Shown one piece after another: positions 1 through 64,000 of a DNA stretch of 64,000 nt. The stretch's first letter is position 1, and every line of letters starts with the position of its first letter. The notes beneath the pieces were generated by a model. It was not told the DNA's origin and ran no database searches. It saw nothing but the letters and a program-made list of their open reading frames with translations. Location of the stretch: the NCBI RefSeq assembly GCF_000186345.1, contig NC_014962.1, forward strand, positions 4,306,450 through 4,370,449, in the 5' to 3' direction. A program made the position numbers and the translations under genes. Origin of the DNA: Isosphaera pallida ATCC 43644 (GTDB lineage: Bacteria; Planctomycetota; Planctomycetia; Isosphaerales; Isosphaeraceae).

Positions 1-1770
1 TTCGCGCTGCGGTTTAAGTTCCTCGTGGTGCTGATGACCCTGGTTGTGGTGATTGCGACCTACCCCCTGGCCCTTGGGGTCGGCTTCAATCTGATCCCCC
101 GCGACGACCAGAGCGAGTTTGAGGTGGTCTTCACTACCCCCGAAGGGTACACCCTCAAACGCACCGACGAGGTCACCGCCGAAATCGAGGCCCGTCTGCG
201 AGAGCAGATCCGCGACATGAAGTACATGTACACTTCGATTGGCAACGCCGTCTCCGGCGGCATTGCCTCTTCGGAGGGGGACGTCACGAAGTCGTCGATC
301 TACATTCGTTTGAAGGACCTTGAGGAACGTTCGCCTGGGGTGACCCAATTCAACCAACAGGAGATCGCGCGGAAGATTCTGCTGGACTATCCCGAATTGC
401 GTTCCAGCGTCAACGACGTCTCGCCGTTCCAGGGCGGTTCACGAGGCCAGACCTTCCAGGTCAATCTGGCCGGTCCCGACCTGGAGAAGTTGGAGGAGCT
501 GGCCCGCCAACTGGCCGACAAGCTGGCGGCCACCGGCAACGTGACCGACCTGGATACCTCGTTGACCCTGCGCAAGCCAGAATTGCAAGTGCGGGTGGAC
601 CGCGAGGCGGCCAGCGACCTTGGGGTGCAGGTTGGCGTGGTGGCCGACTCGCTGAGGGCACTGGTGGGTGGCATCAAAGTCTCCAAGTTCCGCGATGGTC
701 CCGAACAGTACGACGTTTGGCTTCGCGCCACCAAGATCGATCGCCAGGATGAGCGCGCCTTGCTGAGATTGACCATCCCTTCGACCATGATGGGCCTGGT
801 CCGCCTGGAGAGTCTGGCCGAACTTGAATTCGAACTGGGCCCTACCGAGATCGAACGGTACAACCGCGAGCGAATCGTCACCGTGCTGGCCAACCCCAAG
901 CAAGGCATGGCGCTGGGCGAACTGGTCAAACTCACCACCAGCCTCCTCGATCCCAACTCAACCAATCCCGACCGCCTCGAACTGCCGCCGGGCTACTCGT
1001 TCCGGTTCACCGGTCAGGCCGAGACCCTGGCCGAACTGTTCAGATACTTTGCGATTGCCTTTTTCCTGTCAGTCACCTTCATGTATTTGATCCTGGCCGC
1101 CCAGTTCGAGAGCTGGTCGCAGCCGGTGGCCATCTTGATGTCGCTGCCGGTCACGGTCCCGTTCGGCTTACTGTCGATGATCCTGTTCCAAACCCCGATG
1201 GACCTGTACGCCATGTTCGGGCTGTTCATGCTGGTGGGGATCGTCAAGAAGAACGGCATTCTCCAAATCGATGCCACCAACCAATTCCGCGCTGCCGGTA
1301 TGAACCGTCATCAAGCGATCCTCGAAGCCAACCATACCCGTCTGCGGCCGATCTTGATGACCACCTTCATGCTAGTAGCCGCGATGATCCCCCTGGCGCT
1401 GGGCCAAGGACCGGGTTCGGGGTCGCGGGCGAGCATGGCTAAGGTCATTATTGGTGGCCAGGTGCTCTCGTTGGTTCTGGCCCTGGTGGTCACACCGGTG
1501 TTCTACGTCTATCTCGACCAACTGCGCAACCTCATGCGGAAGTCTCCCTTCCGGCTCACCGTGGAACGCCAAACTCATTCGCTGAACGCATCGGATCAAC
1601 CGGCTCGGCCAGTCCCGGTCATGGCGAGGGTATTCGAAAGTTCCCATTCTCTACCCCACGACAACGGCCACGGCTACGGGAATGGTCACGGGTTGCGAAG
1701 CCCTGTCGAACCGTCGGAACCTTACGAGCGTCCGGTCGGTTCCTCGGCGGCCAAAAGCTCGGCGGATTGA
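1..1770 (+). CDS. RND-family efflux transporter permease, C-terminal half (5' truncated by window)
   Basis: This is the second half of an inner-membrane proton-driven RND efflux pump subunit (AcrB/MdtB-like), which works with a membrane-fusion protein and an outer-membrane channel. The frame is open from base 1, so the start lies outside the window; 589 codons are visible. A membrane segment (about residues 8-28) is followed by a large periplasmic porter/docking region (about 30-335), then a cluster of five membrane segments (about 345-505) that includes GIVKKNGIL, the usual RND signature near TM11. The tail after about residue 510 is hydrophilic and ends in a Gly/His-rich stretch. It converges tail-to-tail with the next gene, with 13 bases between the stops. 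The substrate cannot be told from this half. Confidence 0.93.
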   Translation, partial: FALRFKFLVVLMTLVVVIATYPLALGVGFNLIPRDDQSEFEVVFTTPEGYTLKRTDEVTAEIEARLREQIRDMKYMYTSIGNAVSGGIASSEGDVTKSSIYIRLKDLEERSPGVTQFNQQEIARKILLDYPELRSSVNDVSPFQGGSRGQTFQVNLAGPDLEKLEELARQLADKLAATGNVTDLDTSLTLRKPELQVRVDREAASDLGVQVGVVADSLRALVGGIKVSKFRDGPEQYDVWLRATKIDRQDERALLRLTIPSTMMGLVRLESLAELEFELGPTEIERYNRERIVTVLANPKQGMALGELVKLTTSLLDPNSTNPDRLELPPGYSFRFTGQAETLAELFRYFAIAFFLSVTFMYLILAAQFESWSQPVAILMSLPVTVPFGLLSMILFQTPMDLYAMFGLFMLVGIVKKNGILQIDATNQFRAAGMNRHQAILEANHTRLRPILMTTFMLVAAMIPLALGQGPGSGSRASMAKVIIGGQVLSLVLALVVTPVFYVYLDQLRNLMRKSPFRLTVERQTHSLNASDQPARPVPVMARVFESSHSLPHDNGHGYGNGHGLRSPVEPSEPYERPVGSSAAKSSAD

Positions 1771-1783
1771 CGTTGTTTCAACT

Positions 1784-3181
1784 TCAATTCACAACGACGT
1801 TTCCGCCACACCCGGCTTCGCTGGCTCTACCTGTCTGGTTCGGGTGTGGCGGTCGCAACGCCTCTCGGTTTTCTCTCTCGTTGGTCATTGAGACCGAGGT
1901 GGAAGTCCCGGCTTCGGACGACAAGGAGGAGTCACCAATCGTTTCATCCTCCGCGTTTCCAGGAAAGCGGCTTGGGCTCGTCGGATTGCTCAGTTCCTCA
2001 TCCACCACCGTTGGCTCGAGTTCCTCCTGTACGTCGGAGGTTTCGACGGCCTCCGTTTCCGCAACCGCCGTCCAAACAACTGCCGCGGTAGGCGAGCCGA
2101 CCGGCTCGCCTGCCACGCAACGCGGAGCCTTCGTCCAAAGCGACCGCGCCACAATCGAGACTCCCAGCACGCCACCCCAAACCGCCAAGGGCATCCACAT
2201 TCCTTCGGTTGTGACCCATTGGCCCGCGTTGAACCAACCAAAGAGGCGACGCCCCTCGAACATCCCAAGGAAGGCGGCCCCGGCGTACCAGCACAGGGGA
2301 GTGATCCAACCCAGGATCGGACGCCAACGAGTCAACCCCGCGCCCAAAAGGATCAAAGGCGCGGCGAGGGCCGCGACGATCCAAGCGGTTCGCCATCCTA
2401 GGAACAGCCCGGTCAACATCGAGGCCATCGGCAAACCGATCGGATGCCCCAAGGTGGGCCGCGTCCCACGCGAAGGCCACCAGGGGCTCAACGCCAGACC
2501 AATCAAAGCCCCCCCTAGCAAACCCGTCGCCGACCAAACCAACGTCCCCTTCCAGCCCGTCGCCCCACTTCCCAGCCACGCCTCCGCGCCGTGGGGCACC
2601 ACCATGTACGCCGGCGCGATCAACGGCAAGGCCAACCCCAACGCCAAGCCGAAGGCGACGAATCGCCACGGCGGCGAGAAGCCGTCGGAGTCGATCAAAC
2701 TTAAGCCGATAAGTTGATACATTAACCAGGCTTGGCCGATCGCCAGCGCGATCAGATCCCACTTGGCGTACCACAACACCCAAACGACCCCGGCGTAGGC
2801 ATTGGGTTGACGGAGCGGGAGATTGGCTCCGCCCGAGTCGAGCAGGCGAAAGCCCAAAGCGAAGAGCGCCACGGTGACGATCGCCTCGACGAGGGGGTAA
2901 CGGGGCGAAATAGCTCCTTTGCAAGCGCGGCAACGTCCTCCCAACAAAAACCAGCCGAGGATCGGCAAATTGTCGCGCGAGCGGATCTCGGTGTTGCAAC
3001 CCGGGCAGTGGGACCGTCCGGAAAGCACCTGGAGCCCCCGGGGCATCCGGTAGACCACCACGTTGAGAAAGCTGCCGAGGACGGCGGCCATCGCCGCCAA
3101 CCACGCCCAGGTCAAAACTGTCATCGCTCGGATGTTCCAGAGCGTGACCGGGTCAAGGTCGGAATAAGGATCGTTGAGCAT
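1784..3181 (-). CDS. Prepilin peptidase (A24-like) membrane protein, second catalytic Asp not found
   Basis: A polytopic membrane protein of 465 residues. The N-terminal part matches the methyltransferase/zinc domain of type IV prepilin peptidases: GSFLNVVVYRMP, then Cys pairs C59-x2-C62 and C84-x2-C87 around the conserved NLPILGW stretch, then SPRYPLVE. The A24 peptidase region has an Asp in LIDSDG (D164), but where the family carries GxGDxK before the following helix this protein reads LGHPIGLPMASM (about 245-256). Peptidase activity is therefore doubtful. It is much longer than the usual 230-290 residues because of extra membrane segments and an acidic tail. I chose the ATG at 3181; the open frame continues upstream to 3868, but that part overlaps the neighbouring gene and reads as low-complexity. 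It probably follows the ABC permease/CPBP gene in one transcript (80-base gap). Confidence 0.8.
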   Translation of the reverse strand: MLNDPYSDLDPVTLWNIRAMTVLTWAWLAAMAAVLGSFLNVVVYRMPRGLQVLSGRSHCPGCNTEIRSRDNLPILGWFLLGGRCRACKGAISPRYPLVEAIVTVALFALGFRLLDSGGANLPLRQPNAYAGVVWVLWYAKWDLIALAIGQAWLMYQLIGLSLIDSDGFSPPWRFVAFGLALGLALPLIAPAYMVVPHGAEAWLGSGATGWKGTLVWSATGLLGGALIGLALSPWWPSRGTRPTLGHPIGLPMASMLTGLFLGWRTAWIVAALAAPLILLGAGLTRWRPILGWITPLCWYAGAAFLGMFEGRRLFGWFNAGQWVTTEGMWMPLAVWGGVLGVSIVARSLWTKAPRCVAGEPVGSPTAAVVWTAVAETEAVETSDVQEELEPTVVDEELSNPTSPSRFPGNAEDETIGDSSLSSEAGTSTSVSMTNERENREALRPPHPNQTGRASEAGCGGNVVVN

Positions 3182-3261
3182 CGTTGGGGTGGGAGTCCAA
3201 GGAGAAGGGAGGGGAGGGACCACGCCACACGGATGGATTCGCCGCGTGGAGCTTCCCAAAA

Positions 3262-5634
3262 TCATGCGCCCCTTGGAACCGATCGGTTCGACCGCGTGGC
3301 GAAAACCGCTCCTGTCAGAGCCAGCGCGATCACCAAAGCGGCGGTTGCCAGGATCGGCCAGGGCAGATGAATCGTTTCCTCCAGACCAATTCCCCACGCT
3401 TTGAGTTTGGGTTCGAGCAGGAACAGCGCCACCAAAAGCCCGTTGTGGGTCAAATGGAGCAGCATCCCCGGCCCTACCGAGCCGCTTTGTGCCCTCAACC
3501 AACCCAAGACCAGGCCCAACATTGTCGAGGGAATCAAACGTTCGGGCAACAATCCGATCGGCAGCACGAAATGAAATAGGCCGAACAGGAGACCGGTCAG
3601 GCCAATCGTCGCGGCCTCGGAGAACCGCCGGCGTAGCGAGGTGAACATCATCCCTCGAAAGAAGAGTTCCTCGGTCGCGGCTGGCAGCAACGCCAACGCC
3701 AGCACCAGCCAGGGCCAGGCAACCGCTTCGCGGAGTTGCGTGTTGCGGGTTTGAACCAACCCCAGGGTCTCCTCGCCCACGCCACCCAACCCCAGACCCC
3801 GCACCCAGACCGCTGCCTCGTGCGCGAACGGCCAGAGGCTCATGCCCAGCGCCAACGCGACCAGCCACCAGACTCGTCCCTGCGACGGTTTCAGCGCCAG
3901 CGAAGCGTTAGGGTTTGATCGGGTCGCCACCAGCACCACGGCGGGAATCGCTAAGAAGATCACCGCCTGGGCAACCGAAGCGGCCACCAACCGCGCGGTC
4001 AGATCCTCCCCCACCCAACCAGGGATCAAGCCGCTGGAAAACAGGTAGGCCGGAAACGCCGCGGCCGTCGCCACCAGCACCCACGAGGGCGATGGAAGAG
4101 GCGCGGGGCGAGCCGGGCGGGACGATTCGGCGTCAGAGGGCAAATCGTCGGAACGATCCGCGGAATCGTTGTGGTCAGCTGCCTCAACGGCGTCGCGTTG
4201 GGTCGTCAAACCGTCCAGGGCGGCCTCGTCGCTTTCGAGACCGCCCGAGGTGGGCACCGCCTCAGCTCCAAAGACCCGCGCCGCCAGCGCCAGGGCGATC
4301 CCGGCGTAGATCAACGTAAGAACCACGACCACCCCGGCCAGCGCGGGGTCGGCCTGGTTGTTAAGCGCGTCGCGGGCCAGCAGCACCACGTTGAGCAGGG
4401 GGACCGCCGCCAGCGTGGGAGTGAGCGCTAGGCCGGGCATCAACGCGGCGAACCCCGGAGCCAGCGATACTAGCATGAGCGGAATCAGGTACGCCTGAGC
4501 CTCCTTAAAACTTCGAGCGATGCTGGTCAACCCCATCAGCACCGCTGAAAAGAAGGAGGCGAAGACCAAAAGCAGGCCAAACACCTGAAGGATCGCCCAA
4601 CCGGTCAACCCCCCCGTGCCGAATAGCGCGCGGCCCAGGCCGGTGAGTCCCAAGGTCAAACCCATTGCGACCAAATTGACCGTTGCCGTCAGCAGCGCGA
4701 CCAGCACCACCGCGGCGTATTTCGAGAGCAAAAGCAGGAACCGGGGGGTCGGAGCGGCGATCAAGATTTCCATAGTCCCCCGCTCGCGTTCGCCGGCGGT
4801 CAGGTCGATTGCCGGATAAACCGCGCCGGTGATCGTCATAAGGATCAGCACCAGCGGCACCAGCGCTGCCAACGAGACCGCGCCGCCCGCCTCACCGCTT
4901 GAGACCGTGCGTCCGGTGAGCGTCACCGGCGGGCGTTGCCGCCCCAGGGCGGTTGCGAGGACGGCGAGGTTGGCCTTGGTGGTCCACGCCTCCAGGAACT
5001 CGACGGCCAGGCCGCCCATCCGCGTGCCCTCCAGGGTGACGACCTCCCAACTCAGGCCACCCTCGGGGGCATCGTCGATCCGTACCCAGGCGTCGATCTG
5101 ATACGACCGCAACGCCGCGTCCAACTCTTCGAACCCACCCGCCAGGAAGATGGGCGCGACGGCCTGACCGAGCTTTGAAGGCAAGGCGGACCCGCCGGAC
5201 TCAGACCCGGACTCGCCCCCCACCATCCGACCCAGTAACGCCGAGGGGTCGGGCAGACCGGCCCCTAACCGTGGAGGCGGCACGTTTTCCAGGAAGTTCT
5301 GAACCACCCTCGCCCGTTCCGGCGGCCCCACTCCAATGCGGAGTTCGATCGGCCCGGCGTCCCCCTTCGCCACCCCACCCAGCAGAAATTGCTGAAACCC
5401 AACCGCCAGCAACGGGTAAAGCAACAACGGCATCAGAGCCAACGTGATCAGAGTTCGGCGGTCCCGCAGAATCTCCCGGCACTCCTTGAGCGCCATCCGG
5501 CCCCAACGCCCCAACACCCCCCAACCATCCCCCCCTCTTCGATCCCGCCGCGGCGCGGTCTCGGCTTGGCCGGACGAGGACGTGGTGTCCAAATCCGATG
5601 GGGAGAATTCACTCTCATTCGATACGAAGGTCAT
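3262..5634 (-). CDS. ABC transporter permease (NatB-like) fused to CPBP intramembrane protease
   Basis: A 790-residue fusion. The N-terminal part (about 1-430) has one membrane segment near residue 65, an extracytoplasmic domain, then about five membrane segments including AVYPAIDLTAGERERGTMEI, typical of NatB/ABC-2 type permeases. After a polar linker (about 460-510) comes a CPBP (CAAX protease/bacteriocin-processing) domain with its three motifs: EELFFRG near residue 654, FGLFHF, and HLTHNGL. This architecture is known in planctomycetes as an ABC permease/CPBP protein. The gene lies 30 bases downstream of a NatA-like ATPase, so the two very likely form one exporter. The natural substrate is unknown; NatAB-type systems export sodium or peptides, and the protease domain could process or cleave a membrane substrate (inference). 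No clear Shine-Dalgarno precedes the ATG. Confidence 0.9.
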   Translation of the reverse strand: MTFVSNESEFSPSDLDTTSSSGQAETAPRRDRRGGDGWGVLGRWGRMALKECREILRDRRTLITLALMPLLLYPLLAVGFQQFLLGGVAKGDAGPIELRIGVGPPERARVVQNFLENVPPPRLGAGLPDPSALLGRMVGGESGSESGGSALPSKLGQAVAPIFLAGGFEELDAALRSYQIDAWVRIDDAPEGGLSWEVVTLEGTRMGGLAVEFLEAWTTKANLAVLATALGRQRPPVTLTGRTVSSGEAGGAVSLAALVPLVLILMTITGAVYPAIDLTAGERERGTMEILIAAPTPRFLLLLSKYAAVVLVALLTATVNLVAMGLTLGLTGLGRALFGTGGLTGWAILQVFGLLLVFASFFSAVLMGLTSIARSFKEAQAYLIPLMLVSLAPGFAALMPGLALTPTLAAVPLLNVVLLARDALNNQADPALAGVVVVLTLIYAGIALALAARVFGAEAVPTSGGLESDEAALDGLTTQRDAVEAADHNDSADRSDDLPSDAESSRPARPAPLPSPSWVLVATAAAFPAYLFSSGLIPGWVGEDLTARLVAASVAQAVIFLAIPAVVLVATRSNPNASLALKPSQGRVWWLVALALGMSLWPFAHEAAVWVRGLGLGGVGEETLGLVQTRNTQLREAVAWPWLVLALALLPAATEELFFRGMMFTSLRRRFSEAATIGLTGLLFGLFHFVLPIGLLPERLIPSTMLGLVLGWLRAQSGSVGPGMLLHLTHNGLLVALFLLEPKLKAWGIGLEETIHLPWPILATAALVIALALTGAVFATRSNRSVPRGA

Positions 5635-5664
5635 TGGCGGTGGTTCCCGGTCGCAGCGACGCAG

Positions 5665-6453
5665 TCAGGTCAACGGGGCGGGAGGCGCGGCGGACTTCAA
5701 GGAGGTGACAGGGAGTTGACGCCGTGCGCCTACGAGATCGAGGAACATGGCGTGGAGGGAGTGCAGACCGGTTTCAGCTCGGAGCTGTTCGAGCGCCCCC
5801 TGGCGAACGATTCGTCCCCGGTTCAGGAGGCCGAAGCGGTGGCAGAGCCGTTCGGCTTCCTCTAAATGGTGAGTACACAACACCACGGCGAGTTGCCGCG
5901 CTTGGACCAATTCCAGGAATTCTTCGACAATGCGTCGCCCCAGAATATCCAGCCCCAAAGTCGGCTCGTCGAGGAGTAACGCAGTGGGGGCGTGGATCAG
6001 AGCGCGGGCAAGGTTGAGCCGTTGTTTCTGGCCAGTGGACAGGACGCCGCAGCGGCGATCGAGGAAGTCGCCCAGCCCGAAGGCGTCGGCGAACTCGGCG
6101 ATGCGTTGCCGGGCTAATGCGGGGGGCACGGCGTACAGGTCGGCGAAATAGGCGAGAGTCTCGCGTGCGGTCAGCCAGGGATAGACCCCGGTGTTGGCCG
6201 AGACGAGGCCAACCCGCCGCTTAACCTCGGCAGGGTCGCGCTCGGCAGCGAATCCCGCCACCGTAGCGCTCCCCGAGGTGGGACGGATCAGGCCTAAGAG
6301 CATCCGCAACGTGGTGGTCTTGCCCGCGCCGTTGGGTCCCAATAGACCAAAGACCTCGCCGGGAGCCACGGTGAAGCTGACCCGATCGACCGCCTTCAAC
6401 CAATCACCGTGGGGGGTCGCAAACACTTTGGTCAGGTCGCGCACGTCAATCAT
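5665..6453 (-). CDS. ABC transporter ATP-binding protein, NatA-like
   Basis: A 262-residue nucleotide-binding domain that powers the permease encoded 30 bases downstream. Visible motifs are Walker A GPNGAGKTTT, signature LSTGQKQRLNLARAL (LSTGQ, a variant of LSGGQ common in NatA/CcmA-type ATPases), Walker B ALLLDEPTLGLD, and a switch His in LCTHHLEEAE. The start was set at the ATG at 6453, which begins MIDVRDLTKVF, the expected first strand of an ABC domain; the frame is open upstream to 6549 but the extra residues look non-coding. The gene follows a STAS-domain gene in the same direction, 100 bases away, so co-transcription is possible. Function as half of an ABC-2 export system is confident; the substrate is unknown. 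Confidence 0.93.
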   Translation of the reverse strand: MIDVRDLTKVFATPHGDWLKAVDRVSFTVAPGEVFGLLGPNGAGKTTTLRMLLGLIRPTSGSATVAGFAAERDPAEVKRRVGLVSANTGVYPWLTARETLAYFADLYAVPPALARQRIAEFADAFGLGDFLDRRCGVLSTGQKQRLNLARALIHAPTALLLDEPTLGLDILGRRIVEEFLELVQARQLAVVLCTHHLEEAERLCHRFGLLNRGRIVRQGALEQLRAETGLHSLHAMFLDLVGARRQLPVTSLKSAAPPAPLT

Positions 6454-6553
6454 CACCGGAGAGTCCCGATCGCGGTTGAGGTCGCATGAGGCGATCGACT
6501 TGGAGGAACGAAACAGGATTTTGTTTGGATCAATCCACCCCGGTGGCAACCCC

Positions 6554-6970
6554 TCAAACTCTTTCCCCTGATTCCGCGACGGCTCCGCCCGAGTTGGTTG
6601 AGGTCGTCATCAAGGACGACCGCCAGTCAGCCACCATCCGCAAAGCCGACTCCAGGTCTTCGGCAATCCGCAAATGGTCCTTGAGCTTGACCAACTCAAA
6701 CACCTTCTCCAAACGCTGAGGAATCGAATGGAGTACCACAACCCCCCCTGCCTTGAGGCATTCTCGGTGGCAGACCACCAACCAGCCCACCCCGCTGGAC
6801 CCCATGAAGATCACCCCTGAGAGGTCGATCACCACCGCTTGGCCAAACCCAGCCGGCCCCAACATCGGTTCCAAAGGGTTGGGTGGGTCGATGAAATCCA
6901 ATTGGAGAATCTCCCCCTCGCAAGCCACCTGCACCATCCCCTCTTCGAGACGAACCACCTTCAATCGCAT
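6554..6970 (-). CDS. STAS-domain anti-sigma factor antagonist
   Basis: A 138-residue single-domain STAS protein. It has the core pattern AVVIDLSGVIFMGSSGVGWL, where the first Ser of SSGVG aligns with the Ser phosphorylated in SpoIIAA/RsbV-type antagonists, followed by GGVVVLHSIPQRLEKVFELVKL, the usual last strand and helix. Such proteins bind an anti-sigma kinase and release a sigma factor, with phosphorylation as the switch. I chose the ATG at 6970 because GGAGGAG sits about 6-8 bases upstream; an ATG at 7003 is also in frame but has no such site. No kinase or sigma-factor partner is adjacent, which is common for planctomycetes, where partners are scattered. Confidence 0.88.
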   Translation of the reverse strand: MRLKVVRLEEGMVQVACEGEILQLDFIDPPNPLEPMLGPAGFGQAVVIDLSGVIFMGSSGVGWLVVCHRECLKAGGVVVLHSIPQRLEKVFELVKLKDHLRIAEDLESALRMVADWRSSLMTTSTNSGGAVAESGERV

Positions 6971-7352
6971 CGGCCGCTCCTCCTCGTCATCACCACTCTC
7001 CACATGATCGCATGTCGCACCTGCACGTCCGATGATCGCTTCGTCTCGCCGCGGCCCAAATCACCCGATTCCCCAATTGCACTCCCCTCCTCACCACTCG
7101 CTCGCCACCGCGCAATCGCCAATCATCTTCCGCACATTCCCGATCTTCCCAGTGTTCAACAAAATTTCAGAGAAATCGGAGCCGAATTGGGTGGAATGAG
7201 GTTGGGTTCGGGAAGTTCAGTCTTTATGATGGTAAACAAGAGCGGAGCGAAACGCCATGAGCGACGCTAGGTTGGGGGTTGGAGGCGAGGCGTCCAGGTT
7301 CCCAACCGCATGATGGACAAGAGGTTGTGGCGTTCAAATTGGTAGGGCAACG
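6971..7352. other. Divergent intergenic region upstream of the STAS gene and pyrE
   Basis: A 382-base gap between divergent genes that must hold promoters in both directions. I see no convincing gene. It contains a 42-bp element (7242-7283) repeated near 63.5 kb, followed by an inverted repeat ggttggg...cccaacc (7270-7276 with 7301-7307). Somewhat AT-richer DNA lies around 7155-7240. Confidence 0.6.
7242..7283. repeat. 42-bp intergenic element, copy 1 (upstream of pyrE)
   Basis: Begins gcggagcgaaacgccatgag and ends ggttgggggttgga. It matches 63484-63525 at 41 of 42 positions (t/g difference at 7268). In both places the ggttggg inside the element can pair with a cccaacc 25-34 bases downstream, although the intervening loop sequences differ. 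The end is 69 bases before the first pyrE ATG. It could be a regulatory element or a dispersed intergenic repeat; two copies cannot settle which. Confidence 0.85.
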
Positions 7353-7994
7353 ATGAGTGAGGGGGGTGGCTTGAGGGACGTGATGTCGGGATGGGAACCG
7401 TGGCGTGAGGAACTGGCCGACCTGCTCAAGCGGGAGTCGGTTCGACTCGGTTCGTTCACTCTGGCGAGTGGCCGGATGTCGCACTACTACGTGGATGGTC
7501 GTTTGGCGACCCTCTCGGCGCGGGGCGCGGTGTTGATTGGCCGGGGGATGCTCGAGGCGTTGGCGGAGTTTCCCCAAGTCGAGGCCGTGGGCGGCCTCAC
7601 CATGGGGGCCGACCCCATTGTGGGATCGATGCTGGCTTTGGCCGGCGAGTTCGGCCGCCCCAACCTGATCGGGTTCCTCGTGCGCAAGGAGACCAAAGGG
7701 CACGGCACCGGGCGACGCATCGAAGGTCCAATCCGCCCGGGATTGACCGTGGCGATTGTGGACGACGTGGCCACCACCGGCGGCTCCTCGCTCCAGGCGA
7801 TCGAGGAGGTCGAGCGGGCCGGATGCCGGGTTGCGGTCGTCCTGGCGGCGCTGGACCGTCTCGAAGGAGCGGCCGCAAGTTTCGCCGCCCGCCAACTCCC
7901 ATTCCGGCCGCTGCTCACAATCCGCGACTTGGGAATTGAACCACTGCCGTCATCGTCTTATCAGAATCCCCTTGAACGAGGCTATGAACAATAA
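7353..7994 (+). CDS. pyrE: Orotate phosphoribosyltransferase
   Basis: A 213-residue enzyme that makes orotidine 5'-monophosphate from orotate and PRPP, the fifth step of de novo pyrimidine synthesis, in the cytoplasm. Diagnostic stretches are FTLASGRMSHYYVDGR near the N-terminus (orotate-binding side), the flexible-loop region RKETKGHGTGRRIEG, and the PRPP-binding motif VAIVDDVATTGGSS (about 131-144). Length fits the family (200-215). Two ATGs are possible: 7353 (used here) and 7383, the latter with gaggga closely upstream; the family alignment does not decide. It stands alone rather than in a pyr operon, with the 42-bp repeat element upstream. Confidence 0.95.
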   Translation: MSEGGGLRDVMSGWEPWREELADLLKRESVRLGSFTLASGRMSHYYVDGRLATLSARGAVLIGRGMLEALAEFPQVEAVGGLTMGADPIVGSMLALAGEFGRPNLIGFLVRKETKGHGTGRRIEGPIRPGLTVAIVDDVATTGGSSLQAIEEVERAGCRVAVVLAALDRLEGAAASFAARQLPFRPLLTIRDLGIEPLPSSSYQNPLERGYEQ

Positions 7995-8352
7995 ACAATC
8001 CTAGATCCTTTGGATTCCCGCATGATTCAACTGAGCGAACCCTTGGGCCGGTACCGAGAACGTCATTTCTGCATCGTCGCGGACGATGGTTGGCATCTCT
8101 GGATTTGAGTCCACTTCGTTCCGACTTCCGCCCGTTCTGTTCCTGATCGAGCCTGGAGGCTGTCGCCTCGAATCAAGTAATCGTCTCGAACCATCTCCAA
8201 CTCACCCATTCCCCCGTTCTCTTTTGCCATTCCCTGGATTCCTTTGGATGGGATCGAACCGTCTCGAAGACCGGTCTCGATTCCACCGCGCTGGTCTTAA
8301 GAGGACTCCGCCCCCTCGCAATCCCAGCGTCTCCGGGAAGGATGTTCGCCGT
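7995..8352 (+). other. Intergenic region between pyrE and the B12-type regulator gene
   Basis: A 358-base gap. The frame of the downstream regulator is open back to 8086, but the residues there are not family-like and the ATG at 8353 fits better. A 28-codon ORF at 8022-8108 begins MIQLSEPLGRYRER and ends WHLWI; it has no good ribosome-binding site and no known relative I recognise, so it is not called as a gene. Confidence 0.5.
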
Positions 8353-9423
8353 ATGACCGATGATCATCGCCCGCGTTACACGATTGCCGCGGTTTCCAAA
8401 CTGACCGGCATCAATTGCCACACTCTGCGGGTCTGGGAAAAACGTTACGGCTATCCCCGCCCCGCTCGCTCCCCCACCGGTCAACGCCGCTACGATGATG
8501 ACCAAGTGCGTGGTTTGATCCGGGCTTCCCACCGGGTCAAGCGCGGCGAGCCGCCCCGCATCGTGCTGGCTGAGGTCCGTCTGGGGCGTCTCGATCCGTC
8601 CTGGGTCGTGACCGAACCCCACGTCCGCGCCGCTAGCGAACTCATCGACCGGCTCGACGCCGGCGATCCTATTGCGGCGATGAACTATTTGGATTCCTAT
8701 CAAAGCGACCCCTGGGAACAACTCCGCATCCTGGAAGTCGCTCTGACCGAGATCGGCGAGCGGTGGTATCGCCGCGACACGCAGATTTTTCAGGAGCACT
8801 TCGCCTCGGGCTTCATCCGCCATAAACTGGCCGGGATGATCGAAACCGCGCGGCAACGCAACCACCATCCCAACCAGCTCGCGGTGTTGGCCACGCTTTC
8901 GGGCGAACGCCACGAAGGAGGGATTCTCGCCGTCGCGGTGGCGTTGGAACTTCAGGGTTGGCGGGCGATTTATCTTGGCCCCGACCTGCCAATCGACCAA
9001 CTTCGGGGCGCGGTCACCCTTTGGAAACCACAGGCGGCCCTGTTGTCCTTCACCCTCTCGCGCAACCTCAACGCCAAGTTTCGTGAACTGGGAACCATCC
9101 GCGAGATTCCGATTTTCGTGGGTGGACGAAGCATCGTCAATCATCAGCGGTTGGCCCGCTCGCGTGGCTTGATTCCGATGTTGGTCAACGCCACTGAGAT
9201 GCGGGACCCATTCCTCCGCGAGTTGGATCTCTGGACCCCCTCCAGACCTCCCTGCTCCGAGGAGGAAGCCGCAACCGACGCCCAGGCGGACTTGTCCTCG
9301 TCCGACGCCAAGTCTTCGTCCGACAACCTCTCCGAAGATCGAAACGGTCACGATCGTGAAGCGTCGGCACCGCTGGCATCTTCCTTAACCTTGACTCCAT
9401 CAACCGGTTCGGCGCAAGGATGA
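8353..9423 (+). CDS. MerR-family regulator with cobalamin-binding domain (CarH/LitR-like)
   Basis: A 356-residue transcription factor. Residues 8-75 are a MerR winged helix (YTIAAVSKLTGINCHTLRVW then the RYGYPRPARSPTGQRRY wing). Residues 90-165 resemble the four-helix B12-capping domain and carry W138-x9-E148-H149, the same spacing as the Wx9EH signature of adenosylcobalamin photoreceptors. The Rossmann B12-binding domain follows, with E185-x-H187-x-x-G190 in place of the usual DxHxxG, so the lower-ligand His is kept. CarH-type proteins repress carotenoid genes in the dark and release DNA when light breaks the Co-C bond; that role here is inference, since no carotenoid gene is in view. The tail after about residue 300 is acidic and Ser-rich. 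ATG 8353 was chosen because the HTH starts right after it. Confidence 0.9.
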   Translation: MTDDHRPRYTIAAVSKLTGINCHTLRVWEKRYGYPRPARSPTGQRRYDDDQVRGLIRASHRVKRGEPPRIVLAEVRLGRLDPSWVVTEPHVRAASELIDRLDAGDPIAAMNYLDSYQSDPWEQLRILEVALTEIGERWYRRDTQIFQEHFASGFIRHKLAGMIETARQRNHHPNQLAVLATLSGERHEGGILAVAVALELQGWRAIYLGPDLPIDQLRGAVTLWKPQAALLSFTLSRNLNAKFRELGTIREIPIFVGGRSIVNHQRLARSRGLIPMLVNATEMRDPFLRELDLWTPSRPPCSEEEAATDAQADLSSSDAKSSSDNLSEDRNGHDREASAPLASSLTLTPSTGSAQG

Positions 9424-9695
9424 GCCGAAACCGGGTCGATTGCGAGTGAAAGGTAACCCGTCCAATCGGGTTCGCTCCCGCGAAAAAATATCAACGCCCG
9501 TCGTACCCTGTGGACTCCCTGGCGGGATTCCGGGGCACGCGGGCGTCGCGTCGCGCATGGTTGCAGCAACTCGCTAGAAGATTCCAAACCTAGAACGTGA
9601 TCCGCGACCACCGGACAACGATCCATAAGGAATCGCCACCCGATCGGGGTCTCTTTCAATCACGCTCCGGTCGGATCGGAGTTCAGCGCCTCAGC

Positions 9696-10082
9696 TTAGA
9701 ATTGCTTGGTGGGAATCGCCGGCGGGTAGACCTTGGACGGAGGAGGCGGGCACTGCTTGCTTGGCGGCGGGCAGATCGGGCCGCTGATCGGCGGGCACTG
9801 CTTGCTTGGCGGCGGGCAGATCGGGCCGCTGATCGGCGGGCACTGCTTGCTTGGCGGCGGGCAGATCGGGTCGCTGACCGGCGGGCACTGCTTGCTTGGC
9901 GGCGGGCAGATCGGGCCGCTGATCGGCGGGCACTGCTTGCTTGGCGGCGGGCAGATCGGGCCGCTGATCGGCGGGCACTGCTTGCTTGGCGGCGGGCAGA
10001 ACTTGGTCGGAGGAAGAGGACACTGAACCGAGGCGTGGGTGCCCAGCCCGCTCAGCGCCACCATCAACACAAGACTCGTCAT
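9696..10082 (-). CDS. Secreted Cys/Pro-rich tandem-repeat protein
   Basis: A 128-residue protein: a hydrophobic N-terminus (MTSLVLMVALSGLGTHASVQ, a likely signal peptide), then a 15-residue repeat CPPPSKQCPPISGPI in about six copies, ending in a short Pro-rich tail. Each unit has two Cys and six Pro, which suggests an extended polyproline-like rod cross-linked by disulphides, perhaps a surface or envelope structural protein (inference). Because the DNA repeat is 45 bp, a multiple of three, most frames through it stay open; I chose this frame because only it has a signal peptide and it starts right after an in-frame stop. aaggga lies about 11 bases upstream of the ATG. I know no named family. 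Confidence 0.6.
   Translation of the reverse strand: MTSLVLMVALSGLGTHASVQCPLPPTKFCPPPSKQCPPISGPICPPPSKQCPPISGPICPPPSKQCPPVSDPICPPPSKQCPPISGPICPPPSKQCPPISGPICPPPSKQCPPPPSKVYPPAIPTKQF
9747..10000. repeat. 45-bp tandem repeat array
   Basis: Six head-to-tail units of exactly 45 bp (unit starts at 9751, 9796, 9841, 9886, 9931 and 9976; the last is complete for only 25 bases). Units differ at only a few positions, for example tcgctgacc instead of ccgctgatc in the third. There are no spacers, so this is a coding minisatellite and not a CRISPR array. Near-identity implies recent expansion or homogenisation. Confidence 0.95.
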
Positions 10083-11005
10083 ATGGGTTCATCCCTTCCG
10101 TGTGGCCATGATCTTGCGAAACGCATCACCCCGAGGAACCCCCATCCTCCTAGGCTCACCGGATCGGCGCCCCACATCCACCACGACCTTGATCTTCAAA
10201 TCGCATTCCTTCGCGGTGACCACTCGGAGAACACTCGATCGTTCCCGAACCCACGACCCGACACAACGAGGTCGGGACCACATCCGCGAAGTCCGATCTC
10301 ACTATCCCAAACCGGCGACTCTCCGCCGACAAGACGACACTCCGAACCCGATCGGCTTCTCCGGCCCTCCTAAAAGCGCGCCAGTCGGTTCCCAGCAAGT
10401 TGTGCACATGGTTCAAGGACCGTTCTTCTCAACGCACCCCGATTTCCACATACCAACTCACTTGAGACCCCTCAGCGGCGAGTCAGGAGATGCTATCGTC
10501 TCGTCTCCCAGTCAATCTTCAGTGACTTGGCAAAAGACACAAAATAGGTAATTTTCGGAGGAAAGGGACTGTGACGGACCTAACGAGTTGGAGAAAGCGG
10601 GGCAACGAATGCCGCTTGACCGAGTTCGGGAGGGGACCGATTTGAGAAGTGTATCGCCGTGAGGAGTCGAGCGCGGCGTTCCATCGGACATGGAGCCACG
10701 CGACCCGACGGAACTTGTTCTTCAAGCTCAGGGTTGGATTGAGCGGAGTGGAGTTAGCGCGAGATTCGGCTTGGGCAGTGGGATCGGCCATCGTCGTCGA
10801 TCCCGGTCTGCGCTGGGGGAGTCCCGGTTTGCAAGCCGTTCGGCGGCGTTTGGCTCGACCGATCCAACTGGTCTTGGAGGTATGGCGAGGGTGCGTGTCG
10901 GCGTGGTGGCGTTCAACTCATCCAAATCGGCGCGATTGAGGACCAATGACGTTCCATCGCGCTGGTGGTTCAGCGGCGGAGATCGCTTGTCTCATGGGAG
11001 GCATC
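10083..11005. other. Long intergenic region (about 0.9 kb), no convincing gene
   Basis: Divergent gap between the repeat-protein gene and the secreted protein gene. Open frames here (for example 10039-10551 and 10649-10939 on plus) lack family resemblance. A locally AT-rich patch at about 10520-10560 precedes a strong Shine-Dalgarno-like cggaggaaaggg and a 24-codon GTG-started ORF at 10571-10645; it might be a leader peptide but cannot be supported further. Confidence 0.5.
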
Positions 11006-12625
11006 ATGTTCACCGGCTTCAGGCTCGTCACGATGGTGGTGGCCCTAGCCGTCCCGAGCGCCTGGGCTCAGCCGCCGGGTTCGGGCGAACCGACGGTCAC
11101 CCCCGTCCCGCTGGGCGGATCGGTGGTCAATCGGACGGGCGAGGGATACTACGGGGTGTACATCCCCACCCGCTACGGCGGAACGTTGACGGTGGCCATC
11201 TCCTCGGGACGGATCGAGTCGTTCGTGGGACCGGATGGCCGTCCGACCGCCAACGGCGGCGACATCGGCTTCAACCGTCATGGCTGGCACATCTTCAAGG
11301 TTGTCAACCCTGAGGGAAGGTACACGGTATCCACCCGGTTCGTTCAAGAGGCCAAAGCCGCTCGAATGCCCTGGCATTACTATTATTGGCCGATGAAGTC
11401 CGACGCCATTCATGAACCGTGGTCCGGCGGTAATGGCCGGGTTGACACCATGCGGCCCTTCGGCGACGACGTGATGGTGGCCATGCCGGGTGCTCCCATC
11501 GCGCCGGGACAAGATATCATCCGCGCCGGTCCCAACGGCATCCTTGAGACCCCCGCCGCTCCCGGGGACGAACTGACTTGGTTTCCCAATCTTTATGACG
11601 ACCTGACCTTCCGCGGCCAGGACGGCACGGTTTACAACACCCCTGCGCCGTTGCTGAAATACGACCAGCTTTTTGGCACCTACGCTCGTCGTTTCGAGGC
11701 GGCCAATGGCCAGGTTCAGGATATTCAACGTTGGACCGGGCACTGCTTGGGCGGGGCGGTCGCTTCGATCATGCTCAACGAGCCAATTCCGGCTCCCGGC
11801 AGCGGTTTGACCCGCGACGAACTCAAAGCCCTCTGGTGTGAACTGGGCGAAAACCACCTCAATCACCGCATCGGCGACAACGCCAATGACATTCCCGCCG
11901 GTCCTCCCCGCCCCGGTCTGGACCCCACCGACGCCTTCGTGGCCCGGTTCCACACCATGATCGAGCGGCACATCAGAGGTAACCGCAAACCCCTTCTGGC
12001 CAACCTACGCGCCTTCCCACCCCGAGGCACCCCCCAAGAGGTCTGGAACCACGGCGTCGGCATGTACACCGCCGTCCTTGAACAGATTCCCGGACGAGGC
12101 GAACGCTCGGTTCGCGTCAAGCTCAACCTCCACGCCAACTCGGGAAGCTGCCTCAACGGCGAGGATTGCAAGGACCGAATCAATCAATACGATTATATTG
12201 TCGTCTATGGACTCAACGGCGAGGTGGATGAAACCAACCTCTACGGCAACGACTGGATCAGCGTCGGCGGCGAGGCGATGTACGCTCCTCTGAACATCAT
12301 GGAGGTGTTGGAGAGCCGTTGGCAGGGCTACAACCCGATGGTGACCGAGGCGAACGTCCGCGCGCTCGACTTGGCCAATGGGTCGGGCAACGGATCGCCC
12401 CGCGTCCGCTTGGCGGTCAACGGTCAACCCCCCCGGTTTCGTTCGGTGGCCGAATACGAGTTGGGTCTGCCTAGTGTCCCCCCTGGTCCCGGTTCGGTGC
12501 CCGACCGCCGCTCCAACGGCCTCTTCGACGGCCTCTTCGGCGACTTTCGACGGGACGGCTTGATCCCCGGCGAACGATTCCAACCCCGCCGTGGTTTGTT
12601 CGGCGGCCTGTTCCGAGGGAATTGA
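11006..12625 (+). CDS. Secreted protein with Cys-His-Asn/Asp arrangement, transglutaminase-elicitor-like (putative)
   Basis: A 539-residue exported protein; the N-terminus MFTGFRLVTMVVALAVPSAW is a signal peptide ending near AWA-Q. An N-terminal beta-rich region (about 30-110) is followed by a possible catalytic domain with C247 in RWTGHCLGGAVAS, H349 in EVWNHGVGMY and N415/D416 in LYGNDW. The order and spacing resemble papain-fold transpeptidases, particularly the transglutaminase-elicitor family, but this is motif reading and not an alignment. The C-terminus carries two Gly/Phe-rich repeats (GLFDGLFGDF and GLFGGLF). ATG 11006 was chosen because gggagg lies five bases upstream; the open frame goes back to 10946. 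The substrate is unknown. Confidence 0.75.
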   Translation: MFTGFRLVTMVVALAVPSAWAQPPGSGEPTVTPVPLGGSVVNRTGEGYYGVYIPTRYGGTLTVAISSGRIESFVGPDGRPTANGGDIGFNRHGWHIFKVVNPEGRYTVSTRFVQEAKAARMPWHYYYWPMKSDAIHEPWSGGNGRVDTMRPFGDDVMVAMPGAPIAPGQDIIRAGPNGILETPAAPGDELTWFPNLYDDLTFRGQDGTVYNTPAPLLKYDQLFGTYARRFEAANGQVQDIQRWTGHCLGGAVASIMLNEPIPAPGSGLTRDELKALWCELGENHLNHRIGDNANDIPAGPPRPGLDPTDAFVARFHTMIERHIRGNRKPLLANLRAFPPRGTPQEVWNHGVGMYTAVLEQIPGRGERSVRVKLNLHANSGSCLNGEDCKDRINQYDYIVVYGLNGEVDETNLYGNDWISVGGEAMYAPLNIMEVLESRWQGYNPMVTEANVRALDLANGSGNGSPRVRLAVNGQPPRFRSVAEYELGLPSVPPGPGSVPDRRSNGLFDGLFGDFRRDGLIPGERFQPRRGLFGGLFRGN

Positions 12626-12786
12626 CCCGCTCTGATCCCCTCAGCTCGGTGAATTTGAATCCGATCATTCGCCGGGACGGGTCGGAGTCTCCTGCGCCCA
12701 GGACTCCCCCGTCCCGCCGCATCACCGGCGGTCTGGACTCGTTGGGCCGTCACGATCGCTTCACCGTAAACCTTGGGAGGAGACGC

Positions 12787-13485
12787 ATGGTTGGCTTCGA
12801 CTTGCCCGACGCCCCCGCCCGAGGGCTGTTCCAAACCCGACGCGGTGGCCTCTTGGTGGCTCCCGGCAATCGTCCGGTTCAGCCACCCAACGACGTCGGC
12901 CCGCTCCCAACTCCGGCCTCAACGCCGACCCCAGCGCGTTCAGGCCGTGAACGTCTCATCATCACCCCCCCAATCTCGTCCACCCCGCCTCTCCTAGAAC
13001 GTTTGGAGCGCCTCCAGGGGCCGGCTTTGGAAAGCGTGGTCAAACGTCTGGTGGTTCAAGAGGCTCGGCGCTCGGTGGTGATCCTCAGTCGATGGCCAGG
13101 CGAGGGGCGAACCACCCTGATCCGTCTTCTGGAGCGGGCCCGACGCCGAATCGCCCCTCATCTCGATTCCTGTATCATCGAATCCACCACGATGGCGGAC
13201 TCCAGCCTCCCCGATCCCATTGCCGACGAGCGAACAGTGCGCTGGATCGACGCCGGACCTCAACCCGACCAACCGGGAGCGGCAACCTTCGCGCGGTGTC
13301 TGGATCTGTTGAGTCCCGGGGACGCCGCCTTGATTGTCCAGCGCGTGGGATTCACCAAGGAACGGAGCCTCAACGAACTCGTCGAATGGGTCCACACGCG
13401 CGACTTGACGCTAGTGGGAATCGTGAGAACCTTTCAACCCTCAACCGAGCCGGCTTCGAATCAGTCATCTGACCCCCACCCATGA
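12787..13485 (+). CDS. P-loop protein resembling capsular (BY-kinase/CpsD) ATPases
   Basis: A 232-residue protein. After a Pro-rich N-terminal half comes SVVILSRWPGEGRTTLIRLL, a Walker-A-like loop of the kind seen in bacterial tyrosine kinases of the CpsD/Wzc group (normally SxxPGEGKTT). Later WIDAGPQPDQ stands where the Walker A'/B Asp usually is, and DAALIVQRVGFTKERSLNELVEWV followed by LVGIVRT matches the family's final strands. The P-loop Lys is Arg here and there is no tyrosine-rich tail, so kinase activity is uncertain. The ATG at 12787 has gggaggag about five bases upstream; the frame is open back to 12622. It follows the secreted Cys-His protein in the same direction, 161 bases away, so they may be co-transcribed. 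Confidence 0.7.
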   Translation: MVGFDLPDAPARGLFQTRRGGLLVAPGNRPVQPPNDVGPLPTPASTPTPARSGRERLIITPPISSTPPLLERLERLQGPALESVVKRLVVQEARRSVVILSRWPGEGRTTLIRLLERARRRIAPHLDSCIIESTTMADSSLPDPIADERTVRWIDAGPQPDQPGAATFARCLDLLSPGDAALIVQRVGFTKERSLNELVEWVHTRDLTLVGIVRTFQPSTEPASNQSSDPHP

Positions 13486-13571
13486 CAACCACTGGTCCCA
13501 GAAGCCACGGCAGATCGTTGATTAGGCTGCGCTGACAATCAGACGGGTCGCTCCCATCAAGGATCGCGGTG

Positions 13572-13635
13572 GCGGAAGCGACTCGCTCCCTCACATTCCC
13601 TATGATTCTCCGACCCCGAAGGAGTCGAAGATGAT
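13572..13635. repeat. Two-hairpin intergenic repeat, copy 1
   Basis: Shares about 64 bp with 26576-26638: identical first 19 bases (gcggaagcgactcgctccc), a variable middle, then cgaccccgaaggagtcg. Both halves fold: agcga/tcgct with flanking pairs, and cgac-cc/gg-gtcg. It lies between the convergent ends of the P-loop gene (plus) and the hydrolase-fold gene (minus), a place for a bidirectional terminator or REP-like element. Confidence 0.75.
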
Positions 13636-13764
13636 CGGAAGACCAACTGGGGGGATCAATCCCGCACTCAGAACGCAAACCACCCAAGCAATTTGTCAGA
13701 ACACCTTGAGAGATTGAGACGCCTGACGCCACCATTTCGATCCCACACATACCCCCGCGGATCG

Positions 13765-14706
13765 TCACCGCGACCGCAGGGCCGAGGAGACCGGAGATTC
13801 CAACGCGAACTGCTCCAGAACCCAACGGTCGATCTCGGACAACATTCGGGCATTCATCGTCTCGCGGGTGGCGTGGCTTTGCGCCTCCACCCGACAGCCC
13901 GAGGCGCTCAGCAGGCGAACGGCTTGCAGGTCGCTCTCAAGGTCGGCGGCGGGGTGGAATTGAGAGGATTGCCAGAGGATAGGAAACCCCTTGAGATCTC
14001 GAAACCTTTTGAGCAAACCAGGTACGCGGGGCAACCAGCCGTTGATCGCCACCACTCCGGCGAAGCGATCGGGATGGCGCAATCCTAAATCAAGCGCCAC
14101 CGCGGCACCCTGACCCGCGCCGACTAGGAACACCCGCTCGGAATGAACATGAAGAAGGCGGCGAACTCGGCGGACCGCTTGGAACACCAGGAGTTCGTTG
14201 AGGTCGCGGTCGTCGAACCCCTCCTCCCCGCATTGGCAGACCCCGCGGAACCGGACCACGTCGCAGGTCTCTTCCCGCGGAGGACGATCGGCCGTCTCGG
14301 CAACATGGTTTGGCCGAGGACGCTCGTAGGAAACGCCCCAGTCGCAACGACCCAGTTCGGATGACCCAGGCGACACCCAGGGACCACGAAGCGCCACCCC
14401 CAGATGATTGCGGCGACTGATTGCCGGCATCGCCTCGATCCACGCGCGAGCTGAGCCGCCGTGATCGTGCAATAACGTCAACAATGGATAGGCGTAATTA
14501 GGTTCGTAGGATCGGGGAATGTACAACGGGTCGCACAACTCGGCATCCTCCCGCCATCCCTCCAACACCCCCGCGTCACCTTCAACCCCCACTAGCCCCA
14601 TCTTCGAGGCGGACTCGCCGCCCGGCGTGTCGAACATCAACAGGTGCTCCTGCTTCCCAGACGTCGAGCCGTCTCGCCCCATCCCGTTCGAGCGGCGGGT
14701 TACCAA
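13765..14706 (-). CDS. Alpha/beta-hydrolase-fold protein (phospholipase/carboxylesterase-like), nucleophile position is Gly
   Basis: A 313-residue protein of the esterase/phospholipase class. PLLTLLHDHGGSARAW is the oxyanion-hole strand, and RVFLVGAGQGAAVALDLGLR then FAGVVAINGWLP match the nucleophile elbow and next strand of the family (usually GFSQGG). At the elbow the sequence is G196-A-G198-Q-G200, so the expected Ser is Gly. A candidate His remains in QSHATRETM. The protein may be non-catalytic or use another residue. An inserted Cys-containing loop lies at about 148-165 (RGVCQCGEEG). The start is uncertain among ATGs at 14706, 14682 and 14637; the longest is listed. No operon partner is evident. 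Confidence 0.8.
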   Translation of the reverse strand: MVTRRSNGMGRDGSTSGKQEHLLMFDTPGGESASKMGLVGVEGDAGVLEGWREDAELCDPLYIPRSYEPNYAYPLLTLLHDHGGSARAWIEAMPAISRRNHLGVALRGPWVSPGSSELGRCDWGVSYERPRPNHVAETADRPPREETCDVVRFRGVCQCGEEGFDDRDLNELLVFQAVRRVRRLLHVHSERVFLVGAGQGAAVALDLGLRHPDRFAGVVAINGWLPRVPGLLKRFRDLKGFPILWQSSQFHPAADLESDLQAVRLLSASGCRVEAQSHATRETMNARMLSEIDRWVLEQFALESPVSSALRSR

Positions 14707-14973
14707 CTGGTTCGATTCGCTTCGAGCCGAAGTCTCTCACGGCGTTTTCACATCATTCAACACCACGACCTCAACCGAAGCCTAGCGGATGAGCGCCACA
14801 ACTTCAATCAATTGTGACTCCCACCCGCCCTTAGCGGTCGCGTTGTAACGAGTTCAACGGCTCTAACGACGACTCGCTTGATCCCATGTCAGAACTTGCT
14901 CACCTCTGTCCAGTATGACCGCCTTGTGATTGCATGACACCATGCAAGACGATTTCGGCGAATCGCCCTGGTC

Positions 14974-16587
14974 TTAACGACGGGGAGCGGGTCGGGGCGG
15001 GGTGACAGGTCTGAAAACGGGTTGAATGGTGAAGGGTTCAGAGAGGAGGGCGTTGTCGGTTTCGGAGGTTTCGTCGAGGCGTCCTTCGGGGTCCACAATC
15101 GCCAGCAGTCGGGCGGCGGCGGGTTGACTGGGAGTCAGGCCGGTGGTGGGAATGCGATAGGGCAACATCGCTTGATGGGTGACCCGAGCGGTTTGTCCCG
15201 GTTCGAGGCGCGGAATCTCAGTTTGTCCCAGCACGAGGGTTCCTTGGTTGGTGGCGGCCTCATCGGTCAGTTCGTAGCGTGCTGTCGTCGCCGGGGTCGG
15301 AGTGGTTCCCATGTTGGTGACGACCACGCCGATCGGCAGTGGATCGCCCCAGACGAGTCGTCCGGCGGGCGTGTTCAACTGGGTGACAGCCAGATTGGGG
15401 CGAACGGGGAGAGTAGGAACCGCGTCGGCGGGCGCTTCAATTCGAAGAGTGGCCGCGTTGCGTCCGGTGTCGGCCACCGCCGAAGCGGGCCGCCAGGCCG
15501 AAACCTGGTAATCGGCGTCCAGCAGCAAAGTTATCTGAAACAGCGAGTGACCGGCGAAGGCCAGCGGAATCGGCTTGGGTAGCGAAAATCGGCTCTCGAC
15601 CGTCACGACCATGTTGGGTTCAAGCGCCGGAATGTTCACGTCCGCCAGCGTGACATCCCACCCCCCTCCCGGTGCCACGCTCACCGGGGTCAGCACTACG
15701 CGGGCGCGCCCGGCAGGGGTCCGTTCGCTGCCGAGGTTGGCCACCTTGGCCGAGACCGCTATCTCGTCGCCCCAGGACGCTTGGGTCTTGTCGGCGAAAA
15801 ACTCAAGCGACGCCGGCGCGCCACGCTCGACTGGCCCGACTTTGAGAGGAGCTGAACGGACGCTCTGGTTGGTCTCGTCGAATTCGGCGACCCGATCGTT
15901 GGGATCAACCACCAGCGCCAGGCGGATGGGACGCGACGAGTCGAAGTCTTCAGGCGGACGGCCCGGCAATCGCAACGTCTGTTCAAACGCGACCACCTGA
16001 TTAGATGCCGGAGGTCGCGCGAAGGCCACTGTCCCTAGGGTCACGGTTCGCGTTGGCGTCGCCGCCACCGTCGCGCTTGGGGCGCGAGAGGCCGGGAATG
16101 GCCTGGAACGCAACGCGGGGGCGTTGGGACGGCCCTCGAAACGAGCCGCACGGTTGGCCGGCCGGGTCGGCTCGACGCTGTACACCAGACGGATCTCGCC
16201 CAGGAACTCGTCAGACACCGGTTCGCCGCCCTGATTAACCACAGCGCCAGAGACGGTCACCTCCTCGCCCCAGTCGGCCCGATCGGGAGCCACCAGCCGG
16301 AGCGGCCTCAAATCGACCGAGGAGGAGACCGCCGGAGCGTTGACTGCGCTGGGACTGCCTGCGCTGCTCAAGCTGAGCAAACGCCGATGCTCCAACGACT
16401 CGAACTTGAGCGTGGCCCGAACCCTTCGTCGTGGTCTCAGCGTTCCGAAGCCTCTGCGTCGTGGTCGGAAGCCCTTGGCACGGACTCGAAACAACCGGGG
16501 CGTGCTTGGACCGACATCGGGGGGGACGATCAACCTCAGTCCGCCCAAAGGCGAAGCGGGAACGGAGCTTGGGTTCGAGGGGGTCAT
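14974..16587 (-). CDS. Secreted CARDB-domain protein with planctomycete extracellular N-terminal motif
   Basis: A 537-residue surface or exported protein. A basic N-terminal region is followed by LKFESLEHRRLLSLSSAG (about 62-79), the LExRxLLS-type motif that marks many exported planctomycete proteins. Three consecutive CARDB-like adhesion modules follow, each starting with a phrase such as DRADWGEEVTVSGAVVNQG, DKTQASWGDEIAVSAKVANLG or TPAGRLVWGDPLPIGVVVTN and ending with DPNDRVAEFDETNQ or DPEGRLDETSETDN. CARDB modules are Ig-like folds found in cell-surface adhesins. The ATG at 16587 has ggaggag six bases upstream and is preferred over 16650. The C-terminus is Pro/Arg-rich with no membrane anchor. 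Confidence 0.88.
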   Translation of the reverse strand: MTPSNPSSVPASPLGGLRLIVPPDVGPSTPRLFRVRAKGFRPRRRGFGTLRPRRRVRATLKFESLEHRRLLSLSSAGSPSAVNAPAVSSSVDLRPLRLVAPDRADWGEEVTVSGAVVNQGGEPVSDEFLGEIRLVYSVEPTRPANRAARFEGRPNAPALRSRPFPASRAPSATVAATPTRTVTLGTVAFARPPASNQVVAFEQTLRLPGRPPEDFDSSRPIRLALVVDPNDRVAEFDETNQSVRSAPLKVGPVERGAPASLEFFADKTQASWGDEIAVSAKVANLGSERTPAGRARVVLTPVSVAPGGGWDVTLADVNIPALEPNMVVTVESRFSLPKPIPLAFAGHSLFQITLLLDADYQVSAWRPASAVADTGRNAATLRIEAPADAVPTLPVRPNLAVTQLNTPAGRLVWGDPLPIGVVVTNMGTTPTPATTARYELTDEAATNQGTLVLGQTEIPRLEPGQTARVTHQAMLPYRIPTTGLTPSQPAAARLLAIVDPEGRLDETSETDNALLSEPFTIQPVFRPVTPPRPAPRR

Positions 16588-16918
16588 TGGCGTCTCCTCC
16601 ATGAGTCGCCCGGCCAACTCGGATGCGGGTGTGGCGCGACCGGGTTCCATCCCGGATCACCACGTTTTACCATAACCGATTCACTCCAACCGTCAATCCC
16701 AACCCATCCGCCGACGTTGACCCGAAACCACGCCCGGCGCCACCCGAACAACCTCTGGCGAACCCGCCGCGGCGTTTCTAAACTCGAAACGCCACTCCAA
16801 ACTGGTTCGATCCAACCTGATTCGACCACGGCTCGGAACTTGGTCGTCGCGTCGCTTCAAACCCTAAACCGAGGCGGGCCGTTGCGCGATGGTTGTGGTT
16901 GCGAGACGCCGCCCAAAG
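16588..16918. other. Divergent intergenic region
   Basis: A 331-base gap between the CARDB gene (minus) and the RraA-like gene (plus). It must contain both promoters; I see no clear -10/-35 pair, repeat or RNA. In-frame start codons for both neighbours extend into it. Confidence 0.5.
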
Positions 16919-17662
16919 ATGAGTCTTCCGCCCATGATCGACGACCACCCGCCTCGCCTCAGCGCTGCTCAGCTCGACGAGCTGCGAGGCTTCACCACCC
17001 CCACCATCGCCAACGCGATCGAACTTTTCGAGGTCCGTCCCCGCCATACCGGATTCCTGCCCCACACGATTCGTGCCTTGACCCCGCATCTGGGAGTCAC
17101 CTTGGGTTACGCCGTGACCTGTCGGACCATCGCCGCTCCTCCGGGAGCCGACTTCGATCCGATCACCTCGGCCGATCGTCTCATGGCGTATTATCGCTAT
17201 GTCGCCGCGTCGCCCGGTCCCAAGGTGGCCGTCGCGCAAGACCTCGACGACCCGCCTGGTCTAGGGGCGTTCTTTGGCGAACTCAACGCCTCGGTCCACC
17301 AACGCTTGGGCTGCGTGGGCCACGTCACCTCCGGCTGCCCGCGCGACTTGGGCGAAGTCGAGGCGCTTGGCTTTGCCCTTTACGGACTCAATCCGTGCGT
17401 CAGCCACGCTTACATCCGGGTCGAGTCGTTCGGTGAACCGGTCGTGCTAGGCGGCGTGACCATCCAACCCGGCGACTTGATCCACGCTGACCGCCACGGC
17501 GTCTGCGTCATCCCCCGCGAAATCGAGTTCCGCCTGGCCGAAGCCTGCCGCGAGGTCGAACGAGCCGAACGCCCCTTGCTGGAACTCTGTCGCGCCGAAA
17601 CCTTCGACCTGGACGCCTATCTGATCGAACGTCGCCGCATGAAACCCGGACTGAGGGAGTAG
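16919..17662 (+). CDS. RraA-family protein (aldolase/demethylmenaquinone methyltransferase-like fold)
   Basis: A 247-residue cytoplasmic protein of the RraA/HMG-aldolase fold. The family pattern is clear: FTTPTIANAIE near the N-terminus, GAFFGELNASVHQRLGCVGH, then VTSGCPRDL, where the Arg-Asp pair forms the metal/substrate site, and later GVTIQPGDLIHADRHGVCVIP. Members include 4-hydroxy-4-methyl-2-oxoglutarate aldolases and the RNase E regulator RraA; which activity applies here cannot be read from sequence. Alternative ATGs exist at 16889 and 16934. The gene stands 173 bases upstream of a D-lactate dehydrogenase-type gene in the same direction. Confidence 0.88.
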   Translation: MSLPPMIDDHPPRLSAAQLDELRGFTTPTIANAIELFEVRPRHTGFLPHTIRALTPHLGVTLGYAVTCRTIAAPPGADFDPITSADRLMAYYRYVAASPGPKVAVAQDLDDPPGLGAFFGELNASVHQRLGCVGHVTSGCPRDLGEVEALGFALYGLNPCVSHAYIRVESFGEPVVLGGVTIQPGDLIHADRHGVCVIPREIEFRLAEACREVERAERPLLELCRAETFDLDAYLIERRRMKPGLRE

Positions 17663-17835
17663 TGACAACTCCTTATTCGCACACTTTCTTATACAATTGA
17701 GACCTTACGCTTTCGTGTCCGGCCCGCCTTAGCCTCAATCCATAAGTAAGATGGACGCTTCCCCTCCTCCTGGTTCCAAACCAGACAGGGAGATTGCCTC
17801 GCCGCGGTTTTCACGAGTTCAAGGAACCCATAACG

Positions 17836-18834
17836 ATGAAAGTTGCTGTTTTCGGAACCAAGCGCTACGACCGCGAGTATCTGGAGCGTTTCAACGCCGA
17901 GACCGGAGCCGGACATGAGTTGATCTTTCGAGAGGAGCGATTGTCAGAGGCGACCGTCGCCTCGGCGTCGGGCTGCGCCGCGGTGTGCGTCTTCGTCAAC
18001 GACGACGTATCGGCCAACGTGCTGGAGAGTCTGGCGGCTCTTGGGATCAAGGGAGTCGCGTTGCGTTGCGCAGGATTCAACAATGTCGATCTCAAGACGG
18101 CGCAACGTCTAGGGATGACCGTGGCGCGGGTACCGGCCTATTCGCCGCATGCGGTCGCCGAGCACGCGGTCGCTCTGATTCTGACCCTCAACCGCAAGAC
18201 CCATCGCGCCTTCAACCGGGTGCGCGAGGGCAACTTCGAATTGCAGGGCCTCTTGGGCTTCGACCTGCACGGCAAGACGGTCGGCACGATCGGCACCGGC
18301 CAAATCGGCTTGATCTTCGGCCGCATCCTACATCATGGCTTCGGCTGCCGCTGGCTGGCCTCCGACCCCAAACCCTCCGATCTCGCCCGCGCCTCGGGAG
18401 CCGAGTTCGTCGAGCTTGACCACCTCTACGCCGAGAGCGACATCATTTCGCTGCACTGCCCGCTCACGCCACAAACCCATCATCTTATCAACACTGACTC
18501 GATTGCTAAGATGAAGCGGGGCGTTATGCTGATCAACACCAGTCGCGGCGCGGTGGTGAACACCCGCGCGGTTATCCAGGGTTTGAAGTCTGGGATCATC
18601 GGCGCGTTGGGTCTGGATGTGTACGAGGAGGAGGCCGACGTCTTCTTCGAGAACCTCTCCGACCAAGTCCTCCAGGACGACGTGCTAGCGCGTCTGCTGA
18701 GTTTTCCAAATGTTCTGGTCACGAGCCATCAAGCCTACTTCACCCACGAAGCGATGGAGGCGATCGCCCGCGTCACCCTGGCCAACCTGACCGCCTTCGA
18801 AACTGGAACCCCTTCGGGCAACGAGTTGGTTTGA
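17836..18834 (+). CDS. ldhA: D-lactate dehydrogenase (2-hydroxyacid dehydrogenase family)
   Basis: A 332-residue NAD-dependent oxidoreductase that interconverts pyruvate and D-lactate. Motifs: the N-terminal [12 protein letters not shown] and [10 protein letters not shown], dinucleotide-binding GTIGTGQIG, then [20 protein letters not shown], the catalytic Arg in [10 protein letters not shown], the Glu in GLDVYEEE and the His in [11 protein letters not shown]. Length and the [11 protein letters not shown] loop fit the LdhA branch rather than glycerate or phosphoglycerate dehydrogenases. ATG 17836 aligns with the family start; the frame is open back to 17794. It is followed by a convergent histidine kinase gene 95 bases away. 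Confidence 0.93.
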
Positions 18835-18929
18835 GTGCGAACGGCCGTAACTCCAGCGCCCTGTGCATCGGCGCAGGTTGATGGACGCTGATCCCTCGCT
18901 TACGACATACGCCAACGGCCACTCAATCT

Positions 18930-20774
18930 TCATCTTCCGTGGTGGCCATGATCGCGGGAGCAATCGTCAGCCTCTTCGGGTTCCGAGGAATACGGCTCGG
19001 TTTCCGGCTCGTCCAGGCCGCGGCGTATGGGCAATTCCACGATGAAACGGGTGCCGACGCCGACTTGCGACTCGACCGTGAGCGTCCCGCCGTGTTCGCG
19101 GACGATCTTGAGGGCCACGGGAAGACCCAGGCCGGTTCCACGCGTTCCTTTAGAAGAGGCAAACCATTCAAAGATGGTGTCTCGTTCGGATTCGGGAATC
19201 CCCTTGCCGTTGTCCTCGACCACGATCCGAGCGATCGCGGTATGAGGATCATAGTGGGTCGAGAGCACCACGCGGGGCGATTCAACCTCCTCCACCGCAT
19301 CCAAGGCGTTGCCCACCAGGTTAAGCAGGGCGCGGCTCAGCGCGTCGGAGTCCAACGGCAACAGCGGCAGGTTGGGCTGGGTTCGCACCTCAAGCGTGAT
19401 CCCCTGCTCCTCGGCGCGGAGCAACAACGTGTCGGCCACATCGTTGACCAGCGCGTTGAGGTCGTCGAGCTCAAGAATGAGGCGGCGTTCCTTCGAGTAG
19501 GACAGCATGTCCAGAACGAGATTGGAGATTTTGCCCTGATTCTTCTCGACAACTCGCCACCCCTTGCGGATCAGGTCGAGATCGCCGCTTTTCAAGCCAA
19601 GTTGAACCAAGTGCGAACCGCTATTCATTCCTTGAAGGATGTTCTTGACATCGTGGGAGATGAGGGCGATGGTTTGGCCGACGGCTGCCAGACGCTCAGC
19701 GCGGAGTTTGGCCTCGTGGAAGGCGGTGTTCTCAATCGCCAGACCGGCCTGGTAGCCGATGGCTGCCAGCAGGGTCAGGTGGTCGTCAGTAAAGCGGGTG
19801 CGGGTGCGGATTGGCGCGGGGGCGGCCGACGGTTCGCCATCGGGGGTCACGACCGCTCCCAGGTGGGAGCGCACATCGACGTACAAAACGCCCAGGCGGG
19901 AATGGCGTCCCTGGAGCGGAACGCAGAGGACCTCGACGATGCCGAAACGGTCAATCGAGGCAGCGCAGTCGAACCGTTCGTCGGCCGGGGCGTTGAGCGA
20001 GAGGACCGCCTCGCCACGGCTTAACACGTGAGCGGGAATGGTGCGGGAAATCTGCCAGGTGGCCTCGCCCGAAGCGTCCGCTTCGGACTCGTTGCCGCGA
20101 CGCACCCGCGCAGCCTTGATTTCGAGGCGGTCGATCGAGTCGCCCAGCAGCACCGCGCCCCGATCGGCTCCGGTGGCTTCGAAGGCCAGGTCGAGGATCT
20201 GAGGAAGCAGGGCGTCGAGGTCGAGGGTTTGGCCGACCGCGGCCGTGGTCTGGTAAATCGTCGCCAAACTCGCCGAGGCCAGGTTGGAGCGAAGGCGTTC
20301 CTCGGCCTGACGGACCACCCGCGAGCCTTCGACCGGTGAGGGGGCCACGCTCACAGCGCGAACGATTTCCGAGCGCTCCGAGGCTGGGGAGTGGCGGGGC
20401 ATCTCGACCCGGGCTGGCACGGACGCCGTGGCGCACGAGGCGCTGGTGGAGCGTGGTCGGGAATCGCCGTAAAGAAGCACCGATTGCCCAATCCGCAGAT
20501 GATCCCCCGGTTTGAGGATCGCCCGCTTGACGGGCTCGCCATTGACAAAGGTGCCGTTGGCCGAGTTGAGATCGACGACCTCATGCCCCCCTTGGGCACC
20601 AACCCGGACCTCGGCGTGGCGTCGGGAGACCTCCTGGTCATGCAACCGCAACGAGGCCGTCGCGTCGCGTCCCAGAATCTCGGAACGCTGATCGCCCAAC
20701 TCGTAGCGCCGGCCCTGATCCGGTCCCTGAATCACGAACAGAGAAGCCACGACACGCTCCGGGGCGAAAACCAT
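18930..20774 (-). CDS. FHA-GAF sensor histidine kinase
   Basis: A 614-residue soluble sensor kinase. The N-terminus is an FHA phosphothreonine-binding domain (SEILGRDATASLRLHD, SRRHAEV, LNSANGTFVNGEPV; about 10-95). A GAF domain follows (about 160-360), then the kinase core: phosphoacceptor His in LISHDVKNILQGM, N-box NLVGNALDAVEE, G1 VEDNGKGIP, F-box IFEWFASSKG and G2 GTGLGLPVALK. It has no membrane segments, so it senses a cytoplasmic signal. No response regulator is adjacent. ATG 20774 (MVFAPERVV) is preferred to 20816 because FHA domains start near there. The FHA domain suggests cross-talk with Ser/Thr kinases, which are abundant in planctomycetes (inference). Confidence 0.92.
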   Translation of the reverse strand: MVFAPERVVASLFVIQGPDQGRRYELGDQRSEILGRDATASLRLHDQEVSRRHAEVRVGAQGGHEVVDLNSANGTFVNGEPVKRAILKPGDHLRIGQSVLLYGDSRPRSTSASCATASVPARVEMPRHSPASERSEIVRAVSVAPSPVEGSRVVRQAEERLRSNLASASLATIYQTTAAVGQTLDLDALLPQILDLAFEATGADRGAVLLGDSIDRLEIKAARVRRGNESEADASGEATWQISRTIPAHVLSRGEAVLSLNAPADERFDCAASIDRFGIVEVLCVPLQGRHSRLGVLYVDVRSHLGAVVTPDGEPSAAPAPIRTRTRFTDDHLTLLAAIGYQAGLAIENTAFHEAKLRAERLAAVGQTIALISHDVKNILQGMNSGSHLVQLGLKSGDLDLIRKGWRVVEKNQGKISNLVLDMLSYSKERRLILELDDLNALVNDVADTLLLRAEEQGITLEVRTQPNLPLLPLDSDALSRALLNLVGNALDAVEEVESPRVVLSTHYDPHTAIARIVVEDNGKGIPESERDTIFEWFASSKGTRGTGLGLPVALKIVREHGGTLTVESQVGVGTRFIVELPIRRGLDEPETEPYSSEPEEADDCSRDHGHHGR

Positions 20775-21155
20775 CGTGGAGCGGACGCCAAGCGTCGCGG
20801 CCGTCGTCCAGCCCACGTTTCACGTCCGCGTAACACCCTCGCATGATTGTACGTCCCGCCTCTCTTGGAGTCGAGTCGGAAGACGGAGTTGCGTTCCGCC
20901 CCGCTCTGCCACCGAACCGCCCGTGTTTCGCCAAAACCGCGTCCCAGGTGGCGACTCGCAAGAACGGACTTGTTCCGCACCGAGTCCAGACCAACAGTTG
21001 GGCCGCCCACAGTTGGGCCGCCCCGCGGCCGACATTGCGGTGAAGCATCGGCGGTGTTTCAAGACGGACGCGGCGGAATCGGCGATGGAACATTGGACGA
21101 ATCGGGTCGCCACGCTACACTCACACCAATCGCCTTCTTTCTTGAGGAGTCGCCT
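20775..21155. other. Divergent intergenic region with a 15-bp tandem duplication
   Basis: A 381-base gap between the FHA kinase (minus) and the serine protease (plus). It includes a perfect tandem duplication of acagttgggccgccc (20994-21008 and 21009-21023). No gene or RNA is recognised; both promoters should lie here. Confidence 0.6.
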
Positions 21156-22214
21156 ATGAGCGAGCAAACGGAAGCGACGCGCCGTCCGCAACGGCCAATT
21201 GAAGCAGCGCGAAGGGTGGGGACGCGGTGGGGGTGGCTTGTTGCGACCGCCGCGCTGGCTGCGGCATCCTCAGCGCCCGCGGCTGCTGGGGACCGCGAAC
21301 GAATTGTCCTGCGCCAGGGCCAGTTGATCATCGGCGAGGTGCTGGCCGAAAAGCAAGACGCGATCTTCGTCGATGTCGGGTTTGACGTGGTGAAGGTGCC
21401 TCTGGAGGCGATCGAGTCGCGCGGGCCTCTGGAGGACGAGCGCGACGCAACTCCGCAAGCGGTCCGCGAGGTCGAGGGCGGGTTTTACCGCGTTGGTCGT
21501 TTGGAACGCCAACCGGTCAAGGAACTCGTGGATCGCTACGGCGAGGCGGTGGTCTCGATCGAAACGCCCTCGGGGAAAGGCTCCGGCTTCATCATTAACC
21601 CCGATGGTTACACAGTCACCAACGCGCACGTGGTGGAGGGGGAAACCAAGATCGCGGTCATTCTCTACTTGAAGACTCCCAACGGCGGTTTGACCCGCAA
21701 ACGAATCGACGACGTAGAACTCGTCGCCATCAACCCTTACGTTGACTTGGCGCTTTTGAAAATCCCACCGACCGAGGGCGTGAAACTTTCGGCGGTGACC
21801 CTGGGTAGTCTTGACGACCTGCGCGCGGGCGACGGGGTGTTCGCGGTGGGGAATCCCTTGGGTTTGGAACGAACAGTCACCCAGGGGATTCTTAGCACGC
21901 TCAACCGCAACTTTGAGGGCCAGGTGTATCTCCAGACTGATACGGCGATCAATCCAGGCAACTCGGGTGGTCCGTTGTTCAACCTGCGGGGCGAGGTGAT
22001 CGGTGTGACCAACATGAAGGCCACTCAGGGGGACAACGTGGGGTTCGCTATCCCGATCAATGTGGTGCTGGACTTCCTGAAAAACCGCGACACCTTCGCC
22101 TATGGCAAGGACAATCCCAACTCAGGCAACCGTTACCTCGACCCGCCTCGGCGGATTCGCCCCGAACCGCCGTCGTTCGACGAGGGTGACCATGCCGGTT
22201 CGGGCCAACCCTGA
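21156..22214 (+). CDS. Trypsin-like serine protease (HtrA/Deg-like), no PDZ domain
   Basis: A 352-residue exported protease. The N-terminus has a hydrophobic segment WGWLVATAALAAASSAPAAA (signal peptide or anchor). Residues about 45-90 form a small beta-rich region (RQGQLIIGEVLAEKQDAIFV). The chymotrypsin-fold domain carries the triad His in VTNAHVV, Asp in YVDLALLKI and Ser in NPGNSGGPLF, with the HtrA-like GSGFIINPDGY and VFAVGNPLGLERTVTQGI. It ends shortly after the catalytic domain, so the PDZ domains usual in DegP/HtrA are missing. ATG 21156 has gaggag seven bases upstream. It may be co-transcribed with the secreted protein gene 222 bases downstream. Role in envelope protein quality control is inferred. 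Confidence 0.9.
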   Translation: MSEQTEATRRPQRPIEAARRVGTRWGWLVATAALAAASSAPAAAGDRERIVLRQGQLIIGEVLAEKQDAIFVDVGFDVVKVPLEAIESRGPLEDERDATPQAVREVEGGFYRVGRLERQPVKELVDRYGEAVVSIETPSGKGSGFIINPDGYTVTNAHVVEGETKIAVILYLKTPNGGLTRKRIDDVELVAINPYVDLALLKIPPTEGVKLSAVTLGSLDDLRAGDGVFAVGNPLGLERTVTQGILSTLNRNFEGQVYLQTDTAINPGNSGGPLFNLRGEVIGVTNMKATQGDNVGFAIPINVVLDFLKNRDTFAYGKDNPNSGNRYLDPPRRIRPEPPSFDEGDHAGSGQP

Positions 22215-22435
22215 GAGTGGTCTCAACCCGACGCCCTCAGTCGATTCCACGAACGCCGGCTATCGAAGGTGGGCGTCGCCGCCTCGGATCCTGGAAGCGT
22301 CTGGATCCTCGCCGGATGTTTCCATTTTCCTTCCGCCTGTCGAACTTCGCTCGATTCGGTCTCGTTTCCGTTCCGAGGGTCACCGACCTAACGGTGACTT
22401 CTCCTCTTCGACGTGTTTTTTGGAGTGTCAATCCC

Positions 22436-24181
22436 ATGATCGAGCCGCTACGGTCGGTTCGTCGTATGCTTGCTCCGCTGGCTTTGGTTGGAACCCTGGT
22501 TGTGGCCGGGGTCCTTCCCACCGCCCGCGCTCAAACGCCTCTCTCCGAGACGCTGCCCGACTCGACGCTGGCTTACGTCGAAATCGCCCATTTCGCTCAA
22601 CTGCGTGAAAAATTTGACCAGACGCAGTTCGGTCAAATGCTCAAAGACGAGGCGATGAAGCCGCTGATCGAGGAAATCGAATCCAAGCTGGCCGAAGGCA
22701 ACAACGAGGTCAAAGCCGAACTGGGCTTCAGCCTGTCGGAAATCCTGGATATCCCCCAAGGCCGGATCGCGGTGGGCGTGGTGCCGACTCCAGGAGCCAA
22801 TCCCCCCGTCAAGGTGATCGTGTCCGCCGACGCCGGCAAGAACGACGCCAAGATGGCCGAGTTGATGGATCGGATCACCAAGCTGGCCGGGGACAAGGGC
22901 AACGCCAAGGTCTCCACCGAAGAGTTCAACGGCCGCAAGCTGACCGTAATTCAGCCCAACGAGGGTCCGGCGATCGTCTGGAGCGCCAGCAACGGCATCT
23001 ACACCATCACCCTCGGCGTGGACGCGATGCAGGACGCCATCAAGAACGCTGATGGTCGCCCTGACTCGCTGGCCAAATCCGACCTCTTCAACAAGTGCGT
23101 TCAGAAGCTGGGCAACACGCAAACCTTCTTTTTCCTTAACCTGAACGCCGCGGTCCAACTGGCGCTGGAAAACGCTCCCGGCGGCGATCAACAGATCGGC
23201 CCAATCATTCAGGCGCTCGGGGTCAACAACATCAAGGCGTTCTGCGGCGCAATCAACTTCGCCGACGGTCGCTACGACAGCCAACAGACGCTGTTCCTGC
23301 TGACGCCTCGGCCCGCCCAGGGGATCATGCGGTTGTTCCAGATGCCGCAAACCGCCTCGGAACCGGAAGCGTGGGTGCCGGCCAACGTCGCCTCCTACTC
23401 GTCGCTGAACTGGGACTTCGCTGAGTTCTACAGCGGCCTGGAGGACATCATCAACATGTTCGCCCCCGGCACGTTGGGCGTGATCGAGCAACAACTGGCC
23501 GGGGCGGGTGAGCCGATCTCGTTCCAGAAAGATATCTTCGGTCTTCTGGCCAACCGGATCAGCTTCGCCACCACCACGGGGACTCCCGGCAAGCCGGAAA
23601 CCCAGATGACCTTGGTTGGCGTGCAACTCAAGGATGGTAAGGCGTTTCGCGCGACCCTCAATAAACTGTTCACCTTGGCGGGGGCTCAACCCGAGACCCG
23701 TCGGTTCGAAGGCGAGGAGATTTTGGAGTTCCCCCTGCCCGACTTGCCCAACGCCGACCAACTCGGCGTGGGTGACCGGATTGGTCTGGTGATCCGCGAC
23801 GACGTGATGCTCTTCTCCACCGACCCGGCCACCCTGGAGCAAGTCATCCGTGGCGGCCAGGATCGTCTGGCTGACTCCGACGGATTCAAGGCTGTGCGCA
23901 GCATGATGCCCAACAATGTCAGCTTTATCAGCTACACCGACGCTGTCGCAGGAGCACAAAGCGCTTACGAGATGTTCAAGAGTGGTGGCTTGGATGAGGC
24001 ATTCGACCAGGCTCGCGCCATGGGAGCTGACCTCCCACGGATCAACGACCTGTTCGACACCAGCAAGATTCCTCCCTTCGAGGTCTTCAAGAAGTACATC
24101 ACCCCCGCTGGCGGCTACTGGATCATGGACGAGGACGGCCTGTCGATGATCTCCTTCTCCGCCCGTTCGGCTCGTCCGTGA
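22436..24181 (+). CDS. Large secreted protein of unknown function
   Basis: A 581-residue exported protein. The N-terminus has an n-region MIEPLRSVRR, a hydrophobic core LAPLALVGTLVVAGV and a cleavage-like ARAQ. The rest is soluble alpha/beta with no membrane segments. Phrases such as LPDSTLAYVEIAHFAQLREKF, GRIAVGVVPTPG and DVMLFSTDPATLEQVIRGG recall the DUF3352-like class of secreted proteins whose repeats begin with a statement of residue use near 'P.d....v.v.d'; that link is tentative. No catalytic motif is seen. ATG 22436 was chosen because it begins the signal peptide and has ggag upstream; the frame is open back to 22217. Confidence 0.8.
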   Translation: MIEPLRSVRRMLAPLALVGTLVVAGVLPTARAQTPLSETLPDSTLAYVEIAHFAQLREKFDQTQFGQMLKDEAMKPLIEEIESKLAEGNNEVKAELGFSLSEILDIPQGRIAVGVVPTPGANPPVKVIVSADAGKNDAKMAELMDRITKLAGDKGNAKVSTEEFNGRKLTVIQPNEGPAIVWSASNGIYTITLGVDAMQDAIKNADGRPDSLAKSDLFNKCVQKLGNTQTFFFLNLNAAVQLALENAPGGDQQIGPIIQALGVNNIKAFCGAINFADGRYDSQQTLFLLTPRPAQGIMRLFQMPQTASEPEAWVPANVASYSSLNWDFAEFYSGLEDIINMFAPGTLGVIEQQLAGAGEPISFQKDIFGLLANRISFATTTGTPGKPETQMTLVGVQLKDGKAFRATLNKLFTLAGAQPETRRFEGEEILEFPLPDLPNADQLGVGDRIGLVIRDDVMLFSTDPATLEQVIRGGQDRLADSDGFKAVRSMMPNNVSFISYTDAVAGAQSAYEMFKSGGLDEAFDQARAMGADLPRINDLFDTSKIPPFEVFKKYITPAGGYWIMDEDGLSMISFSARSARP

Positions 24182-24318
24182 GCGCGTTGCCAACAGCCGG
24201 CGAGTCGGCGTGGGTATTCCCTCTTGACAGACGGTTATTTGTTTGATGTCACCCCGAAAGGCGGGTTGTTCAGGCTTCCAGCTCGAACAACCCGCCTCGT
24301 TCGTTCTGAGAACGAGAG

Positions 24319-25092
24319 ATGAACGCACGGCAATCTGTCATCAGCATGGAGTCTACGTCACTGGCGCTGGGGTTGGATGGCTGTCGGGCGGGCTGGGTGG
24401 TGGTGGCGGCGCGTTGTCGGGTCGGACGTCCCGAGGCGATCGATTGGCAAGGCCGGATTGTATCGAGCCTGGCCGACGCTCTGGCGATCTGGCCCGAGGC
24501 GGCGACGGTCGCCATCGACATCCCAATGGGTCTCACCGAATCGGGCCCTCGACAATGCGACCGTCTGGGACGGGCCTTGCTGCCAAGCGCTCGACGTTCC
24601 AGCATCTTTCCGGCTCCGGTTCGATCGGCTCTGGCGGGCCGCACCCGCGCCGAGGCCGACGCGCTGCATCGTCAGGCCGATGGTCGCGGGGTCGCCGCTC
24701 AAACCTTCAACCTGTTCCCCAAAATCCGCGAAGTCGATAACTGGCTGCGGACGCAACCAAAGTGGCGCGGCCGAATCATCGAAGTGCATCCCGAAGTCGT
24801 CTATACGCTCTGGAACGAGCAGGGACCACTGCTGGGTTCCAAGAAAACCGCCGAGGGACAGCGTCAACGTGCCGAACTGATCCGTGCGCGGTGGGGTCTA
24901 GCGCCTCTCAGCCAGGTTCGCGCCTCTCTGCATGACGCGGGCCATCGTCGAGCCGACTTCGCCGAGGACGACCTGCTGGACGCCTTCGCGGTAACGGGAG
25001 CGGCAATCCGTCGGACCCAAGGATATGCGTTATGCTGGCCCGACCCACCCGAGACCGATCGGTTCGGCTTGACCATGGCGCTGTTCGCCTGA
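24319..25092 (+). CDS. DUF429-family protein (predicted RNase H-fold nuclease)
   Basis: A 257-residue cytoplasmic protein. It has the family hallmarks: GLDGCRAGWVVVA at the N-terminus (Asp plus GW), VAIDIPMGLTESGPRQCDR with the second Asp, SSIFPAPVRSAL, then FNLFPKIREVD, EVHPEVVY and, near the end, DDLLDAFAV. These acidic residues at the ends of strands fit an RNase H-like metal site; the biochemical function of DUF429 is not established. A second ATG at 24346 would remove nine residues. It stands 49 bases before the phosphofructokinase gene and may share a transcript. Confidence 0.88.
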   Translation: MNARQSVISMESTSLALGLDGCRAGWVVVAARCRVGRPEAIDWQGRIVSSLADALAIWPEAATVAIDIPMGLTESGPRQCDRLGRALLPSARRSSIFPAPVRSALAGRTRAEADALHRQADGRGVAAQTFNLFPKIREVDNWLRTQPKWRGRIIEVHPEVVYTLWNEQGPLLGSKKTAEGQRQRAELIRARWGLAPLSQVRASLHDAGHRRADFAEDDLLDAFAVTGAAIRRTQGYALCWPDPPETDRFGLTMALFA

Positions 25093-25141
25093 GATTGGGT
25101 CGTGGGCCCGACTGGCAATAAGCTCTTGCGAAGGCAAGTGG

Positions 25142-26536
25142 ATGGGGGTTAGGGTGGAAAAGCCGCCCTTGAAAACCACCGCGTCCCGCCGCGCGGGGTT
25201 GAACCTCCTTGGAACACTTCCAAAGATGATCGAACCGACTGGACGGCTTGTTGAGATTGAACGTCTAGGTCCCGCCACGTTTCCCACCAACTGGAGGGTG
25301 GCGCGCCGAGCAGGCGATTGGTCGTTGGTCGATCCGGCGGTCCGTGTCCGCGTTCGGGCCGATTGGCCCTTGCCCCCCGACCATGAGGAACTTTGGTTCG
25401 AGCGGGCCGGGCCTCGGCGTTGGCTCCGGTTCGACCCCACCCAGACTAAGGCGGCGATCGTGACCTGTGGCGGCCTTTGCCCCGGTCTGAACAACGTGAT
25501 CCGCTCGGTTTATCTGGAACTAACCCGCAACTACGGCGTGCCCACCGTGCTGGGCATCCGTCACGGCTATCTCGGGCTGACCGCCGAGGGGCCACCGCCG
25601 GAAGTGCTGACCATGGAGCGGGTCGGTCCCATTCACCGCATGGGCGGCACCATTTTGGGCAGCTCGCGCGGACAACGCGACACCGCCGAAATGGCCGCCA
25701 CCCTAGAACGTCTTGGTATCACCATGCTCTTTTGCGTCGGAGGGGACGGCACCCAGCGCGGGGCGCTGGCGATTGGCCGGGAGATCCGCGCCCACGGCAA
25801 GGAGATCGCCGTGGTCGGCATTCCCAAAACCATCGACAACGATTTGATGTACACCGATCGCACCTTTGGTTTCGACACCGCCATTCAGATCGCCCATCAG
25901 GTCATCCAGGTGGCCCATACCGAAGCCAAGGCCGGAGTGCGTGGGATTGGCCTGGTCAAGCTGATGGGACGCGACTCCGGCTTCATCGCGGCGATGGCCA
26001 CCCTCGCGTGTCAGGAGGTCAACGTCACGTTGATTCCCGAGGTGCCGTTCCGTCTGGAAGGGGAAGAGGGTCTGCTGGCCGTCTTGGAACGCCGGTTGGA
26101 TCAACGCGGGCACGCCGTGGTGGTGGTCGCCGAGGGGGCCGGTCAGGACCTCTTCGAAGGGGGCCCTGAAGCCCTCGGGTTCGACGCCTCGGGCAACCGT
26201 CGCTACCATGACATCGGCCTCTTCCTCAAGGAGAGGATCACCGACCACTTCAAAGCGATCGGCAAACCTGCCGACCTGAAGTATCTTGACCCAAGCTATA
26301 TTATCCGCAGCACACCGGCAATCTGCACCGACTCGGCACTGTGCGACCAACTGGGACGCGACGCGGTTCACGCCGCGTTGGCGGGAATGACCAACGTGGT
26401 GGTCACCCGTTTGAACAATCTCCCGGCTCTGGTGCCGATGGAAATGACGGTCTCCCGAAAGCGGGTTATCGACCCTCAAGGCCCCATCTGGACCTCGGTG
26501 CTGGCCGCCACCGGACAACCCCCCCTGTTGAGATAA
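25142..26536 (+). CDS. 6-phosphofructokinase, long form (plant/protist-like group)
   Basis: A 464-residue enzyme phosphorylating fructose 6-phosphate in glycolysis. Motifs: IVTCGGLCPGLNNVIR (phosphoryl donor loop), GSSRG, VGGDGTQRGA, GIPKTIDNDL with the catalytic Asp, LMGRDSGFIA and VAEGAGQDL. The GGDGT Gly is the residue associated with ATP use, whereas the Lys in PKTIDND is shared with PPi-dependent enzymes; the Gly+Lys combination is known from ATP-dependent plant and trypanosomatid-type enzymes, so ATP use is the better guess. About 100 extra N-terminal residues precede the catalytic fold. ATG 25142 has aagg seven bases upstream; ATG 25226 is an alternative. A two-hairpin repeat follows the stop. 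Confidence 0.93.
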   Translation: MGVRVEKPPLKTTASRRAGLNLLGTLPKMIEPTGRLVEIERLGPATFPTNWRVARRAGDWSLVDPAVRVRVRADWPLPPDHEELWFERAGPRRWLRFDPTQTKAAIVTCGGLCPGLNNVIRSVYLELTRNYGVPTVLGIRHGYLGLTAEGPPPEVLTMERVGPIHRMGGTILGSSRGQRDTAEMAATLERLGITMLFCVGGDGTQRGALAIGREIRAHGKEIAVVGIPKTIDNDLMYTDRTFGFDTAIQIAHQVIQVAHTEAKAGVRGIGLVKLMGRDSGFIAAMATLACQEVNVTLIPEVPFRLEGEEGLLAVLERRLDQRGHAVVVVAEGAGQDLFEGGPEALGFDASGNRRYHDIGLFLKERITDHFKAIGKPADLKYLDPSYIIRSTPAICTDSALCDQLGRDAVHAALAGMTNVVVTRLNNLPALVPMEMTVSRKRVIDPQGPIWTSVLAATGQPPLLR

Positions 26537-26575
26537 CTCAAACCCTCTCCCTCTCCAACTCTAATCTAAGCCGTT

Positions 26576-26638
26576 GCGGAAGCGACTCGCTCCCCTGATT
26601 CCCTCTGATTTCCCGACCCCGACGGGGTCGGGGATGAT
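26576..26638. repeat. Two-hairpin intergenic repeat, copy 2
   Basis: Matches 13572-13635. Here the second hairpin is perfect: cccgacccc-gac-ggggtcggg (26612-26632). The first hairpin pairs agcga with tcgct. It lies 39 bases after the phosphofructokinase stop and before the convergent end of a small membrane protein gene, so it may work as a bidirectional terminator, although there is no clear U-tract. Confidence 0.8.
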
Positions 26639-26711
26639 TGAGAAAACCCACCGTTGGGGAATCGGATCTACCCTCGGGGATGTGACCGGTTTAGGAGATT
26701 GTCAGGACGGC

Positions 26712-26906
26712 CTAGATCCGAGTATTAATAAACAAAAGGACTGCTGTTGACACAATCATGATGATGAAGATGGTTCCGGCCAGACGGATGGCGTGAGGCA
26801 GGATGCGCTTCCAGGTCTCGTGACGGGTGGCGGCGTAGACCAGGCTAATCGCCACCACCAGGGGGGGAAGGAACAAGTAGGGGCTGATTGTAGCTGGATC
26901 CACCAT
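26712..26906 (-). CDS. Small membrane protein, two membrane segments
   Basis: A 64-residue protein, MVDPATISPYLFLPPLVVAI onward, with a hydrophobic segment at about 8-25 and a second at about 44-61, separated by a basic loop ATRHETWKRILPHAIR. The frame is open upstream to 27038, but the extra residues are Pro/Arg-rich and overlap the neighbouring gene. It follows a DUF6677-type gene in the same direction (53-base gap), so the two are probably one operon. I recognise the pair only as conserved planctomycete membrane proteins; function unknown. Confidence 0.75.
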   Translation of the reverse strand: MVDPATISPYLFLPPLVVAISLVYAATRHETWKRILPHAIRLAGTIFIIMIVSTAVLLFINTRI

Positions 26907-26959
26907 GTGAAGGGTTCCAAGGGCCGGCCGAAGGGACGGCTGGGAGGAGGGAGGGCTTG

Positions 26960-27484
26960 TTACTGCGTGGTGGTGGGCGACGCAGCGTCGCCTTGGGGGG
27001 GGTGGTCCTCTTCCAAACCGGTGTAAGCTGGTCCACACAAGGCGTCGTAGATCGCCAGGATGTTCAGAAGTCCGGCGACCATCGTGTAGATCGTTCCAAT
27101 TTCGACGAGGCGTCCGTGGGTCAATTGTAAGGTGTTGAGGGTCTCGACGCTGGGTGGAGCCATGAAACCGTTCATCAGCGTGAAGGGGTGTTCGGGGTCA
27201 GAGAGGCTCACCAGCGTCCCTTGGATTAGCGCGGGCAACGCGGGCAGACCGACAAAGACTTGGGCCAGGTAGCTGAAGCGGAACCGTTCGGGATCGAGTC
27301 GAGGGTCCACCCAAATCCAGAAGACGTTTTGGTAACGTCCTAGGGCGAACCCAGCGACGTAGAGTCCCAGAACACAGATGAGGAAGAGGATTCCCTTGCC
27401 GGTTCGCCCCTGATACAACTGACCCAGTCCGGGAATCAGCCAGGTTAACAGGGCGGCGAGGTGGCGGTTTTTCAGGTCGGGCAT
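26960..27484 (-). CDS. DUF6677-type membrane protein
   Basis: A 174-residue membrane protein. It opens with NRHLAALLTWLIPGLGQLYQ then GRTGKGILFLICVLGLYVAG, a TM2-like pattern (Pro-Gly-x-Gly-xx-Tyr before a second helix), and has further hydrophobic segments at about 75-95 and 130-150. The tail is acidic and Thr-rich. It appears to head a two-gene unit with the small membrane protein downstream and is divergent from rsmE. A hairpin ggacgc-ggg-gcgtcc (27572-27586) lies in the divergent gap. Function unknown. Confidence 0.82.
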   Translation of the reverse strand: MPDLKNRHLAALLTWLIPGLGQLYQGRTGKGILFLICVLGLYVAGFALGRYQNVFWIWVDPRLDPERFRFSYLAQVFVGLPALPALIQGTLVSLSDPEHPFTLMNGFMAPPSVETLNTLQLTHGRLVEIGTIYTMVAGLLNILAIYDALCGPAYTGLEEDHPPQGDAASPTTTQ

Positions 27485-27645
27485 CGGCTCGAATCGCTCG
27501 ACGGGCAGGGAAGAGACGTCCCGCGCGAAACCAGGTTGGTCAACCGACCTGACCCGTGCTAGGACCCATCGGGACGCGGGGCGTCCTGTTGTCGTTGAGC
27601 AGAATTGTATCAGGTTGCCCCGTCGCTGTCAGGAATTTCGACTCA

Positions 27646-28458
27646 ATGGCTCGCACACGCGAACACCCCCCCGAACCCGCCCGGCTGGATCGGTTTCATC
27701 ACCCCGACCTAGGTGACCCCCGACCCGGCGTTTCGATCGGCCTCGGCGAGGAGGAAGGTCGTCATCTCTCGATTGTGTTGCGGCATCGTCGGGGCGATCG
27801 GGTCGAAGTCTTCGACAGTCTCGGCCGCGTGGTGATCGCTCGGGTCGAATCGCTTGGCTCCAAACGGGAATCGACCGTTCTAGTCGTCGAACAGGTCGGG
27901 GGCATCCTCGACCGCACCCCGCGTCGTCGGGTTCGCCTGGCCGTCGCGCCTCCTAAAGGCGAGCGGCTCGAATGGTTGATCGAAAAAAGCGCGGAACTTG
28001 GAGTCGAACATGTGACCTTGATCCACTGCCGTCGGGGCGTGGCCAGCTTGGAAGGAGGATCCCCCAAGCTCGACAAGCTGCGGCGCAAGGTGATCGAGGT
28101 GGCCAAGCAGTGCCGACGCAACCGCCTGATGACGATTGACGCGCTGGACTTCAGAACGTATCTCGCTCAGGAAACGGCCGCGTGGCGTTGGTTGTGCCAC
28201 CCCGACGACGCTCAGCCTCCCGAGCCCGAGGCGTTGAGTGATCCGCAACCGCTGGCTGCGTTGATTGGTCCCGAGGGAGGCTTCGAGTCCGACGAACTCG
28301 CCGAGGCGCGAGCGTGGGGTTGGCGTCCGACCCGGTTGGGGAGTCCGATTCTGCGAGTGGAAACCGCCGCGTTGGTCGCTGCGGCGCTCGCTCTGGCGGC
28401 CAGTCCCCCCGGGGAACACGTCCCATCGACGGCCAACCCGGACCAACAGGGTGACTGA
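27646..28458 (+). CDS. rsmE: 16S rRNA (uracil1498-N3)-methyltransferase
   Basis: A 270-residue RsmE-family SPOUT methyltransferase that methylates U1498 of 16S rRNA using SAM. The N-terminal PUA-like part has RFHHPDL and EGRHLSIVLRHRRGDRVEVFD; the knotted C-terminal part has LAVAPPKGERLEWLIEKSAELGV, then KLRRKVIEVAKQCRRNRL, LIGPEGGFESDEL and LGSPILRVETAAL, all characteristic. Length is slightly above the usual 240-250 because of an N-terminal lead and a polar tail. ATG 27646 has aggaa about nine bases upstream; the frame is open back to 27556. Confidence 0.95.
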   Translation: MARTREHPPEPARLDRFHHPDLGDPRPGVSIGLGEEEGRHLSIVLRHRRGDRVEVFDSLGRVVIARVESLGSKRESTVLVVEQVGGILDRTPRRRVRLAVAPPKGERLEWLIEKSAELGVEHVTLIHCRRGVASLEGGSPKLDKLRRKVIEVAKQCRRNRLMTIDALDFRTYLAQETAAWRWLCHPDDAQPPEPEALSDPQPLAALIGPEGGFESDELAEARAWGWRPTRLGSPILRVETAALVAAALALAASPPGEHVPSTANPDQQGD

Positions 28459-28535
28459 CCCCGCGCCTCTTGGGATGCTCCGGCTTTCTTGGTCCTAGAC
28501 TCCTCGACAGAGACAAAACCAAGGCAAATGAGGTG

Positions 28536-28910
28536 ATGATGCCCGCGACGCACTGGATGATTGGGTTGGGATTGGGCGCGGGGATTCTCTCGGGGATGTT
28601 CGGCATCGGTGGAGGGTTAGTGATTGTGCCGGTCCTGGCGTTGGTCTTTGCGGTCGATCAGAAGACGGCTGTAGGAACCTCGTTGTTCGCCCTGATGTTC
28701 CCGGTGGGGATTCTCGGCGTGCTGGAATACGCCCGCCGCAAGGAGATCCTCTACGCCTCGGGGTTGTGGATCGCGTTGGGCCTGCTGGCCGGGGCCTACC
28801 TTGGTGCGTTGCTGGTCGGCAAGCTCTCCCCGCTCACCATGAAGCGGCTCTACGGCGTCTTTCTGATCGTGGTGGGGGTTTATTATTTGTATTCAACCCG
28901 CGGCAAATGA
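28536..28910 (+). CDS. Half-size TauE/SafE-family membrane protein
   Basis: A 124-residue membrane protein with about four hydrophobic helices. The start GAGILSGMFGIGGGLVIVPVL and the next helix TAVGTSLFALMFPVGILGVLEYA are the repeat signature of TauE/SafE (DUF81) anion or sulphite exporters, followed by GLLAGAYLGALLVGKLSPLTMKRLYGVFLIVVG. Full-length members have two such halves (about 250 residues); this has one, so it presumably dimerises, as reported for other half-size transporters (inference). ATGs at 28536 and 28539 are both possible, with gaggtg just upstream. It follows rsmE by 77 bases. Confidence 0.87.
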   Translation: MMPATHWMIGLGLGAGILSGMFGIGGGLVIVPVLALVFAVDQKTAVGTSLFALMFPVGILGVLEYARRKEILYASGLWIALGLLAGAYLGALLVGKLSPLTMKRLYGVFLIVVGVYYLYSTRGK

Positions 28911-29067
28911 CATGGGCGCAGATTCATAGATAGGATTTTTCTCCGTCAATTCCGCCGTCCAGCGCGACCTTCCCAGGTGGGGTTGGTCGCGCCTCGTGCT
29001 TGTGATGAGTCTCGAAATGTTGAAACCACAACCACAGACGGAAACAGCGCGGGATTTCCCCGCCCGC

Positions 29068-29877
29068 TCAGTCTCCTAGCGGAGGCAGTTTGGGTGGGTT
29101 CAGGGGAAGTAAGCCTTCAATCTGGGCGGTGTCATGCGGCGCGGGTTGAGGCCCCTCCGAATCTCCAAGAGGAGGCAGCAAGGTGGTGGCGACTCGACCG
29201 CTGCGGACCGGCGAGGTGGAGGGGGAATCTGGCAACAAAGCGGGCGCGACCATCGCCGAAGGCGTCGCGTCGTGAACCGATGGGGCGTCGCCAGAACCGG
29301 AGGGGGGCTCAATGACCGGCAAGTCGTCGCTCGATTCCAGGTTCAGGTTGGTTTGGCGGAGGGCTTCCTCAGTTTTTTGAAGGGTCTGCGACACCAATTG
29401 GTTGGCTTGAGTCATCCTTTGGCGATGTTGTTCCTCCACTTGAGACGCCAGGTGATCGGCTTGGGTCCGCATCTCCTCGCTTTGTCCGACAAGCCGACGG
29501 GTGAACTGGGCGAGTCGCCCCCGCGCCTGGTTGAGACCCCGCCGCGCCGAGTCGGCAACGTGATCAATAGCTGTTTTGCCGCTTTGGGCCACGTCGTCGA
29601 TGACCGCGTGGGGATCGGGCACGATCGGTTCGGCAACCGCCGCATTCGCCGAGGGGGTCCCCCCAGTCGGGGTGGGTTCGGCAAGCGAGCGGGGCGGTGG
29701 GGGCATGTCGCCGGCAGCGGTGGTGCCGACTTCGGGCCAGGACCACCCTTGGCGATTGGCCGCGTTGGTTCGAGGCAGACCTGTACAGCCGACGCTCCCC
29801 AACCCTAGCATCCCCACGGCAAGAACGATGATCACAACGCGATGGCAACCGCCCCGTTCGAACTGACGACGATTCAT
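29068..29877 (-). CDS. Lipoprotein with coiled-coil region, unknown function
   Basis: A 269-residue putative lipoprotein. The N-terminus is basic (MNRRQFERGGCHR), followed by VVIIVLAVGMLGLGSVGC, where LGSVGC is a fair lipobox. The middle (about 90-195) is a helical stretch rich in Gln, Glu and Arg (ARRGLNQARGRLAQFTRRLV, then HRQRMTQANQLVSQTLQKTE), likely coiled coil. The last third is Pro/Ser-rich and disordered. ATG 29877 is preceded directly by a run of ggggagaaggag. A GC-rich hairpin gcggg-atttc-cccgc (29049-29063) lies just beyond the stop and could end transcription. No known family recognised. Confidence 0.75.
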   Translation of the reverse strand: MNRRQFERGGCHRVVIIVLAVGMLGLGSVGCTGLPRTNAANRQGWSWPEVGTTAAGDMPPPPRSLAEPTPTGGTPSANAAVAEPIVPDPHAVIDDVAQSGKTAIDHVADSARRGLNQARGRLAQFTRRLVGQSEEMRTQADHLASQVEEQHRQRMTQANQLVSQTLQKTEEALRQTNLNLESSDDLPVIEPPSGSGDAPSVHDATPSAMVAPALLPDSPSTSPVRSGRVATTLLPPLGDSEGPQPAPHDTAQIEGLLPLNPPKLPPLGD

Positions 29878-30460
29878 CTCCTTCTCCCCCTGAGCGAAAC
29901 CGCTTGAATCCGCCGGGTGGTGCCCGACACAAGTGGATCCGAATCCCTTCGTCACTCCCGACGCGCCGAGCGAACCGAGCCCTTCAAGCAAGCCATCGCT
30001 GGCCTGGGTTGGGTTGGCTTAGCTTAGCTCAACCCGTTCACCTGATCGATTCAAGATCGGCCGGCGAACAACCAACTCCGGCGGAGGCGCGGGTCGTCGC
30101 ATTCTTTCGTTCCAGGTTTCCATCGGGGGAGGGTGGCAGTGTTGCGGAGCGGAACCTGGATTCGGTCGATGCCTCGACCGCGACGATAGGCCAGCGACTC
30201 GGGTGGTGTCCTATCATGACCTCCCACCCTCGACAAGGCGGATCGAGCCAAGTCGGAACGCCCAGAGACGTTCTGGGCGCGTCCGATTATGTTCAAGAAA
30301 TGTCATACAGATCAGTTGTGGTCGGTCAGATCGCGGGCGACCGGCTCACGGGGAACCGCATGGGTTGGAAAGGTGAACACCAAAAGGATGCGTGATTTGG
30401 GATAGGGCGGAATCTCGGGACAGGATGAGAGGCAGAGGGCGGAATCCAGTGGGAAGGGGC
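29878..30460. other. Intergenic region (about 0.6 kb), no convincing gene
   Basis: Lies between the lipoprotein gene start and the end of the ArsR gene, both on minus. Open frames across it (for example 29904-30395 on plus) show no family pattern. It has an imperfect inverted repeat gggttggctt...gctcaaccc near 30009-30035. Nothing else is seen. Confidence 0.5.
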
Positions 30461-30742
30461 TTAGTCCATGAGAAGTTGGGCGGCTTTGATCATACGATGA
30501 CCTTTTTCAGTTAATTCATAAACGTTGTGCTTACCGTCACGTCGGGAGGCGATGAAGCCACTGACCCTGAGAAGGGCCAGGTGGTGACTGATCGCCGGCT
30601 GGGTTTGTTCCATCGACTCGCAAAGGTCGCTGACGTTGCGGGGGCCGTCGGCCAGCAGGACCACGATCCGGAAACGGGTGGGATCGCCGCCCAGCTTGAA
30701 GGCGCTGATCGACTGATCGAACTTGAGAGTGTTGAGGGCCAT
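30461..30742 (-). CDS. ArsR-family winged-helix repressor
   Basis: A 93-residue single-domain regulator. The pattern SAFKLGGDPTRFRIVVLLAD, then NVSDLCESMEQTQPAISHHL (recognition helix) and LRVSGFIASRRDGKHNVYELT (wing) is typical of ArsR/SmtB proteins. The metal-binding ELCVCDL motif of alpha-3 sites is absent (only one Cys, in DLCES), so it may sense something other than arsenic or cadmium. ATG 30742 was chosen for the agggag site about nine bases upstream; the longer frame to 30787 would overlap the palindrome. An 18-bp perfect palindrome ends 41 bases upstream and is a natural operator for autorepression. No obvious target gene is next to it. Confidence 0.9.
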   Translation of the reverse strand: MALNTLKFDQSISAFKLGGDPTRFRIVVLLADGPRNVSDLCESMEQTQPAISHHLALLRVSGFIASRRDGKHNVYELTEKGHRMIKAAQLLMD

Positions 30743-30782
30743 GATGTTGAACTCCCTGGGTCGGGCGCGCCGGTATGGTCCA

Positions 30783-30800
30783 TCCACGAACGTTCGTGGA
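30783..30800. promoter_or_regulatory. Perfect 18-bp palindrome, candidate ArsR operator
   Basis: The core CCACGAACGTTCGTGG is flanked by t and a that extend the symmetry to 18 bp. It starts 41 bases upstream of the ArsR-family start codon on the minus strand, where such repressors commonly bind their own promoter. Size and symmetry fit a winged-helix dimer site. Binding itself is inference. Confidence 0.6.
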
Positions 30801-31081
30801 GGATTGGATTCATCAAGGCGCGTGTGAAGCGGGACGGTCTTCCCGGTATGATTCTACGCGGATCGCTCTGCTTTTCAAGACGATCAACTTGGTGGCAGGC
30901 GCGAATCAATCAAGATCATGACAGGGATTACGAACAACCCCGCTCCGGTTCCACAACGTGAGGAACGGGAACGGGGTTGGTTTGACGACGGGTCGTCTGA
31001 ATTTTTTGGTGTTGTGAAGGTATGGAGGCGACCTGATCCCAACACTGGCAGCGAGGGACACGCAACCCAATCCGGGTGACC
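30801..31081. other. Intergenic region between the ArsR operator and the SPFH operon end
   Basis: About 280 bases, all upstream of the ArsR gene and downstream of the SPFH pair. It should hold the ArsR promoter and the SPFH terminator. A T-rich patch (gaattttttgg, about 31000-31010) is visible; no gene is recognised. Confidence 0.4.
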
Positions 31082-32959
31082 CTAGCGACGCGACGCGGTG
31101 GGATCAAGCCGTCCGGTGGCTGGCGGCCCGTCGGACACGGGCGACGCCGTTGGGTTGGCGGAGGCGGATGCCGCGGGGGGCGCAGCGGTGGGGTTGGGAT
31201 TCTCCGAGACCATCCGGCCCATCATCGCTTCTTGGAACCCTTTGAGATCGGTCCAGAGGGTGCCCGGACCAGCGTAGAACACGTTCAAGCTGATTTGGTC
31301 GGGCAGGTTCTCGGCGAAGAGATACCGTCCGTAGGCTTGCGAGCCCCCTAGCGCCTCGACCAACAGCTGGAACTTCTCGGCTTCGGCGATGTTGGCCAGT
31401 TCGGACTTCTTTGCGGTGGCCTCGCCCAGAAGTTTGGTCACTTGAGCTTCGATCAGGGCGGTTTGGAGTTCGATCGAGGCTTTGAGTTGCTCGGTGGTTG
31501 CCTCGATCTCGCGGGCCTTCTTCTGACCGGTGGCTTTGAGTTCGGCCACGAGACGGTTCGTTTCGGCCCGGGTGCGGCCCTCCTCCAAGGTGACCTGGGC
31601 AATGGCGCGTTGAAGATCGGCGCGGGCCTTGGCGGTAAGTTGCTCCTGGTCGCGAGTCTTCTTGTTCTCGTTGGCGATCGTGGCCCGTTGAATCGGTTGC
31701 CGCACCACGTTGGGCACGTAGATGTGCCGCGTCAAGGCAAACAGCAACGTCAGGTTCTTCTCGGCCAGCACCCGTTCGAGCTCCTCCGCCGCGTCGGTCT
31801 GGAATGCCTCGCGACTGTCCCCCACCAGCAAATCCACCGCGCCCCGCTTGGTCCCCTGGTTGCGGCAGATCGACTCGACTTGTGGCTTGACCACCTTGGC
31901 CTCGACATCCTTGAGGCTACCGAAGTTCCTCACGACTTCGGTGGCCTGGTCGGGCAGCACTCCCCAAATCGTGGTGAAGTCCATATAAATGTTGAACCCG
32001 TCCGACGAGCGGAACGAAATCCCGGTGTCCTTCTTGATGACCGGATCGGGCGGAACCTCGAAGACTGCTGGATCAACCGGCGTGTTGGGCGCGCCAGCGA
32101 CATTGCCCTTTTGAAATTCACGCGGGCTCAACCGCACCTCGGTGGCGCGCCGGCGGGCGTTGGGGTCGAATGCGTCGTTTTCCTGCTCGACTTCATATGT
32201 GATCGAAAGCTCGTTGTAGCCGATACTCACGATGTCCACCCGCTTTTCCAGAGGGTTGAGGAAGTACAGGCCGGGCTGAAGCACCTGTTTTTGCACCCCT
32301 TTGCCCTGGTCGGAGCGTGGGTCCGCCGCCTTGTTGGTGACGACGCCAACATAACCGGCGCGGATCAGGTCGGTCTGATTGGGGGGCAGGTTGATTCCGG
32401 CGACGACGCCGAGGTTCTCGGGTCTAACCTCAAAGGCGTAATGGGTATTGATCCGGTAACGCCCGGGGGTCAGCACCCGACGGCGAACCCCTTTGTATTC
32501 CTCGGAGTCGGCCAGGATCGCCCCCTCGGGCAGCGGCTTGCCCAACTTGGAGGTGACCACGCCGATCTCGCCTGGCTTGATGATTGTGTCGGGCACCAAC
32601 ACCGTTTCGTACTCCAGAGGGGAGTAGAAATGACGGCCCGGACCCGGCATGACCCGCAGCACTCCAATGGCCTTGGGCTGTCCCGATTCGTCCAAGTCCA
32701 CCAGATCCCCCTCGACCGGCTTGAGACCCGGACGCAAAAACGGTGGGAATGGCCCTTTGTATCGCAGCATCAGACTATGATTGGGCGGAACTTCGATGCG
32801 GCAAATCATCCACTGCCAGACGCCAACATACAGGAACAGCAACACGGCAAGCGTGACGCCGCCGGCGATCAAGGCCGCCCGACGCACCCGTTGGCGACGG
32901 CTGCCGCCGAGGTTGCCGTCGTAGTCGGGACGGTCTTCCAGGGGGATTGAGGAACTCAT
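31082..32959 (-). CDS. SPFH (band 7/prohibitin-like) membrane protein, second of a coupled pair
   Basis: A 625-residue protein. An N-terminal membrane helix (about 28-50, ALIAGGVTLAVLLFLYVGVW) is followed by three beta modules of similar wording (GEIGVVTSKLGKPLPEG, RRVLTPGRYRINTHYAF; GYVGVVTNKAADPRSDQGKG, QKQVLQPGLYFLNPLEKR), then a band-7 region (SFRSSDGFNIYMDFTTIW) and a long charged coiled coil (about 440-545). The tail is Pro/Ala/Ser-rich. SPFH proteins form large oligomeric cages or rings that organise membrane microdomains. Its ATG overlaps the upstream gene's stop (ATGA), which implies translational coupling and probably a hetero-oligomer with that paralogue (inference). Confidence 0.88.
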   Translation of the reverse strand: MSSSIPLEDRPDYDGNLGGSRRQRVRRAALIAGGVTLAVLLFLYVGVWQWMICRIEVPPNHSLMLRYKGPFPPFLRPGLKPVEGDLVDLDESGQPKAIGVLRVMPGPGRHFYSPLEYETVLVPDTIIKPGEIGVVTSKLGKPLPEGAILADSEEYKGVRRRVLTPGRYRINTHYAFEVRPENLGVVAGINLPPNQTDLIRAGYVGVVTNKAADPRSDQGKGVQKQVLQPGLYFLNPLEKRVDIVSIGYNELSITYEVEQENDAFDPNARRRATEVRLSPREFQKGNVAGAPNTPVDPAVFEVPPDPVIKKDTGISFRSSDGFNIYMDFTTIWGVLPDQATEVVRNFGSLKDVEAKVVKPQVESICRNQGTKRGAVDLLVGDSREAFQTDAAEELERVLAEKNLTLLFALTRHIYVPNVVRQPIQRATIANENKKTRDQEQLTAKARADLQRAIAQVTLEEGRTRAETNRLVAELKATGQKKAREIEATTEQLKASIELQTALIEAQVTKLLGEATAKKSELANIAEAEKFQLLVEALGGSQAYGRYLFAENLPDQISLNVFYAGPGTLWTDLKGFQEAMMGRMVSENPNPTAAPPAASASANPTASPVSDGPPATGRLDPTASRR

Positions 32960-34719
32960 TGATCACCTCCAGCGGGCTTGGCATTGGGAATCGAGGCGGC
33001 GTTGGGGTTGGGTGTGGGAGATGGGTTGGCCGGCGGGTTGGCCAGCGGCGGGTTGTCGGAGGCAGACGGTGTTTCAGCAGGAGAAACCGGCGCGGGCTGA
33101 TTGGGCGGAGAGGTAGATTCGGCCTCGGAAAGAGCCGCAGTGGAAGCAGGAAGCGCGACCGACCCGAGCGAGGTCGGGGCGGCGTTGGTGAACTGGGCGA
33201 ACAACTCCATGATCGGCCCTTCGGTGTTGGTCAGGATCGTCTTGAACGCCGGAGCGAGCTTGGAGGCCAGCACGCTGCGGGCGTAGCCATCGCCGTCGCC
33301 GCCGAAGGCCCGGACCTTGGTACGGACGCCGGCGACCTCTGCGTTGTTGCGGAACCGGGTTACCGCCGCGGCCGCTTCGGCTTCGGCGATCAGTTTGGCC
33401 GCCTGGTCACGGGCCGCCTCCAGCTTGATCTTGGCCACTTCGAGCTGCTGGTTGGCCTCGGTCAGAGCCACCGCCTGATCCTGCTCGGCCTTGGTCGTCA
33501 ACTCGACAATCTCCTGCTCGGCCTCGACCAGCTTGCGGCTTTGCTCTCCCTTGAGTTCCTCGACCTTCAATTGGGCTTCGGACTCTTGTTGCAAACGCTC
33601 CTGCTGATATTGGGCCAACCGCTGTTTGGCCACCTCGCGCTGCTGGATCGGCTCGGCGATGTCCAACGGCGGAATAATGGTCGAGACCGTGACCGCCCGG
33701 ACTTCGATCCCCTGACGCAGGCAGTTGGTTTTGAGCGAACGCTCCAAGTCCCTCACGAATTGCTCACGCTCGATGCCGCTGATGAACGCGCCGCCGGTCA
33801 GCTTGGAGCCGTTGATTCGGCAAATCGACCGGCTCTCGGGCATGATGATCTTCTTGACTAGTTCCTCGGCGATCTCGTCCTGGTTGTAATCCTCGTTGTA
33901 GAGGACAAAGATTTCGGCGGCCTTGTCCTCCAAAACGCGGAACTCGATGGTACCGTCGATCTCGACAGGGAAACCGTCGGCGGAGAGGAAGTCCATCGGG
34001 TCGCCTTCGGAGAGGTTGTAGCGCTGGCTTCGGCAGTCCACCAAACTGACGCGGTATTCATACGGGTTGAGGTAGTGGGTGCCGGGAGGCAACGTCTCTT
34101 GTTGAACGCCGCGCTCGCCCTTAGCGACGAGGACGACGTTGGCATCTTTAGGCAGAGGACCGGCGAGGTTGGTGACCACGCCTCGGAAACCGGCCGGGAT
34201 CATGACCGGGTCGAACTGCTGGATCTCTTCGAGATAGCGGTTGTAGGTGTACAACCCCGGCTCCAAGACACCCCGTTGGATTCCCTTTTGGCCGGGTTCG
34301 GCCAGCACTTGGTTTTCCGTGGAGTTCAACTCCTCGCCGACCAGCCTGATCCGCACCCCGATTTTGCCTTTGGGAATGTCCGCCTTGGGATAGATTTCCC
34401 AGTCCCAGAACAAGGGGTTGTAGAAATAGCGTCCCTCGGTCAGCACCCGAGGTTGAACCCCCTTGTAGAGTGGTCCGTTGGGATCGTCGGGGGCGATCTC
34501 CATGTCTGGTTCCAGATCCAAACCGCGTTTGGAGATGAGAACCGCCTGGGAGTTAGTGGGCACTTCCAGCAGACACAGGTTGTAGCCCACGATTGCAAGA
34601 ACCAGTGCGCTCCCCAAAAGAACCGCCGCCACTGTAACCAGGTTGACGAAGTGTCGCCCCGGTGAGCCTCTCCAGTTGAACCCCAACCCGCCGCGGCGGG
34701 TTCTAAAACCGCTGGACAT
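32956..34719 (-). CDS. SPFH (band 7/prohibitin-like) membrane protein, first of a coupled pair
   Basis: A 587-residue paralogue of the next gene. A membrane helix (about 26-50, LVTVAAVLLGSALVLAIVGY) precedes repeated beta modules (KGKIGVRIRLVGEELNSTEN, GIQRGVLEPGLYTYNRYLEE; GFRGVVTNLAGPLPKDANVV, QQETLPPGTHYLNPYEYR), an SPFH core (FLSADGFPVEIDGTIEFRVL) and an Ala/Glu/Gln-rich coiled coil (about 370-460), ending in a Pro/Ser/Asn-rich tail. The C-terminal order resembles flotillin-type proteins. ATG 34719 has gggagg six bases upstream; the frame is open to 34773. The pair probably builds a membrane-associated assembly; no NfeD-type partner, common next to prokaryotic SPFH genes, is present. Confidence 0.88.
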   Translation of the reverse strand: MSSGFRTRRGGLGFNWRGSPGRHFVNLVTVAAVLLGSALVLAIVGYNLCLLEVPTNSQAVLISKRGLDLEPDMEIAPDDPNGPLYKGVQPRVLTEGRYFYNPLFWDWEIYPKADIPKGKIGVRIRLVGEELNSTENQVLAEPGQKGIQRGVLEPGLYTYNRYLEEIQQFDPVMIPAGFRGVVTNLAGPLPKDANVVLVAKGERGVQQETLPPGTHYLNPYEYRVSLVDCRSQRYNLSEGDPMDFLSADGFPVEIDGTIEFRVLEDKAAEIFVLYNEDYNQDEIAEELVKKIIMPESRSICRINGSKLTGGAFISGIEREQFVRDLERSLKTNCLRQGIEVRAVTVSTIIPPLDIAEPIQQREVAKQRLAQYQQERLQQESEAQLKVEELKGEQSRKLVEAEQEIVELTTKAEQDQAVALTEANQQLEVAKIKLEAARDQAAKLIAEAEAAAAVTRFRNNAEVAGVRTKVRAFGGDGDGYARSVLASKLAPAFKTILTNTEGPIMELFAQFTNAAPTSLGSVALPASTAALSEAESTSPPNQPAPVSPAETPSASDNPPLANPPANPSPTPNPNAASIPNAKPAGGDQ

Positions 34720-35098
34720 TGCAAACCTCCCCGCAACCTGTCCACCAGGGTGAGTTGGTGGTTGCGGAAACAAGGGACCATCGGTGAAAGTGACATTGTC
34801 GGATCGTCATCCAAGGCGACCCGGTCTCCGAACGCACCAGCCCGCGCGAACCCCGGCCGGGACAGCCCAACCGGCACCCAACGCTACCCCACGCCTCGTC
34901 TGGCGCAGCTTGGCGAAAGTGGGCTTCATTGCACCCTCGACAGAGTGATCGCCGCAAGGAGATTCGCCGAGGAGCACCCAAATTTGCCTTGATTCGCTAC
35001 AATCATCCGTTTTTCCCCAACGCGACCGTTGAGAGCCTCTAGTTCGTTTCGTTTTGTTTCACAACAGCCGGGAATGAACTGAACCCGGAGACCCCGCC
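34720..35098. other. Divergent intergenic region upstream of the SPFH pair and the ROK kinase
   Basis: A 379-base gap. It contains a T-rich and AT-richer stretch around 34985-35065 (for example gtttcgttttgtttcac) that probably carries the ROK promoter, and a small hairpin ccggg...cccgg (35070-35090) just before the ROK start. No gene seen. Confidence 0.5.
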
Positions 35099-36214
35099 AT
35101 GATCTCTTCCACCACACCCCACTCGGAAGCGCGCGATACCATCCCGGCTGGCCTGGAAACTCAGGGCGAAGCCTTGTCACGTGGCCAGGATTTGACGATT
35201 GGGATCGATGTGGGCGGCACCAAAATCCTGGCCGCGGTGGTGGACCGCCACAATCGCATCCTGGGCCGGGCCAAAATCGCCACGCCCGCCGCCCAAGGCG
35301 AAACCGCTCTGTTGGCAGCCATCGTCGGATGCCTCGAAGAGGCGCTACGTGAAGCCCACACCAACATCGAGCAGGTCGAATCCATCGGGGTCGGTTGCCC
35401 CGGCCCGCTCGACACCAAGGCCGGCGTGGTTCTCTCCAGCGCCAACTTAAACGTCCAACACTTTCCCCTGGGTCCCGAACTCGCCCGGGTCACAGGCCGC
35501 CCGGTGTTGCTCGAAAACGATGTGAGGATGGGGGGCTACGGCGAACTCAAGCTGGGGGCCGGGCGGGACTACGACGACCTGCTGATTGTCTTCGTCGGTA
35601 CCGGCATCGGCGGCTGTCTGGTCCTAGATGGCCAAGTCCGCAGTGGGGCCACCGGCAACGCCGGCGAAATCGGCCATACCCCGATCAAGCCCGGCGGCGC
35701 TAAGTGCGGCTGCGGCAACCGCGGCTGCTTGGAAGCCTACGCCAGTCGTTCGGCCATCTCTCGCCGCATCGTCAAACAAATTCGCCGCGGCCAACCCTCC
35801 ATCCTTCGCGCCAAACTCGCCAAGCTCGACCAACCCGCCCGGCTCAAATCCAAAGACATCCAAGCCGCCTTCGAACTCAACGACCCCGTCGTCCGCGAGG
35901 CAGTCGAACGTTCCGCCCATCGTCTGGGTCTGGCGCTCGGGGGCATGATCAACGTGCTGGCCCCGCAACGAGTCATTTTGGGAGGAGGGATCGTCGAAGC
36001 CCTTGGCGAGTCCTATATTGACCTCGTGCGTGCCTCAGCGCGTCGTCAGGCGATCGCCGATCCGGCCGCTGTGGTCGAGATCGTTGCCAGCCAACTTGGC
36101 GACGACGCCGGAGCCTTGGGAGCCGCCCTGTGGTCCCGCGAACACCAACACCGACACGCCCCCCCAGCAAGCAACTTCCCCGTCACTGAACAACCTGCCT
36201 TCATCGAACCCTAA
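35099..36214 (+). CDS. ROK-family sugar kinase (glucokinase-like)
   Basis: A 371-residue kinase that probably phosphorylates glucose or a related sugar. Motifs: TIGIDVGGTKILAAVVD (phosphate 1), GVGCPGPLD, LLENDVRMGGYGEL with the catalytic Asp, FVGTGIGGCLVLDG (phosphate 2), then GNAGEIGHTPI and the zinc motif KCGCGNRGCLEAYAS, and LGGGIVEALG (adenosine). The His in GEIGH and the three Cys make the ROK zinc site. It lacks an N-terminal HTH, so it is an enzyme and not a NagC-like repressor. An unstructured N-terminus of about 30 residues and a polar tail make it longer than the usual 300-320. The ATG has ggag nine bases upstream. Confidence 0.92.
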   Translation: MISSTTPHSEARDTIPAGLETQGEALSRGQDLTIGIDVGGTKILAAVVDRHNRILGRAKIATPAAQGETALLAAIVGCLEEALREAHTNIEQVESIGVGCPGPLDTKAGVVLSSANLNVQHFPLGPELARVTGRPVLLENDVRMGGYGELKLGAGRDYDDLLIVFVGTGIGGCLVLDGQVRSGATGNAGEIGHTPIKPGGAKCGCGNRGCLEAYASRSAISRRIVKQIRRGQPSILRAKLAKLDQPARLKSKDIQAAFELNDPVVREAVERSAHRLGLALGGMINVLAPQRVILGGGIVEALGESYIDLVRASARRQAIADPAAVVEIVASQLGDDAGALGAALWSREHQHRHAPPASNFPVTEQPAFIEP

Positions 36215-36478
36215 ATGGACTATCATCCGACCCTTTGAGCCGGCGATCATCATGAACACACCTCCACCCAACCGCCTCACCTCTCATCTCGATTGCCAGC
36301 CTCGTCCTCGTTCGATGGCCCCTCCACGCCCTACCACTCCATTCGTCTTGGCCTGCCGCAAGCCCCCCAACTGAACATGTAGCCCCTCTCTCTTTTTCAA
36401 TTCAATCCATCGGACGCGATCCGTGCCTTCTGGACAGGCCTCTGGCCAACTTCTCCGCCCCGCACGAGCTTCCCACGC

Positions 36479-39082
36479 ATGACCCCCATCGACCCGTCGC
36501 GCCCCAAGGCCATCGGATCGAACCCTCTCGCTGACCCCGCTTCGGAATCGCCCGATTCCCAAACCACTGTCCGACTTGACTCCGAGAGGATTCTCAACCA
36601 AACCGCCGTTGGACTTATCGCGCTCGACTCCAAGGGAACCATCCTCTACGCCAATCCCGCAGCCGCGAAAATCCTGGGACTCTCTCAAGAACACGTGTTG
36701 GGTTGTTGTTACTACGATTTCCTCGATCCCGTCGAAGTCGAACAGGTCCGTAAGCGCCACCAGGGATTGATGGAGGGCCGTTTGCCGGCTTACACCGCCA
36801 AAAAGCGGTTTCGACGACGCGACGGCGACGTGGTCGAAACATTGACGACCGCCATATCCGCCCCTGTTCCTGAACTGAACTCGAAGATTCTGATTTCTCA
36901 ATCTATCGACTTTACCATGTTGAAGTGGGTTGAGTACGAGCTGTACTCCAGCCGGACGCGCTTCGAGTCTTTTATGAGACACGCTCCGGTTTGCGGTTGG
37001 ATCGAGGATGGTCGGGGGCGGCTCTCGCAGGCCAATCCTCAACTTCTAAAGCTCTTGAACTTGGAGGAGTCCTCGCTTTCGGTTGGCAACGATCCGGATC
37101 ATGCCATTTCGATCGGACAGTTGCCTTTGAATCTCGCCGATTGGTGTCTGGAGCCGTTGCCCCCGGTCGTCGATCACCCAATCGAAACCCTCACTCCGAT
37201 CCAGAACGCTTTGGGTGATCGACGGGAACTGCTGATCTGCCGCTTTCCCTTGAATCTCCCGGAACATGAGAACGAGGGGTCCCCTCTCGTCACCGAGAGT
37301 CAAAACGTGGGGGGGGTGGGGATTGATCTCACCGATCTCAGGCGCGCCCAGGCGGAACTGGAACAGGCCCGCCGAACCGCCGAGCAAGCCAATCAGGCCA
37401 AAACCGCCTTCCTCGCCCATTTCGGTCACGAAATCCGCACACCCTTGACGGCGATCCTGGGATTCACCGAAGTTCTGCACGAACGTTTAGGCCACGACCC
37501 TCAGAGCGCGGAAGCCCTTGAGGCGATCCAATCGGCCGGATCCCACCTGAAAATGTTGCTGAACGATTTTTTGGATCTTTCCAAAATCGAGTCGGGCAAG
37601 CTCGAACTGGCTCCCACCTCGATCGACCCTTGGGAGCTTGCCGTCGAAGTGGCGACGATCAACCAGGGTCAGGCCCAAGCCAAGGGGATCCGACTCGGGG
37701 TCGAAGCCAACGCCTCCACTCCTTTGCTGGTCCATGTCGATACAACCCGCTTGCGCCAAGTTCTGTTCAATCTTGTTGGCAACGCGATCAAGTTTTCTCA
37801 AGGCGGCGACGTGACCATCAGTTTGATCGGATCGGAACCGAACGCTTCAGACTCAGACACGGACGGCCGATCGACTCTGGTTTGGCAGGTCCGCGACCAG
37901 GGTCCCGGAATGACCGCGGATCAAGTCGCGCGATTGTTCGAGCCGTTTCACCAAGTGGGGACCGCCAATCCACGGGATACGTTGTCGTCGGGATCCGGCT
38001 TAGGTCTGGTGATTTCTAAATCCCTCGTTGAACTCATGGGCGGTACAATCCAAGTCGTCAGTCACCCGGGACGCGGGACGACCGTTCAGTTCGAGCTACC
38101 GATCGATCCCGCGACGCCTCGCCGCAACCACCCTTCGCGTTGGTGGGCGCAAGTCGGTTCGAGGACGACGCCGAGCGAATCCCAACCAGGGTCATCGGCT
38201 TCCTGGACTCCGTCCGCCCCTAGCGCAGTGGGTTCCAGGCCGCGGCCAGCGTCAATCAGCCACCACCCCGCGCATGAGGACGCCAAGACCGGTCACCGCC
38301 TCCTCATCGTCGAAGACAACTCTGACAATCGAGTGATCTTGCGATTCTACTTGAATCGTGAAAATCCTCAACTTCAGCTTCACTTCGCCAACGACGGAGC
38401 AGAAGCGCTTCGATATGTCCTCGACCAACCCGCCTTCGACCTGATCTTGATGGACATCAACATGCCGACCATGGACGGCTACGAAACCACCAGGCGGATT
38501 CGCGCCGCGGGTTACGACGGTCCCATCGTTGCTCTGACCGCGCACGCCCTCTCCAACGAACGAGAACGCATGCGCAAGGCCGGCTTCAATGAGTTTCTCG
38601 CCAAGCCTTTCGAAGTTGGAGAGTTGCGACGAATTCTGGCCGAGTTCCTCAGCGGACCGCTCAAAGCCAAAGCCGTCCCGTCGGCGAGCGGAGCTGTTGT
38701 CGCCCCGGCGACTTCTCGGACCGCGCTTGAGTCGAGCAAGGGTTGTTATTCCACCTCGGCTGCCGAGCGCGACGTCACCTTCGAGGCGCTTGAAAGCCGC
38801 TTCCGGGCCGGTCTGCCCAAGCAGTTGGCCCGGTTGCGGGGGTTCTTGGCGGTGGGAGATCGCGACCGAGCGTTGATGAAACTCGAGAAGGTGCTGGCCG
38901 CGTGCCGGCTCTACGGTCAGCACCGGTTGGCCGACCGCCTGGACGACTTCCGAGCCGAAATGACTTCCGACGAGTGCGACATCACCTCATGGGTCGATCG
39001 GTGGGATCGTCTGGGGCTGGAACGGGTCGTGGTGTGGGACTTGGCAATGGGTTCGGCGAGCGATGGTCATCCGGCGACATAA
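36479..39082 (+). CDS. Hybrid histidine kinase (PAS-PAS-HisKA-HATPase-REC) with degenerate HPt-like tail
   Basis: An 867-residue cytoplasmic hybrid kinase. First PAS about 35-150 ([20 protein letters not shown]), a second PAS-like region about 155-285, a short coiled linker, HisKA with phosphoacceptor H317 in [11 protein letters not shown]-box [11 protein letters not shown]1 VRDQGPGM, G2 [10 protein letters not shown], then a REC domain ([14 protein letters not shown]) with phospho-acceptor D659 in LILMDINMP, Thr in VALTAHA and Lys in FLAKPF. A helical tail (about 765-830) looks like an HPt domain but has no His at the expected place. No membrane segments. The last 16 bases overlap the convergent isomerase gene. 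Confidence 0.92.
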
Positions 39083-39990
39083 GGCAGCAGCGCCCGACGG
39101 CTGATGATGAGCGAATCCCGCCGCGCTTCAAACGAGCGTTCGTACGCGCGGTCTTCAACCTCGACGACGATCGGGCCCTGATAGCCGATCTCGGCCAACG
39201 CGGCGACAAACGCTCCCCAACGGATTTCGCCCATCCCCGGCAGCTTGGGGGTGTGCCAGAGATTGGGATAGGCCAGGATGCCGTGGCGGTTGAGCTTATC
39301 GCGGTCGATCCGGGCGTCCTTGGCGTGGACGTGATAGATGCGATCCTTGAACTCGTAAAGGGGCGCGATGGGGTCGATTCCCAACCAGACGAGGTGGGAG
39401 GGGTCGTAGTTGAGACCGAAACTGGGGCTGGGCAAGTCAGTGAACATCGCCCGCCAAATCTCGGGCGACACCGCGAGGTTCTTGCCGCCGGGCCACTCAT
39501 CGGCGGTGAAGAGCATTGGACAGTTCTCGATCCCGACGCGAACTCCCTGGGACTCGGCGAATTCCAACAAGGGGCCCCAGGTCTCTAAGAACCGCGGCCA
39601 GTTGGCCTCGACCGTCGCTTGTGGATCGCGGCCCACAAAGGTGGTGACTAGGTTGATCCCTAACAATGCCGAGGCTTCGATCACCTTGCGGAGGTGGCCC
39701 ACGGCCCGCTTGGCCTCCTCCGCGTCAGGAGAAAGCGGGTTGGGATAATATCCCAACGCGCTGATCGCCACATTCTTGCGGGCGCACAGCGTTTGAATCT
39801 CGGCAGCGCGGGTAGCGTTGATCGACTCGACATCCAAATGGGTGACCCCGGCGTAGCGCCGTTCGGCCTTGCCCGGCGGCCAGCACATCACCTCGACGTG
39901 GGAGTACCCCAATTCGGCCGCCAGATCGAGCACCTCCATCAAGGCCAGTTCCGGCACGATCGCGGTGTTGAATCCCAAAGTCATTGGCAT
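39067..39990 (-). CDS. Sugar phosphate isomerase/epimerase (xylose isomerase-like TIM barrel)
   Basis: A 307-residue AP-endonuclease-2/xylose-isomerase-like TIM barrel. Metal-binding residues are seen in the order expected: [10 protein letters not shown] (Glu), [12 protein letters not shown] (Asp and His), YHVHAKDAR (His and Asp) and [10 protein letters not shown] (Glu). This family interconverts keto and aldo sugars or inositols; the substrate cannot be told. ATG 39990 (MPMTLGFN) has gagg about nine bases upstream; ATGs at 40005 and 39984 are alternatives. Its 3' end overlaps the end of the hybrid kinase gene by 16 bases tail-to-tail. Confidence 0.88.
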
Positions 39991-40118
39991 GGGTGCAGTC
40001 CTCAAGCGCGCTCGAACGCGGGACGCGACCCCGGTGTTCCCGGCTTGCTGCCGCGCGACCGATCGCTTTGTGAAGTCCGATCAAGTTGACCGTTCCACTC
40101 TCCAGACGAACGGCCCGA

Positions 40119-41789
40119 TCAGACGGCGACTCGGCGGGGCACGGCGCGACCGGTGGACAGCGCCGAGGAGTCGTCCGACTCATCGGGACCATCCTCATGG
40201 TACTCCGCGTCAGTATTGACCTTCCAGGTGTCGAAACGGCCCTGACCCAGAATGTTTCGCGCCGCCAGAAGCGCAGTCATCATCGAGTGATCCTGATTGT
40301 TGTATTTGTGCATCCCGTTCCGACCAGCCAACTCCAGGTTGGCGAATCGCCGCAGCCATTCCCGGATCGTTCCCAAATGGCTTTGGTACTCGTCGTCGTA
40401 GACTGGATAAGCCTTGGGCATCCTCACCACGCAACCGTCGATCACCTTGCCGGCCGGGATCAAACCGATCGATTCGATTTCCCGGGTTCCCAGCGCGATC
40501 AAGTCGGCGTCGGAGCGAGACCAAAGGTCGTCTCCTTCGAAGCAGAAGTACTCCAACCCCAACGAGGTCTTGGAGGGGTCCGGCACCAGGTCGGGCGACC
40601 AGTTCTTGAAGTTCTGGATGCGTCCCAACCGCACCTGAGGCTCATGGATGTAAATCCAGTTGTCTGGGAATGTCTCGGCTTGATCGACAATGAGCACCAC
40701 GGTGAGGAAATCACGGTATTTGAGCGACTCGGCCGCCCGACGCACTGCTTCGGGAGCGGGCGGATCCATCGACTGGATCAACTCGCGGATCGGCAGCGTG
40801 GAGAGGAAATGCCGCCCGGCGTAGCGGGTGAGCCGCCCTTGGGAATCCCTGGCAATGAAGGCCATGACCCGCTGACCGTCATGCTCGATCCGCTCCACCC
40901 GTCGATCCATCTCGACCACGCCGCCTAGACGCTGGATGCGGTCGCGCGCCACTTCCCACATTTGTCCCGGACCTAACCGGGGATAGTGAAAGCGGTCGAT
41001 CAAGGTCTTGACCACCTCACCGCCCGAAACACACCGGCAAAGCGGACCGAACACCGCATTGACTATGGCCCGGCATAGACTCAACCCCTTGATCCGTTGC
41101 GCCGCCCAGTCCGCCGAGATCGTTGAGGTCGGCATCCCCCAGACCTTTTCGGTGTAGGTCTTGAAGAAAATGTCGAACAACAGCCGACCGAACCGGTTGA
41201 CCACCCAATCCTCGAAACTCCGCTCCGGCCGGATTGGCCGCAACCGCGCCTTGAGGTAGCTCAACACGATCCGCGTCGAACGCAACGGTCCCAACTTCAG
41301 CAGGGCATCAACCGGCTTGAGCGGATAGTGAAAAAACTTGCCGTCGTAGTAGATTCGGCTCAACCGTTCGCGGACCAAAAAGTCCTCGTCGAGGATCTCC
41401 CGCCAAAGCGCGTTGATCTCGGCGCTTTTGGAAAAAAACCGATGGCCACCGATATCAAATCGGTACCCTTTGTACACATCGGTTCGACTGATCCCCCCAA
41501 CTCGCTGGGGATCGGCTTCAAGAACGACGACGGGGCGGTTGTGCTTGGTCAGCTCGTAGGCGGCGGTGAGGCCAGCCGGACCACCGCCGGCGATCACGGT
41601 CTCGAACGCCTCGACCTGCGCCACATGGTCAGGATCGGACACCTCGATCCGAGTCCAGTGGTGGGGCCAGGTCTGTGCCGCGACTGGCTGAGCGGCGACG
41701 ACTCGGGCTTCCGAGGTCGGTTCGAATTCGGGGGTTGAGGCGTGGCGATCCATCCGCGGCGCGTCCATGCGCGGGGGCAAGGGGCCCAT
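40119..41789 (-). CDS. NAD(P)/FAD-dependent oxidoreductase, protoporphyrinogen-oxidase/UDP-galactopyranose-mutase-like
   Basis: A 556-residue flavoprotein. The Rossmann motif ETVIAGGGPAGLTAAYELTK (about 62-81) binds FAD, followed by LEADPQRVGGISRT, YRFDIGGHRFFS, ADWAAQRIKGLSL and near the C-terminus NNQDHSMMTALLAARNIL, the second FAD-binding stretch. The family includes desaturases, amine oxidases and UDP-galactopyranose mutase-like enzymes often found with polysaccharide genes. There are no membrane segments. ATG 41789 was selected for aagggag six bases upstream; the frame is open to 41885. The disordered N-terminal 55 residues are unusual. No glycosyltransferase is adjacent, so the pathway is open. 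Confidence 0.88.
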   Translation of the reverse strand: MGPLPPRMDAPRMDRHASTPEFEPTSEARVVAAQPVAAQTWPHHWTRIEVSDPDHVAQVEAFETVIAGGGPAGLTAAYELTKHNRPVVVLEADPQRVGGISRTDVYKGYRFDIGGHRFFSKSAEINALWREILDEDFLVRERLSRIYYDGKFFHYPLKPVDALLKLGPLRSTRIVLSYLKARLRPIRPERSFEDWVVNRFGRLLFDIFFKTYTEKVWGMPTSTISADWAAQRIKGLSLCRAIVNAVFGPLCRCVSGGEVVKTLIDRFHYPRLGPGQMWEVARDRIQRLGGVVEMDRRVERIEHDGQRVMAFIARDSQGRLTRYAGRHFLSTLPIRELIQSMDPPAPEAVRRAAESLKYRDFLTVVLIVDQAETFPDNWIYIHEPQVRLGRIQNFKNWSPDLVPDPSKTSLGLEYFCFEGDDLWSRSDADLIALGTREIESIGLIPAGKVIDGCVVRMPKAYPVYDDEYQSHLGTIREWLRRFANLELAGRNGMHKYNNQDHSMMTALLAARNILGQGRFDTWKVNTDAEYHEDGPDESDDSSALSTGRAVPRRVAV

Positions 41790-41926
41790 CCGTGTCTCCC
41801 TTGGCTCGGAACCGATCGGGGGCGGGCCGTCGCAACGAGGCGAAACGGCGGTTGGCTTTGACGACCCGGATCGGCTTTGTCCCACAATGTGGCGGTGGGG
41901 TCAACCCACACCAACTCTGTTGAGGA

Positions 41927-42604
41927 TCATCGCTCCGGCGTGATTCCCTGCCGTCGCGTTTCCCGCGACGGCGGACCCGACGACGAGGCGGCGTCCTCCC
42001 GAGACTCCTCCGGGTCGGGATTCCTCCGCTTGTTCTCATCGGCCTGACGCCGCGATTTGTAAAGCTCGCGGAGGAATTCGAAGTCGTAAGCGGCTCGCTC
42101 CTGGGGAGTGAACTCCTCAATCCCGGATGTTCGCGGCGCCGGCCGCGCGCCGTGAAGCACCGTCGCCATCAGGGCAATGATGAGGACCACCACATTGAGC
42201 CGCACGCTGCGACGATGCAAATGCTTGAATCGGGCTTCACCTTGCGGCCCGGCGTCACGCGCTTGGTTGATTGCCGGAGTGAGCGACTCGCGGCAATACA
42301 GTTGAATCACAATCCCCGCCAGAACCGCCACCAGCTGCAACCCCAAGAGAGGCCCCCGCGCCTCAGGCAACGCTAGGCCGCGGCAGGTCAAGGCCGGCAA
42401 CAAGACGATCGAGGCTCCCAGACCAAATGCATAGTAGACCGGAAAGACCGCGCGGAGGAATGTTGAGGCTGACGCCGGCTCCAGCGTCCGAAACACCACC
42501 GGGGCCACGCCGAACGAGAAAAACGTGATCGTCCCCAACCAGACGGCCGCCGAAATCGAAGCAGCGGCGTCGAATATCAGAATCAGGTTCGGCGAGTCAA
42601 ACAT
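41927..42604 (-). CDS. DUF4149/TMEM205-like membrane protein
   Basis: A 225-residue membrane protein with four hydrophobic segments: about 8-33, 50-75, 80-105 and 133-152. Conserved phrases are SAAVWLGTITFFSFGVAPVVF, VFPVYYAFGLGASIVLL and RLNVVVLIIALMA, as in DUF4149 proteins. The C-terminal 70 residues are highly charged (RRQADENKRRNPDPEESRED). An upstream GTG at 42625 would add seven residues; the ATG is preferred. The gene sits 137 bases upstream of the FAD enzyme gene in the same direction. Function unknown; cytoplasmic tail of unknown use. Confidence 0.82.
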   Translation of the reverse strand: MFDSPNLILIFDAAASISAAVWLGTITFFSFGVAPVVFRTLEPASASTFLRAVFPVYYAFGLGASIVLLPALTCRGLALPEARGPLLGLQLVAVLAGIVIQLYCRESLTPAINQARDAGPQGEARFKHLHRRSVRLNVVVLIIALMATVLHGARPAPRTSGIEEFTPQERAAYDFEFLRELYKSRRQADENKRRNPDPEESREDAASSSGPPSRETRRQGITPER

Positions 42605-42774
42605 CAGGTGAAATCCCGGAACCACGTTTGATTAATCGGAGACTTGCCGTCCTGGTCAATTGAAACGCCAACCCCACCCGCCTTCTCCAGGCGGATGGAG
42701 TCGTTCTACCCTATGAACGCGCCCGGTCGCGCAGGTGGGAGGCGTAAGACGCAAGAATCGGGAGGTTGTTCAGT

Positions 42775-43542
42775 TTAACCACGGGTAGCGACTTTGGGAG
42801 GGGCCAGTCCCGCCCCGAGGCCGCCATCAACCCCCAGGATTTGCCCGGTGATCCACGAGGAGTCCTCACCAAGCAAAAACGCCAGAGCAGCGGCCACATC
42901 CTCGGGACGTCCGATCCGTCCCATCGGATGCATCGCCTCGCTGGCCGCCTTCATCGTCTCGTTGGAGGTTAGGAACGACGCCAACGGGGTATCGGTCAAG
43001 CCAGGAGCCACCGCGTTGAACCGAATGCCCAGCCGCGCGTAGGTCACCGCCGCCGACCGCACTAAACCCTCCACGCCCCCCTTGGCCGCCGCGATGATCT
43101 CGTGGTTGTTCAAACCTTGCCCCACCGCCACCGTCGAACACAACACAACCGACCCCGACCGCTGCTCCCGCATCGTGGGAATGACCGCCTTGCATGCCAG
43201 AAATGCCGACACCAGGTTAATTTCCAGGGTCTTCATGAGGTCGTCGAGGCTGGCGGCATGCAGCGGCTTGAGCAGAATCGAGCCAACACAATGCGCTAGG
43301 CCGTCGATGCGACCAAACCGTGTCTTGGTTTCCTGGACCAGACGGCCCAAATCCTCGGGATTGGTCACGTCGCCCGCGATGCTCACCACCCGCTCCTCGC
43401 CGCCGAGTTCGGCAACGAGTTGGGCCAACGGTTCGGGACGCCGAGCCATCAACGCCAGGTTGTCACCCCGCGACGCCAGCAACCGCGCCAACGCCGAACC
43501 AATCCCCCCTGTTCCGCCGGTAATGACAACCGTTTGAGACAT
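42775..43542 (-). CDS. Short-chain dehydrogenase/reductase-like protein lacking the catalytic Tyr
   Basis: A 255-residue SDR. The Rossmann motif TGGTGGIGSALARLL (8-22), GDVTNPEDL, and AHCVGSIL in place of NNAG fit the family. The catalytic Ser is in VVLCSTVAVGQ, but the YxxxK motif reads I150-A-A-A-K154 (HEIIAAAKGGVEGL), so Tyr is replaced by Ile while Lys is kept. The C-terminal LGVDGGL is normal. Related SDRs with the HExIAAAK pattern exist in other bacteria as far as I know, so this may be a distinct subfamily. ATG 43542 has aaggtgg nearby; the frame is open back to 43641. No operon partner downstream within 170 bases. Confidence 0.85.
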   Translation of the reverse strand: MSQTVVITGGTGGIGSALARLLASRGDNLALMARRPEPLAQLVAELGGEERVVSIAGDVTNPEDLGRLVQETKTRFGRIDGLAHCVGSILLKPLHAASLDDLMKTLEINLVSAFLACKAVIPTMREQRSGSVVLCSTVAVGQGLNNHEIIAAAKGGVEGLVRSAAVTYARLGIRFNAVAPGLTDTPLASFLTSNETMKAASEAMHPMGRIGRPEDVAAALAFLLGEDSSWITGQILGVDGGLGAGLAPPKVATRG

Positions 43543-43935
43543 CACGCCACCTTCTTCCCTTCCGTTCGAATCGATAAGACGACGCCCCCAAACCGACGGA
43601 CGGCGCGCGACCATCTTTCGGAATCCGTGATCGAACCACAATGGCTTGTTGTAGACCGGAGGAGGGTCGGGTCAAGCCAACGGGTCGTCCCGCCGTTCGG
43701 GTCGGGTTCGCCGGCATTCGATCGCCAACCCTGCCAACAGCTCGACCCGGTTGAAAACCGACCCGCCGAGCAACCGCCCCGACGGACGTTCTCCTTCCTT
43801 GTCAGTTCGGGAACAATGTCGCGCGACCGGCCAACGTGAAACGATCCACAAGTTGACTCCCAAGCGCCAAACCTCCCGGTGCGAGCGAGCAACAACTTCA
43901 TCGATCGCACATAATTGAGGCCAAGATTATGAGCG
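43543..43935. other. Intergenic region, about 0.4 kb
   Basis: Divergent gap upstream of the SDR gene. Open frames (for example 43542-44030 on minus) lack similarity to anything. AT-rich bases from about 43900 lead into a short plus-strand ORF at 43936. Promoters expected here but not resolved. Confidence 0.4.
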
Positions 43936-44088
43936 ATGATCACCGTTTTACACAAAATTTGGAAACGCTCGCCTGGACGCATCGATGAGTTGGAGATGTC
44001 TTTTGTGGTCCTCGCCATCCTTGGATTCATCGCGTTCGCCTACGGATTGCGTTATCTCTTTTTTCGAACCAGACCAGTTGACGTCTAA
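43936..44088 (+). CDS. Candidate small membrane protein (50 aa)
   Basis: A 50-codon ORF shorter than common gene-calling cut-offs. It reads MITVLHKIWKRSPGRIDELE, then the hydrophobic SFVVLAILGFIAFAYGLRYL and a basic end FFRTRPVDV. A membrane helix flanked by positive charge on the C-terminal side is plausible for a small inner-membrane protein. An internal ATG at 43996 (with ggag directly before it) would leave 30 residues. No strong ribosome-binding site precedes 43936, and the function is unknown. It ends 99 bases before the ankyrin gene and could share its transcript. Confidence 0.4.
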   Translation: MITVLHKIWKRSPGRIDELEMSFVVLAILGFIAFAYGLRYLFFRTRPVDV

Positions 44089-44187
44089 TATGATCACTCT
44101 CGACTTCGTCACAAAATCAGACGATTTTGCACTCATTCAACTCGCCTTGTTCGGCAAGGTCAACGGCAACCATCAAGGGAGATGAAG

Positions 44188-44682
44188 ATGGTGAACGAAA
44201 TCGCGGACGCGGTCAAACACGCGGCCACCACCGGCGACCTGGCGGCGCTTCGGCAACTCCTCGACACTCACGGCGAGGCGGTCGTTCGCGGCGACGACAA
44301 CCCGGGGGAGTTGACCACCCTCCATTGGGCGGCGGCGACGGGCAACGTCGAGACCATGCGGTTCCTCCTGGACCCGCCCATCGGGTCCGACCCCTGCGCT
44401 GCCCGAGGCAACAACTTCACGCCGTTGCACGCGGCCGCCATGCATGGCCACACTGAGGTCTGCGAAACGCTGCTCGCAGCCGGGGCCGACGTCAACGCCC
44501 AGACCAACCCCCAGGGATACGCTCCGCTGCATAGCGCGGCGTTTGCCGGATACGTCGAGACCATTCGGGTCCTGCTGGATTACGGAGCCAACCGCGAATT
44601 GCTCACCTACCGCGGCGAGCGGCCCGTTGACACCGCCCGTCGTACCGGCCAAGCTGAGGCCGTGCGGATGCTGGAGGTGTAA
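44188..44682 (+). CDS. Ankyrin-repeat protein
   Basis: A 164-residue cytoplasmic protein made of about four ankyrin repeats: GDLAALRQLLDTHGEAVVR, LTTLHWAAATGNVETMRFLL, FTPLHAAAMHGHTEVCETLL and YAPLHSAAFAGYVETIRVLL, with a partial fifth. The consensus TPLHxAAxxGHxExxxxLLxxGA is close throughout, so the fold is certain and a protein-binding role is expected; the partner is unknown. I chose ATG 44188, six bases after aagggag; ATG 44182 is almost on top of that site. Low-complexity expansion is absent. Confidence 0.9.
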   Translation: MVNEIADAVKHAATTGDLAALRQLLDTHGEAVVRGDDNPGELTTLHWAAATGNVETMRFLLDPPIGSDPCAARGNNFTPLHAAAMHGHTEVCETLLAAGADVNAQTNPQGYAPLHSAAFAGYVETIRVLLDYGANRELLTYRGERPVDTARRTGQAEAVRMLEV

Positions 44683-44823
44683 GCTCTAAAACCACCGCCG
44701 ACCTGAAGAGTCCAGTTCACCCGCCGCTCAAGTCGCCTTGTCGGATGAGCGACCGACCCATGCGCTAGGTTCCAGAACGCGCGGAGTCCGTTGGTCGGGC
44801 CAGATCCCTCCCGGAGAAGAACG

Positions 44824-45951
44824 ATGTTCTGGGTCATCGGGCTTGCGACGGCCTCCGCTCTTTCGAGCGGGATCCTCTTATCAACACCTACAACCACACT
44901 CACCCAAGAGGAGCCGCGAACCGGTTCCATCCCCCTCCAAACTGGAAACGATCCACGTCCGTTTGGTCCCAACGCGCCCTGGAATCGCCCCGTGAAAGGA
45001 ATCCCCCGGCACCCGGAATCGGATCGCTGGGTGGATCGGTTGTGGCGACTTTCGACCGCCGATCGTCCGGGCAACTTCAACCTAGGGGGATTCGAGGACT
45101 ATTCCTATCCGGTCTACTTGGTGGACGACGCCACGCGGGACGTGCCGGTCAAGTCGCGCCGTCCCGACTGGGGCAACCTACATGGCAAAACCGTCCCGTG
45201 GAATCCCAGCTGGCGGGCGGCCAAGGGAACTGATGGCCAAGTCATTATCCTCGATCCCAAAACCGGACGGGAATGGGATCTATTTCAGGTCCGATTCGAC
45301 GGCGCGACGCTCGTTGTCGGCAATGGCAACCTGGTTGATGGGGATTACCGCACCAAGGAGGATGGGTTCCCCCCTTCCCGTGGTTGCGGCATTCCCTACC
45401 TGGCTATGCTGACCCGACCTCAAGAACTCAGGCAAGGCGCCATTCGCCACGCCTTGTCCATGCCCGTGAAGAACCCCAACTCGACCTTGTTCGTCCCCCC
45501 AGCGACCAAAACGGATGGTGGACGCTTCGGCATTCCCGACGGGGTGCCAATGGGCATGCGGTTCGCGCTAGAAGTCAGCGACGAGGAGATTGAACAATGG
45601 ATTCGTTCGCTGCCCCGCGAGCTTGGCGAGGCAACCCGCAACTCGGCCCGAATCATCGCGGTGGCGTTGCGCGATTACGGATGGATCGTCACGGACAGTT
45701 CCGGCGGCGCATTCTTCCAATTCGAGTACAACGGCACGGCTGGCCCGGCGTGGAACGAATTGGGACTTGGCAAGCGTCCACTTAGGGACAAGGAATATCC
45801 CCGCGACCTTCTCGATGGACTTCTCTTGAAGGAACGCATTTATGCCCTTGTCCCCAGCGATCAATATCCCAAGATTGTCCAAGACGGCAGGGTTCAAGCC
45901 AACACCAAAGAAACCGCCCCTTTCATCAACGCAGTCGAGCCGCGTCGCTGA
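44824..45951 (+). CDS. Secreted protein of unknown function
   Basis: A 375-residue exported protein with a short signal peptide (MFWVIGLATASALSSGILLS). The mature part is probably beta-rich: the fragment FGPNAPWNRPVKGI near the start, then WDLFQVRFDG, SRGCGIPYLAMLTRPQEL followed by IRHALSMPV, VPPATKTDGG, and a late ARIIAVALRDYGWIVTDSSG. I know this wording from uncharacterised extracellular proteins of actinobacteria and other phyla, some linked to carbohydrate-active contexts, but cannot assign a function. The ATG has ggagaag four bases upstream. Downstream genes are convergent. Confidence 0.78.
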   Translation: MFWVIGLATASALSSGILLSTPTTTLTQEEPRTGSIPLQTGNDPRPFGPNAPWNRPVKGIPRHPESDRWVDRLWRLSTADRPGNFNLGGFEDYSYPVYLVDDATRDVPVKSRRPDWGNLHGKTVPWNPSWRAAKGTDGQVIILDPKTGREWDLFQVRFDGATLVVGNGNLVDGDYRTKEDGFPPSRGCGIPYLAMLTRPQELRQGAIRHALSMPVKNPNSTLFVPPATKTDGGRFGIPDGVPMGMRFALEVSDEEIEQWIRSLPRELGEATRNSARIIAVALRDYGWIVTDSSGGAFFQFEYNGTAGPAWNELGLGKRPLRDKEYPRDLLDGLLLKERIYALVPSDQYPKIVQDGRVQANTKETAPFINAVEPRR

Positions 45952-46002
45952 GAACAGAGGCGGTTTGAACCGGGGCCGGGGACCGGCTTCCATCCCATGA
46001 GT

Positions 46003-47547
46003 TTAGCCCGAACCAGGCGGATTGGTGTTCCGCTTGCGGAAGAACTCCTCAAGCGAACGGGTGTCGATTTTGACTTTAGGTCGAACGTCCTCCTCTTGCT
46101 TTCTATCAAGTCGCTTCGCGCCCAACGACGGTGGAGCCGATGGAGGGGGAGGGGGTGTTGACGCGGAGGGATCGGGACGTTCGGGAATCAAGTCGGGGAC
46201 TGGGAACGGCGCGGGCGGCGTCGAGCCCGAACCAGGAGCCGCGCCGGGCGTGGAAGCAGGAACCGCCCCCAATCCGCCCTTCAGTCTGGGCCCAGAGGAC
46301 GCGACCGGAACTTCCGAGAGATCGGGCAAGGGAGCCGAGGAACCCGACGGCATCGCCGGCAAAGCGCGATCGGCGGCGAAGGTCTCCGAGGGAGGCAAAG
46401 CCGGTTCGCCGCCGACCATCCCACTGCTCAAGGCAGACGAGATCCGACCCAACGCACCCGAAGCGCTCGCGCCGGGACGCGACGACTTGACCAAATTGAT
46501 CCACGACCACAACACCCGATACGACGGATCATTCTGACCGTTGAGAATCGGTTTATTGGTCGGTTTGTGAGGCATCAACGAGGCGATCAACAACGGGGAG
46601 CGGATTGGGTCGTCTGGGTCGATCAACCGGGTGGTGGCGTCCAGGTTGTACAACAGCACGTCTCGGGTCAGTTCCCGACGCGACGCCACCTGGATGAGTT
46701 GAAAGTCCGACTGTTGACGTTCGTGGTGACATCCCGCGCACTTGCGTTGCAGGATCGGATGGACCACGTTGGCGAACTCCTGGGTTCGCTTAAGGGCCAG
46801 ACCGGGCGGCAAATCGAACAGGATCGGTGCGCCGCCGGTCGCTCCCGCGAACTCGCGGGCCCGTTCCAGAGCATCGCGCCGCCGATCGGCGGCGTCCCCG
46901 GAGGCGGCGCTGAGGGGAGCTGGTCCTCCCGCGTCGATCGCCGCGGCCCGCACTTCAGGATCGCGGCGGTTCCCGTCGGCGCGACGCTCGGCGACTTCCA
47001 GGCCGTTGAGCATGGCCGACGCTTCCCGATGATCCGGAGCCAGACGTAGAACCGCCTCCAAATGAGCACGAGCCTGGGCGCGAAGGTCGTTGGCCAGGCA
47101 CCATCGGGCCATTTTGAGTTGCTCATCGGGATCGTTGACCGGTAGCGACCGGAGGCGATACCGATACAACTCGTCGAGGTTAGCGAAACTGGCGACCAAC
47201 TGCGTGGCCGGCAGGCGTGCCTGAATGGTGTCGCGCTCGATCAAAACCACGTCGCCCCGACGGGTGAGGCGGCCGTGGAGAACGCGATCGTTGGACAACA
47301 GGTGGACCATCGGCTCCCGGTCATCCGACCGCGACGCCGACCGGGGAACGCCCGATTCGTCGTCGCGAGGGGGTTGTGGGACAGTCCGAGGGACGGCGAA
47401 CGAGGACACGCTCGAAGTCGGTGACACCAGCGCGGCAAAGTGGGGCCAGGAGGTTGCGGCGACAAGGAAGCGCGTCGTGAGGCCCGACCCGACCGAGACC
47501 AGCGCCAGCCCGAGGACGAGCGACCGGAAGGAGGGTGGGGTATTCAT
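46003..47547 (-). CDS. Exported protein with single c-type heme motif (planctomycete cytochrome-like)
   Basis: A 514-residue exported protein. After a hydrophobic N-terminus (SLVLGLALVSVGSGLTTRFL) there is a basic/acidic region with a TPR-like stretch (EQLKMARWCLANDLRAQARA; LEAVLRLAPDHREASAML), then the heme site in ANVVHPILQRKCAGCHHERQ (CAGCH) and SPLLIASLMPHKPTNKPILN. This last block is typical of the short cytochrome-c-like modules in planctomycete proteins. A Pro/Ser-rich disordered region follows (about 385-490). The axial second ligand, often a Met or His further on, is not obvious. ATG 47547 is preferred to 47646. It is divergent from the beta-barrel-like gene. Confidence 0.82.
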   Translation of the reverse strand: MNTPPSFRSLVLGLALVSVGSGLTTRFLVAATSWPHFAALVSPTSSVSSFAVPRTVPQPPRDDESGVPRSASRSDDREPMVHLLSNDRVLHGRLTRRGDVVLIERDTIQARLPATQLVASFANLDELYRYRLRSLPVNDPDEQLKMARWCLANDLRAQARAHLEAVLRLAPDHREASAMLNGLEVAERRADGNRRDPEVRAAAIDAGGPAPLSAASGDAADRRRDALERAREFAGATGGAPILFDLPPGLALKRTQEFANVVHPILQRKCAGCHHERQQSDFQLIQVASRRELTRDVLLYNLDATTRLIDPDDPIRSPLLIASLMPHKPTNKPILNGQNDPSYRVLWSWINLVKSSRPGASASGALGRISSALSSGMVGGEPALPPSETFAADRALPAMPSGSSAPLPDLSEVPVASSGPRLKGGLGAVPASTPGAAPGSGSTPPAPFPVPDLIPERPDPSASTPPPPPSAPPSLGAKRLDRKQEEDVRPKVKIDTRSLEEFFRKRNTNPPGSG

Positions 47548-47816
47548 AGTGAGGCGACGATCGCTCCGATCGAACCGTCCGTCAAGCCCAATTTTCAACC
47601 TCCAACGCGCGGCTGCTTCCGCGGCGACGCGCGGGTGCTTTTCCAACCCTTTCCTCCGCGAACCATCCTCGTGCGAGTCACGACTTAATCAAGCTTGACT
47701 CATACGACGATTTGGACCAAGTTCTTTCCGCCGGTACGCGCAAAACGCGGGAGCAGTCGCAACACGATCGATTGAGTTCGCCTTTTGTTGGCTCAAACAG
47801 TTGGAAGGATTCGCTT

Positions 47817-48998
47817 ATGACGAAGAATTGTGAATCGTTCCATCACCCTATCACGTTCCTTTGGGTTAGCTGTTGGATCGTGTTGGCGATCTCAACAACC
47901 GCCGACGCGGTGTCTGGCCAAGCGAGGGCGGATGATTCGGAGTCGATCCTGCAATGGCAGGAGACCAGTCCAGCCAGTGAAACACCGACCTTCTACCGCC
48001 CCTGGATATTGCAATACGACTCCCCACCGTCTTCGATCATTGAGGGACCGATGGCCCACGTGTTGGCCTCGATGTCGCCACGAAGCAAAAGCGTTCCGCC
48101 ACGAACCGCCCGCGTTTCGACGCCCAAGGTGGACCACATGCTGCGCCGCGTTCAGTTCGTCGAGTCCGACAACGATTCGGTTGGCCCGCCAAGATTCCCC
48201 GGGTTCAGCCTGAACGCCTCCTCAACACCAAGCAACCTTCAACCTCAACCGCGCAATTCGATAGTGTTCGACGACCCGATCTCTTACGAAGGTCCCAGTC
48301 CCTCGACCGTCAACGACATCGACGTACGCGACGGTCCCCGCATCCCCGAGCCGATGGTCTTCGACTTGGTACGCGGTTTGGGAGCGCGACGGGGGGAATT
48401 TGAAATCAATGTGTTGAACTTGGTTCCATTCAAGCGGAAACGACCCAACTATGAATGGGCACCCGAGGTCGAATGGGTCATCGCCAACGGTCTGGCGATC
48501 GAGTATGAATTGCCGATCCTCGACACCCAAATCGTGGCCCAAAAATTTGCCGTACAGTACACCTTCGGAACCGCTCTTGACGACGCTCTGATCCACGGTG
48601 TTCAAGGAATCGCCTATTTCGACACGGTTAACGGCGACTTCATTCCGACTCTTCTCTATCTCATTGGTTTGCGCCTCGACGAACGTTGGAGCCTGTTCGC
48701 CATGCTCGGCGGAGCGGTCGGCCCCCAAGCGTTTCCGTTTCAAGAGGAGGAGGCCAACCCCTATGGCACCGATTTGATCGTCAACCTCTCGATCTTCAAC
48801 AATGTGACCGACCGACTCGTACTGGGTTTGGAAACCAACTTGTCTCGCCAGCTGCGCGGGCCTTCGGAATTGTTGGTGATGCCTCAACTGCACTACGAAA
48901 TCGGTGAACGGTTCAACCTTCAATTGGGTTTTGGAATGCGCGACGATGTGGTCGGACGCCACGGGGAACTCGGCTTTCGGGTGATCTGGGAGCGTTGA
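47817..48998 (+). CDS. Outer-membrane beta-barrel-like protein
   Basis: A 393-residue exported protein with an N-terminal signal (FLWVSCWIVLAISTTADAVS). Residues about 35-180 are polar with low complexity; from about 200 to the end alternating hydrophobic strands appear (GLAIEYELPIL, KFAVQYTFG, LYLIGLRLDERWSLFAMLGG, LIVNLSIFN, LVLGLETNLS, LLVMPQLHYEIG, FNLQLGFGMR, GELGFRVIWER), consistent with an outer-membrane barrel; the last residue is Arg preceded by aromatic Trp. ATG 47817 has ggaagga eight bases upstream, a strong site. Function is unknown; a porin-like or adhesin role is possible. Confidence 0.75.
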   Translation: MTKNCESFHHPITFLWVSCWIVLAISTTADAVSGQARADDSESILQWQETSPASETPTFYRPWILQYDSPPSSIIEGPMAHVLASMSPRSKSVPPRTARVSTPKVDHMLRRVQFVESDNDSVGPPRFPGFSLNASSTPSNLQPQPRNSIVFDDPISYEGPSPSTVNDIDVRDGPRIPEPMVFDLVRGLGARRGEFEINVLNLVPFKRKRPNYEWAPEVEWVIANGLAIEYELPILDTQIVAQKFAVQYTFGTALDDALIHGVQGIAYFDTVNGDFIPTLLYLIGLRLDERWSLFAMLGGAVGPQAFPFQEEEANPYGTDLIVNLSIFNNVTDRLVLGLETNLSRQLRGPSELLVMPQLHYEIGERFNLQLGFGMRDDVVGRHGELGFRVIWER

Positions 48999-49282
48999 GC
49001 CGTGGCCGCGTCGTCGCGGCGTGTCAACATCACGGGTCGTTGTGACCCACCGGCCGGGCGGGGTCGGCAGGGAAACCAGGCGAAGCGATCTACCCTGAAC
49101 CGAGGTCGGCGGATAAGATGCGGAGGAACTCACCGTCGGGACCATCCGTTCGACTTGGCGGGGATCGCCGAGACAAGACGGCTCCACGACGCCCTTTTTC
49201 TTGGACAGGTCGCGCCGCCTTGTCGCCGCCCCGAGACGACGATTCGCGGCGCCCGTACCGCGGCGCGGGATGGCACTGAGCG

Positions 49283-51400
49283 ATGGAGACTCCGCCCCAG
49301 CCCCAGGGCACCAACCCGACCCCTTCGACTTCCACCCTTGATCCCCAAGTCGAGGGCGGCCCCGCGCCGGGCCGGGTGGATGCGACTCGTTTCCACCCCT
49401 CGCCCAACGGAGAACCGCATCGAGACCCGGCCCAAGACCTCTCCCCCGCCAGCCCCCCCCCAACCTCTGGTCCTGCCTCGGTGACCGCCGCTGGTTCAGA
49501 AGAAGCCGCGACGGCCTGCCAACGGCTCATGGACCTGCTTGAGACCGCCCGTAAACTCGAAGCCCTGGAACAATCACGGTTCGACGACAAGGTGAGGCTC
49601 CCCATTACCGAGTTCGTCGCGGCCCAATTTCGGATGCGGATTCAACCCGCCCTTGCCCCGGATTGGCCCCAAAACGACCCGGTTCACCTGGCACTTTGCG
49701 GCGGCACCAACTCGGGCAAATCAACCATTCTCAACGTATTGATCGGCCATCCGCTGGCCTCGATGAGTCCCACCGCCCGGCATAGCCAGCACCCCGAAGC
49801 CTACCAAGCCGCCGGGTGGAGTCTGGATTGGTGCGACCGCTACCCCGGACGGTTCGAGACGGCCGGTTATGTGCGTTACCGCAACCAGCATCCCCCGCGT
49901 CAGACCGACGCCGACCTGGAACACCACGGCTACCGTCCCGCCTACGCCGTTCACGATGTCGCGCCCCCCGATCCCAACGAGGCCACGCGGCTGGGTCCCA
50001 ACCTTTTCGACTCCCCCCACGGCGTGGTCTGCTGGGACGCCCCGGATATCTCTACCGAACAGGCCCGGTACTACATGAGCGCGGTGGTGGACGCCCTAGC
50101 GCTGGCCGACCTCATCCTCTTCGCTGTCACTAAGGAGAGCTACGCCGACGACCGGGGCCTGTCGTTTTTGAAGATGCTCACCCACGCTGGGCTCCCAGTG
50201 CTCGCCGTCGCCAACAAGCTGCCCACAGCCCGCGACGAACGCGAGGAAATCCTGCCGGACATCCGAGCCAAACTGGAAGCCCACCGCCGCGAACCACCCG
50301 GCGCGCGGCGATTGGACTGGTTTCTGGTCATGCCAACCGCCTCGGGCGACGACGTTGGGTCCCGATTCCAGCGACTGTGCGACGAGCCAGCGGTTCATCA
50401 CCTCAAACGGGTCGCCCGCGACCTCGCCGCCGAAGGGACCCGGCTCAAGAAGGAAAACCTCGACCGGGTGTTCCACTACGTTTCCACCGCGATTCATCCC
50501 GCCCTGGAACCGCTGCGCAGTCAGGTCCGCGAGGTGGACCGCTGGCGCAGCGACCTAGAAAGCCTCACCCAAACCCATCTGCTCAGACGCTATCGGGAGG
50601 AACATCTCAACGGCGAACGTTACGAGGCGTTCGATCGAACCATGATCCGGGTGTTGGAATTGATCCAAGTGCCGTTCGTGGGCCGTTGGCTGTCCAAAAT
50701 TTCCGGCCTGTTACGCAAGCCGGCCGATCTCTTGCTCCATCAAATCAAAACCCGCTCCTGGACCACGCGGACTCCTAGCGGTGACCTGAGCCGGGAACCC
50801 GAACACGTCGTGCTGGAGCGTTTGCTGGAAATCTGGTTCAACGAGGTCCGCGGCCTAGCCCAGGCCAAGGCCGACGACCCCCAAAACGGCTGTCGGATCG
50901 GTTGGAACCAGGTGGCGCGCGGTCTCGACTCCGCCGAGTTTTTAGAACGACTCCGAAACAGCTTTCCCATCGCCTACCAAGCCTACCGCGAGGACCTGAT
51001 CCGCGAGGAAGAAACCCGCGCGACCCGAATTCACGAGGCGATCGCCTCCAAACCGAACTTGTTGCGCTCGCTCAAGTACGGTCAGCTCGCCACCCAAATT
51101 TCAGCTGTGGCAATGGTGATCGTCTCGGGCGGATTCAACGTCTCCGACCTGGTGGTGGCCCCCCTGGTGGCCACGCTGCTCAACGTCTTGGTCGAAGGAG
51201 GCGTGGGAGCCTTCGTCGAAGCCGAGAAAGCCAAACTGCGCGATTGGCAAGCCGCCCGCATCGAAGCGATCGCGCGGGAGGGTCTGGTGAACCCCGCGCT
51301 CAGCTTGTTTCCCGCAGCGGTCGAATCGGATCGACTCGACACCGTCGCCGACGACTTGGCCTTGATCGGCCAGGCGGTCAGACGAATCATCACCACGTAA
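49283..51400 (+). CDS. Dynamin-superfamily-like GTPase, first of a pair
   Basis: A 705-residue protein. The first 60 residues are Pro-rich. Walker A is G140-G-T-N-S-G-K146-S (CGGTNSGKSTILNVL). The switch region contains SPTARHSQHP; the G3-like motif is VVCWDAPDIS (DxPD in place of DxxG) and the G4-like motif is VANKLPTARDE (NKLP in place of NKxD). The C-terminal half is helical with a hydrophobic patch (about 600-640, ATQISAVAMVIVSGGFNVSD then LVVAPLVATLLNVLVEG) that could contact membrane. The next gene is a second GTPase 148 bases on; bacterial dynamin-like proteins are often encoded in such pairs. Role is likely membrane remodelling or envelope stress (inference). Confidence 0.8.
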   Translation: METPPQPQGTNPTPSTSTLDPQVEGGPAPGRVDATRFHPSPNGEPHRDPAQDLSPASPPPTSGPASVTAAGSEEAATACQRLMDLLETARKLEALEQSRFDDKVRLPITEFVAAQFRMRIQPALAPDWPQNDPVHLALCGGTNSGKSTILNVLIGHPLASMSPTARHSQHPEAYQAAGWSLDWCDRYPGRFETAGYVRYRNQHPPRQTDADLEHHGYRPAYAVHDVAPPDPNEATRLGPNLFDSPHGVVCWDAPDISTEQARYYMSAVVDALALADLILFAVTKESYADDRGLSFLKMLTHAGLPVLAVANKLPTARDEREEILPDIRAKLEAHRREPPGARRLDWFLVMPTASGDDVGSRFQRLCDEPAVHHLKRVARDLAAEGTRLKKENLDRVFHYVSTAIHPALEPLRSQVREVDRWRSDLESLTQTHLLRRYREEHLNGERYEAFDRTMIRVLELIQVPFVGRWLSKISGLLRKPADLLLHQIKTRSWTTRTPSGDLSREPEHVVLERLLEIWFNEVRGLAQAKADDPQNGCRIGWNQVARGLDSAEFLERLRNSFPIAYQAYREDLIREEETRATRIHEAIASKPNLLRSLKYGQLATQISAVAMVIVSGGFNVSDLVVAPLVATLLNVLVEGGVGAFVEAEKAKLRDWQAARIEAIAREGLVNPALSLFPAAVESDRLDTVADDLALIGQAVRRIITT

Positions 51401-51548
51401 GTGATCTTCAGTCCAAGGGAGTCCCAGGGAGAAATCCGCCCCGACTATCCCACCGCCTCCCCCCCACCGATCCCGACGACCGGCGGGAAAACGGACGCCG
51501 CGTGGTCGCCTCGGACCCACGGACTCTCCCACCGGAGCCGCGCCCGCC

Positions 51549-53594
51549 GTGAACCTGACGACGCCCCCGACTCCCCACTCGACTTCGCCCGCGCCCACGA
51601 TCGTTCGCGCCCCGCTCGACCGCGACGCCGAGGTCGCCCCACGCAAGCGAGCTATCGAGGCAGCCCTCGCCCGCCTGCGCGGGACGATCGAACACCCCCG
51701 TTGTCTGAGGATCGACCCCGAGTCGCGTCGGGCGTTGGTCTTAGCCCTGTCGCGGGTCGAAGCCTTGTCGCTAGAAAGCTCGCGGCCCTGCTTGACCATC
51801 GCTCTGGTCGGTTGCACTGGAGCTGGCAAAAGCACCCTCATCAACGCCCTGGCCCGCGCCCGCATCGCCCGTCCCGGCACGATCCGACCCACCACCAGCG
51901 CCATTCGGGTCTATCACCATCGCCTGGTGCCTCACGGCGGCCTGGCCGAGGAGGTCGTCGGACTCATCCCCGCCCAGTTCGTCCCCCACGACCGCCCCGA
52001 ACTGGAAACCAAGACCCTGGTGGACACCCCCGACCTGGACAGCGTCAGCGTCGAACACCGCCAAACCACCAAAGCCGTTCTCAAAGCCGCGCAATTGGTC
52101 GTCTATGTCTTTAGCCATGAAAAATACATGGAGGAACGAGTCTGGTCGGTGTTGCGGCAGGAAATCGTCTTCAGCCATTCCATCGCCGTGCTGAACAAGG
52201 CCGACGAAGTGTCGGCGACCGACCTGGATCTGATCACCCACGACCTCAAGCGGCGGTTCGCCGACCTCGGGCTGGCCGAGATCCCGATCTTCCGGGTTTG
52301 CGCCCGCCGGCACGCCCCCGCCGACCCCGGCGACCCGCCCCCGCTCAACGTCATCCCCCAGGTCGATGAGATGGAGGCGCTGCGCGACTTTTTGGAACAA
52401 CGCCTGGACCGCGCCGAGGCGCTGCGGTTGATTCGAGAGCAACGCGCCAACGTTCTCAAAGACTTACGCCAACTCATCAATGAGACAATTCCCGCAGCTC
52501 GGGTCGAGCGTTTGGAACGATTGATGGCGGAAACCCCTGAACGAGTCCGTCAGGTGTCTGAGCGTTTGATCGGCCAGGTCGGCCCGGCGCTTGACGCGGC
52601 CGAGGAGGAATTCCGCCCCCTGGCCGTGCTTCGGTTGCACGAGCGCTTTTGGGGACCCTTTCGCGGTTGGTTAGCCGTGGCCGACTTTTTGACCATTGGC
52701 CTCTCGGGATTGGTCCGTCAACTGCTGGGACGACCCGCGCGGGGACGACCCGAAGCCATTGTTCAAATCTTCGAACGTCAAGGTCAAGCTCTGGTGGGCG
52801 ACGCGCTGCGCGACGAGGCGTTGCGGTTTCAAACCCGACTCCGCGAGGCAGAACTGCCCTTGGAGCACTGGCGAACCCTTACCGGCGGCACGACCGCCGA
52901 GATGGTGCTGAGCGAACTGGGCGACGCCCTCACCCGACGCATCGACGAGCCGAGCGACCCCACCCGCTGGTCCACCCGCGTGGTGATCTTCCTGGCCAGC
53001 CTGATCGGAGCGATGCTGCCGTTCGCCCTGGCGGTCTTCGTGCTGTGGCAACTGACTCGGGACTTTCTGGCAGGCAATTATGGCGGTTGGGACTTGGTTG
53101 TTCATCTTACGCTCATGGTTTTGGTTTTCTTTGTGGTCCTTCAGATGGTCGTCTCGCTGTTCATGGCCGGACCCTCCCGCAAATTGGGCCGGGGGTTGGG
53201 TCGTTTGGCCATTCACGACGCTCTTGGTTTGCACATCAATCGCTGGACTCACACCTACCGCGACGACCTGCTCGCCGATCGCCGCGATCTCCTCGAACCC
53301 CTCGACGAGTTGGATCGACTCAACGAACTCGACCTCGAGCCGATGAGTCCGCCTGCGTTGCCACCCGCCGAGCTTCCACCCCCGCCAGCTGTTGGCGCGA
53401 CCCCGACGCCGCCGACTCTCGACTCCACGAACATCCCTTCCCCCACCGCCCCTGTCGAATTGGCTGCCATCTCGGCCTCGACCGCCCCCCCCACCCCCAC
53501 CCTCACCCCGACCGCCAACCCCGCCCCAACCGGGTCTCGCTTCAGCGGCTTCCTCTCGCGCCGGCCGGAAACCGAAACCGGGGCTGGATCCTAA
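51549..53594 (+). CDS. Dynamin-superfamily-like membrane GTPase, second of a pair
   Basis: A 681-residue protein starting from GTG. Walker A is G88-C-T-G-A-G-K94-S (VGCTGAGKSTLINAL), switch I PTTSAIRVYHH, G3 LVDTPDLDSVS and G4 VLNKADEVS, so the motifs are more canonical than in its neighbour. Helical regions follow, with a hydrophobic pair of membrane segments (about 478-502 and 516-539: LASLIGAMLPFALAVFVLW; HLTLMVLVFFVVLQMVVSLF), then a Pro-rich tail (about 590-670). Two membrane segments near the end of the helical stalk resemble the membrane-inserting paddle of bacterial dynamin-like proteins. It probably acts with the first GTPase. Long ORFs on other frames over this gene are shadows. Confidence 0.85.
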   Translation: MNLTTPPTPHSTSPAPTIVRAPLDRDAEVAPRKRAIEAALARLRGTIEHPRCLRIDPESRRALVLALSRVEALSLESSRPCLTIALVGCTGAGKSTLINALARARIARPGTIRPTTSAIRVYHHRLVPHGGLAEEVVGLIPAQFVPHDRPELETKTLVDTPDLDSVSVEHRQTTKAVLKAAQLVVYVFSHEKYMEERVWSVLRQEIVFSHSIAVLNKADEVSATDLDLITHDLKRRFADLGLAEIPIFRVCARRHAPADPGDPPPLNVIPQVDEMEALRDFLEQRLDRAEALRLIREQRANVLKDLRQLINETIPAARVERLERLMAETPERVRQVSERLIGQVGPALDAAEEEFRPLAVLRLHERFWGPFRGWLAVADFLTIGLSGLVRQLLGRPARGRPEAIVQIFERQGQALVGDALRDEALRFQTRLREAELPLEHWRTLTGGTTAEMVLSELGDALTRRIDEPSDPTRWSTRVVIFLASLIGAMLPFALAVFVLWQLTRDFLAGNYGGWDLVVHLTLMVLVFFVVLQMVVSLFMAGPSRKLGRGLGRLAIHDALGLHINRWTHTYRDDLLADRRDLLEPLDELDRLNELDLEPMSPPALPPAELPPPPAVGATPTPPTLDSTNIPSPTAPVELAAISASTAPPTPTLTPTANPAPTGSRFSGFLSRRPETETGAGS

Positions 53595-53931
53595 TCGCCA
53601 CCCTCCCACTGCATTCCCCTTCCTCCCAACCGATCAACAGCCGCCGCGGCGACGCGCTGACTCCGTCAAATGTCCACGTCACGACCAATTCCCCTCCCCC
53701 TCCACGCGCTCGACTCCCAAACCACCTCCCTCTGGTTGAACGGCGGACCGAACACCCGGCCCCGGTGATTCTCAAGGCCGTCCGGCGTCGGGTTTACCCC
53801 ACTACCCAATGCATGGTAGGTCCGATAAGTTTTGAAGTGGCCGTCGCGGGACGCCAAACGCTTCACGCGCGTTGTGTCCTGTCCTACGACGCAATACCTT
53901 GGCACATCAACAAAACCAACGGATTCTTTCG
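53595..53931 (+). other. Intergenic region between the GTPase pair and a hypothetical gene
   Basis: A 337-base gap. A long open frame (52649-54322, plus) crosses it but is out of frame with both neighbours and has no family signature. No RNA or repeat found. Confidence 0.5.
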
Positions 53932-55476
53932 ATGTCGCAGTCTCGCAAGAGATGCTCGAACCATAACGTATTGGATCGCCGCGCGCTGCTCGCGTTCCTG
54001 GTGCTATTCGTCCTGCCAACCGTGTCGTCAGCGGACGTGGTTCGGTCGGGATGGGATGCCCACCGCGGAGCGATTGATCCCTTGCCTGGCTCGGCCGGTC
54101 CATCCTCGCCACGGTTTGCCGGGGCACAATCCGGCGAGTTCCGACCATCAACCGACGCGGTTTGGGATGACAGCGCGGTTCTTAGCCGCCCCCGCGCCTT
54201 CGCCAACGCCAGCGACCCTCCCTTCTCTCTGGACTCCACCACCCGATGGTTCGAGTTCGAGTTTCTCGGCGTGGATCGACTCCGCTTTCGTCCCGACCCA
54301 CCTAGTTCGATTCTATGTTTGACATATCGCCATTGGTTCGAAGATCAACCCTTCCTCAAGGCAACCACCCCAAGCGAGATAATCGGAATCGCAGACCTGG
54401 CGATGCTTCTCTCCAGAACACCAACGTGGATTCCCTATCTTGCAACTCCCACCATGACGACCGCTCGACCGATCCGCTCCGCGTCGGTTCCCTCATCGAA
54501 CTCGACACCAACAAGCGACCTCTCGAACCAGTCCTCCGCGGCGTTTGGAACCCATTCTCGGCGAGCCGAGGCAATGCTGACGCAATCCCTCCTGCTCCCA
54601 CCGATTCAAGCTCAGCTGGCTCGGAATTGGTACGATGTGGGTCGAGTTTCAGGACATTCCGATGCCTTAGAGTTTCTTCGGGTTGATGGTCCGATCGAAC
54701 ATTCGGCGCGGGTGAGTCCCAAGAACGGAGCATTCGACTCGCTTGCGACCACCTTGTCGTTTTGGGCGATTCTAGCGGGAAGCAGCGGGGCGGCGGGGTT
54801 GGCGTTGATGCGTCCCCTTCGCAAACAATCGACTGGAAACCGCCTCCGGAGTCGTCGCCGGGCCTGGACCCGAGCCAACCCGCCCGCGGGACCACCAACC
54901 AGCCGGATTGAACCGGTGGAAAGGCGGGGGTTCCTGAACAGTTCACATCCCATCCAGGATCGGGGATTACTCATTTGGTCCACCTACCCCATGCCTCGGG
55001 CTATGCCACGTCCGTCGGTCAGCGCTCCGGGGTTAAACGGGCGGGCCGCGGCAAATTTGCCTGCCTCTCAACCAACCGATCCTCAACGGCCGGCTCCCAC
55101 ACCAACTCTGCACGCGGCGGACATCCCGCTCCCCCCTAACACCCAAGCCCAACCCCGTTCCAACGACCACGAGATCATGGCGGCCCCCCTCACAAGCCGT
55201 CTGATTCGAGAGGTCGCGTCGCAACGGACTCAATTGCTGGTCCAGCAGCTTCTCCAGGTCGACCAGACCGCTTCTTGCTGCGGTCTCCACCCGTCCGGCC
55301 GGCACAAGCAAGTCGAGTGGGTTTTGACCGAACAGGGACACGAATTCCTCAGAGACCTCCTCATCCGCCTTCTCCAAACTCATCCTCAATCCAACCCAGT
55401 TCCTCCAGAAGAGTTCCACGTGAATCCGTCGCCCTTACCCACGACTTCGCACTCCTTGCCGGTCGGGGGTTGCTGA
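53932..55476 (+). CDS. Hypothetical exported or membrane protein
   Basis: A 514-residue protein of unknown function. The N-terminus has a Twin-Arg-free hydrophobic segment (ALLAFLVLFVLPTVSSADV), likely a signal peptide, and a second hydrophobic stretch near residue 280 (SLATTLSFWAILAGSSGAAG) that may be a membrane anchor. The rest is Pro/Ser/Arg-rich with low predicted order, and near the C-terminus a helical portion (RLIREVASQRTQLLVQQLLQ). The start was set at ATG 53932; upstream the frame continues to 53872 without merit. Composition is typical of lineage-specific planctomycete proteins. The gene may not be real throughout; the SRP RNA follows downstream. Confidence 0.55.
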   Translation: MSQSRKRCSNHNVLDRRALLAFLVLFVLPTVSSADVVRSGWDAHRGAIDPLPGSAGPSSPRFAGAQSGEFRPSTDAVWDDSAVLSRPRAFANASDPPFSLDSTTRWFEFEFLGVDRLRFRPDPPSSILCLTYRHWFEDQPFLKATTPSEIIGIADLAMLLSRTPTWIPYLATPTMTTARPIRSASVPSSNSTPTSDLSNQSSAAFGTHSRRAEAMLTQSLLLPPIQAQLARNWYDVGRVSGHSDALEFLRVDGPIEHSARVSPKNGAFDSLATTLSFWAILAGSSGAAGLALMRPLRKQSTGNRLRSRRRAWTRANPPAGPPTSRIEPVERRGFLNSSHPIQDRGLLIWSTYPMPRAMPRPSVSAPGLNGRAAANLPASQPTDPQRPAPTPTLHAADIPLPPNTQAQPRSNDHEIMAAPLTSRLIREVASQRTQLLVQQLLQVDQTASCCGLHPSGRHKQVEWVLTEQGHEFLRDLLIRLLQTHPQSNPVPPEEFHVNPSPLPTTSHSLPVGGC

Positions 55477-55672
55477 AACAGCGCGTCGCATGTCGCGCGT
55501 CGCTTGCCGAGCCTTCCCTCTAGATTTTCCCGCGAAGGCGGCTATGATAAGGCTGTTCAACCATACCGATCAGTTTCGCGGTTCCCGACTCGTCGGTTAC
55601 GAGCATGAGCTTATCGCGGAGGGTGATTCAGGGTTTGGAGTAGCGATATGGGTCTCCCCAGGACCAACGCAC

Positions 55673-55777
55673 GAACCGGGGGGGGCCCAGGCAATGGGGG
55701 TTTGTGAACCTGGTCAGGGCGGGAACGCAGCAGCCATAAGCAACACCTTCATGTGCCTGGGAGTTCCTCCCCGGTTC
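55673..55777 (+). ncRNA. ffs: Signal recognition particle RNA (bacterial small type)
   Basis: Not in a protein-coding frame. The SRP domain IV signature appears as tgaacctggtcagggcggga followed by acgcagcagccataag (55703-55740; compare the usual GGUCAG...GGAA...AGCAGCC). The flanks fold into a long helix: gaaccgggg (55673-55681) with ccccggttc (55769-55777), and cccaggca (55686-55693) with tgcctggg (55754-55761), both perfect. This is the scaffold bound by Ffh for co-translational membrane targeting. It lies directly upstream of dnaX, as in many bacteria. Exact ends are uncertain by about 10-20 bases. Confidence 0.9.
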
Positions 55778-55910
55778 CTGCCTTGGCCCTCATTGGGTCT
55801 TCGCCGCAACCTCCCGCGAACCCAGTCCAAAAGCGTTTCTGGCAACCCGACCCAAGCATTCCACGGTTTTGGTCCCCCCTCGTTCTTCTCTGGACGCGAA
55901 GGAGCGCGAC

Positions 55911-57899
55911 GTGGCCTCTGCTCGTGCGACGTTCGCCTCGGACGGCCCAACCATTCCCTCTTCCTTGGACTATCAGGTTGTCGCCCGTCGCTACCGTCCT
56001 CAATCCTTCGCCGACGTGGTTGGCCAGGACCACGTCGTCCGCGCCTTGTCCAACGCCATCATCCACCATCGAGTTACTCACGCCTATCTGTTTTGCGGCA
56101 CCCGCGGGGTTGGCAAAACCTCAATGGCCCGCATTTTCGCCAAGTGCCTCAACTGCGAACGCGGACCAACCGTCGAACCCTGCCAGGTCTGCGATATTTG
56201 TCGCGCCATTTCGGTTGGCCAAGATGTCGATGTGATTGAGATCGACGGCGCAAGCAACAATGGAGTCGATGCCGTCCGCGAACTACGGCAGAACGCCGGC
56301 CTGCGACCCAGCCGCGCACGCTACAAAATCTACTACATTGATGAAGTTCACATGCTCACCACCGGGGCGTTCAACGCTCTGTTGAAGACGCTTGAGGAAC
56401 CACCTGAACACGTCAAATTCATTTTCGCTACCACCGAAGCCCATAAAATCCCAATCACCGTCCTATCGCGCTGTCAACGTTACGACTTCGCCTCGATCAC
56501 GCCAGATACAATCCAACAGAGCCTGGCGGCGATCTGTCAACGCGAGGGGATCGCGGCTGAGTCCGAGGCGCTTCGGGTGGTGGCGCGTCGGGCTTCCGGG
56601 TCAATGCGAGACGCCCAGTCGCTGCTGGAGCAACTCCTGTCCTCGGGCCAAAGTCCGCTGACCGTCGAGATGGTTCATCAGCTGCTGGGCACGCCCGACG
56701 ACGAGTTGACCCTGGAGATTCTCGACGCGCTGGCCGGTCAACGCGCTGGTGAGGCGCTGTGCCTGTTCGACCAAGCCGCCGGGCGCGGCGTGCAGGCGTT
56801 GGATCTGATCAACAGCTTGATGGACGCGCTCCGTGATGTCATGACGTTGGCCGCCGGCGCGCCGACGCGCCTACTTTCGTCCTCGCCCCGACACCACGAC
56901 CGTCTGAAGCGAATCGCCACGACGTGGGGATTGGATACGACGCTCGCCGCGCTTCAAGTGGCCTCCGAAGCCCGCGGCAAGCTGCGGGGGAGTCTCCACG
57001 GTCGTCTGATCGCCGAGATGACGTTGGTCCGCATCGCCCGCCTGGAACGTCTGGTGGCCCTGTCGGACTTGATCGCTCACCTGAGCTTAGGCGAACCGCT
57101 CGACCCCACCCGCCACTTCGACTTCAACCCCACGCAAGCCGACGCCGAGTTGCCCCCCAAACTCGTCGCTCCCACCCCCTTGCCCACGATCACGCCTCCC
57201 CCCAGCACGGGTCACGACCACAACGCCCCCACCGAAACGAGCAACAACGAAAAAAAAAAGTTCCCGGCGGTAGTCGCTCCAACTTGCGACGAGCACACGG
57301 ACGCGCCGACAGCTCCTGACGTCAAGCTCACCCCCCCCACCGGGCAACTCCAGCGCGTTCCCTCCGCCGGCGACACCGACACCGACACCGAGAACGACCA
57401 CGACCACGACCCCGACGGCGAATCCCCCTCCCCGTCCCCTTCTTGGGACGAACGACGGCTTCAGGACGCCTGGCGCGCGGCGCTTGAGGAACTCAGCCCT
57501 CGAGAACGTCGCCCGTTTTTGGCCGCCCGGGTCCATGCAACTTCAGGGCCGGACCACGTCCATCTGATCTTGCCCGCATCCTATAATCCCGGTGTCGGTG
57601 ATGGGGAATCCGACCGGATCGTGGACCGTCTGGCTACTCGAATGGCGACGCACTTGGGTCGCCCCGTTCGACTGGTTCCGATGGTTGACAGCAAACCGGA
57701 GCCGAATCGCCCGTCTCAACCCGACCGCTCGCGGCCAACCAATCCGCGAACATCGGGGACGGCCCTCCAACGCGACTCTTCCACCGAAGTTCTCCGTGAC
57801 GACCCGTTCGTCCGTCGTCTGATCGAAGTGTTCGAGGCTCGACAGGTGTTGGCGGAACCCAACGATGCCGAATCCTCGTCCGCTTCAAGCGAGCGTTGA
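55911..57899 (+). CDS. dnaX: DNA polymerase III subunit gamma/tau
   Basis: The clamp-loader ATPase of the replisome, 662 residues. It starts at GTG 55911, with aaggag six bases upstream; the frame is open from 55869. Motifs: YRPQSFADVVGQDHV, Walker A CGTRGVGKTSMARI, a zinc site with C82, C91, C94 and C97, Walker B YYIDEVHML, then ALLKTLEEPPEHV and the sensor-1 Arg in LSRCQRYDF. Domain III follows to about residue 400. The region after about 400 is Pro/Asp/Thr-rich and holds an A10G run at codons 447-450 that may give a shorter gamma form. The last part resembles a tau-type polymerase-binding tail. It heads the dnaX-ybaB-recR-rpoN run. Confidence 0.97.
   Translation: MASARATFASDGPTIPSSLDYQVVARRYRPQSFADVVGQDHVVRALSNAIIHHRVTHAYLFCGTRGVGKTSMARIFAKCLNCERGPTVEPCQVCDICRAISVGQDVDVIEIDGASNNGVDAVRELRQNAGLRPSRARYKIYYIDEVHMLTTGAFNALLKTLEEPPEHVKFIFATTEAHKIPITVLSRCQRYDFASITPDTIQQSLAAICQREGIAAESEALRVVARRASGSMRDAQSLLEQLLSSGQSPLTVEMVHQLLGTPDDELTLEILDALAGQRAGEALCLFDQAAGRGVQALDLINSLMDALRDVMTLAAGAPTRLLSSSPRHHDRLKRIATTWGLDTTLAALQVASEARGKLRGSLHGRLIAEMTLVRIARLERLVALSDLIAHLSLGEPLDPTRHFDFNPTQADAELPPKLVAPTPLPTITPPPSTGHDHNAPTETSNNEKKKFPAVVAPTCDEHTDAPTAPDVKLTPPTGQLQRVPSAGDTDTDTENDHDHDPDGESPSPSPSWDERRLQDAWRAALEELSPRERRPFLAARVHATSGPDHVHLILPASYNPGVGDGESDRIVDRLATRMATHLGRPVRLVPMVDSKPEPNRPSQPDRSRPTNPRTSGTALQRDSSTEVLRDDPFVRRLIEVFEARQVLAEPNDAESSSASSER
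57250..57260 (+). promoter_or_regulatory. A10G slippage/frameshift site inside dnaX
   Basis: In frame the codons read gaa aaa aaa aag, so the tract contains A AAA AAG, the same heptamer used for -1 frameshifting in Escherichia coli dnaX. A long A run can also cause RNA-polymerase slippage, as in Thermus thermophilus dnaX. Entering the -1 frame adds 19 residues (starting VPGGSRSNLRR) to a stop at 57317-57319, giving about 469 residues. The other frame stops at 57271-57273. A weak stem gtcgc/gcgac follows at about 57273-57290; no clear upstream SD-like enhancer is seen. Confidence 0.65.
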
Positions 57900-57994
57900 G
57901 GTTCAAGGCCGGCCCGACGATGGACCGACCAACCAACAGGCGCTGCCACGACGCGACCCGACACGGGTTGAGCATCGAATCCAAGGATCGAACG

Positions 57995-58345
57995 ATGTTC
58001 CCCAATCTTGGCATGTTGGGCAATCTCTTGGGCGATCCCGCCAAACTGCGGGAACAGATGGAACGGGTCCAGGCCGAACTCGCGGCGATTCGGGCCGAAG
58101 GCACTGCGGGCGGCGGCATGGTCACCGCGGTCTTTAACGGCAAGCTGGACCTGGTACGGCTGCGCATTGACCCCCAAGCCTTGAGCAACGCCGCCAACGA
58201 TCCCGAACTGTTGGAGGATCTGATCACCGCTGCCATCCACCAGGGCATGGCACGCGCTCGCGAGGAGGTCGCCCGGACGATCTCATCCCTGGCCGGGGGA
58301 ATGCCGATCCCAGGCTTAAACCAATTGTTCACCGGCGGCTTCTGA
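57995..58345 (+). CDS. ybaB: YbaB/EbfC-family nucleoid-associated protein
   Basis: A 116-residue DNA-binding protein that forms tweezer-like dimers. The pattern LREQMERVQAELAAIRAEGT, GGGMVTAVFNGKLDLVRLRI, DPELLEDLITAAIHQGMARA and the terminal helix ARTISSLAGGM fit YbaB/EbfC. The ATG at 57995 has aagga eight bases upstream; the frame is open to 57896. It sits 95 bases after dnaX and upstream of recR, the conserved order. It probably affects nucleoid structure or recombination; the exact role in this lineage is not known. Confidence 0.93.
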   Translation: MFPNLGMLGNLLGDPAKLREQMERVQAELAAIRAEGTAGGGMVTAVFNGKLDLVRLRIDPQALSNAANDPELLEDLITAAIHQGMARAREEVARTISSLAGGMPIPGLNQLFTGGF

Positions 58346-58580
58346 TCCCGATCGAACAATCCAGCCCGGAACTTGAGAATCGGTCGTCTTCCCCCCGGCC
58401 CCGCGCGGGGGCAAGGACCGAACCAGGGGAGGGCTGACGGGATCGGTCCTGAATCCATCGGGTCTGCAAACGGGAAAGGGGTTCGCCGCAATGGCATCTC
58501 AACCCGGTTGGGTTTGACTCGGTGTGATGGTGTCGCCCTTTCCCGCCCGCTTCGGGCTGATTTGGACGCGGAGACCGCGT

Positions 58581-59192
58581 ATGGCCGGCTACGTCGCCAC
58601 CGTGGAGAAACTGATCGCGGAATTGGGACGGCTTCCCGGCGTCGGCGCGAAAACCGCCGAACGCCTGGCCCATCACATCCTCAAAGTTCCTGCGGAAGAA
58701 GCCCTGGCTCTGGCCGAAGCGATTCGTCAGGCCAAACAGCGGGTCGGCTACTGCCCCATTTGCCACAACCTGGTCGAGAGCGATCATGAACTCTGCGCCA
58801 TTTGCCGCGACCCCCGCCGCGACCACGGCATAATCTGCGTGGTCGAGCAATGCCGCGACCTGATGGCATTGGAAAGCGCGGGAACCTATCAGGGCGTGTA
58901 TCATGTCCTGCATGGTCGGCTCGCCCCCTTGCAAGGCATCAGCGCCGAACATCTCACGCTGGAGTCGCTGGAACGTCGAATGCGTTCGGGCACGGTGCGG
59001 GAAGTGATTCTGGCGACCAACCCCAACCTCGAAGGGGATGGCACCGCGCTTTGGATTTCACAACACCTCGGGGGTTTAGGGGTGCCCATCACCAAACTCG
59101 CCCGCGGCCTGGCCTCCGGGTCCACCCTGGAATTCGCCAACAAGGAGATGCTGGTGGACGCCCTCAACGGCCGTCAAGCCTTCCATCCCTGA
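58581..59192 (+). CDS. recR: Recombination protein RecR
   Basis: A 203-residue recombination mediator that works with RecO (and RecF) to load RecA at gaps. It has the helix-hairpin-helix LIAELGRLPGVGAKTAERLA (about 11-30), a four-Cys zinc finger (CPICHNLV...CAICRD, about 58-75), and a Toprim domain beginning IICVVEQCRDLMALE, then YHVLHGRLAPLQGI and ILATNPNLEGDGTALWI, ending in the Walker-like C-terminal GLASGSTLEFANKEML. Length is standard (about 200). ATG 58581 matches the family start (MAGYVATVEKLI); an ATG at 58524 is upstream. It follows ybaB by 235 bases. Confidence 0.96.
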   Translation: MAGYVATVEKLIAELGRLPGVGAKTAERLAHHILKVPAEEALALAEAIRQAKQRVGYCPICHNLVESDHELCAICRDPRRDHGIICVVEQCRDLMALESAGTYQGVYHVLHGRLAPLQGISAEHLTLESLERRMRSGTVREVILATNPNLEGDGTALWISQHLGGLGVPITKLARGLASGSTLEFANKEMLVDALNGRQAFHP

Positions 59193-59309
59193 TCCAACTC
59201 CATCGATCCGCGGCCCACCAAGCCACGCCGTTTCGTTTCGTTCCGATCCGATCCGATTTGATCCGTATCGACCGCTTTCGCCTTCCTACGACCCGCCGAG
59301 CCAACGCCC

Positions 59310-60806
59310 ATGAGACTCGACACATCGATGCGTCCGGACGTGACGTTACGTCAGACGCTCATGCCCCGCATGATTCAGTCGATGGAGATTCTCCAACTGC
59401 CGTCATTGGCGCTTCAGGAGCGGATCGATCGGGAACTGATCGAAAACCCGTTGCTCGTCGATCTCCGCGAGAGCGGCGAGACCGCCGCCTCGACCGGCGA
59501 GTCCGACGGCGACGAACCGAGCGAACTTCGGAAAATCGACCCCGAAGTGGACTCCCCCACCGCGACGGCCAACCTCGAACCCACCCCCCCAACCACCGAC
59601 GAGTTCGACTTCGCCACCGAGTTTCCCGAGTTCGCCGACCTGGAACCCTGGGAACGCGAGAGCAAAAGCCGCGCGACCCTCGCGGAGGAATCCGACCGCA
59701 AACTCGAGGCGATGCAAAACATGGCCTCTCGTCCCCCCTCGCTGGTGGACGACTTGAGCCTGCAACTAGGCTACCTCGACCTCGAACCGACCCTTCGTCG
59801 CGCTTGCGACTACATCATTGCCAACCTAGACGATCATGGGTTTTTCCGACTCCCCCTGGAGGATGTGGTCCGCGACGTGCCCGGCCTCGACCTCGAAATG
59901 GCCCGCGAGGCGCTGAGGGTGGTCCAGAAACTCGACCCGCCCGGCATCGCCGCCCGCGACCTCAAAGAATGCCTCCTGCTCCAGATCACTCCCGAGACCC
60001 GCCACGCCGACCTCGTGGCTACCCTGATTCGCCACCACCTCGACGACATCGGCCATAATCGCCTGCCGATCATCGAACGCAAAACCGGTGCGCCTCTAGA
60101 ACGAATCAAGGAGGCGATCGAACAACTCCGCAAGTTCAACCCCCGCCCCGCTTCCGGCTTTACCTCTGGCGACCAGGCCTACATCGTTCCTGACCTGATC
60201 GTGGAACAAAACGAACAAGGTCGGTGGGTGGTGCGCCTGGACGATTCCCAAACGCCCCGTTTGGGAATCTCCCCACGATATCAGAGCATGCTCAAAAACA
60301 AGCAAGCCGATGCGGTCACACGCGAATATATCAAATACAAAATTGACTCGGCCCGGTGGCTGATCGATTCGATCGAGCAGCGCAAGGCCACCCTACTCAA
60401 GGTGGCTCAGGCGATCATCGACTATCAGACGCCCTTCCTCAACCACGGTCCCGAACACATTCAACCGCTCAAGATGCAGCAAATCGCCGATCAGGTTGGG
60501 GTTCACGTTACCACGGTCAGCCGTGCGGTGGATGACAAGTGGATTCAAACCCCCCGTGGTTTGCTGCCGCTCAAGCGTTTCTTCGGCGGAGGCACCCGCA
60601 CCTCCAGCGGCGAGGAGGTCGCTTACGACCAATTGCGCCTGCGTCTTCAGGAGATGATCGCCCAGGAGGACAAGCGCAAACCCCTCTCTGACGAGGAGAT
60701 CGTCAAGGCCTTTGAGAAGGAGGGGATCACTTTGGCGCGCCGAACCGTCACCAAGTACCGCGAGACCCTGGGCATTCCCTCCAGTCGCCAGCGGCGCGTT
60801 TACTGA
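59310..60806 (+). CDS. rpoN: RNA polymerase sigma-54 factor
   Basis: A 498-residue sigma-54. Region I is the Gln-rich activator-interacting segment (LRQTLMPRMIQSMEILQLPS; LALQERIDRELIENPLL). An acidic region II follows (about 53-135, Asp/Glu-rich), then the core-binding domain (about 140-320) and the HTH (KMQQIADQVGVHVTTVSRAV, about 390-410). The RpoN box ARRTVTKYRE (residues 476-485), which reads the -24 promoter element, is perfect. Sigma-54 needs AAA+ enhancer-binding activators, none of which is in the window. The ATG 59310 lacks a strong SD. It is the last gene of the SRP-dnaX-ybaB-recR run. Confidence 0.96.
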   Translation: MRLDTSMRPDVTLRQTLMPRMIQSMEILQLPSLALQERIDRELIENPLLVDLRESGETAASTGESDGDEPSELRKIDPEVDSPTATANLEPTPPTTDEFDFATEFPEFADLEPWERESKSRATLAEESDRKLEAMQNMASRPPSLVDDLSLQLGYLDLEPTLRRACDYIIANLDDHGFFRLPLEDVVRDVPGLDLEMAREALRVVQKLDPPGIAARDLKECLLLQITPETRHADLVATLIRHHLDDIGHNRLPIIERKTGAPLERIKEAIEQLRKFNPRPASGFTSGDQAYIVPDLIVEQNEQGRWVVRLDDSQTPRLGISPRYQSMLKNKQADAVTREYIKYKIDSARWLIDSIEQRKATLLKVAQAIIDYQTPFLNHGPEHIQPLKMQQIADQVGVHVTTVSRAVDDKWIQTPRGLLPLKRFFGGGTRTSSGEEVAYDQLRLRLQEMIAQEDKRKPLSDEEIVKAFEKEGITLARRTVTKYRETLGIPSSRQRRVY

Positions 60807-60995
60807 ACGCGGGCATGACATCAATCCCGACCAAACCGAACATGTCGGCCGTCCCGCCTCGAAGCCTGACTATCTCATGGCCTGAATCGGGGGCGGGACG
60901 GGGCAGGGTCGGACGAATCGGACCGGCTTGACTCGGATGCCGGTCCATCGGTGGCTGTGGCCGCCGAGCGAGCGAATCGAGACCGACGGGTCGAA

Positions 60996-61541
60996 TTAGG
61001 CCTCGTTGCTGGACGTGGCTTCACCGCCTGCGCCTTCGCCCTTGGCGCGCTTACGGCGTGAGACCTTGGGAGCGTCGCCTTGAGCCTTTTTGGCTTCGGC
61101 CTTGGCCGCCGCCTTGGCCTTCTTGGCGTCGATCCGCTCCTGACGCTTCTTGTCCTTGACCTGAGCCGCCTCAGCGGCTGATAGACGGGTGCCAGTGAAC
61201 CGCTCCTTGAGCCGCACCGCCTTGCCCGAGAGGTTGCGTAGGTAATACAGCTTAGCCCGGCGCACCTTGCCCGAACGCTTCACCACGATGTCGGCGATCT
61301 TAGGCGAATGGACCGGAAACTTCCGCTCGATCCCCTCGCCCTGAACGATCCGCCGCACCACGAACATTTCGCGGGTGCCCGAGCCGGAGCGGGCAATCAC
61401 GACGCCGTTAAAAATCTGAATCCGTTCCTTGTCGCCGTCCAAGATCTTCACATGGACATCGACTGTGTCACCAATCTCGAAGTGCGGGATCGTCTCCTTC
61501 ATGGAGGCGCGTTCAACCCGTTCTAGCAGGGCGTTTTGCAT
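60996..61541 (-). CDS. rplS: 50S ribosomal protein L19 with long charged C-terminal tail
   Basis: A 181-residue ribosomal protein at the 30S-50S interface. The core matches L19: MQNALLERVERASMKETIPH, FEIGDTVDVHVKILDGDKER, FNGVVIARSGSGTREMFVVR, KFPVHSPKIADIVVKRSGKV and AKLYYLRNLSGKAVRLKERF. The usual length is 115-120; the extra 60 residues are Lys/Ala/Glu-rich (KKRQERIDAKKAKAAAKAEA). ATG 61541 starts the core; the frame is open to 61730 without merit. The gene is the last of rpsP-trmD-rplS, with 185 bases after trmD. Confidence 0.96.
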   Translation of the reverse strand: MQNALLERVERASMKETIPHFEIGDTVDVHVKILDGDKERIQIFNGVVIARSGSGTREMFVVRRIVQGEGIERKFPVHSPKIADIVVKRSGKVRRAKLYYLRNLSGKAVRLKERFTGTRLSAAEAAQVKDKKRQERIDAKKAKAAAKAEAKKAQGDAPKVSRRKRAKGEGAGGEATSSNEA

Positions 61542-61726
61542 AGTGGCCTCGAACCCCACCACTTGGTGGAACAAAAGGGGAATAGAACAAGACACTTGGA
61601 CGAAACGAACACTCGCGTCGGCACGGATCGGCTCGGCCTGGACGCGGATGGTTGAGTCTGGGAGAGCGGGCGTCGGGAACACACCGCGCTCGGCCCAGGT
61701 CAACGATGACGACGGTGGAACAGAAC

Positions 61727-62560
61727 TCACTCGGTCGCGGGGGGAGCCGAACCATAGGGGGCATTCGGGATGGTTGGGAGGACAGCCTCCCGGAAACGTT
61801 GGCGGGTGCGTTGGAGAGCCTGCTCACGACGCCAGCGAGCGATTTCGGCGTGGTTGCCGCTCGTCAAGACCTCGGGCACACTCAGACCGCGATAGAGCCG
61901 CGGGCGGGTGTAGTGGGGATGATCCAGCAGTCCTTCGGGTCCGAATGAATCCTCCGCAGCCGATTGGTCGTCCCCGAGAACTCCGGGGATCAGACGGGAC
62001 ACGGCGTCGATGACCACCATCGCGGGAACTTCGCCGCCGGAGAGGACGTAGTCGCCGATCGAAACCAGCTTAGGTTGCAGCAACTCTATGATCCGCTCGT
62101 CGAAGCCTTCGTAGCGTCCACACAGCAGGATCAAGCGGGGCTGAGTCGCTAGGCGACGCACCCACTCCTGGTCGAGCCGACGCCCCGAGGGGGTCATCGC
62201 CAACACAAGTCCGGGAGGGGCGGTCAAGGCTTGAACTGCTTCCACGGCCTCGACGACCGGCGGAGCCATCAAAACCATCCCAGGGCCGCCGCCGAAGGGG
62301 CGGTCGTCCACTTGATGATGCTTATTCGAGGCCCAGGTCCGCAGATCATGACGATGAACCGCGATCAAATTGCGCTCCAACGCCCGCTTGAGGATACTTT
62401 CAGAGAGAAACCCCTCGAAAAGGTTAGGAAACAGGGTCAGCACATCAAACCGGATCAACGGACGAGAGGCGACGGTTGACGAGTCCTCCACGGACGACGC
62501 TGGTGGGACGGCATCGGACCCGGATTTCACCTCGTGGTTTGGCGTTGACACCGCAGGCAT
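61727..62560 (-). CDS. trmD: tRNA (guanine37-N1)-methyltransferase
   Basis: A 277-residue SPOUT methyltransferase that makes m1G37 and prevents +1 frameshifting. Motifs: [55 protein letters not shown] and [20 protein letters not shown] (the SAM knot), and the catalytic Asp in the [20 protein letters not shown] stretch. The core starts about 36 residues into this call; ATG 62560 has gggagg immediately before it, an unusually short spacing, and the longer start at 62632 is possible. It lies between rpsP and rplS, with no rimM. Confidence 0.95.
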
Positions 62561-62748
62561 CCTCCCCAACCACCCAATCCGACCTCCTCTCGTGACGGCC
62601 TGTTCGAGTCGATCCCGCTCGACCAAGGCCAACGCGAATCCCGCATGGTCAAGCCACGCACGGAATGTACCAGCCGAGGAGAGGGAAGGTGGGCGGGACG
62701 CAACGCCGCGCCCATCCGATCCCGGAGGCGCGACGACGAGCCGTCACG

Positions 62749-63135
62749 TCAACTTGAGGTCGTGGGGGTCGCCGACGCCACCACGGGGGTACTGCCAGCA
62801 ACCGCCGCGCGAGCGTCCGGCGACGCGCCGCCGAAGGGCAAGGCGGCAATCTGTTCGGGGGTCAACTCAATCGGTTCCCCGGGAGCCGGTTTGGTCACCC
62901 CGTACTTTTTGAGCAGCACCGCCACCTTTTCGGTCGGCTGCGCGCCGACTGACAGCCAGTAACGCACGCGGTTGACGTGCAACACCGTGCGGGCATCCTT
63001 GTTGCGTACCATTGGGTCGTAGTAGCCCAGCTCCTCGATCGCTCGTCCATCGCGGGGAGCCTTAGCGTCCATCGCGCAGATACGATAAAACGGTCGATGC
63101 AACCGACCCATCGACTTCATCCGAATCTTGACCAC
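62749..63135 (-). CDS. rpsP: 30S ribosomal protein S16
   Basis: A 128-residue ribosomal protein. The core MKSMGRLHRPFYRICAMDAK, RAIEELGYYDPMVRNKDART and RVRYWLSVGAQPTEKVAVLL is classical S16. The last 40 residues (LTPEQIAALPFGGASPDARA and a Thr/Ser-rich end) exceed the usual 80-90-residue length. It begins at GTG 63135, with gggaggag about nine bases upstream. It heads the rpsP-trmD-rplS group; between it and trmD there are 188 bases without rimM. Confidence 0.96.
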   Translation of the reverse strand: MVKIRMKSMGRLHRPFYRICAMDAKAPRDGRAIEELGYYDPMVRNKDARTVLHVNRVRYWLSVGAQPTEKVAVLLKKYGVTKPAPGEPIELTPEQIAALPFGGASPDARAAVAGSTPVVASATPTTSS

Positions 63136-63774
63136 GGCGGGTCGTCTCCTCCCGGCAACCTCTCGGTTCGGTTTCGATAGGGTTTTGGGGTTTCAATCAA
63201 TCACTTGGGGAACCACGCCGCACGCCACGAGAACCAAACAGGGGTCGCGGCAGTCTCGTCCCCCCAGACTCCGGCTTTGGCCTTCAGGTCGAGTTGTTGG
63301 TCCAACCCGCTTGACGTCAATCGGTGGGAAAAGGCGTGGAGCGCGCCAGAGGAACCGGACGCGATGCACTCCGGGTCCCTGGTTGACGGCAAAGCGCCAT
63401 TGTAGTCCATCAATCCGATCTTGTCAGGAGCATTCCTGTCAGCCCGCGCGGTTTTCCATGCGACGGCCACGCCGCAACCACGGGCGGAGCGAAACGCCAT
63501 GAGCGACGCGAGGTTGGGGGTTGGATTTTCCCTGGACTTGAACGTGACTTACCCAACCTGACTCGACCCAATCTGATCCGACCCAACTTGAACACACGCG
63601 GCCACGACGTCTTGTTCCCCGGCGTTCTCAAAACGCCACAAGCCGCGCTAAGTCCGCTGTCGTTCCCGGTGGCGTCCCCGCTCCCGAGGTTTGGCTCACC
63701 CGGTGGTTGACCCTCCGCGTCGCGGTCTCGACAATCAGCCGCCACCTTGTTTTTCGCTCCAGGATCGACCGCCC
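63136..63774. other. Divergent intergenic region, about 0.64 kb
   Basis: Lies between rpsP (minus) and the phosphorylase gene (plus). It includes the second copy of the 42-bp element (63484-63525), the paired arms ggttggg/cccaacc (63512-63518 with 63552-63558) and short direct repeats based on gacccaa(t/c)ctgatcc (63550-63595). Open frames here have no family match. Confidence 0.6.
63484..63525. repeat. 42-bp intergenic element, copy 2 (upstream of pyrimidine phosphorylase)
   Basis: Identical to 7242-7283 at 41 of 42 positions and in the same orientation relative to the downstream plus-strand gene. The ggttggg arm here can pair with cccaacc at 63552-63558. The element ends 249 bases before the ATG of the phosphorylase gene. 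Confidence 0.85.
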
Positions 63775-64000
63775 ATGCTCCATTCATCGCCCACTTCCGC
63801 ACCCCAATACCGCGCGGTCGATCTCATCCGCCGCAAACGCGACGGTCAACCGCTTGAACCCGACGAAATCGCCTGGATGGTCCGCGCCCACGAAACCGGC
63901 GCGGCCACCGATTATCACTGGGCCGCCATGCTGATGGCGATCCTCTGGCGCGGGATGAACCCCACCGAAACCGCTGCCTTAACCCGCGCCATGATTGACT
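63775..64000 (+). CDS. Thymidine/pyrimidine-nucleoside phosphorylase, N-terminal part (3' truncated by window)
   Basis: The first 75 codons of a nucleoside phosphorylase; the frame is open at the window end. The visible sequence RAVDLIRRKRDGQPLEPDEI, then HETGAATDYHWAAMLMAILW, RGMNPTETAALTRAMI is the helical N-terminal domain of the DeoA/PdnP family (compare IIxKKRDGxxLs and DYQxxALLMAIxxxGM). Such enzymes split thymidine or uridine with phosphate to base and (deoxy)ribose 1-phosphate in pyrimidine salvage. The ATG at 63775 has agga about ten bases upstream. The 42-bp repeat shared with the pyrE upstream region lies 249 bases before it. Confidence 0.85.
   Translation, partial: MLHSSPTSAPQYRAVDLIRRKRDGQPLEPDEIAWMVRAHETGAATDYHWAAMLMAILWRGMNPTETAALTRAMID

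Follow-up and report, generated by a model that had tools for sequence, protein, structure and literature searches.

The two adjacent large GTPase genes found in the window, the 64,000-nucleotide stretch of the Isosphaera pallida ATCC 43644 genome analysed here, probably encode a heterotypic pair of bacterial dynamin-like proteins that belongs to the DynA/DynB family of Streptomyces. This appears to be a known kind of protein pair, an ancient bacterial one, here in FtsZ-less bacteria. The original prediction of two adjacent large GTPase ORFs was correct: the first gene, P1 (positions 49283..51400, 705 aa), a dynamin-like GTPase with a degenerate G4 motif and the DynA-position partner, and the second, P2 (51549..53594, GTG start, 681 aa), a putative membrane-anchored dynamin-like GTPase and the DynB-position partner, are separated by a 148-bp spacer (51401..51548), all features described being on the forward strand. 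Third-position GC was 0.76 in each gene, a coding-like value. P1 showed 35% identity to its relative in Singulisphaera acidiphila across 627 aa, and P2 43% in the best segment (P2 residues 33-585), a similarity far above chance. The genes of such pairs elsewhere overlapped in 45 of 69 spacings (starts assigned heuristically), while the window pair has its spacer. The neighbourhood of the pair contains dnaX, rpoN, L19 and trmD, and the Singulisphaera locus (L069) gave no match to any further window protein that was compared with it, so no synteny of the neighbours was observed.

As judged from structure predictions of each protein alone, both proteins are dynamin-like, in agreement with the original prediction. 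The AF2 models (pLDDT 82.3 and pTM 0.79 for P1; 81.7 and 0.74 for P2) showed a helical neck and a trunk or stalk after the G domain, and AF2, VIA and Foldseek agreed on this through the neck helices. With P1, the top Foldseek rows were members of the dynamin superfamily, the best being BDLP (2j69, 4.3e-8); with P2, BDLP (1.1e-11) was followed by Cj-DLP (9.5e-10), IniA, SynDLP and mitofusins. VIA aligned P1 with Fzo1 (9kfd; Z 21.0, rmsd 5.5, 334 residues, model 67-704) and P2 with Mitofusin-1 (Mfn1, 5yew; Z 20.9, rmsd 4.7, 315 residues, model 28-598), spans that include the N- and C-terminal neck helices. Past the G domain, the models resembled Fzo1/mitofusin, BDLP, Cj-DLP1/2, IniA and EHD. Foldseek TM-scores reached only 0.2-0.3, and over their full length the models superposed poorly on BDLP (rmsd >30), as could result from hinge differences; the fold assignment was therefore based on the domain-level VIA alignments, families absent from the VIA list not being taken as excluded. 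At the sequence level, the second-type profile matched BDLP1 at 1.6e-7, with the best stretch after G3, and no bacterial dynamin was present among the 60 best PDB sequence matches of the first-type profile. It is extremely unlikely that the two are ordinary Era/Der-like GTPases with unrelated helical tails, lying side by side by chance. Many Era/Der proteins did match the pair at the P-loop region, but mostly over short stretches around it, whereas mitofusin, Fzo1 and EHD2 aligned over about 280-330 residues including the neck helices, and conservation of the tandem across phyla also argues against chance neighbours.

To place the G motifs of the pair in their families, we used alignments of 52 first-type (A3) and 51 second-type (A4) sequences picked from the relatives' loci, the window included. 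P2 was over the cut-off for the Pfam model Dynamin_N (5.2e-10), while P1 matched Pfam MMR_HSR1 (2.5e-6) and remained under the cut-off for Dynamin_N (0.0049); at 1e-3, Dynamin_N was matched by 46/52 first-type and 50/51 second-type sequences. In P2, the residues G88, T90, G91, G93, K94 and S95 of the G1/P-loop (GCTGAGKS, residues 88-95; 51810..51833), R113 and P114 of G2 (RPTT, 113-116; 51885..51896), the D, P, D, D and S columns of G3 (DTPDLDS, 159-165; 52023..52043), and N216 and D219 of G4 (NKAD, 216-219; 52194..52205) were all present in 51/51 sequences. The motifs of P2 had been called near-canonical, which holds only in part, since its G3 is also D-x-P-D rather than the canonical D-x-P-G. 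In P1, G140, G145, K146 and S147 of the G1/P-loop (GGTNSGKS, residues 140-147; 49700..49723) were found in 52/52 sequences. The altered G3 (DAPDIST, 252-258; 50036..50056) and G4 (NKLP, 311-314; 50213..50224) proposed for this protein are indeed present, although they are mostly a trait of the family and not a local decay. Thus, D-x-P-D was invariant in first-type (52/52) as in second-type (51/51) proteins, the first-type consensus being DAPDIDS; the D and the S that follow were each kept in 49/52 first-type members and are both lost in P1. Similarly, the Asp column of the first-type G4, occupied by Pro in P1, held Pro in 30/52 sequences, Asp being outside the seven commonest residues. Unequal motif decay as a special feature of this pair is therefore not supported, D-x-P-D being common to the two partners and the G4 Asp missing from most proteins of the first type. 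The invariant D-x-P-D replaces the switch-II glycine in both partners, which represents a testable change to dynamin chemistry.

The two membrane segments expected in the second protein were recovered as hydrophobic stretches at residues 478-496 (52980..53036) and 522-540 (53112..53168), with Kyte-Doolittle values of 2.56 and 2.74, respectively, the latter within a helix (514-547) of the AF2 model; together they form a predicted hairpin (478-540). At least two such segments were counted by eye in the C-terminal half of 47/51 second-type members. P2 ends in a Pro/Thr-rich tail (53349..53591), predicted to be disordered (pLDDT <50, residues 617-681). P1 contains a weaker hydrophobic helical hairpin (602-641; 51086..51205; Kyte-Doolittle 1.56 and 1.98; two helices in the AF2 model), a candidate membrane paddle. 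P2, the DynB-like protein, would be membrane-anchored and probably an active GTPase, its two-helix hairpin at the tip of the trunk sitting in the cytoplasmic membrane. P1, the DynA-like protein, shares the predicted G-domain, neck and trunk build and, since its G4 lacks the guanine-selecting Asp, is most likely a regulatory or structural partner. Both may co-assemble, with nucleotide-driven contacts between G domains that would remodel, tether or stabilise the membrane.

The search for the pair across planctomycetes suggested by the original prediction showed that it recurs, also beyond the phylum. Of 266 confirmed relatives the best 80 loci were kept, and among these the tandem with the first type upstream of the second was found in Planctomycetota, Actinomycetota, Gammaproteobacteria, Desulfobacteraceae, Fermentibacterota and Armatimonadota, a list that is therefore a sample. 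A motif script found at least two GTPase ORFs in 68 of these 80 loci, the remaining 12, some at contig ends, having fewer than two. In a tree of 32 loci chosen from the aligned set, the two types formed two clades (SH-aLRT 96), each spanning all six phyla sampled, which indicates a single ancient duplication whose two products have been inherited or transferred together. The distance matrices of the partners correlated with an r of 0.97 over 49 loci, a value inflated by relatedness, and one planctomycete locus (L096) lay within the gammaproteobacterial group in the first-type as well as the second-type part of the tree, which makes joint transfer of the two genes probable. A third conserved partner gene in planctomycete loci was sought after setting aside opposite-frame shadows of the pair, and rejected: the only recurrent family (8 loci) was found at varying positions, its two tested members being protein kinases, and was not counted as a partner.

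Within the class of the window genome, the family was found in 95 of 148 genomes, about two thirds, and in a phylum-wide sample in 68/199, 11 of them from that class. The first type was detected in 45/199 phylum genomes by profile and in 6/199 by single-sequence search with P1; single-sequence searches under-count this type, and profile counts were used. Of 47 phylum genomes classed (weak matches to the second type alone, mostly from families like f26 and f45, being left out), 26 had the pair adjacent, 13 had both types non-adjacent, many of these being fragmented assemblies, and 8 had one type; among the 13, one genome (G133) was borderline, its genes being neighbours and the second scoring as P2 by 150.3 versus 142.7 bits. 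Unlinked genes in relatives, which the original prediction had named as evidence against a working pair, did occur in a minority: by eye, the pair was linked in 19/25 single-contig genomes of the class, and both genes were still carried, but apart, in 6/25. The idea that the two proteins work together is in concordance with the two clades, the paired loci and the behaviour as a unit, the unlinked minority counting against it.

As for known systems, the best Dynamin_N match in each of four Streptomyces genomes was the first ORF of a tandem whose second ORF also matched; the other matches were frames elsewhere resembling housekeeping GTPases or other P-loop proteins. As the only convincing dynamin-like pair in these genomes, all of species other than S. 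venezuelae, the tandem very probably represents the DynA/DynB family, and it fell within the two clades of the 32-locus tree. In PMC8748795, DynB is described as having two transmembrane segments and as a partner of DynA. The window likewise holds neighbouring genes for the two different types, a tandem of dynamin-like GTPases with the second putatively membrane-bound by two segments, although the G domains are far diverged from those of Streptomyces and P1 also lacks the D and S after D-x-P-D. Nostoc BDLP1 and mitofusin/Fzo1 share with the pair a G domain, a neck bundle of N- and C-terminal helices and a trunk. The membrane-inserting tip of these proteins would be a further common feature, whereas they have the canonical D-x-P-G in G3 and are not known to form an obligate two-type tandem. 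Campylobacter Cj-DLP1/Cj-DLP2, whose structure matched P2 in Foldseek, are also a heterotypic gene pair; according to PMC6104087 they crystallised as a 2:2 tetramer and are located in the cytosol, whereas P2 has a predicted transmembrane hairpin.

LeoA/LeoBC (Eleos) is likewise a dynamin-like gene set, and the pair might, though this is unlikely, be an accessory membrane-surveillance or anti-phage system of that kind, acting upon membrane damage by phage or stress. The matches of P2 to LeoA (7.2e-13) and LeoBC (2.9e-9) and of P1 to LeoA (5.4e-8), the patchy presence in the class and the transfer suggested by L096 would fit. However, the Leo matches were partial rather than full-length, the Streptomyces first ORF had none at E 0.1, and the neighbourhood of the pair holds genes such as dnaX and rpoN; a defence context was rejected, as ten neighbouring window proteins matched no defence model at 1e-10.

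A role in shaping the inner-membrane invaginations of planctomycetes, for which the original prediction had seen an attractive candidate, is rather improbable. A dynamin-like fold with a predicted membrane hairpin would suit the building or maintenance of such membranes, and the family is commoner in the window's class than in the phylum-wide sample, but it is also widespread in actinobacteria, which lack them, and roughly one in three genomes of the class does not have it. The expected co-occurrence with endomembrane traits failed as well. With PF02461, the methane monooxygenase of membrane-stacked methanotrophs, as marker, among 274 gammaproteobacteria the second-type gene was found in 20 genomes and the enzyme in 9, the two occurring together in 3, one of the 3 being the genome on which the sample was centred; 17/20 thus lacked the enzyme and 6/9 the gene, and a general endomembrane link was rejected.

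FtsZ was over the cut-off in 0/199 phylum genomes and gave no match at 1e-10 in the window genome, while all 7 non-planctomycete hosts of the pair tested were positive. In Streptomyces, FtsZ is present and DynAB stabilises Z-rings; its absence bars a role with an FtsZ divisome in the window genome, not membership of the DynA/DynB family. For the FtsZ-less planctomycetes, we infer that the likeliest role is membrane maintenance or repair, or that of a component which the division/budding apparatus has retained. More specifically, and with little probability, the pair may be a divisome module that outlived FtsZ, with a heterodimer of the DynA/DynB type that, no longer tied to a Z-ring, remodels membrane so as to constrict or seal the neck of the bud. 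Patchy presence in the class argues against an essential replacement for FtsZ. According to PMC10632474, Planctopirus can do without several of the textbook division genes but requires FtsK, and the literature searched here for dynamin together with planctomycetes contained no study of such a pair in FtsZ-less budding bacteria. Apparently of the family that acts in the Streptomyces divisome, and kept in FtsZ-less budders, the pair offers a concrete candidate for the question of how planctomycetes divide.

The two genes of the tandem lie on the forward strand at 49283-51400 and 51549-53594, separated by a spacer of 148 bp, and encode proteins of 705 aa (P1) and 681 aa (P2), with a GC content of 0.76 at the third codon position in both cases (the surrounding genome comprises 5,529,304 bp in two contigs). 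In Pfam, P2 matched Dynamin_N (5.2e-10) and MMR_HSR1, and P1 matched MMR_HSR1 (2.5e-6), with Dynamin_N below threshold. AlphaFold2 models were obtained from alignments of 52 sequences for P1 (pTM 0.79, pLDDT 82.3) and 51 for P2 (pTM 0.74, pLDDT 81.7). The top Foldseek matches of P1 belonged to the dynamin superfamily, BDLP being the first (4.3e-8), while P2 rendered BDLP (1.1e-11), Cj-DLP (9.5e-10), and then IniA, SynDLP, and mitofusins. With VIA-align, P1 residues 67-704 aligned with Fzo1 (Z 21.0, 334 residues, rmsd 5.5) and P2 residues 28-598 with mitofusin-1 (Z 20.9, 315 residues, rmsd 4.7); P2 also aligned with EHD2 (Z 19.4). Since the aligned ranges run from the first to the last helix, they cover the neck formed by both termini; the models support the dynamin-like fold originally proposed for both proteins. 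Whole-chain superposition on BDLP and Cj-DLP was poor (rmsd >25), as differences at the hinge would produce.

The unequal decay of GTPase motifs that had been proposed was not supported as a special feature. Dynamins carry D-x-P-G as G3, and D-x-P-D was invariant in the alignments of both types (52/52 first-type and 51/51 second-type proteins). P1 is one of three first-type proteins without the D-S that follows this motif in the other 49; the corresponding stretch reads DAPDFSTE in Singulisphaera and DCPDMTTW in a Gemmataceae genome. G4 was N-x-x-D in 51/51 second-type proteins, while those of the first type showed N or D (50/52) followed by K or R, with Pro as the most frequent residue at the Asp position (30/52). 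The apparent decay thus mainly reflects family design, plus an extra lineage-specific loss.

Scanning genome contigs with the P2 profile yielded 266 confirmed relatives; of the 80 loci kept, 68 contained at least two GTPase ORFs, usually with the first-type gene immediately upstream of the second-type gene. Among 69 spacings, 45 were overlaps, 27 of the four-base kind (start sites being heuristic). A phylogeny of the G domains at 32 loci (64 sequences) placed the two types in separate clades (SH-aLRT 96), each containing Planctomycetota, Actinomycetota, Pseudomonadota, Thermodesulfobacteriota, Armatimonadota, and Fermentibacterota. In the first-type and the second-type clade alike, the planctomycete locus L096 grouped among gammaproteobacteria, a placement suggestive of the pair having been transferred as a unit. 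Partner distance matrices correlated at 0.97 (49 loci), a value inflated by common ancestry. Extra family genes lay within a few kilobases of the first tandem at actinobacterial loci, mostly of Cellulomonas (L089, L090, L128, L138, L139, and L147), L139 having a complete second tandem.

Within the class of Isosphaera (148 genomes), the second-type profile matched 95 genomes and the first-type profile 99, and at least 20 genomes of its own family showed no match. Where a class genome consisted of a single contig and carried a second-type gene (25 genomes), a first-type gene was always present; in 19 both were adjacent on the same strand, and in 6 they lay apart (five by 0.4 to 2.8 Mb, one by ∼10 kb on opposite strands). 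The expected linkage holds for most of these genomes rather than for all. From these counts, the pair is mostly linked, retained jointly when apart, and dispensable to many lineages. In a 199-genome phylum sample (threshold, 1e-12), the second-type profile matched 68 genomes and the first-type profile 45, although the profiles cross-match.

A candidate role in defence would fit the partial similarity to LeoA, but no defence neighbours were found among ten nearby proteins. The surroundings include two adjoining large SPFH/Band 7 (flotillin/stomatin-like) proteins of 625 and 605 aa (31082-34773, reverse strand), ∼15 kb from the pair, and a short ankyrin-repeat protein (44182-44682, forward strand); an ankyrin protein also adjoins the pair at locus L041. 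In the ∼2.2 kb from the pair up to dnaX (53595-55868), the putative ORFs mostly had flat codon-position GC, and a forward-strand 534-aa ORF had no match in Pfam or NCBIfam. Endomembrane shaping, the role first suggested, is the weakest of the candidate processes, given the distribution of the family in actinobacteria and a comparison of gammaproteobacterial genomes.

In four Streptomyces genomes, the top Dynamin_N match was the first ORF of the tandem, and the second ORF matched too; the remaining matches fell in frames elsewhere and, judged by their length and the brief stretch aligned, were taken for P-loop proteins, Era/HflX-like or otherwise. According to PMC8748795, DynB is bound to the membrane by two segments and has DynA as its partner, and both stabilise Z-rings. 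The Streptomyces tandem is thus very probably DynA/DynB. According to PMC10632474 and PMC4164004, all planctomycetes have lost FtsZ and their division mode is unsolved; the word "dynamin" was sought in the main text of PMC10632474 and not found. No FtsZ exceeded the cut-off in the 199 phylum genomes (13 of 14 controls matched), nor did the Isosphaera genome yield a match at 1e-10. Among 11 pair hosts checked, FtsZ was present in 7/7 outside Planctomycetota and 0/4 planctomycetes. Sub-threshold FtsZ-family matches (≤162 bits) appeared in eight phylum genomes (G010, G041, G080, G097, G098, G114, G145, and G157), possibly divergent FtsZ/tubulin-like proteins or contamination.

That the pair is a division module outliving FtsZ loss seems improbable, and its patchy distribution implies that it is not the sole answer to FtsZ-less division across the phylum. 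P1 and P2 probably constitute a membrane-anchored, heterotypic dynamin-like machine that, by analogy with DynA/DynB, may serve membrane maintenance or division.

Follow-up and report, generated by a model that had tools for sequence, protein, structure and literature searches.

The DNA-replication gene dnaX of Isosphaera pallida ATCC 43644 lies within a window of 64,000 nucleotides (contig NC_014962.1, positions 4,306,450 to 4,370,449 of the forward strand) and contains an uninterrupted run of ten adenines, which raises the question of whether this one gene yields both full-length tau and a shortened gamma protein and, if so, whether it is RNA polymerase or the ribosome that slips. The need for gamma, and how frequently slippage is the means of making it, have so far been argued from few species. 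The gene is identified by its match to TIGR02397 (E 2.5e-133; 444.7 bits against a cut-off of 250), and its product matches PF12169 at 43.5 bits (cut-off 24.4). The features of the locus, in window coordinates, are:

55678–55775, plus strand: small SRP RNA gene (RF00169), close upstream of dnaX
55869, plus strand: in-frame TTG, the longest alternative dnaX start
55911–57899, plus strand: dnaX coding sequence (tau, 662 aa), with a GTG start and AAGGAG at 55899–55904
56661–57077, plus strand: domain III of the dnaX product (PF12169, residues 251–389), retained in tau and gamma
57250–57259, plus strand: predicted A10 slippage tract, read with 57249 and 57260 as codons GAA AAA AAA AAG
57254–57260, plus strand: in-frame A_AAA_AAG heptamer, which is present but is not the conserved element
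57261–57896, plus strand: tau-only tail, which needs the kept reading frame (A10, A13)
57271–57273, plus strand: TAG in the frame used when the run is one A shorter or two A's longer; predicted gamma of 453–454 aa with C terminus EKK(K)SSRR
57317–57319, plus strand: TGA in the frame used when the run is one A longer or when the ribosome shifts by −1; predicted gamma of 469 aa with C terminus KKKVPGGSRSNLRRAHGRADSS

Within 55911–59192, dnaX is followed by open reading frames that resemble ybaB (57896–58345) and recR (58524–59192). Positions 57240–57260 read agcaacaacg aaaaaaaaaa g, that is, ten A (57250–57259) followed by G at 57260, with A_AAA_AAG in the same phase as in E. coli, and stops in the other frames are encountered 3 codons (+1) and 19 codons (−1) past the tract. 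Varying the length of the run in silico gives products of 662 aa (A10), 453 aa (A9), 469 aa (A11), 454 aa (A12), and 663 aa (A13). Domain III ends at residue 389, upstream of the tract at residues 447–450, and thus gamma would retain the ATPase domain, the lid, and domain III. The preliminary description of this DNA had reported the A10G run read as GAA AAA AAA AAG with the heptamer in phase, the two off-frame stops, and a short form that slippage would give, with the ATPase and domain III kept and the tail lost, all of which we confirm from the sequence; its estimate of about 455–469 residues for the short product becomes 453–469 here, a difference within the choice of start codon.

The A10 tract is very probably a slip site that yields two proteins, and we consider it likely that it works by RNA polymerase slippage of the type known from Thermus, with a tau of 662 aa and a gamma of 453–469 aa. 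RNA polymerase would slip on the tract during transcription of dnaX; mRNAs with 10 (or 13) A's would be translated into tau, and those with 9, 11, or 12 A's would reach a close off-frame stop and give gamma, with the ATPase domains and domain III retained and the tau tail gone. We infer from the sequence that slippage occurs in vivo, and likewise its ratio and the entry of gamma into the clamp loader.

To place the tract in the context of other planctomycete dnaX genes, we drew loci from the family (45 genomes), from a collection of named genomes, and from an even draw across the phylum (294 genomes), and scored 217 distinct Planctomycetota loci for the longest A-run in the linker. This run is A9 in 60 loci, A10 in 64, and A11 in a single locus, the other 92 having 8 or fewer A's, such that lengths cluster at 9–10 with a background tail at 8 or fewer; more than 40% of the loci lack a tract, and runs of 12 or more are absent from all 217 linkers. 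Runs of A7–A8 in the AT-rich genes of families f37 and f63 were rejected as background, since their positions are scattered and their stops mostly distant. The tract occupies a nearly constant place just past domain III (deciles 387–429 in query numbering). Its reading phase may be 0, 1, or 2 (e.g., GAA AAA AAA AAG; GTA AAA AAA AAA TTA; GTT AAA AAA AAA CTG), so that the encoded residues differ and the run stays; the base that follows is C in 47, G in 41, and T in 37 of the 125 tract loci, and the E. coli heptamer is in frame in only 28 of them. A constant place combined with a free phase and a free next base argues that it is the nucleotide run that is kept, not a peptide or the heptamer. The nearest relatives of I. 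pallida in this set belong to other genera (58–70% identity in the conserved part), and counts from related species are not independent. Many loci come from metagenome assemblies, in which homopolymer errors are possible; consistency across finished genomes makes such errors an unlikely explanation.

The off-frame stops were analyzed in 120 intact tract genes in which the zero frame encodes tau. Here a stop is reached after a median of 3 codons in the −1 frame and 3.5 codons in the +1 frame, as compared with 24 and 23 codons when counting starts from control boundaries within these genes. In 76% of the tract genes, each of the two other frames closes within 10 codons, versus 9% at control positions within them (5000 draws, highest 18%) and 6.5% in tract-less genes (Fisher p of about 4e-26 with relatedness ignored). 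Conservation of the +1 stops equals that of the −1 stops. In I. pallida itself, the −1 stop at 19 codons is farther away than the usual 1–5 codons, which counts against slippage by the polymerase.

The best-surviving alternative, which we nonetheless regard as unlikely, is programmed −1 ribosomal frameshifting of the E. coli type on A_AAA_AAG, which would give a gamma of 469 aa. A −1 ribosomal site consists of an in-phase heptamer, a stop in the −1 frame only, and usually stimulators; a +1 stop is not required, and an A-run of only 7 suffices. Recoding the I. pallida tract as CAG CAA AAA AAG, for example, would reduce the run to 7 with the heptamer still present as AAAAAAAG. The phase of the heptamer is correct, the −1 frame ends at 57317–57319, and genuine ribosomal-type dnaX sites do occur in the phylum (family f9, below); moreover, any A9 contains A_AAA_AAA, so the sequence is compatible with ribosomal shifting, and the in-phase A_AAA_AAG of I. 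pallida means that such shifting could contribute. Against this stand the small share of tract loci with the heptamer in frame, the equal conservation of the +1 stop, and a maintained length of 9–10 where 7 or 8 would suffice. The I. pallida site also has no Shine–Dalgarno stimulator upstream of the tract, no stable downstream hairpin (z of +0.30 for 57261–57330), and no match to an Rfam frameshift element, and the single-frame tract genes as a group show Shine–Dalgarno motifs in 5% and ordinary downstream folding (mean z of −0.22).

The lysine tRNAs bear on the same point. The I. pallida genome encodes both tRNA-Lys(CUU) and tRNA-Lys(UUU). A group I intron of 325 nt interrupts the gene for the second of these within the anticodon, separating its first base from its second:

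contig C2, about 2333152–2333406, minus strand: split tRNA-Lys(UUU) (L309), whose intron-less form is a normal tRNA-Lys(TTT) by ARAGORN

The intron-split gene rules out the absence of tRNA-Lys(UUU) from this organism, and the presence of two lysine tRNAs speaks against the ribosomal alternative, as two such tRNAs are argued to disfavor shifting at AAG and may explain slippage in Thermus (review PMC5009743). One more tRNA gene of this genome (L308, C2 4790483–4790827, minus strand) is likewise interrupted by a group I intron; its exons point to a CAU anticodon, perhaps that of Ile2, and the joined form gave no clear ARAGORN call.

A neutral origin, in which a lysine-rich linker happens to be written in AAA codons with no programmed second product, is strongly disfavored and in our judgment quite improbable, even though I. 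pallida viewed in isolation accommodates it. A pattern search of its genome (5,529,304 bp, two contigs) returned five A/T runs of at least 9, of which only the dnaX tract reaches at least 10; since a Markov model of such a genome predicts ∼9 runs of exactly 9 and ∼2 of 10 or more, rarity by itself proves little. Open frames checked at the other four A9/T9 sites revealed nothing comparable. Given the protein and the codon usage of dnaX itself, a run of A9 or more arises with p = 0.18, such that the I. pallida sequence is suggestive and the weight falls on its relatives. Here the tract is found in 125 of 217 loci where 15.7 would be expected from synonymous resampling and 4.6 from codon shuffling, and these comparative counts are what give the tract its significance beyond chance. 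Retention of the run in three phases and the close stops in both frames further oppose a neutral linker.

In four Isosphaeraceae loci (L016, L017, L020, and L021), the run has drifted away with KKK or a close variant kept, written AAG AAA AAG, AAA AAG AAG, AAG AAG AAG, or AAA ACA AGG; KKK without a run is what a neutral linker would allow. When these four sequences were read by eye, the other frames showed no stop nearby, and a relative (L008) that retains A9 has stops at 4 and 0 codons, so that tract and stops disappear together, which a neutral linker does not predict. The tract state changes 29 times on a FastTree phylogeny of the conserved part, and Fitch parsimony places the tract in the ancestor shared by 170 loci and in the Isosphaeraceae ancestor, with three loss clades within that family. 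In phylogenetically independent pairs, stops follow the tract by 8.4 to 1.7 (median sign-test p of 0.065), the same direction at weak significance. The preliminary description had looked to Isosphaeraceae for conservation of the tract, which holds for the ancestor of the family but not for three of its clades; as tract and stops are gone together in the clade examined, this outcome speaks more for a functional link than for a refutation. Its proposal of a gamma/tau branch made by slippage is well supported by the phylum-wide conservation of the run, whereas its stress on the E. coli-type A_AAA_AAG is not borne out, given the frequency of that heptamer in frame (28/125) and the lack of a Shine–Dalgarno motif or hairpin in I. 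pallida or its relatives. Proteolysis of tau to gamma, with the tract as a relic, has a precedent in Caulobacter (review PMC5009743) and could account for the tract-less lineages, but leaves the maintained run length and the off-frame stops unexplained and is the least credible reading of all.

A literature search, with subscription journals mostly outside it, found no paper on planctomycete dnaX recoding, and prior mention is possible. The I. pallida site is real and very probably functional, and as predicted from its sequence it joins the Thermus-type dnaX slippage class. The dnaX gene of Thermus thermophilus likewise has a single tau open reading frame with an A-run at the gamma/tau branch, close stops in both other frames, and two lysine tRNAs; its run is A9, both frames are closed, and gamma and tau are made at about 1:1 (PMC1088944, PMC5009743). 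I. pallida differs in its A10, in belonging to another phylum, in that its slippage is predicted, and in the location of the tract some two thirds along the gene (447/662) versus seven eighths in Thermus. E. coli dnaX shares with I. pallida A_AAA_AAG in the same phase and a full frame that encodes tau with the shift giving gamma; unlike E. coli, I. pallida lacks the Shine–Dalgarno motif and the hairpin, and among planctomycetes the heptamer is not conserved and both off-frame stops are. For the I. pallida gene, the E. coli analogy is incidental. The GeneTack study describes two-ORF dnaX genes from Chlorobi and others with poly-A (7–10 A) at the gamma/tau branch, as in planctomycetes, and a reversed polarity shared with families f52 and f9; these genes differ from the single-ORF form of I. 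pallida and from f9, which also has G_GGA_AAA with hairpins (PMC3711429). A Chlorobium dnaX case with stimulators is mentioned as well (PMC5009743). Among Desulfuromonadia and deltaproteobacterial loci, six (L103, L104, L107, L112, L113, and L117) carry A9–A12 with ∼37–40 codons of dnaX left before its 3′ end, and their −1 frame closes 0–2 codons past the run; this position differs from the planctomycete one, and L109 is cut by a contig end.

Short open frames noticed in f9 and f52 led us to take 30 further loci, which are therefore not a random sample. In f52, A10 is found in seven of nine loci (L320, L327, L331, L332, L335, L337, and L339) directly in front of a zero-frame stop or close to one, so that the zero frame ends a few codons on; the tau tail lies in the −1 frame, and stimulators are absent; L044, L079, and L286 are further A10 loci of reversed polarity, also without stimulators. 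In f9, A_AAA_AAA or G_GGA_AAA is found in 11 of 14 loci (L310–L314, L316, L318, L321, L328, L330, and L334), usually one codon ahead of the stop that closes the zero frame, with tau in the −1 frame, and L329 of f61, like those of f9, is a gene in two overlapping frames in which tau would be made by a −1 shift. Among these 12 A7/GGGAAAA loci (f9 and L329), folding z is below −2 in 58% and a Shine–Dalgarno-like motif is present in 67%, versus 3% and 5%, respectively, in single-frame genes with A9 or longer (Fisher p of about 1e-6 for folding and 5e-7 for Shine–Dalgarno, relatedness ignored). Their +1 frame is unconstrained, and most f9-type hairpins start 6–7 nt past the heptamer with stems that differ in sequence. 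By these features, the f9-type sites are of ribosomal design and form an internal control for the phylum. In three f15 loci (L287, L293, and L299), the zero frame ends near codon 391 without an A-run, the −1 frame stays open through a tail resembling that of tau, and strong self-complementarity is apparent in the DNA right after the stop.

Families f9, f52, and f61 group together in a single clade (support 100) that contains all states. We favor, somewhat less firmly than polymerase slippage in I. pallida, the reading that one orthologous dnaX branch point switched both its slipping machine and its polarity across Planctomycetota: the machine would be RNA polymerase on A9–A10 or the ribosome on A_AAA_AAA/G_GGA_AAA with Shine–Dalgarno motif and hairpin, and the slip would either give gamma or be required for tau. 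A tract that is kept phylum-wide in any phase, is lost together with its stops, and is replaced by a ribosomal site in one family argues that it is the two-product output that is selected, not the mechanism. Automatic annotation of f9- and f52-like families would report gamma alone or a broken gene, because tau needs a shift there. If this reading is true, the clade of f9, f52, and f61 would be a natural experiment on one recoding mechanism replacing another, and the change of mechanism and polarity across the phylum is the part more worth following than the I. pallida site itself.
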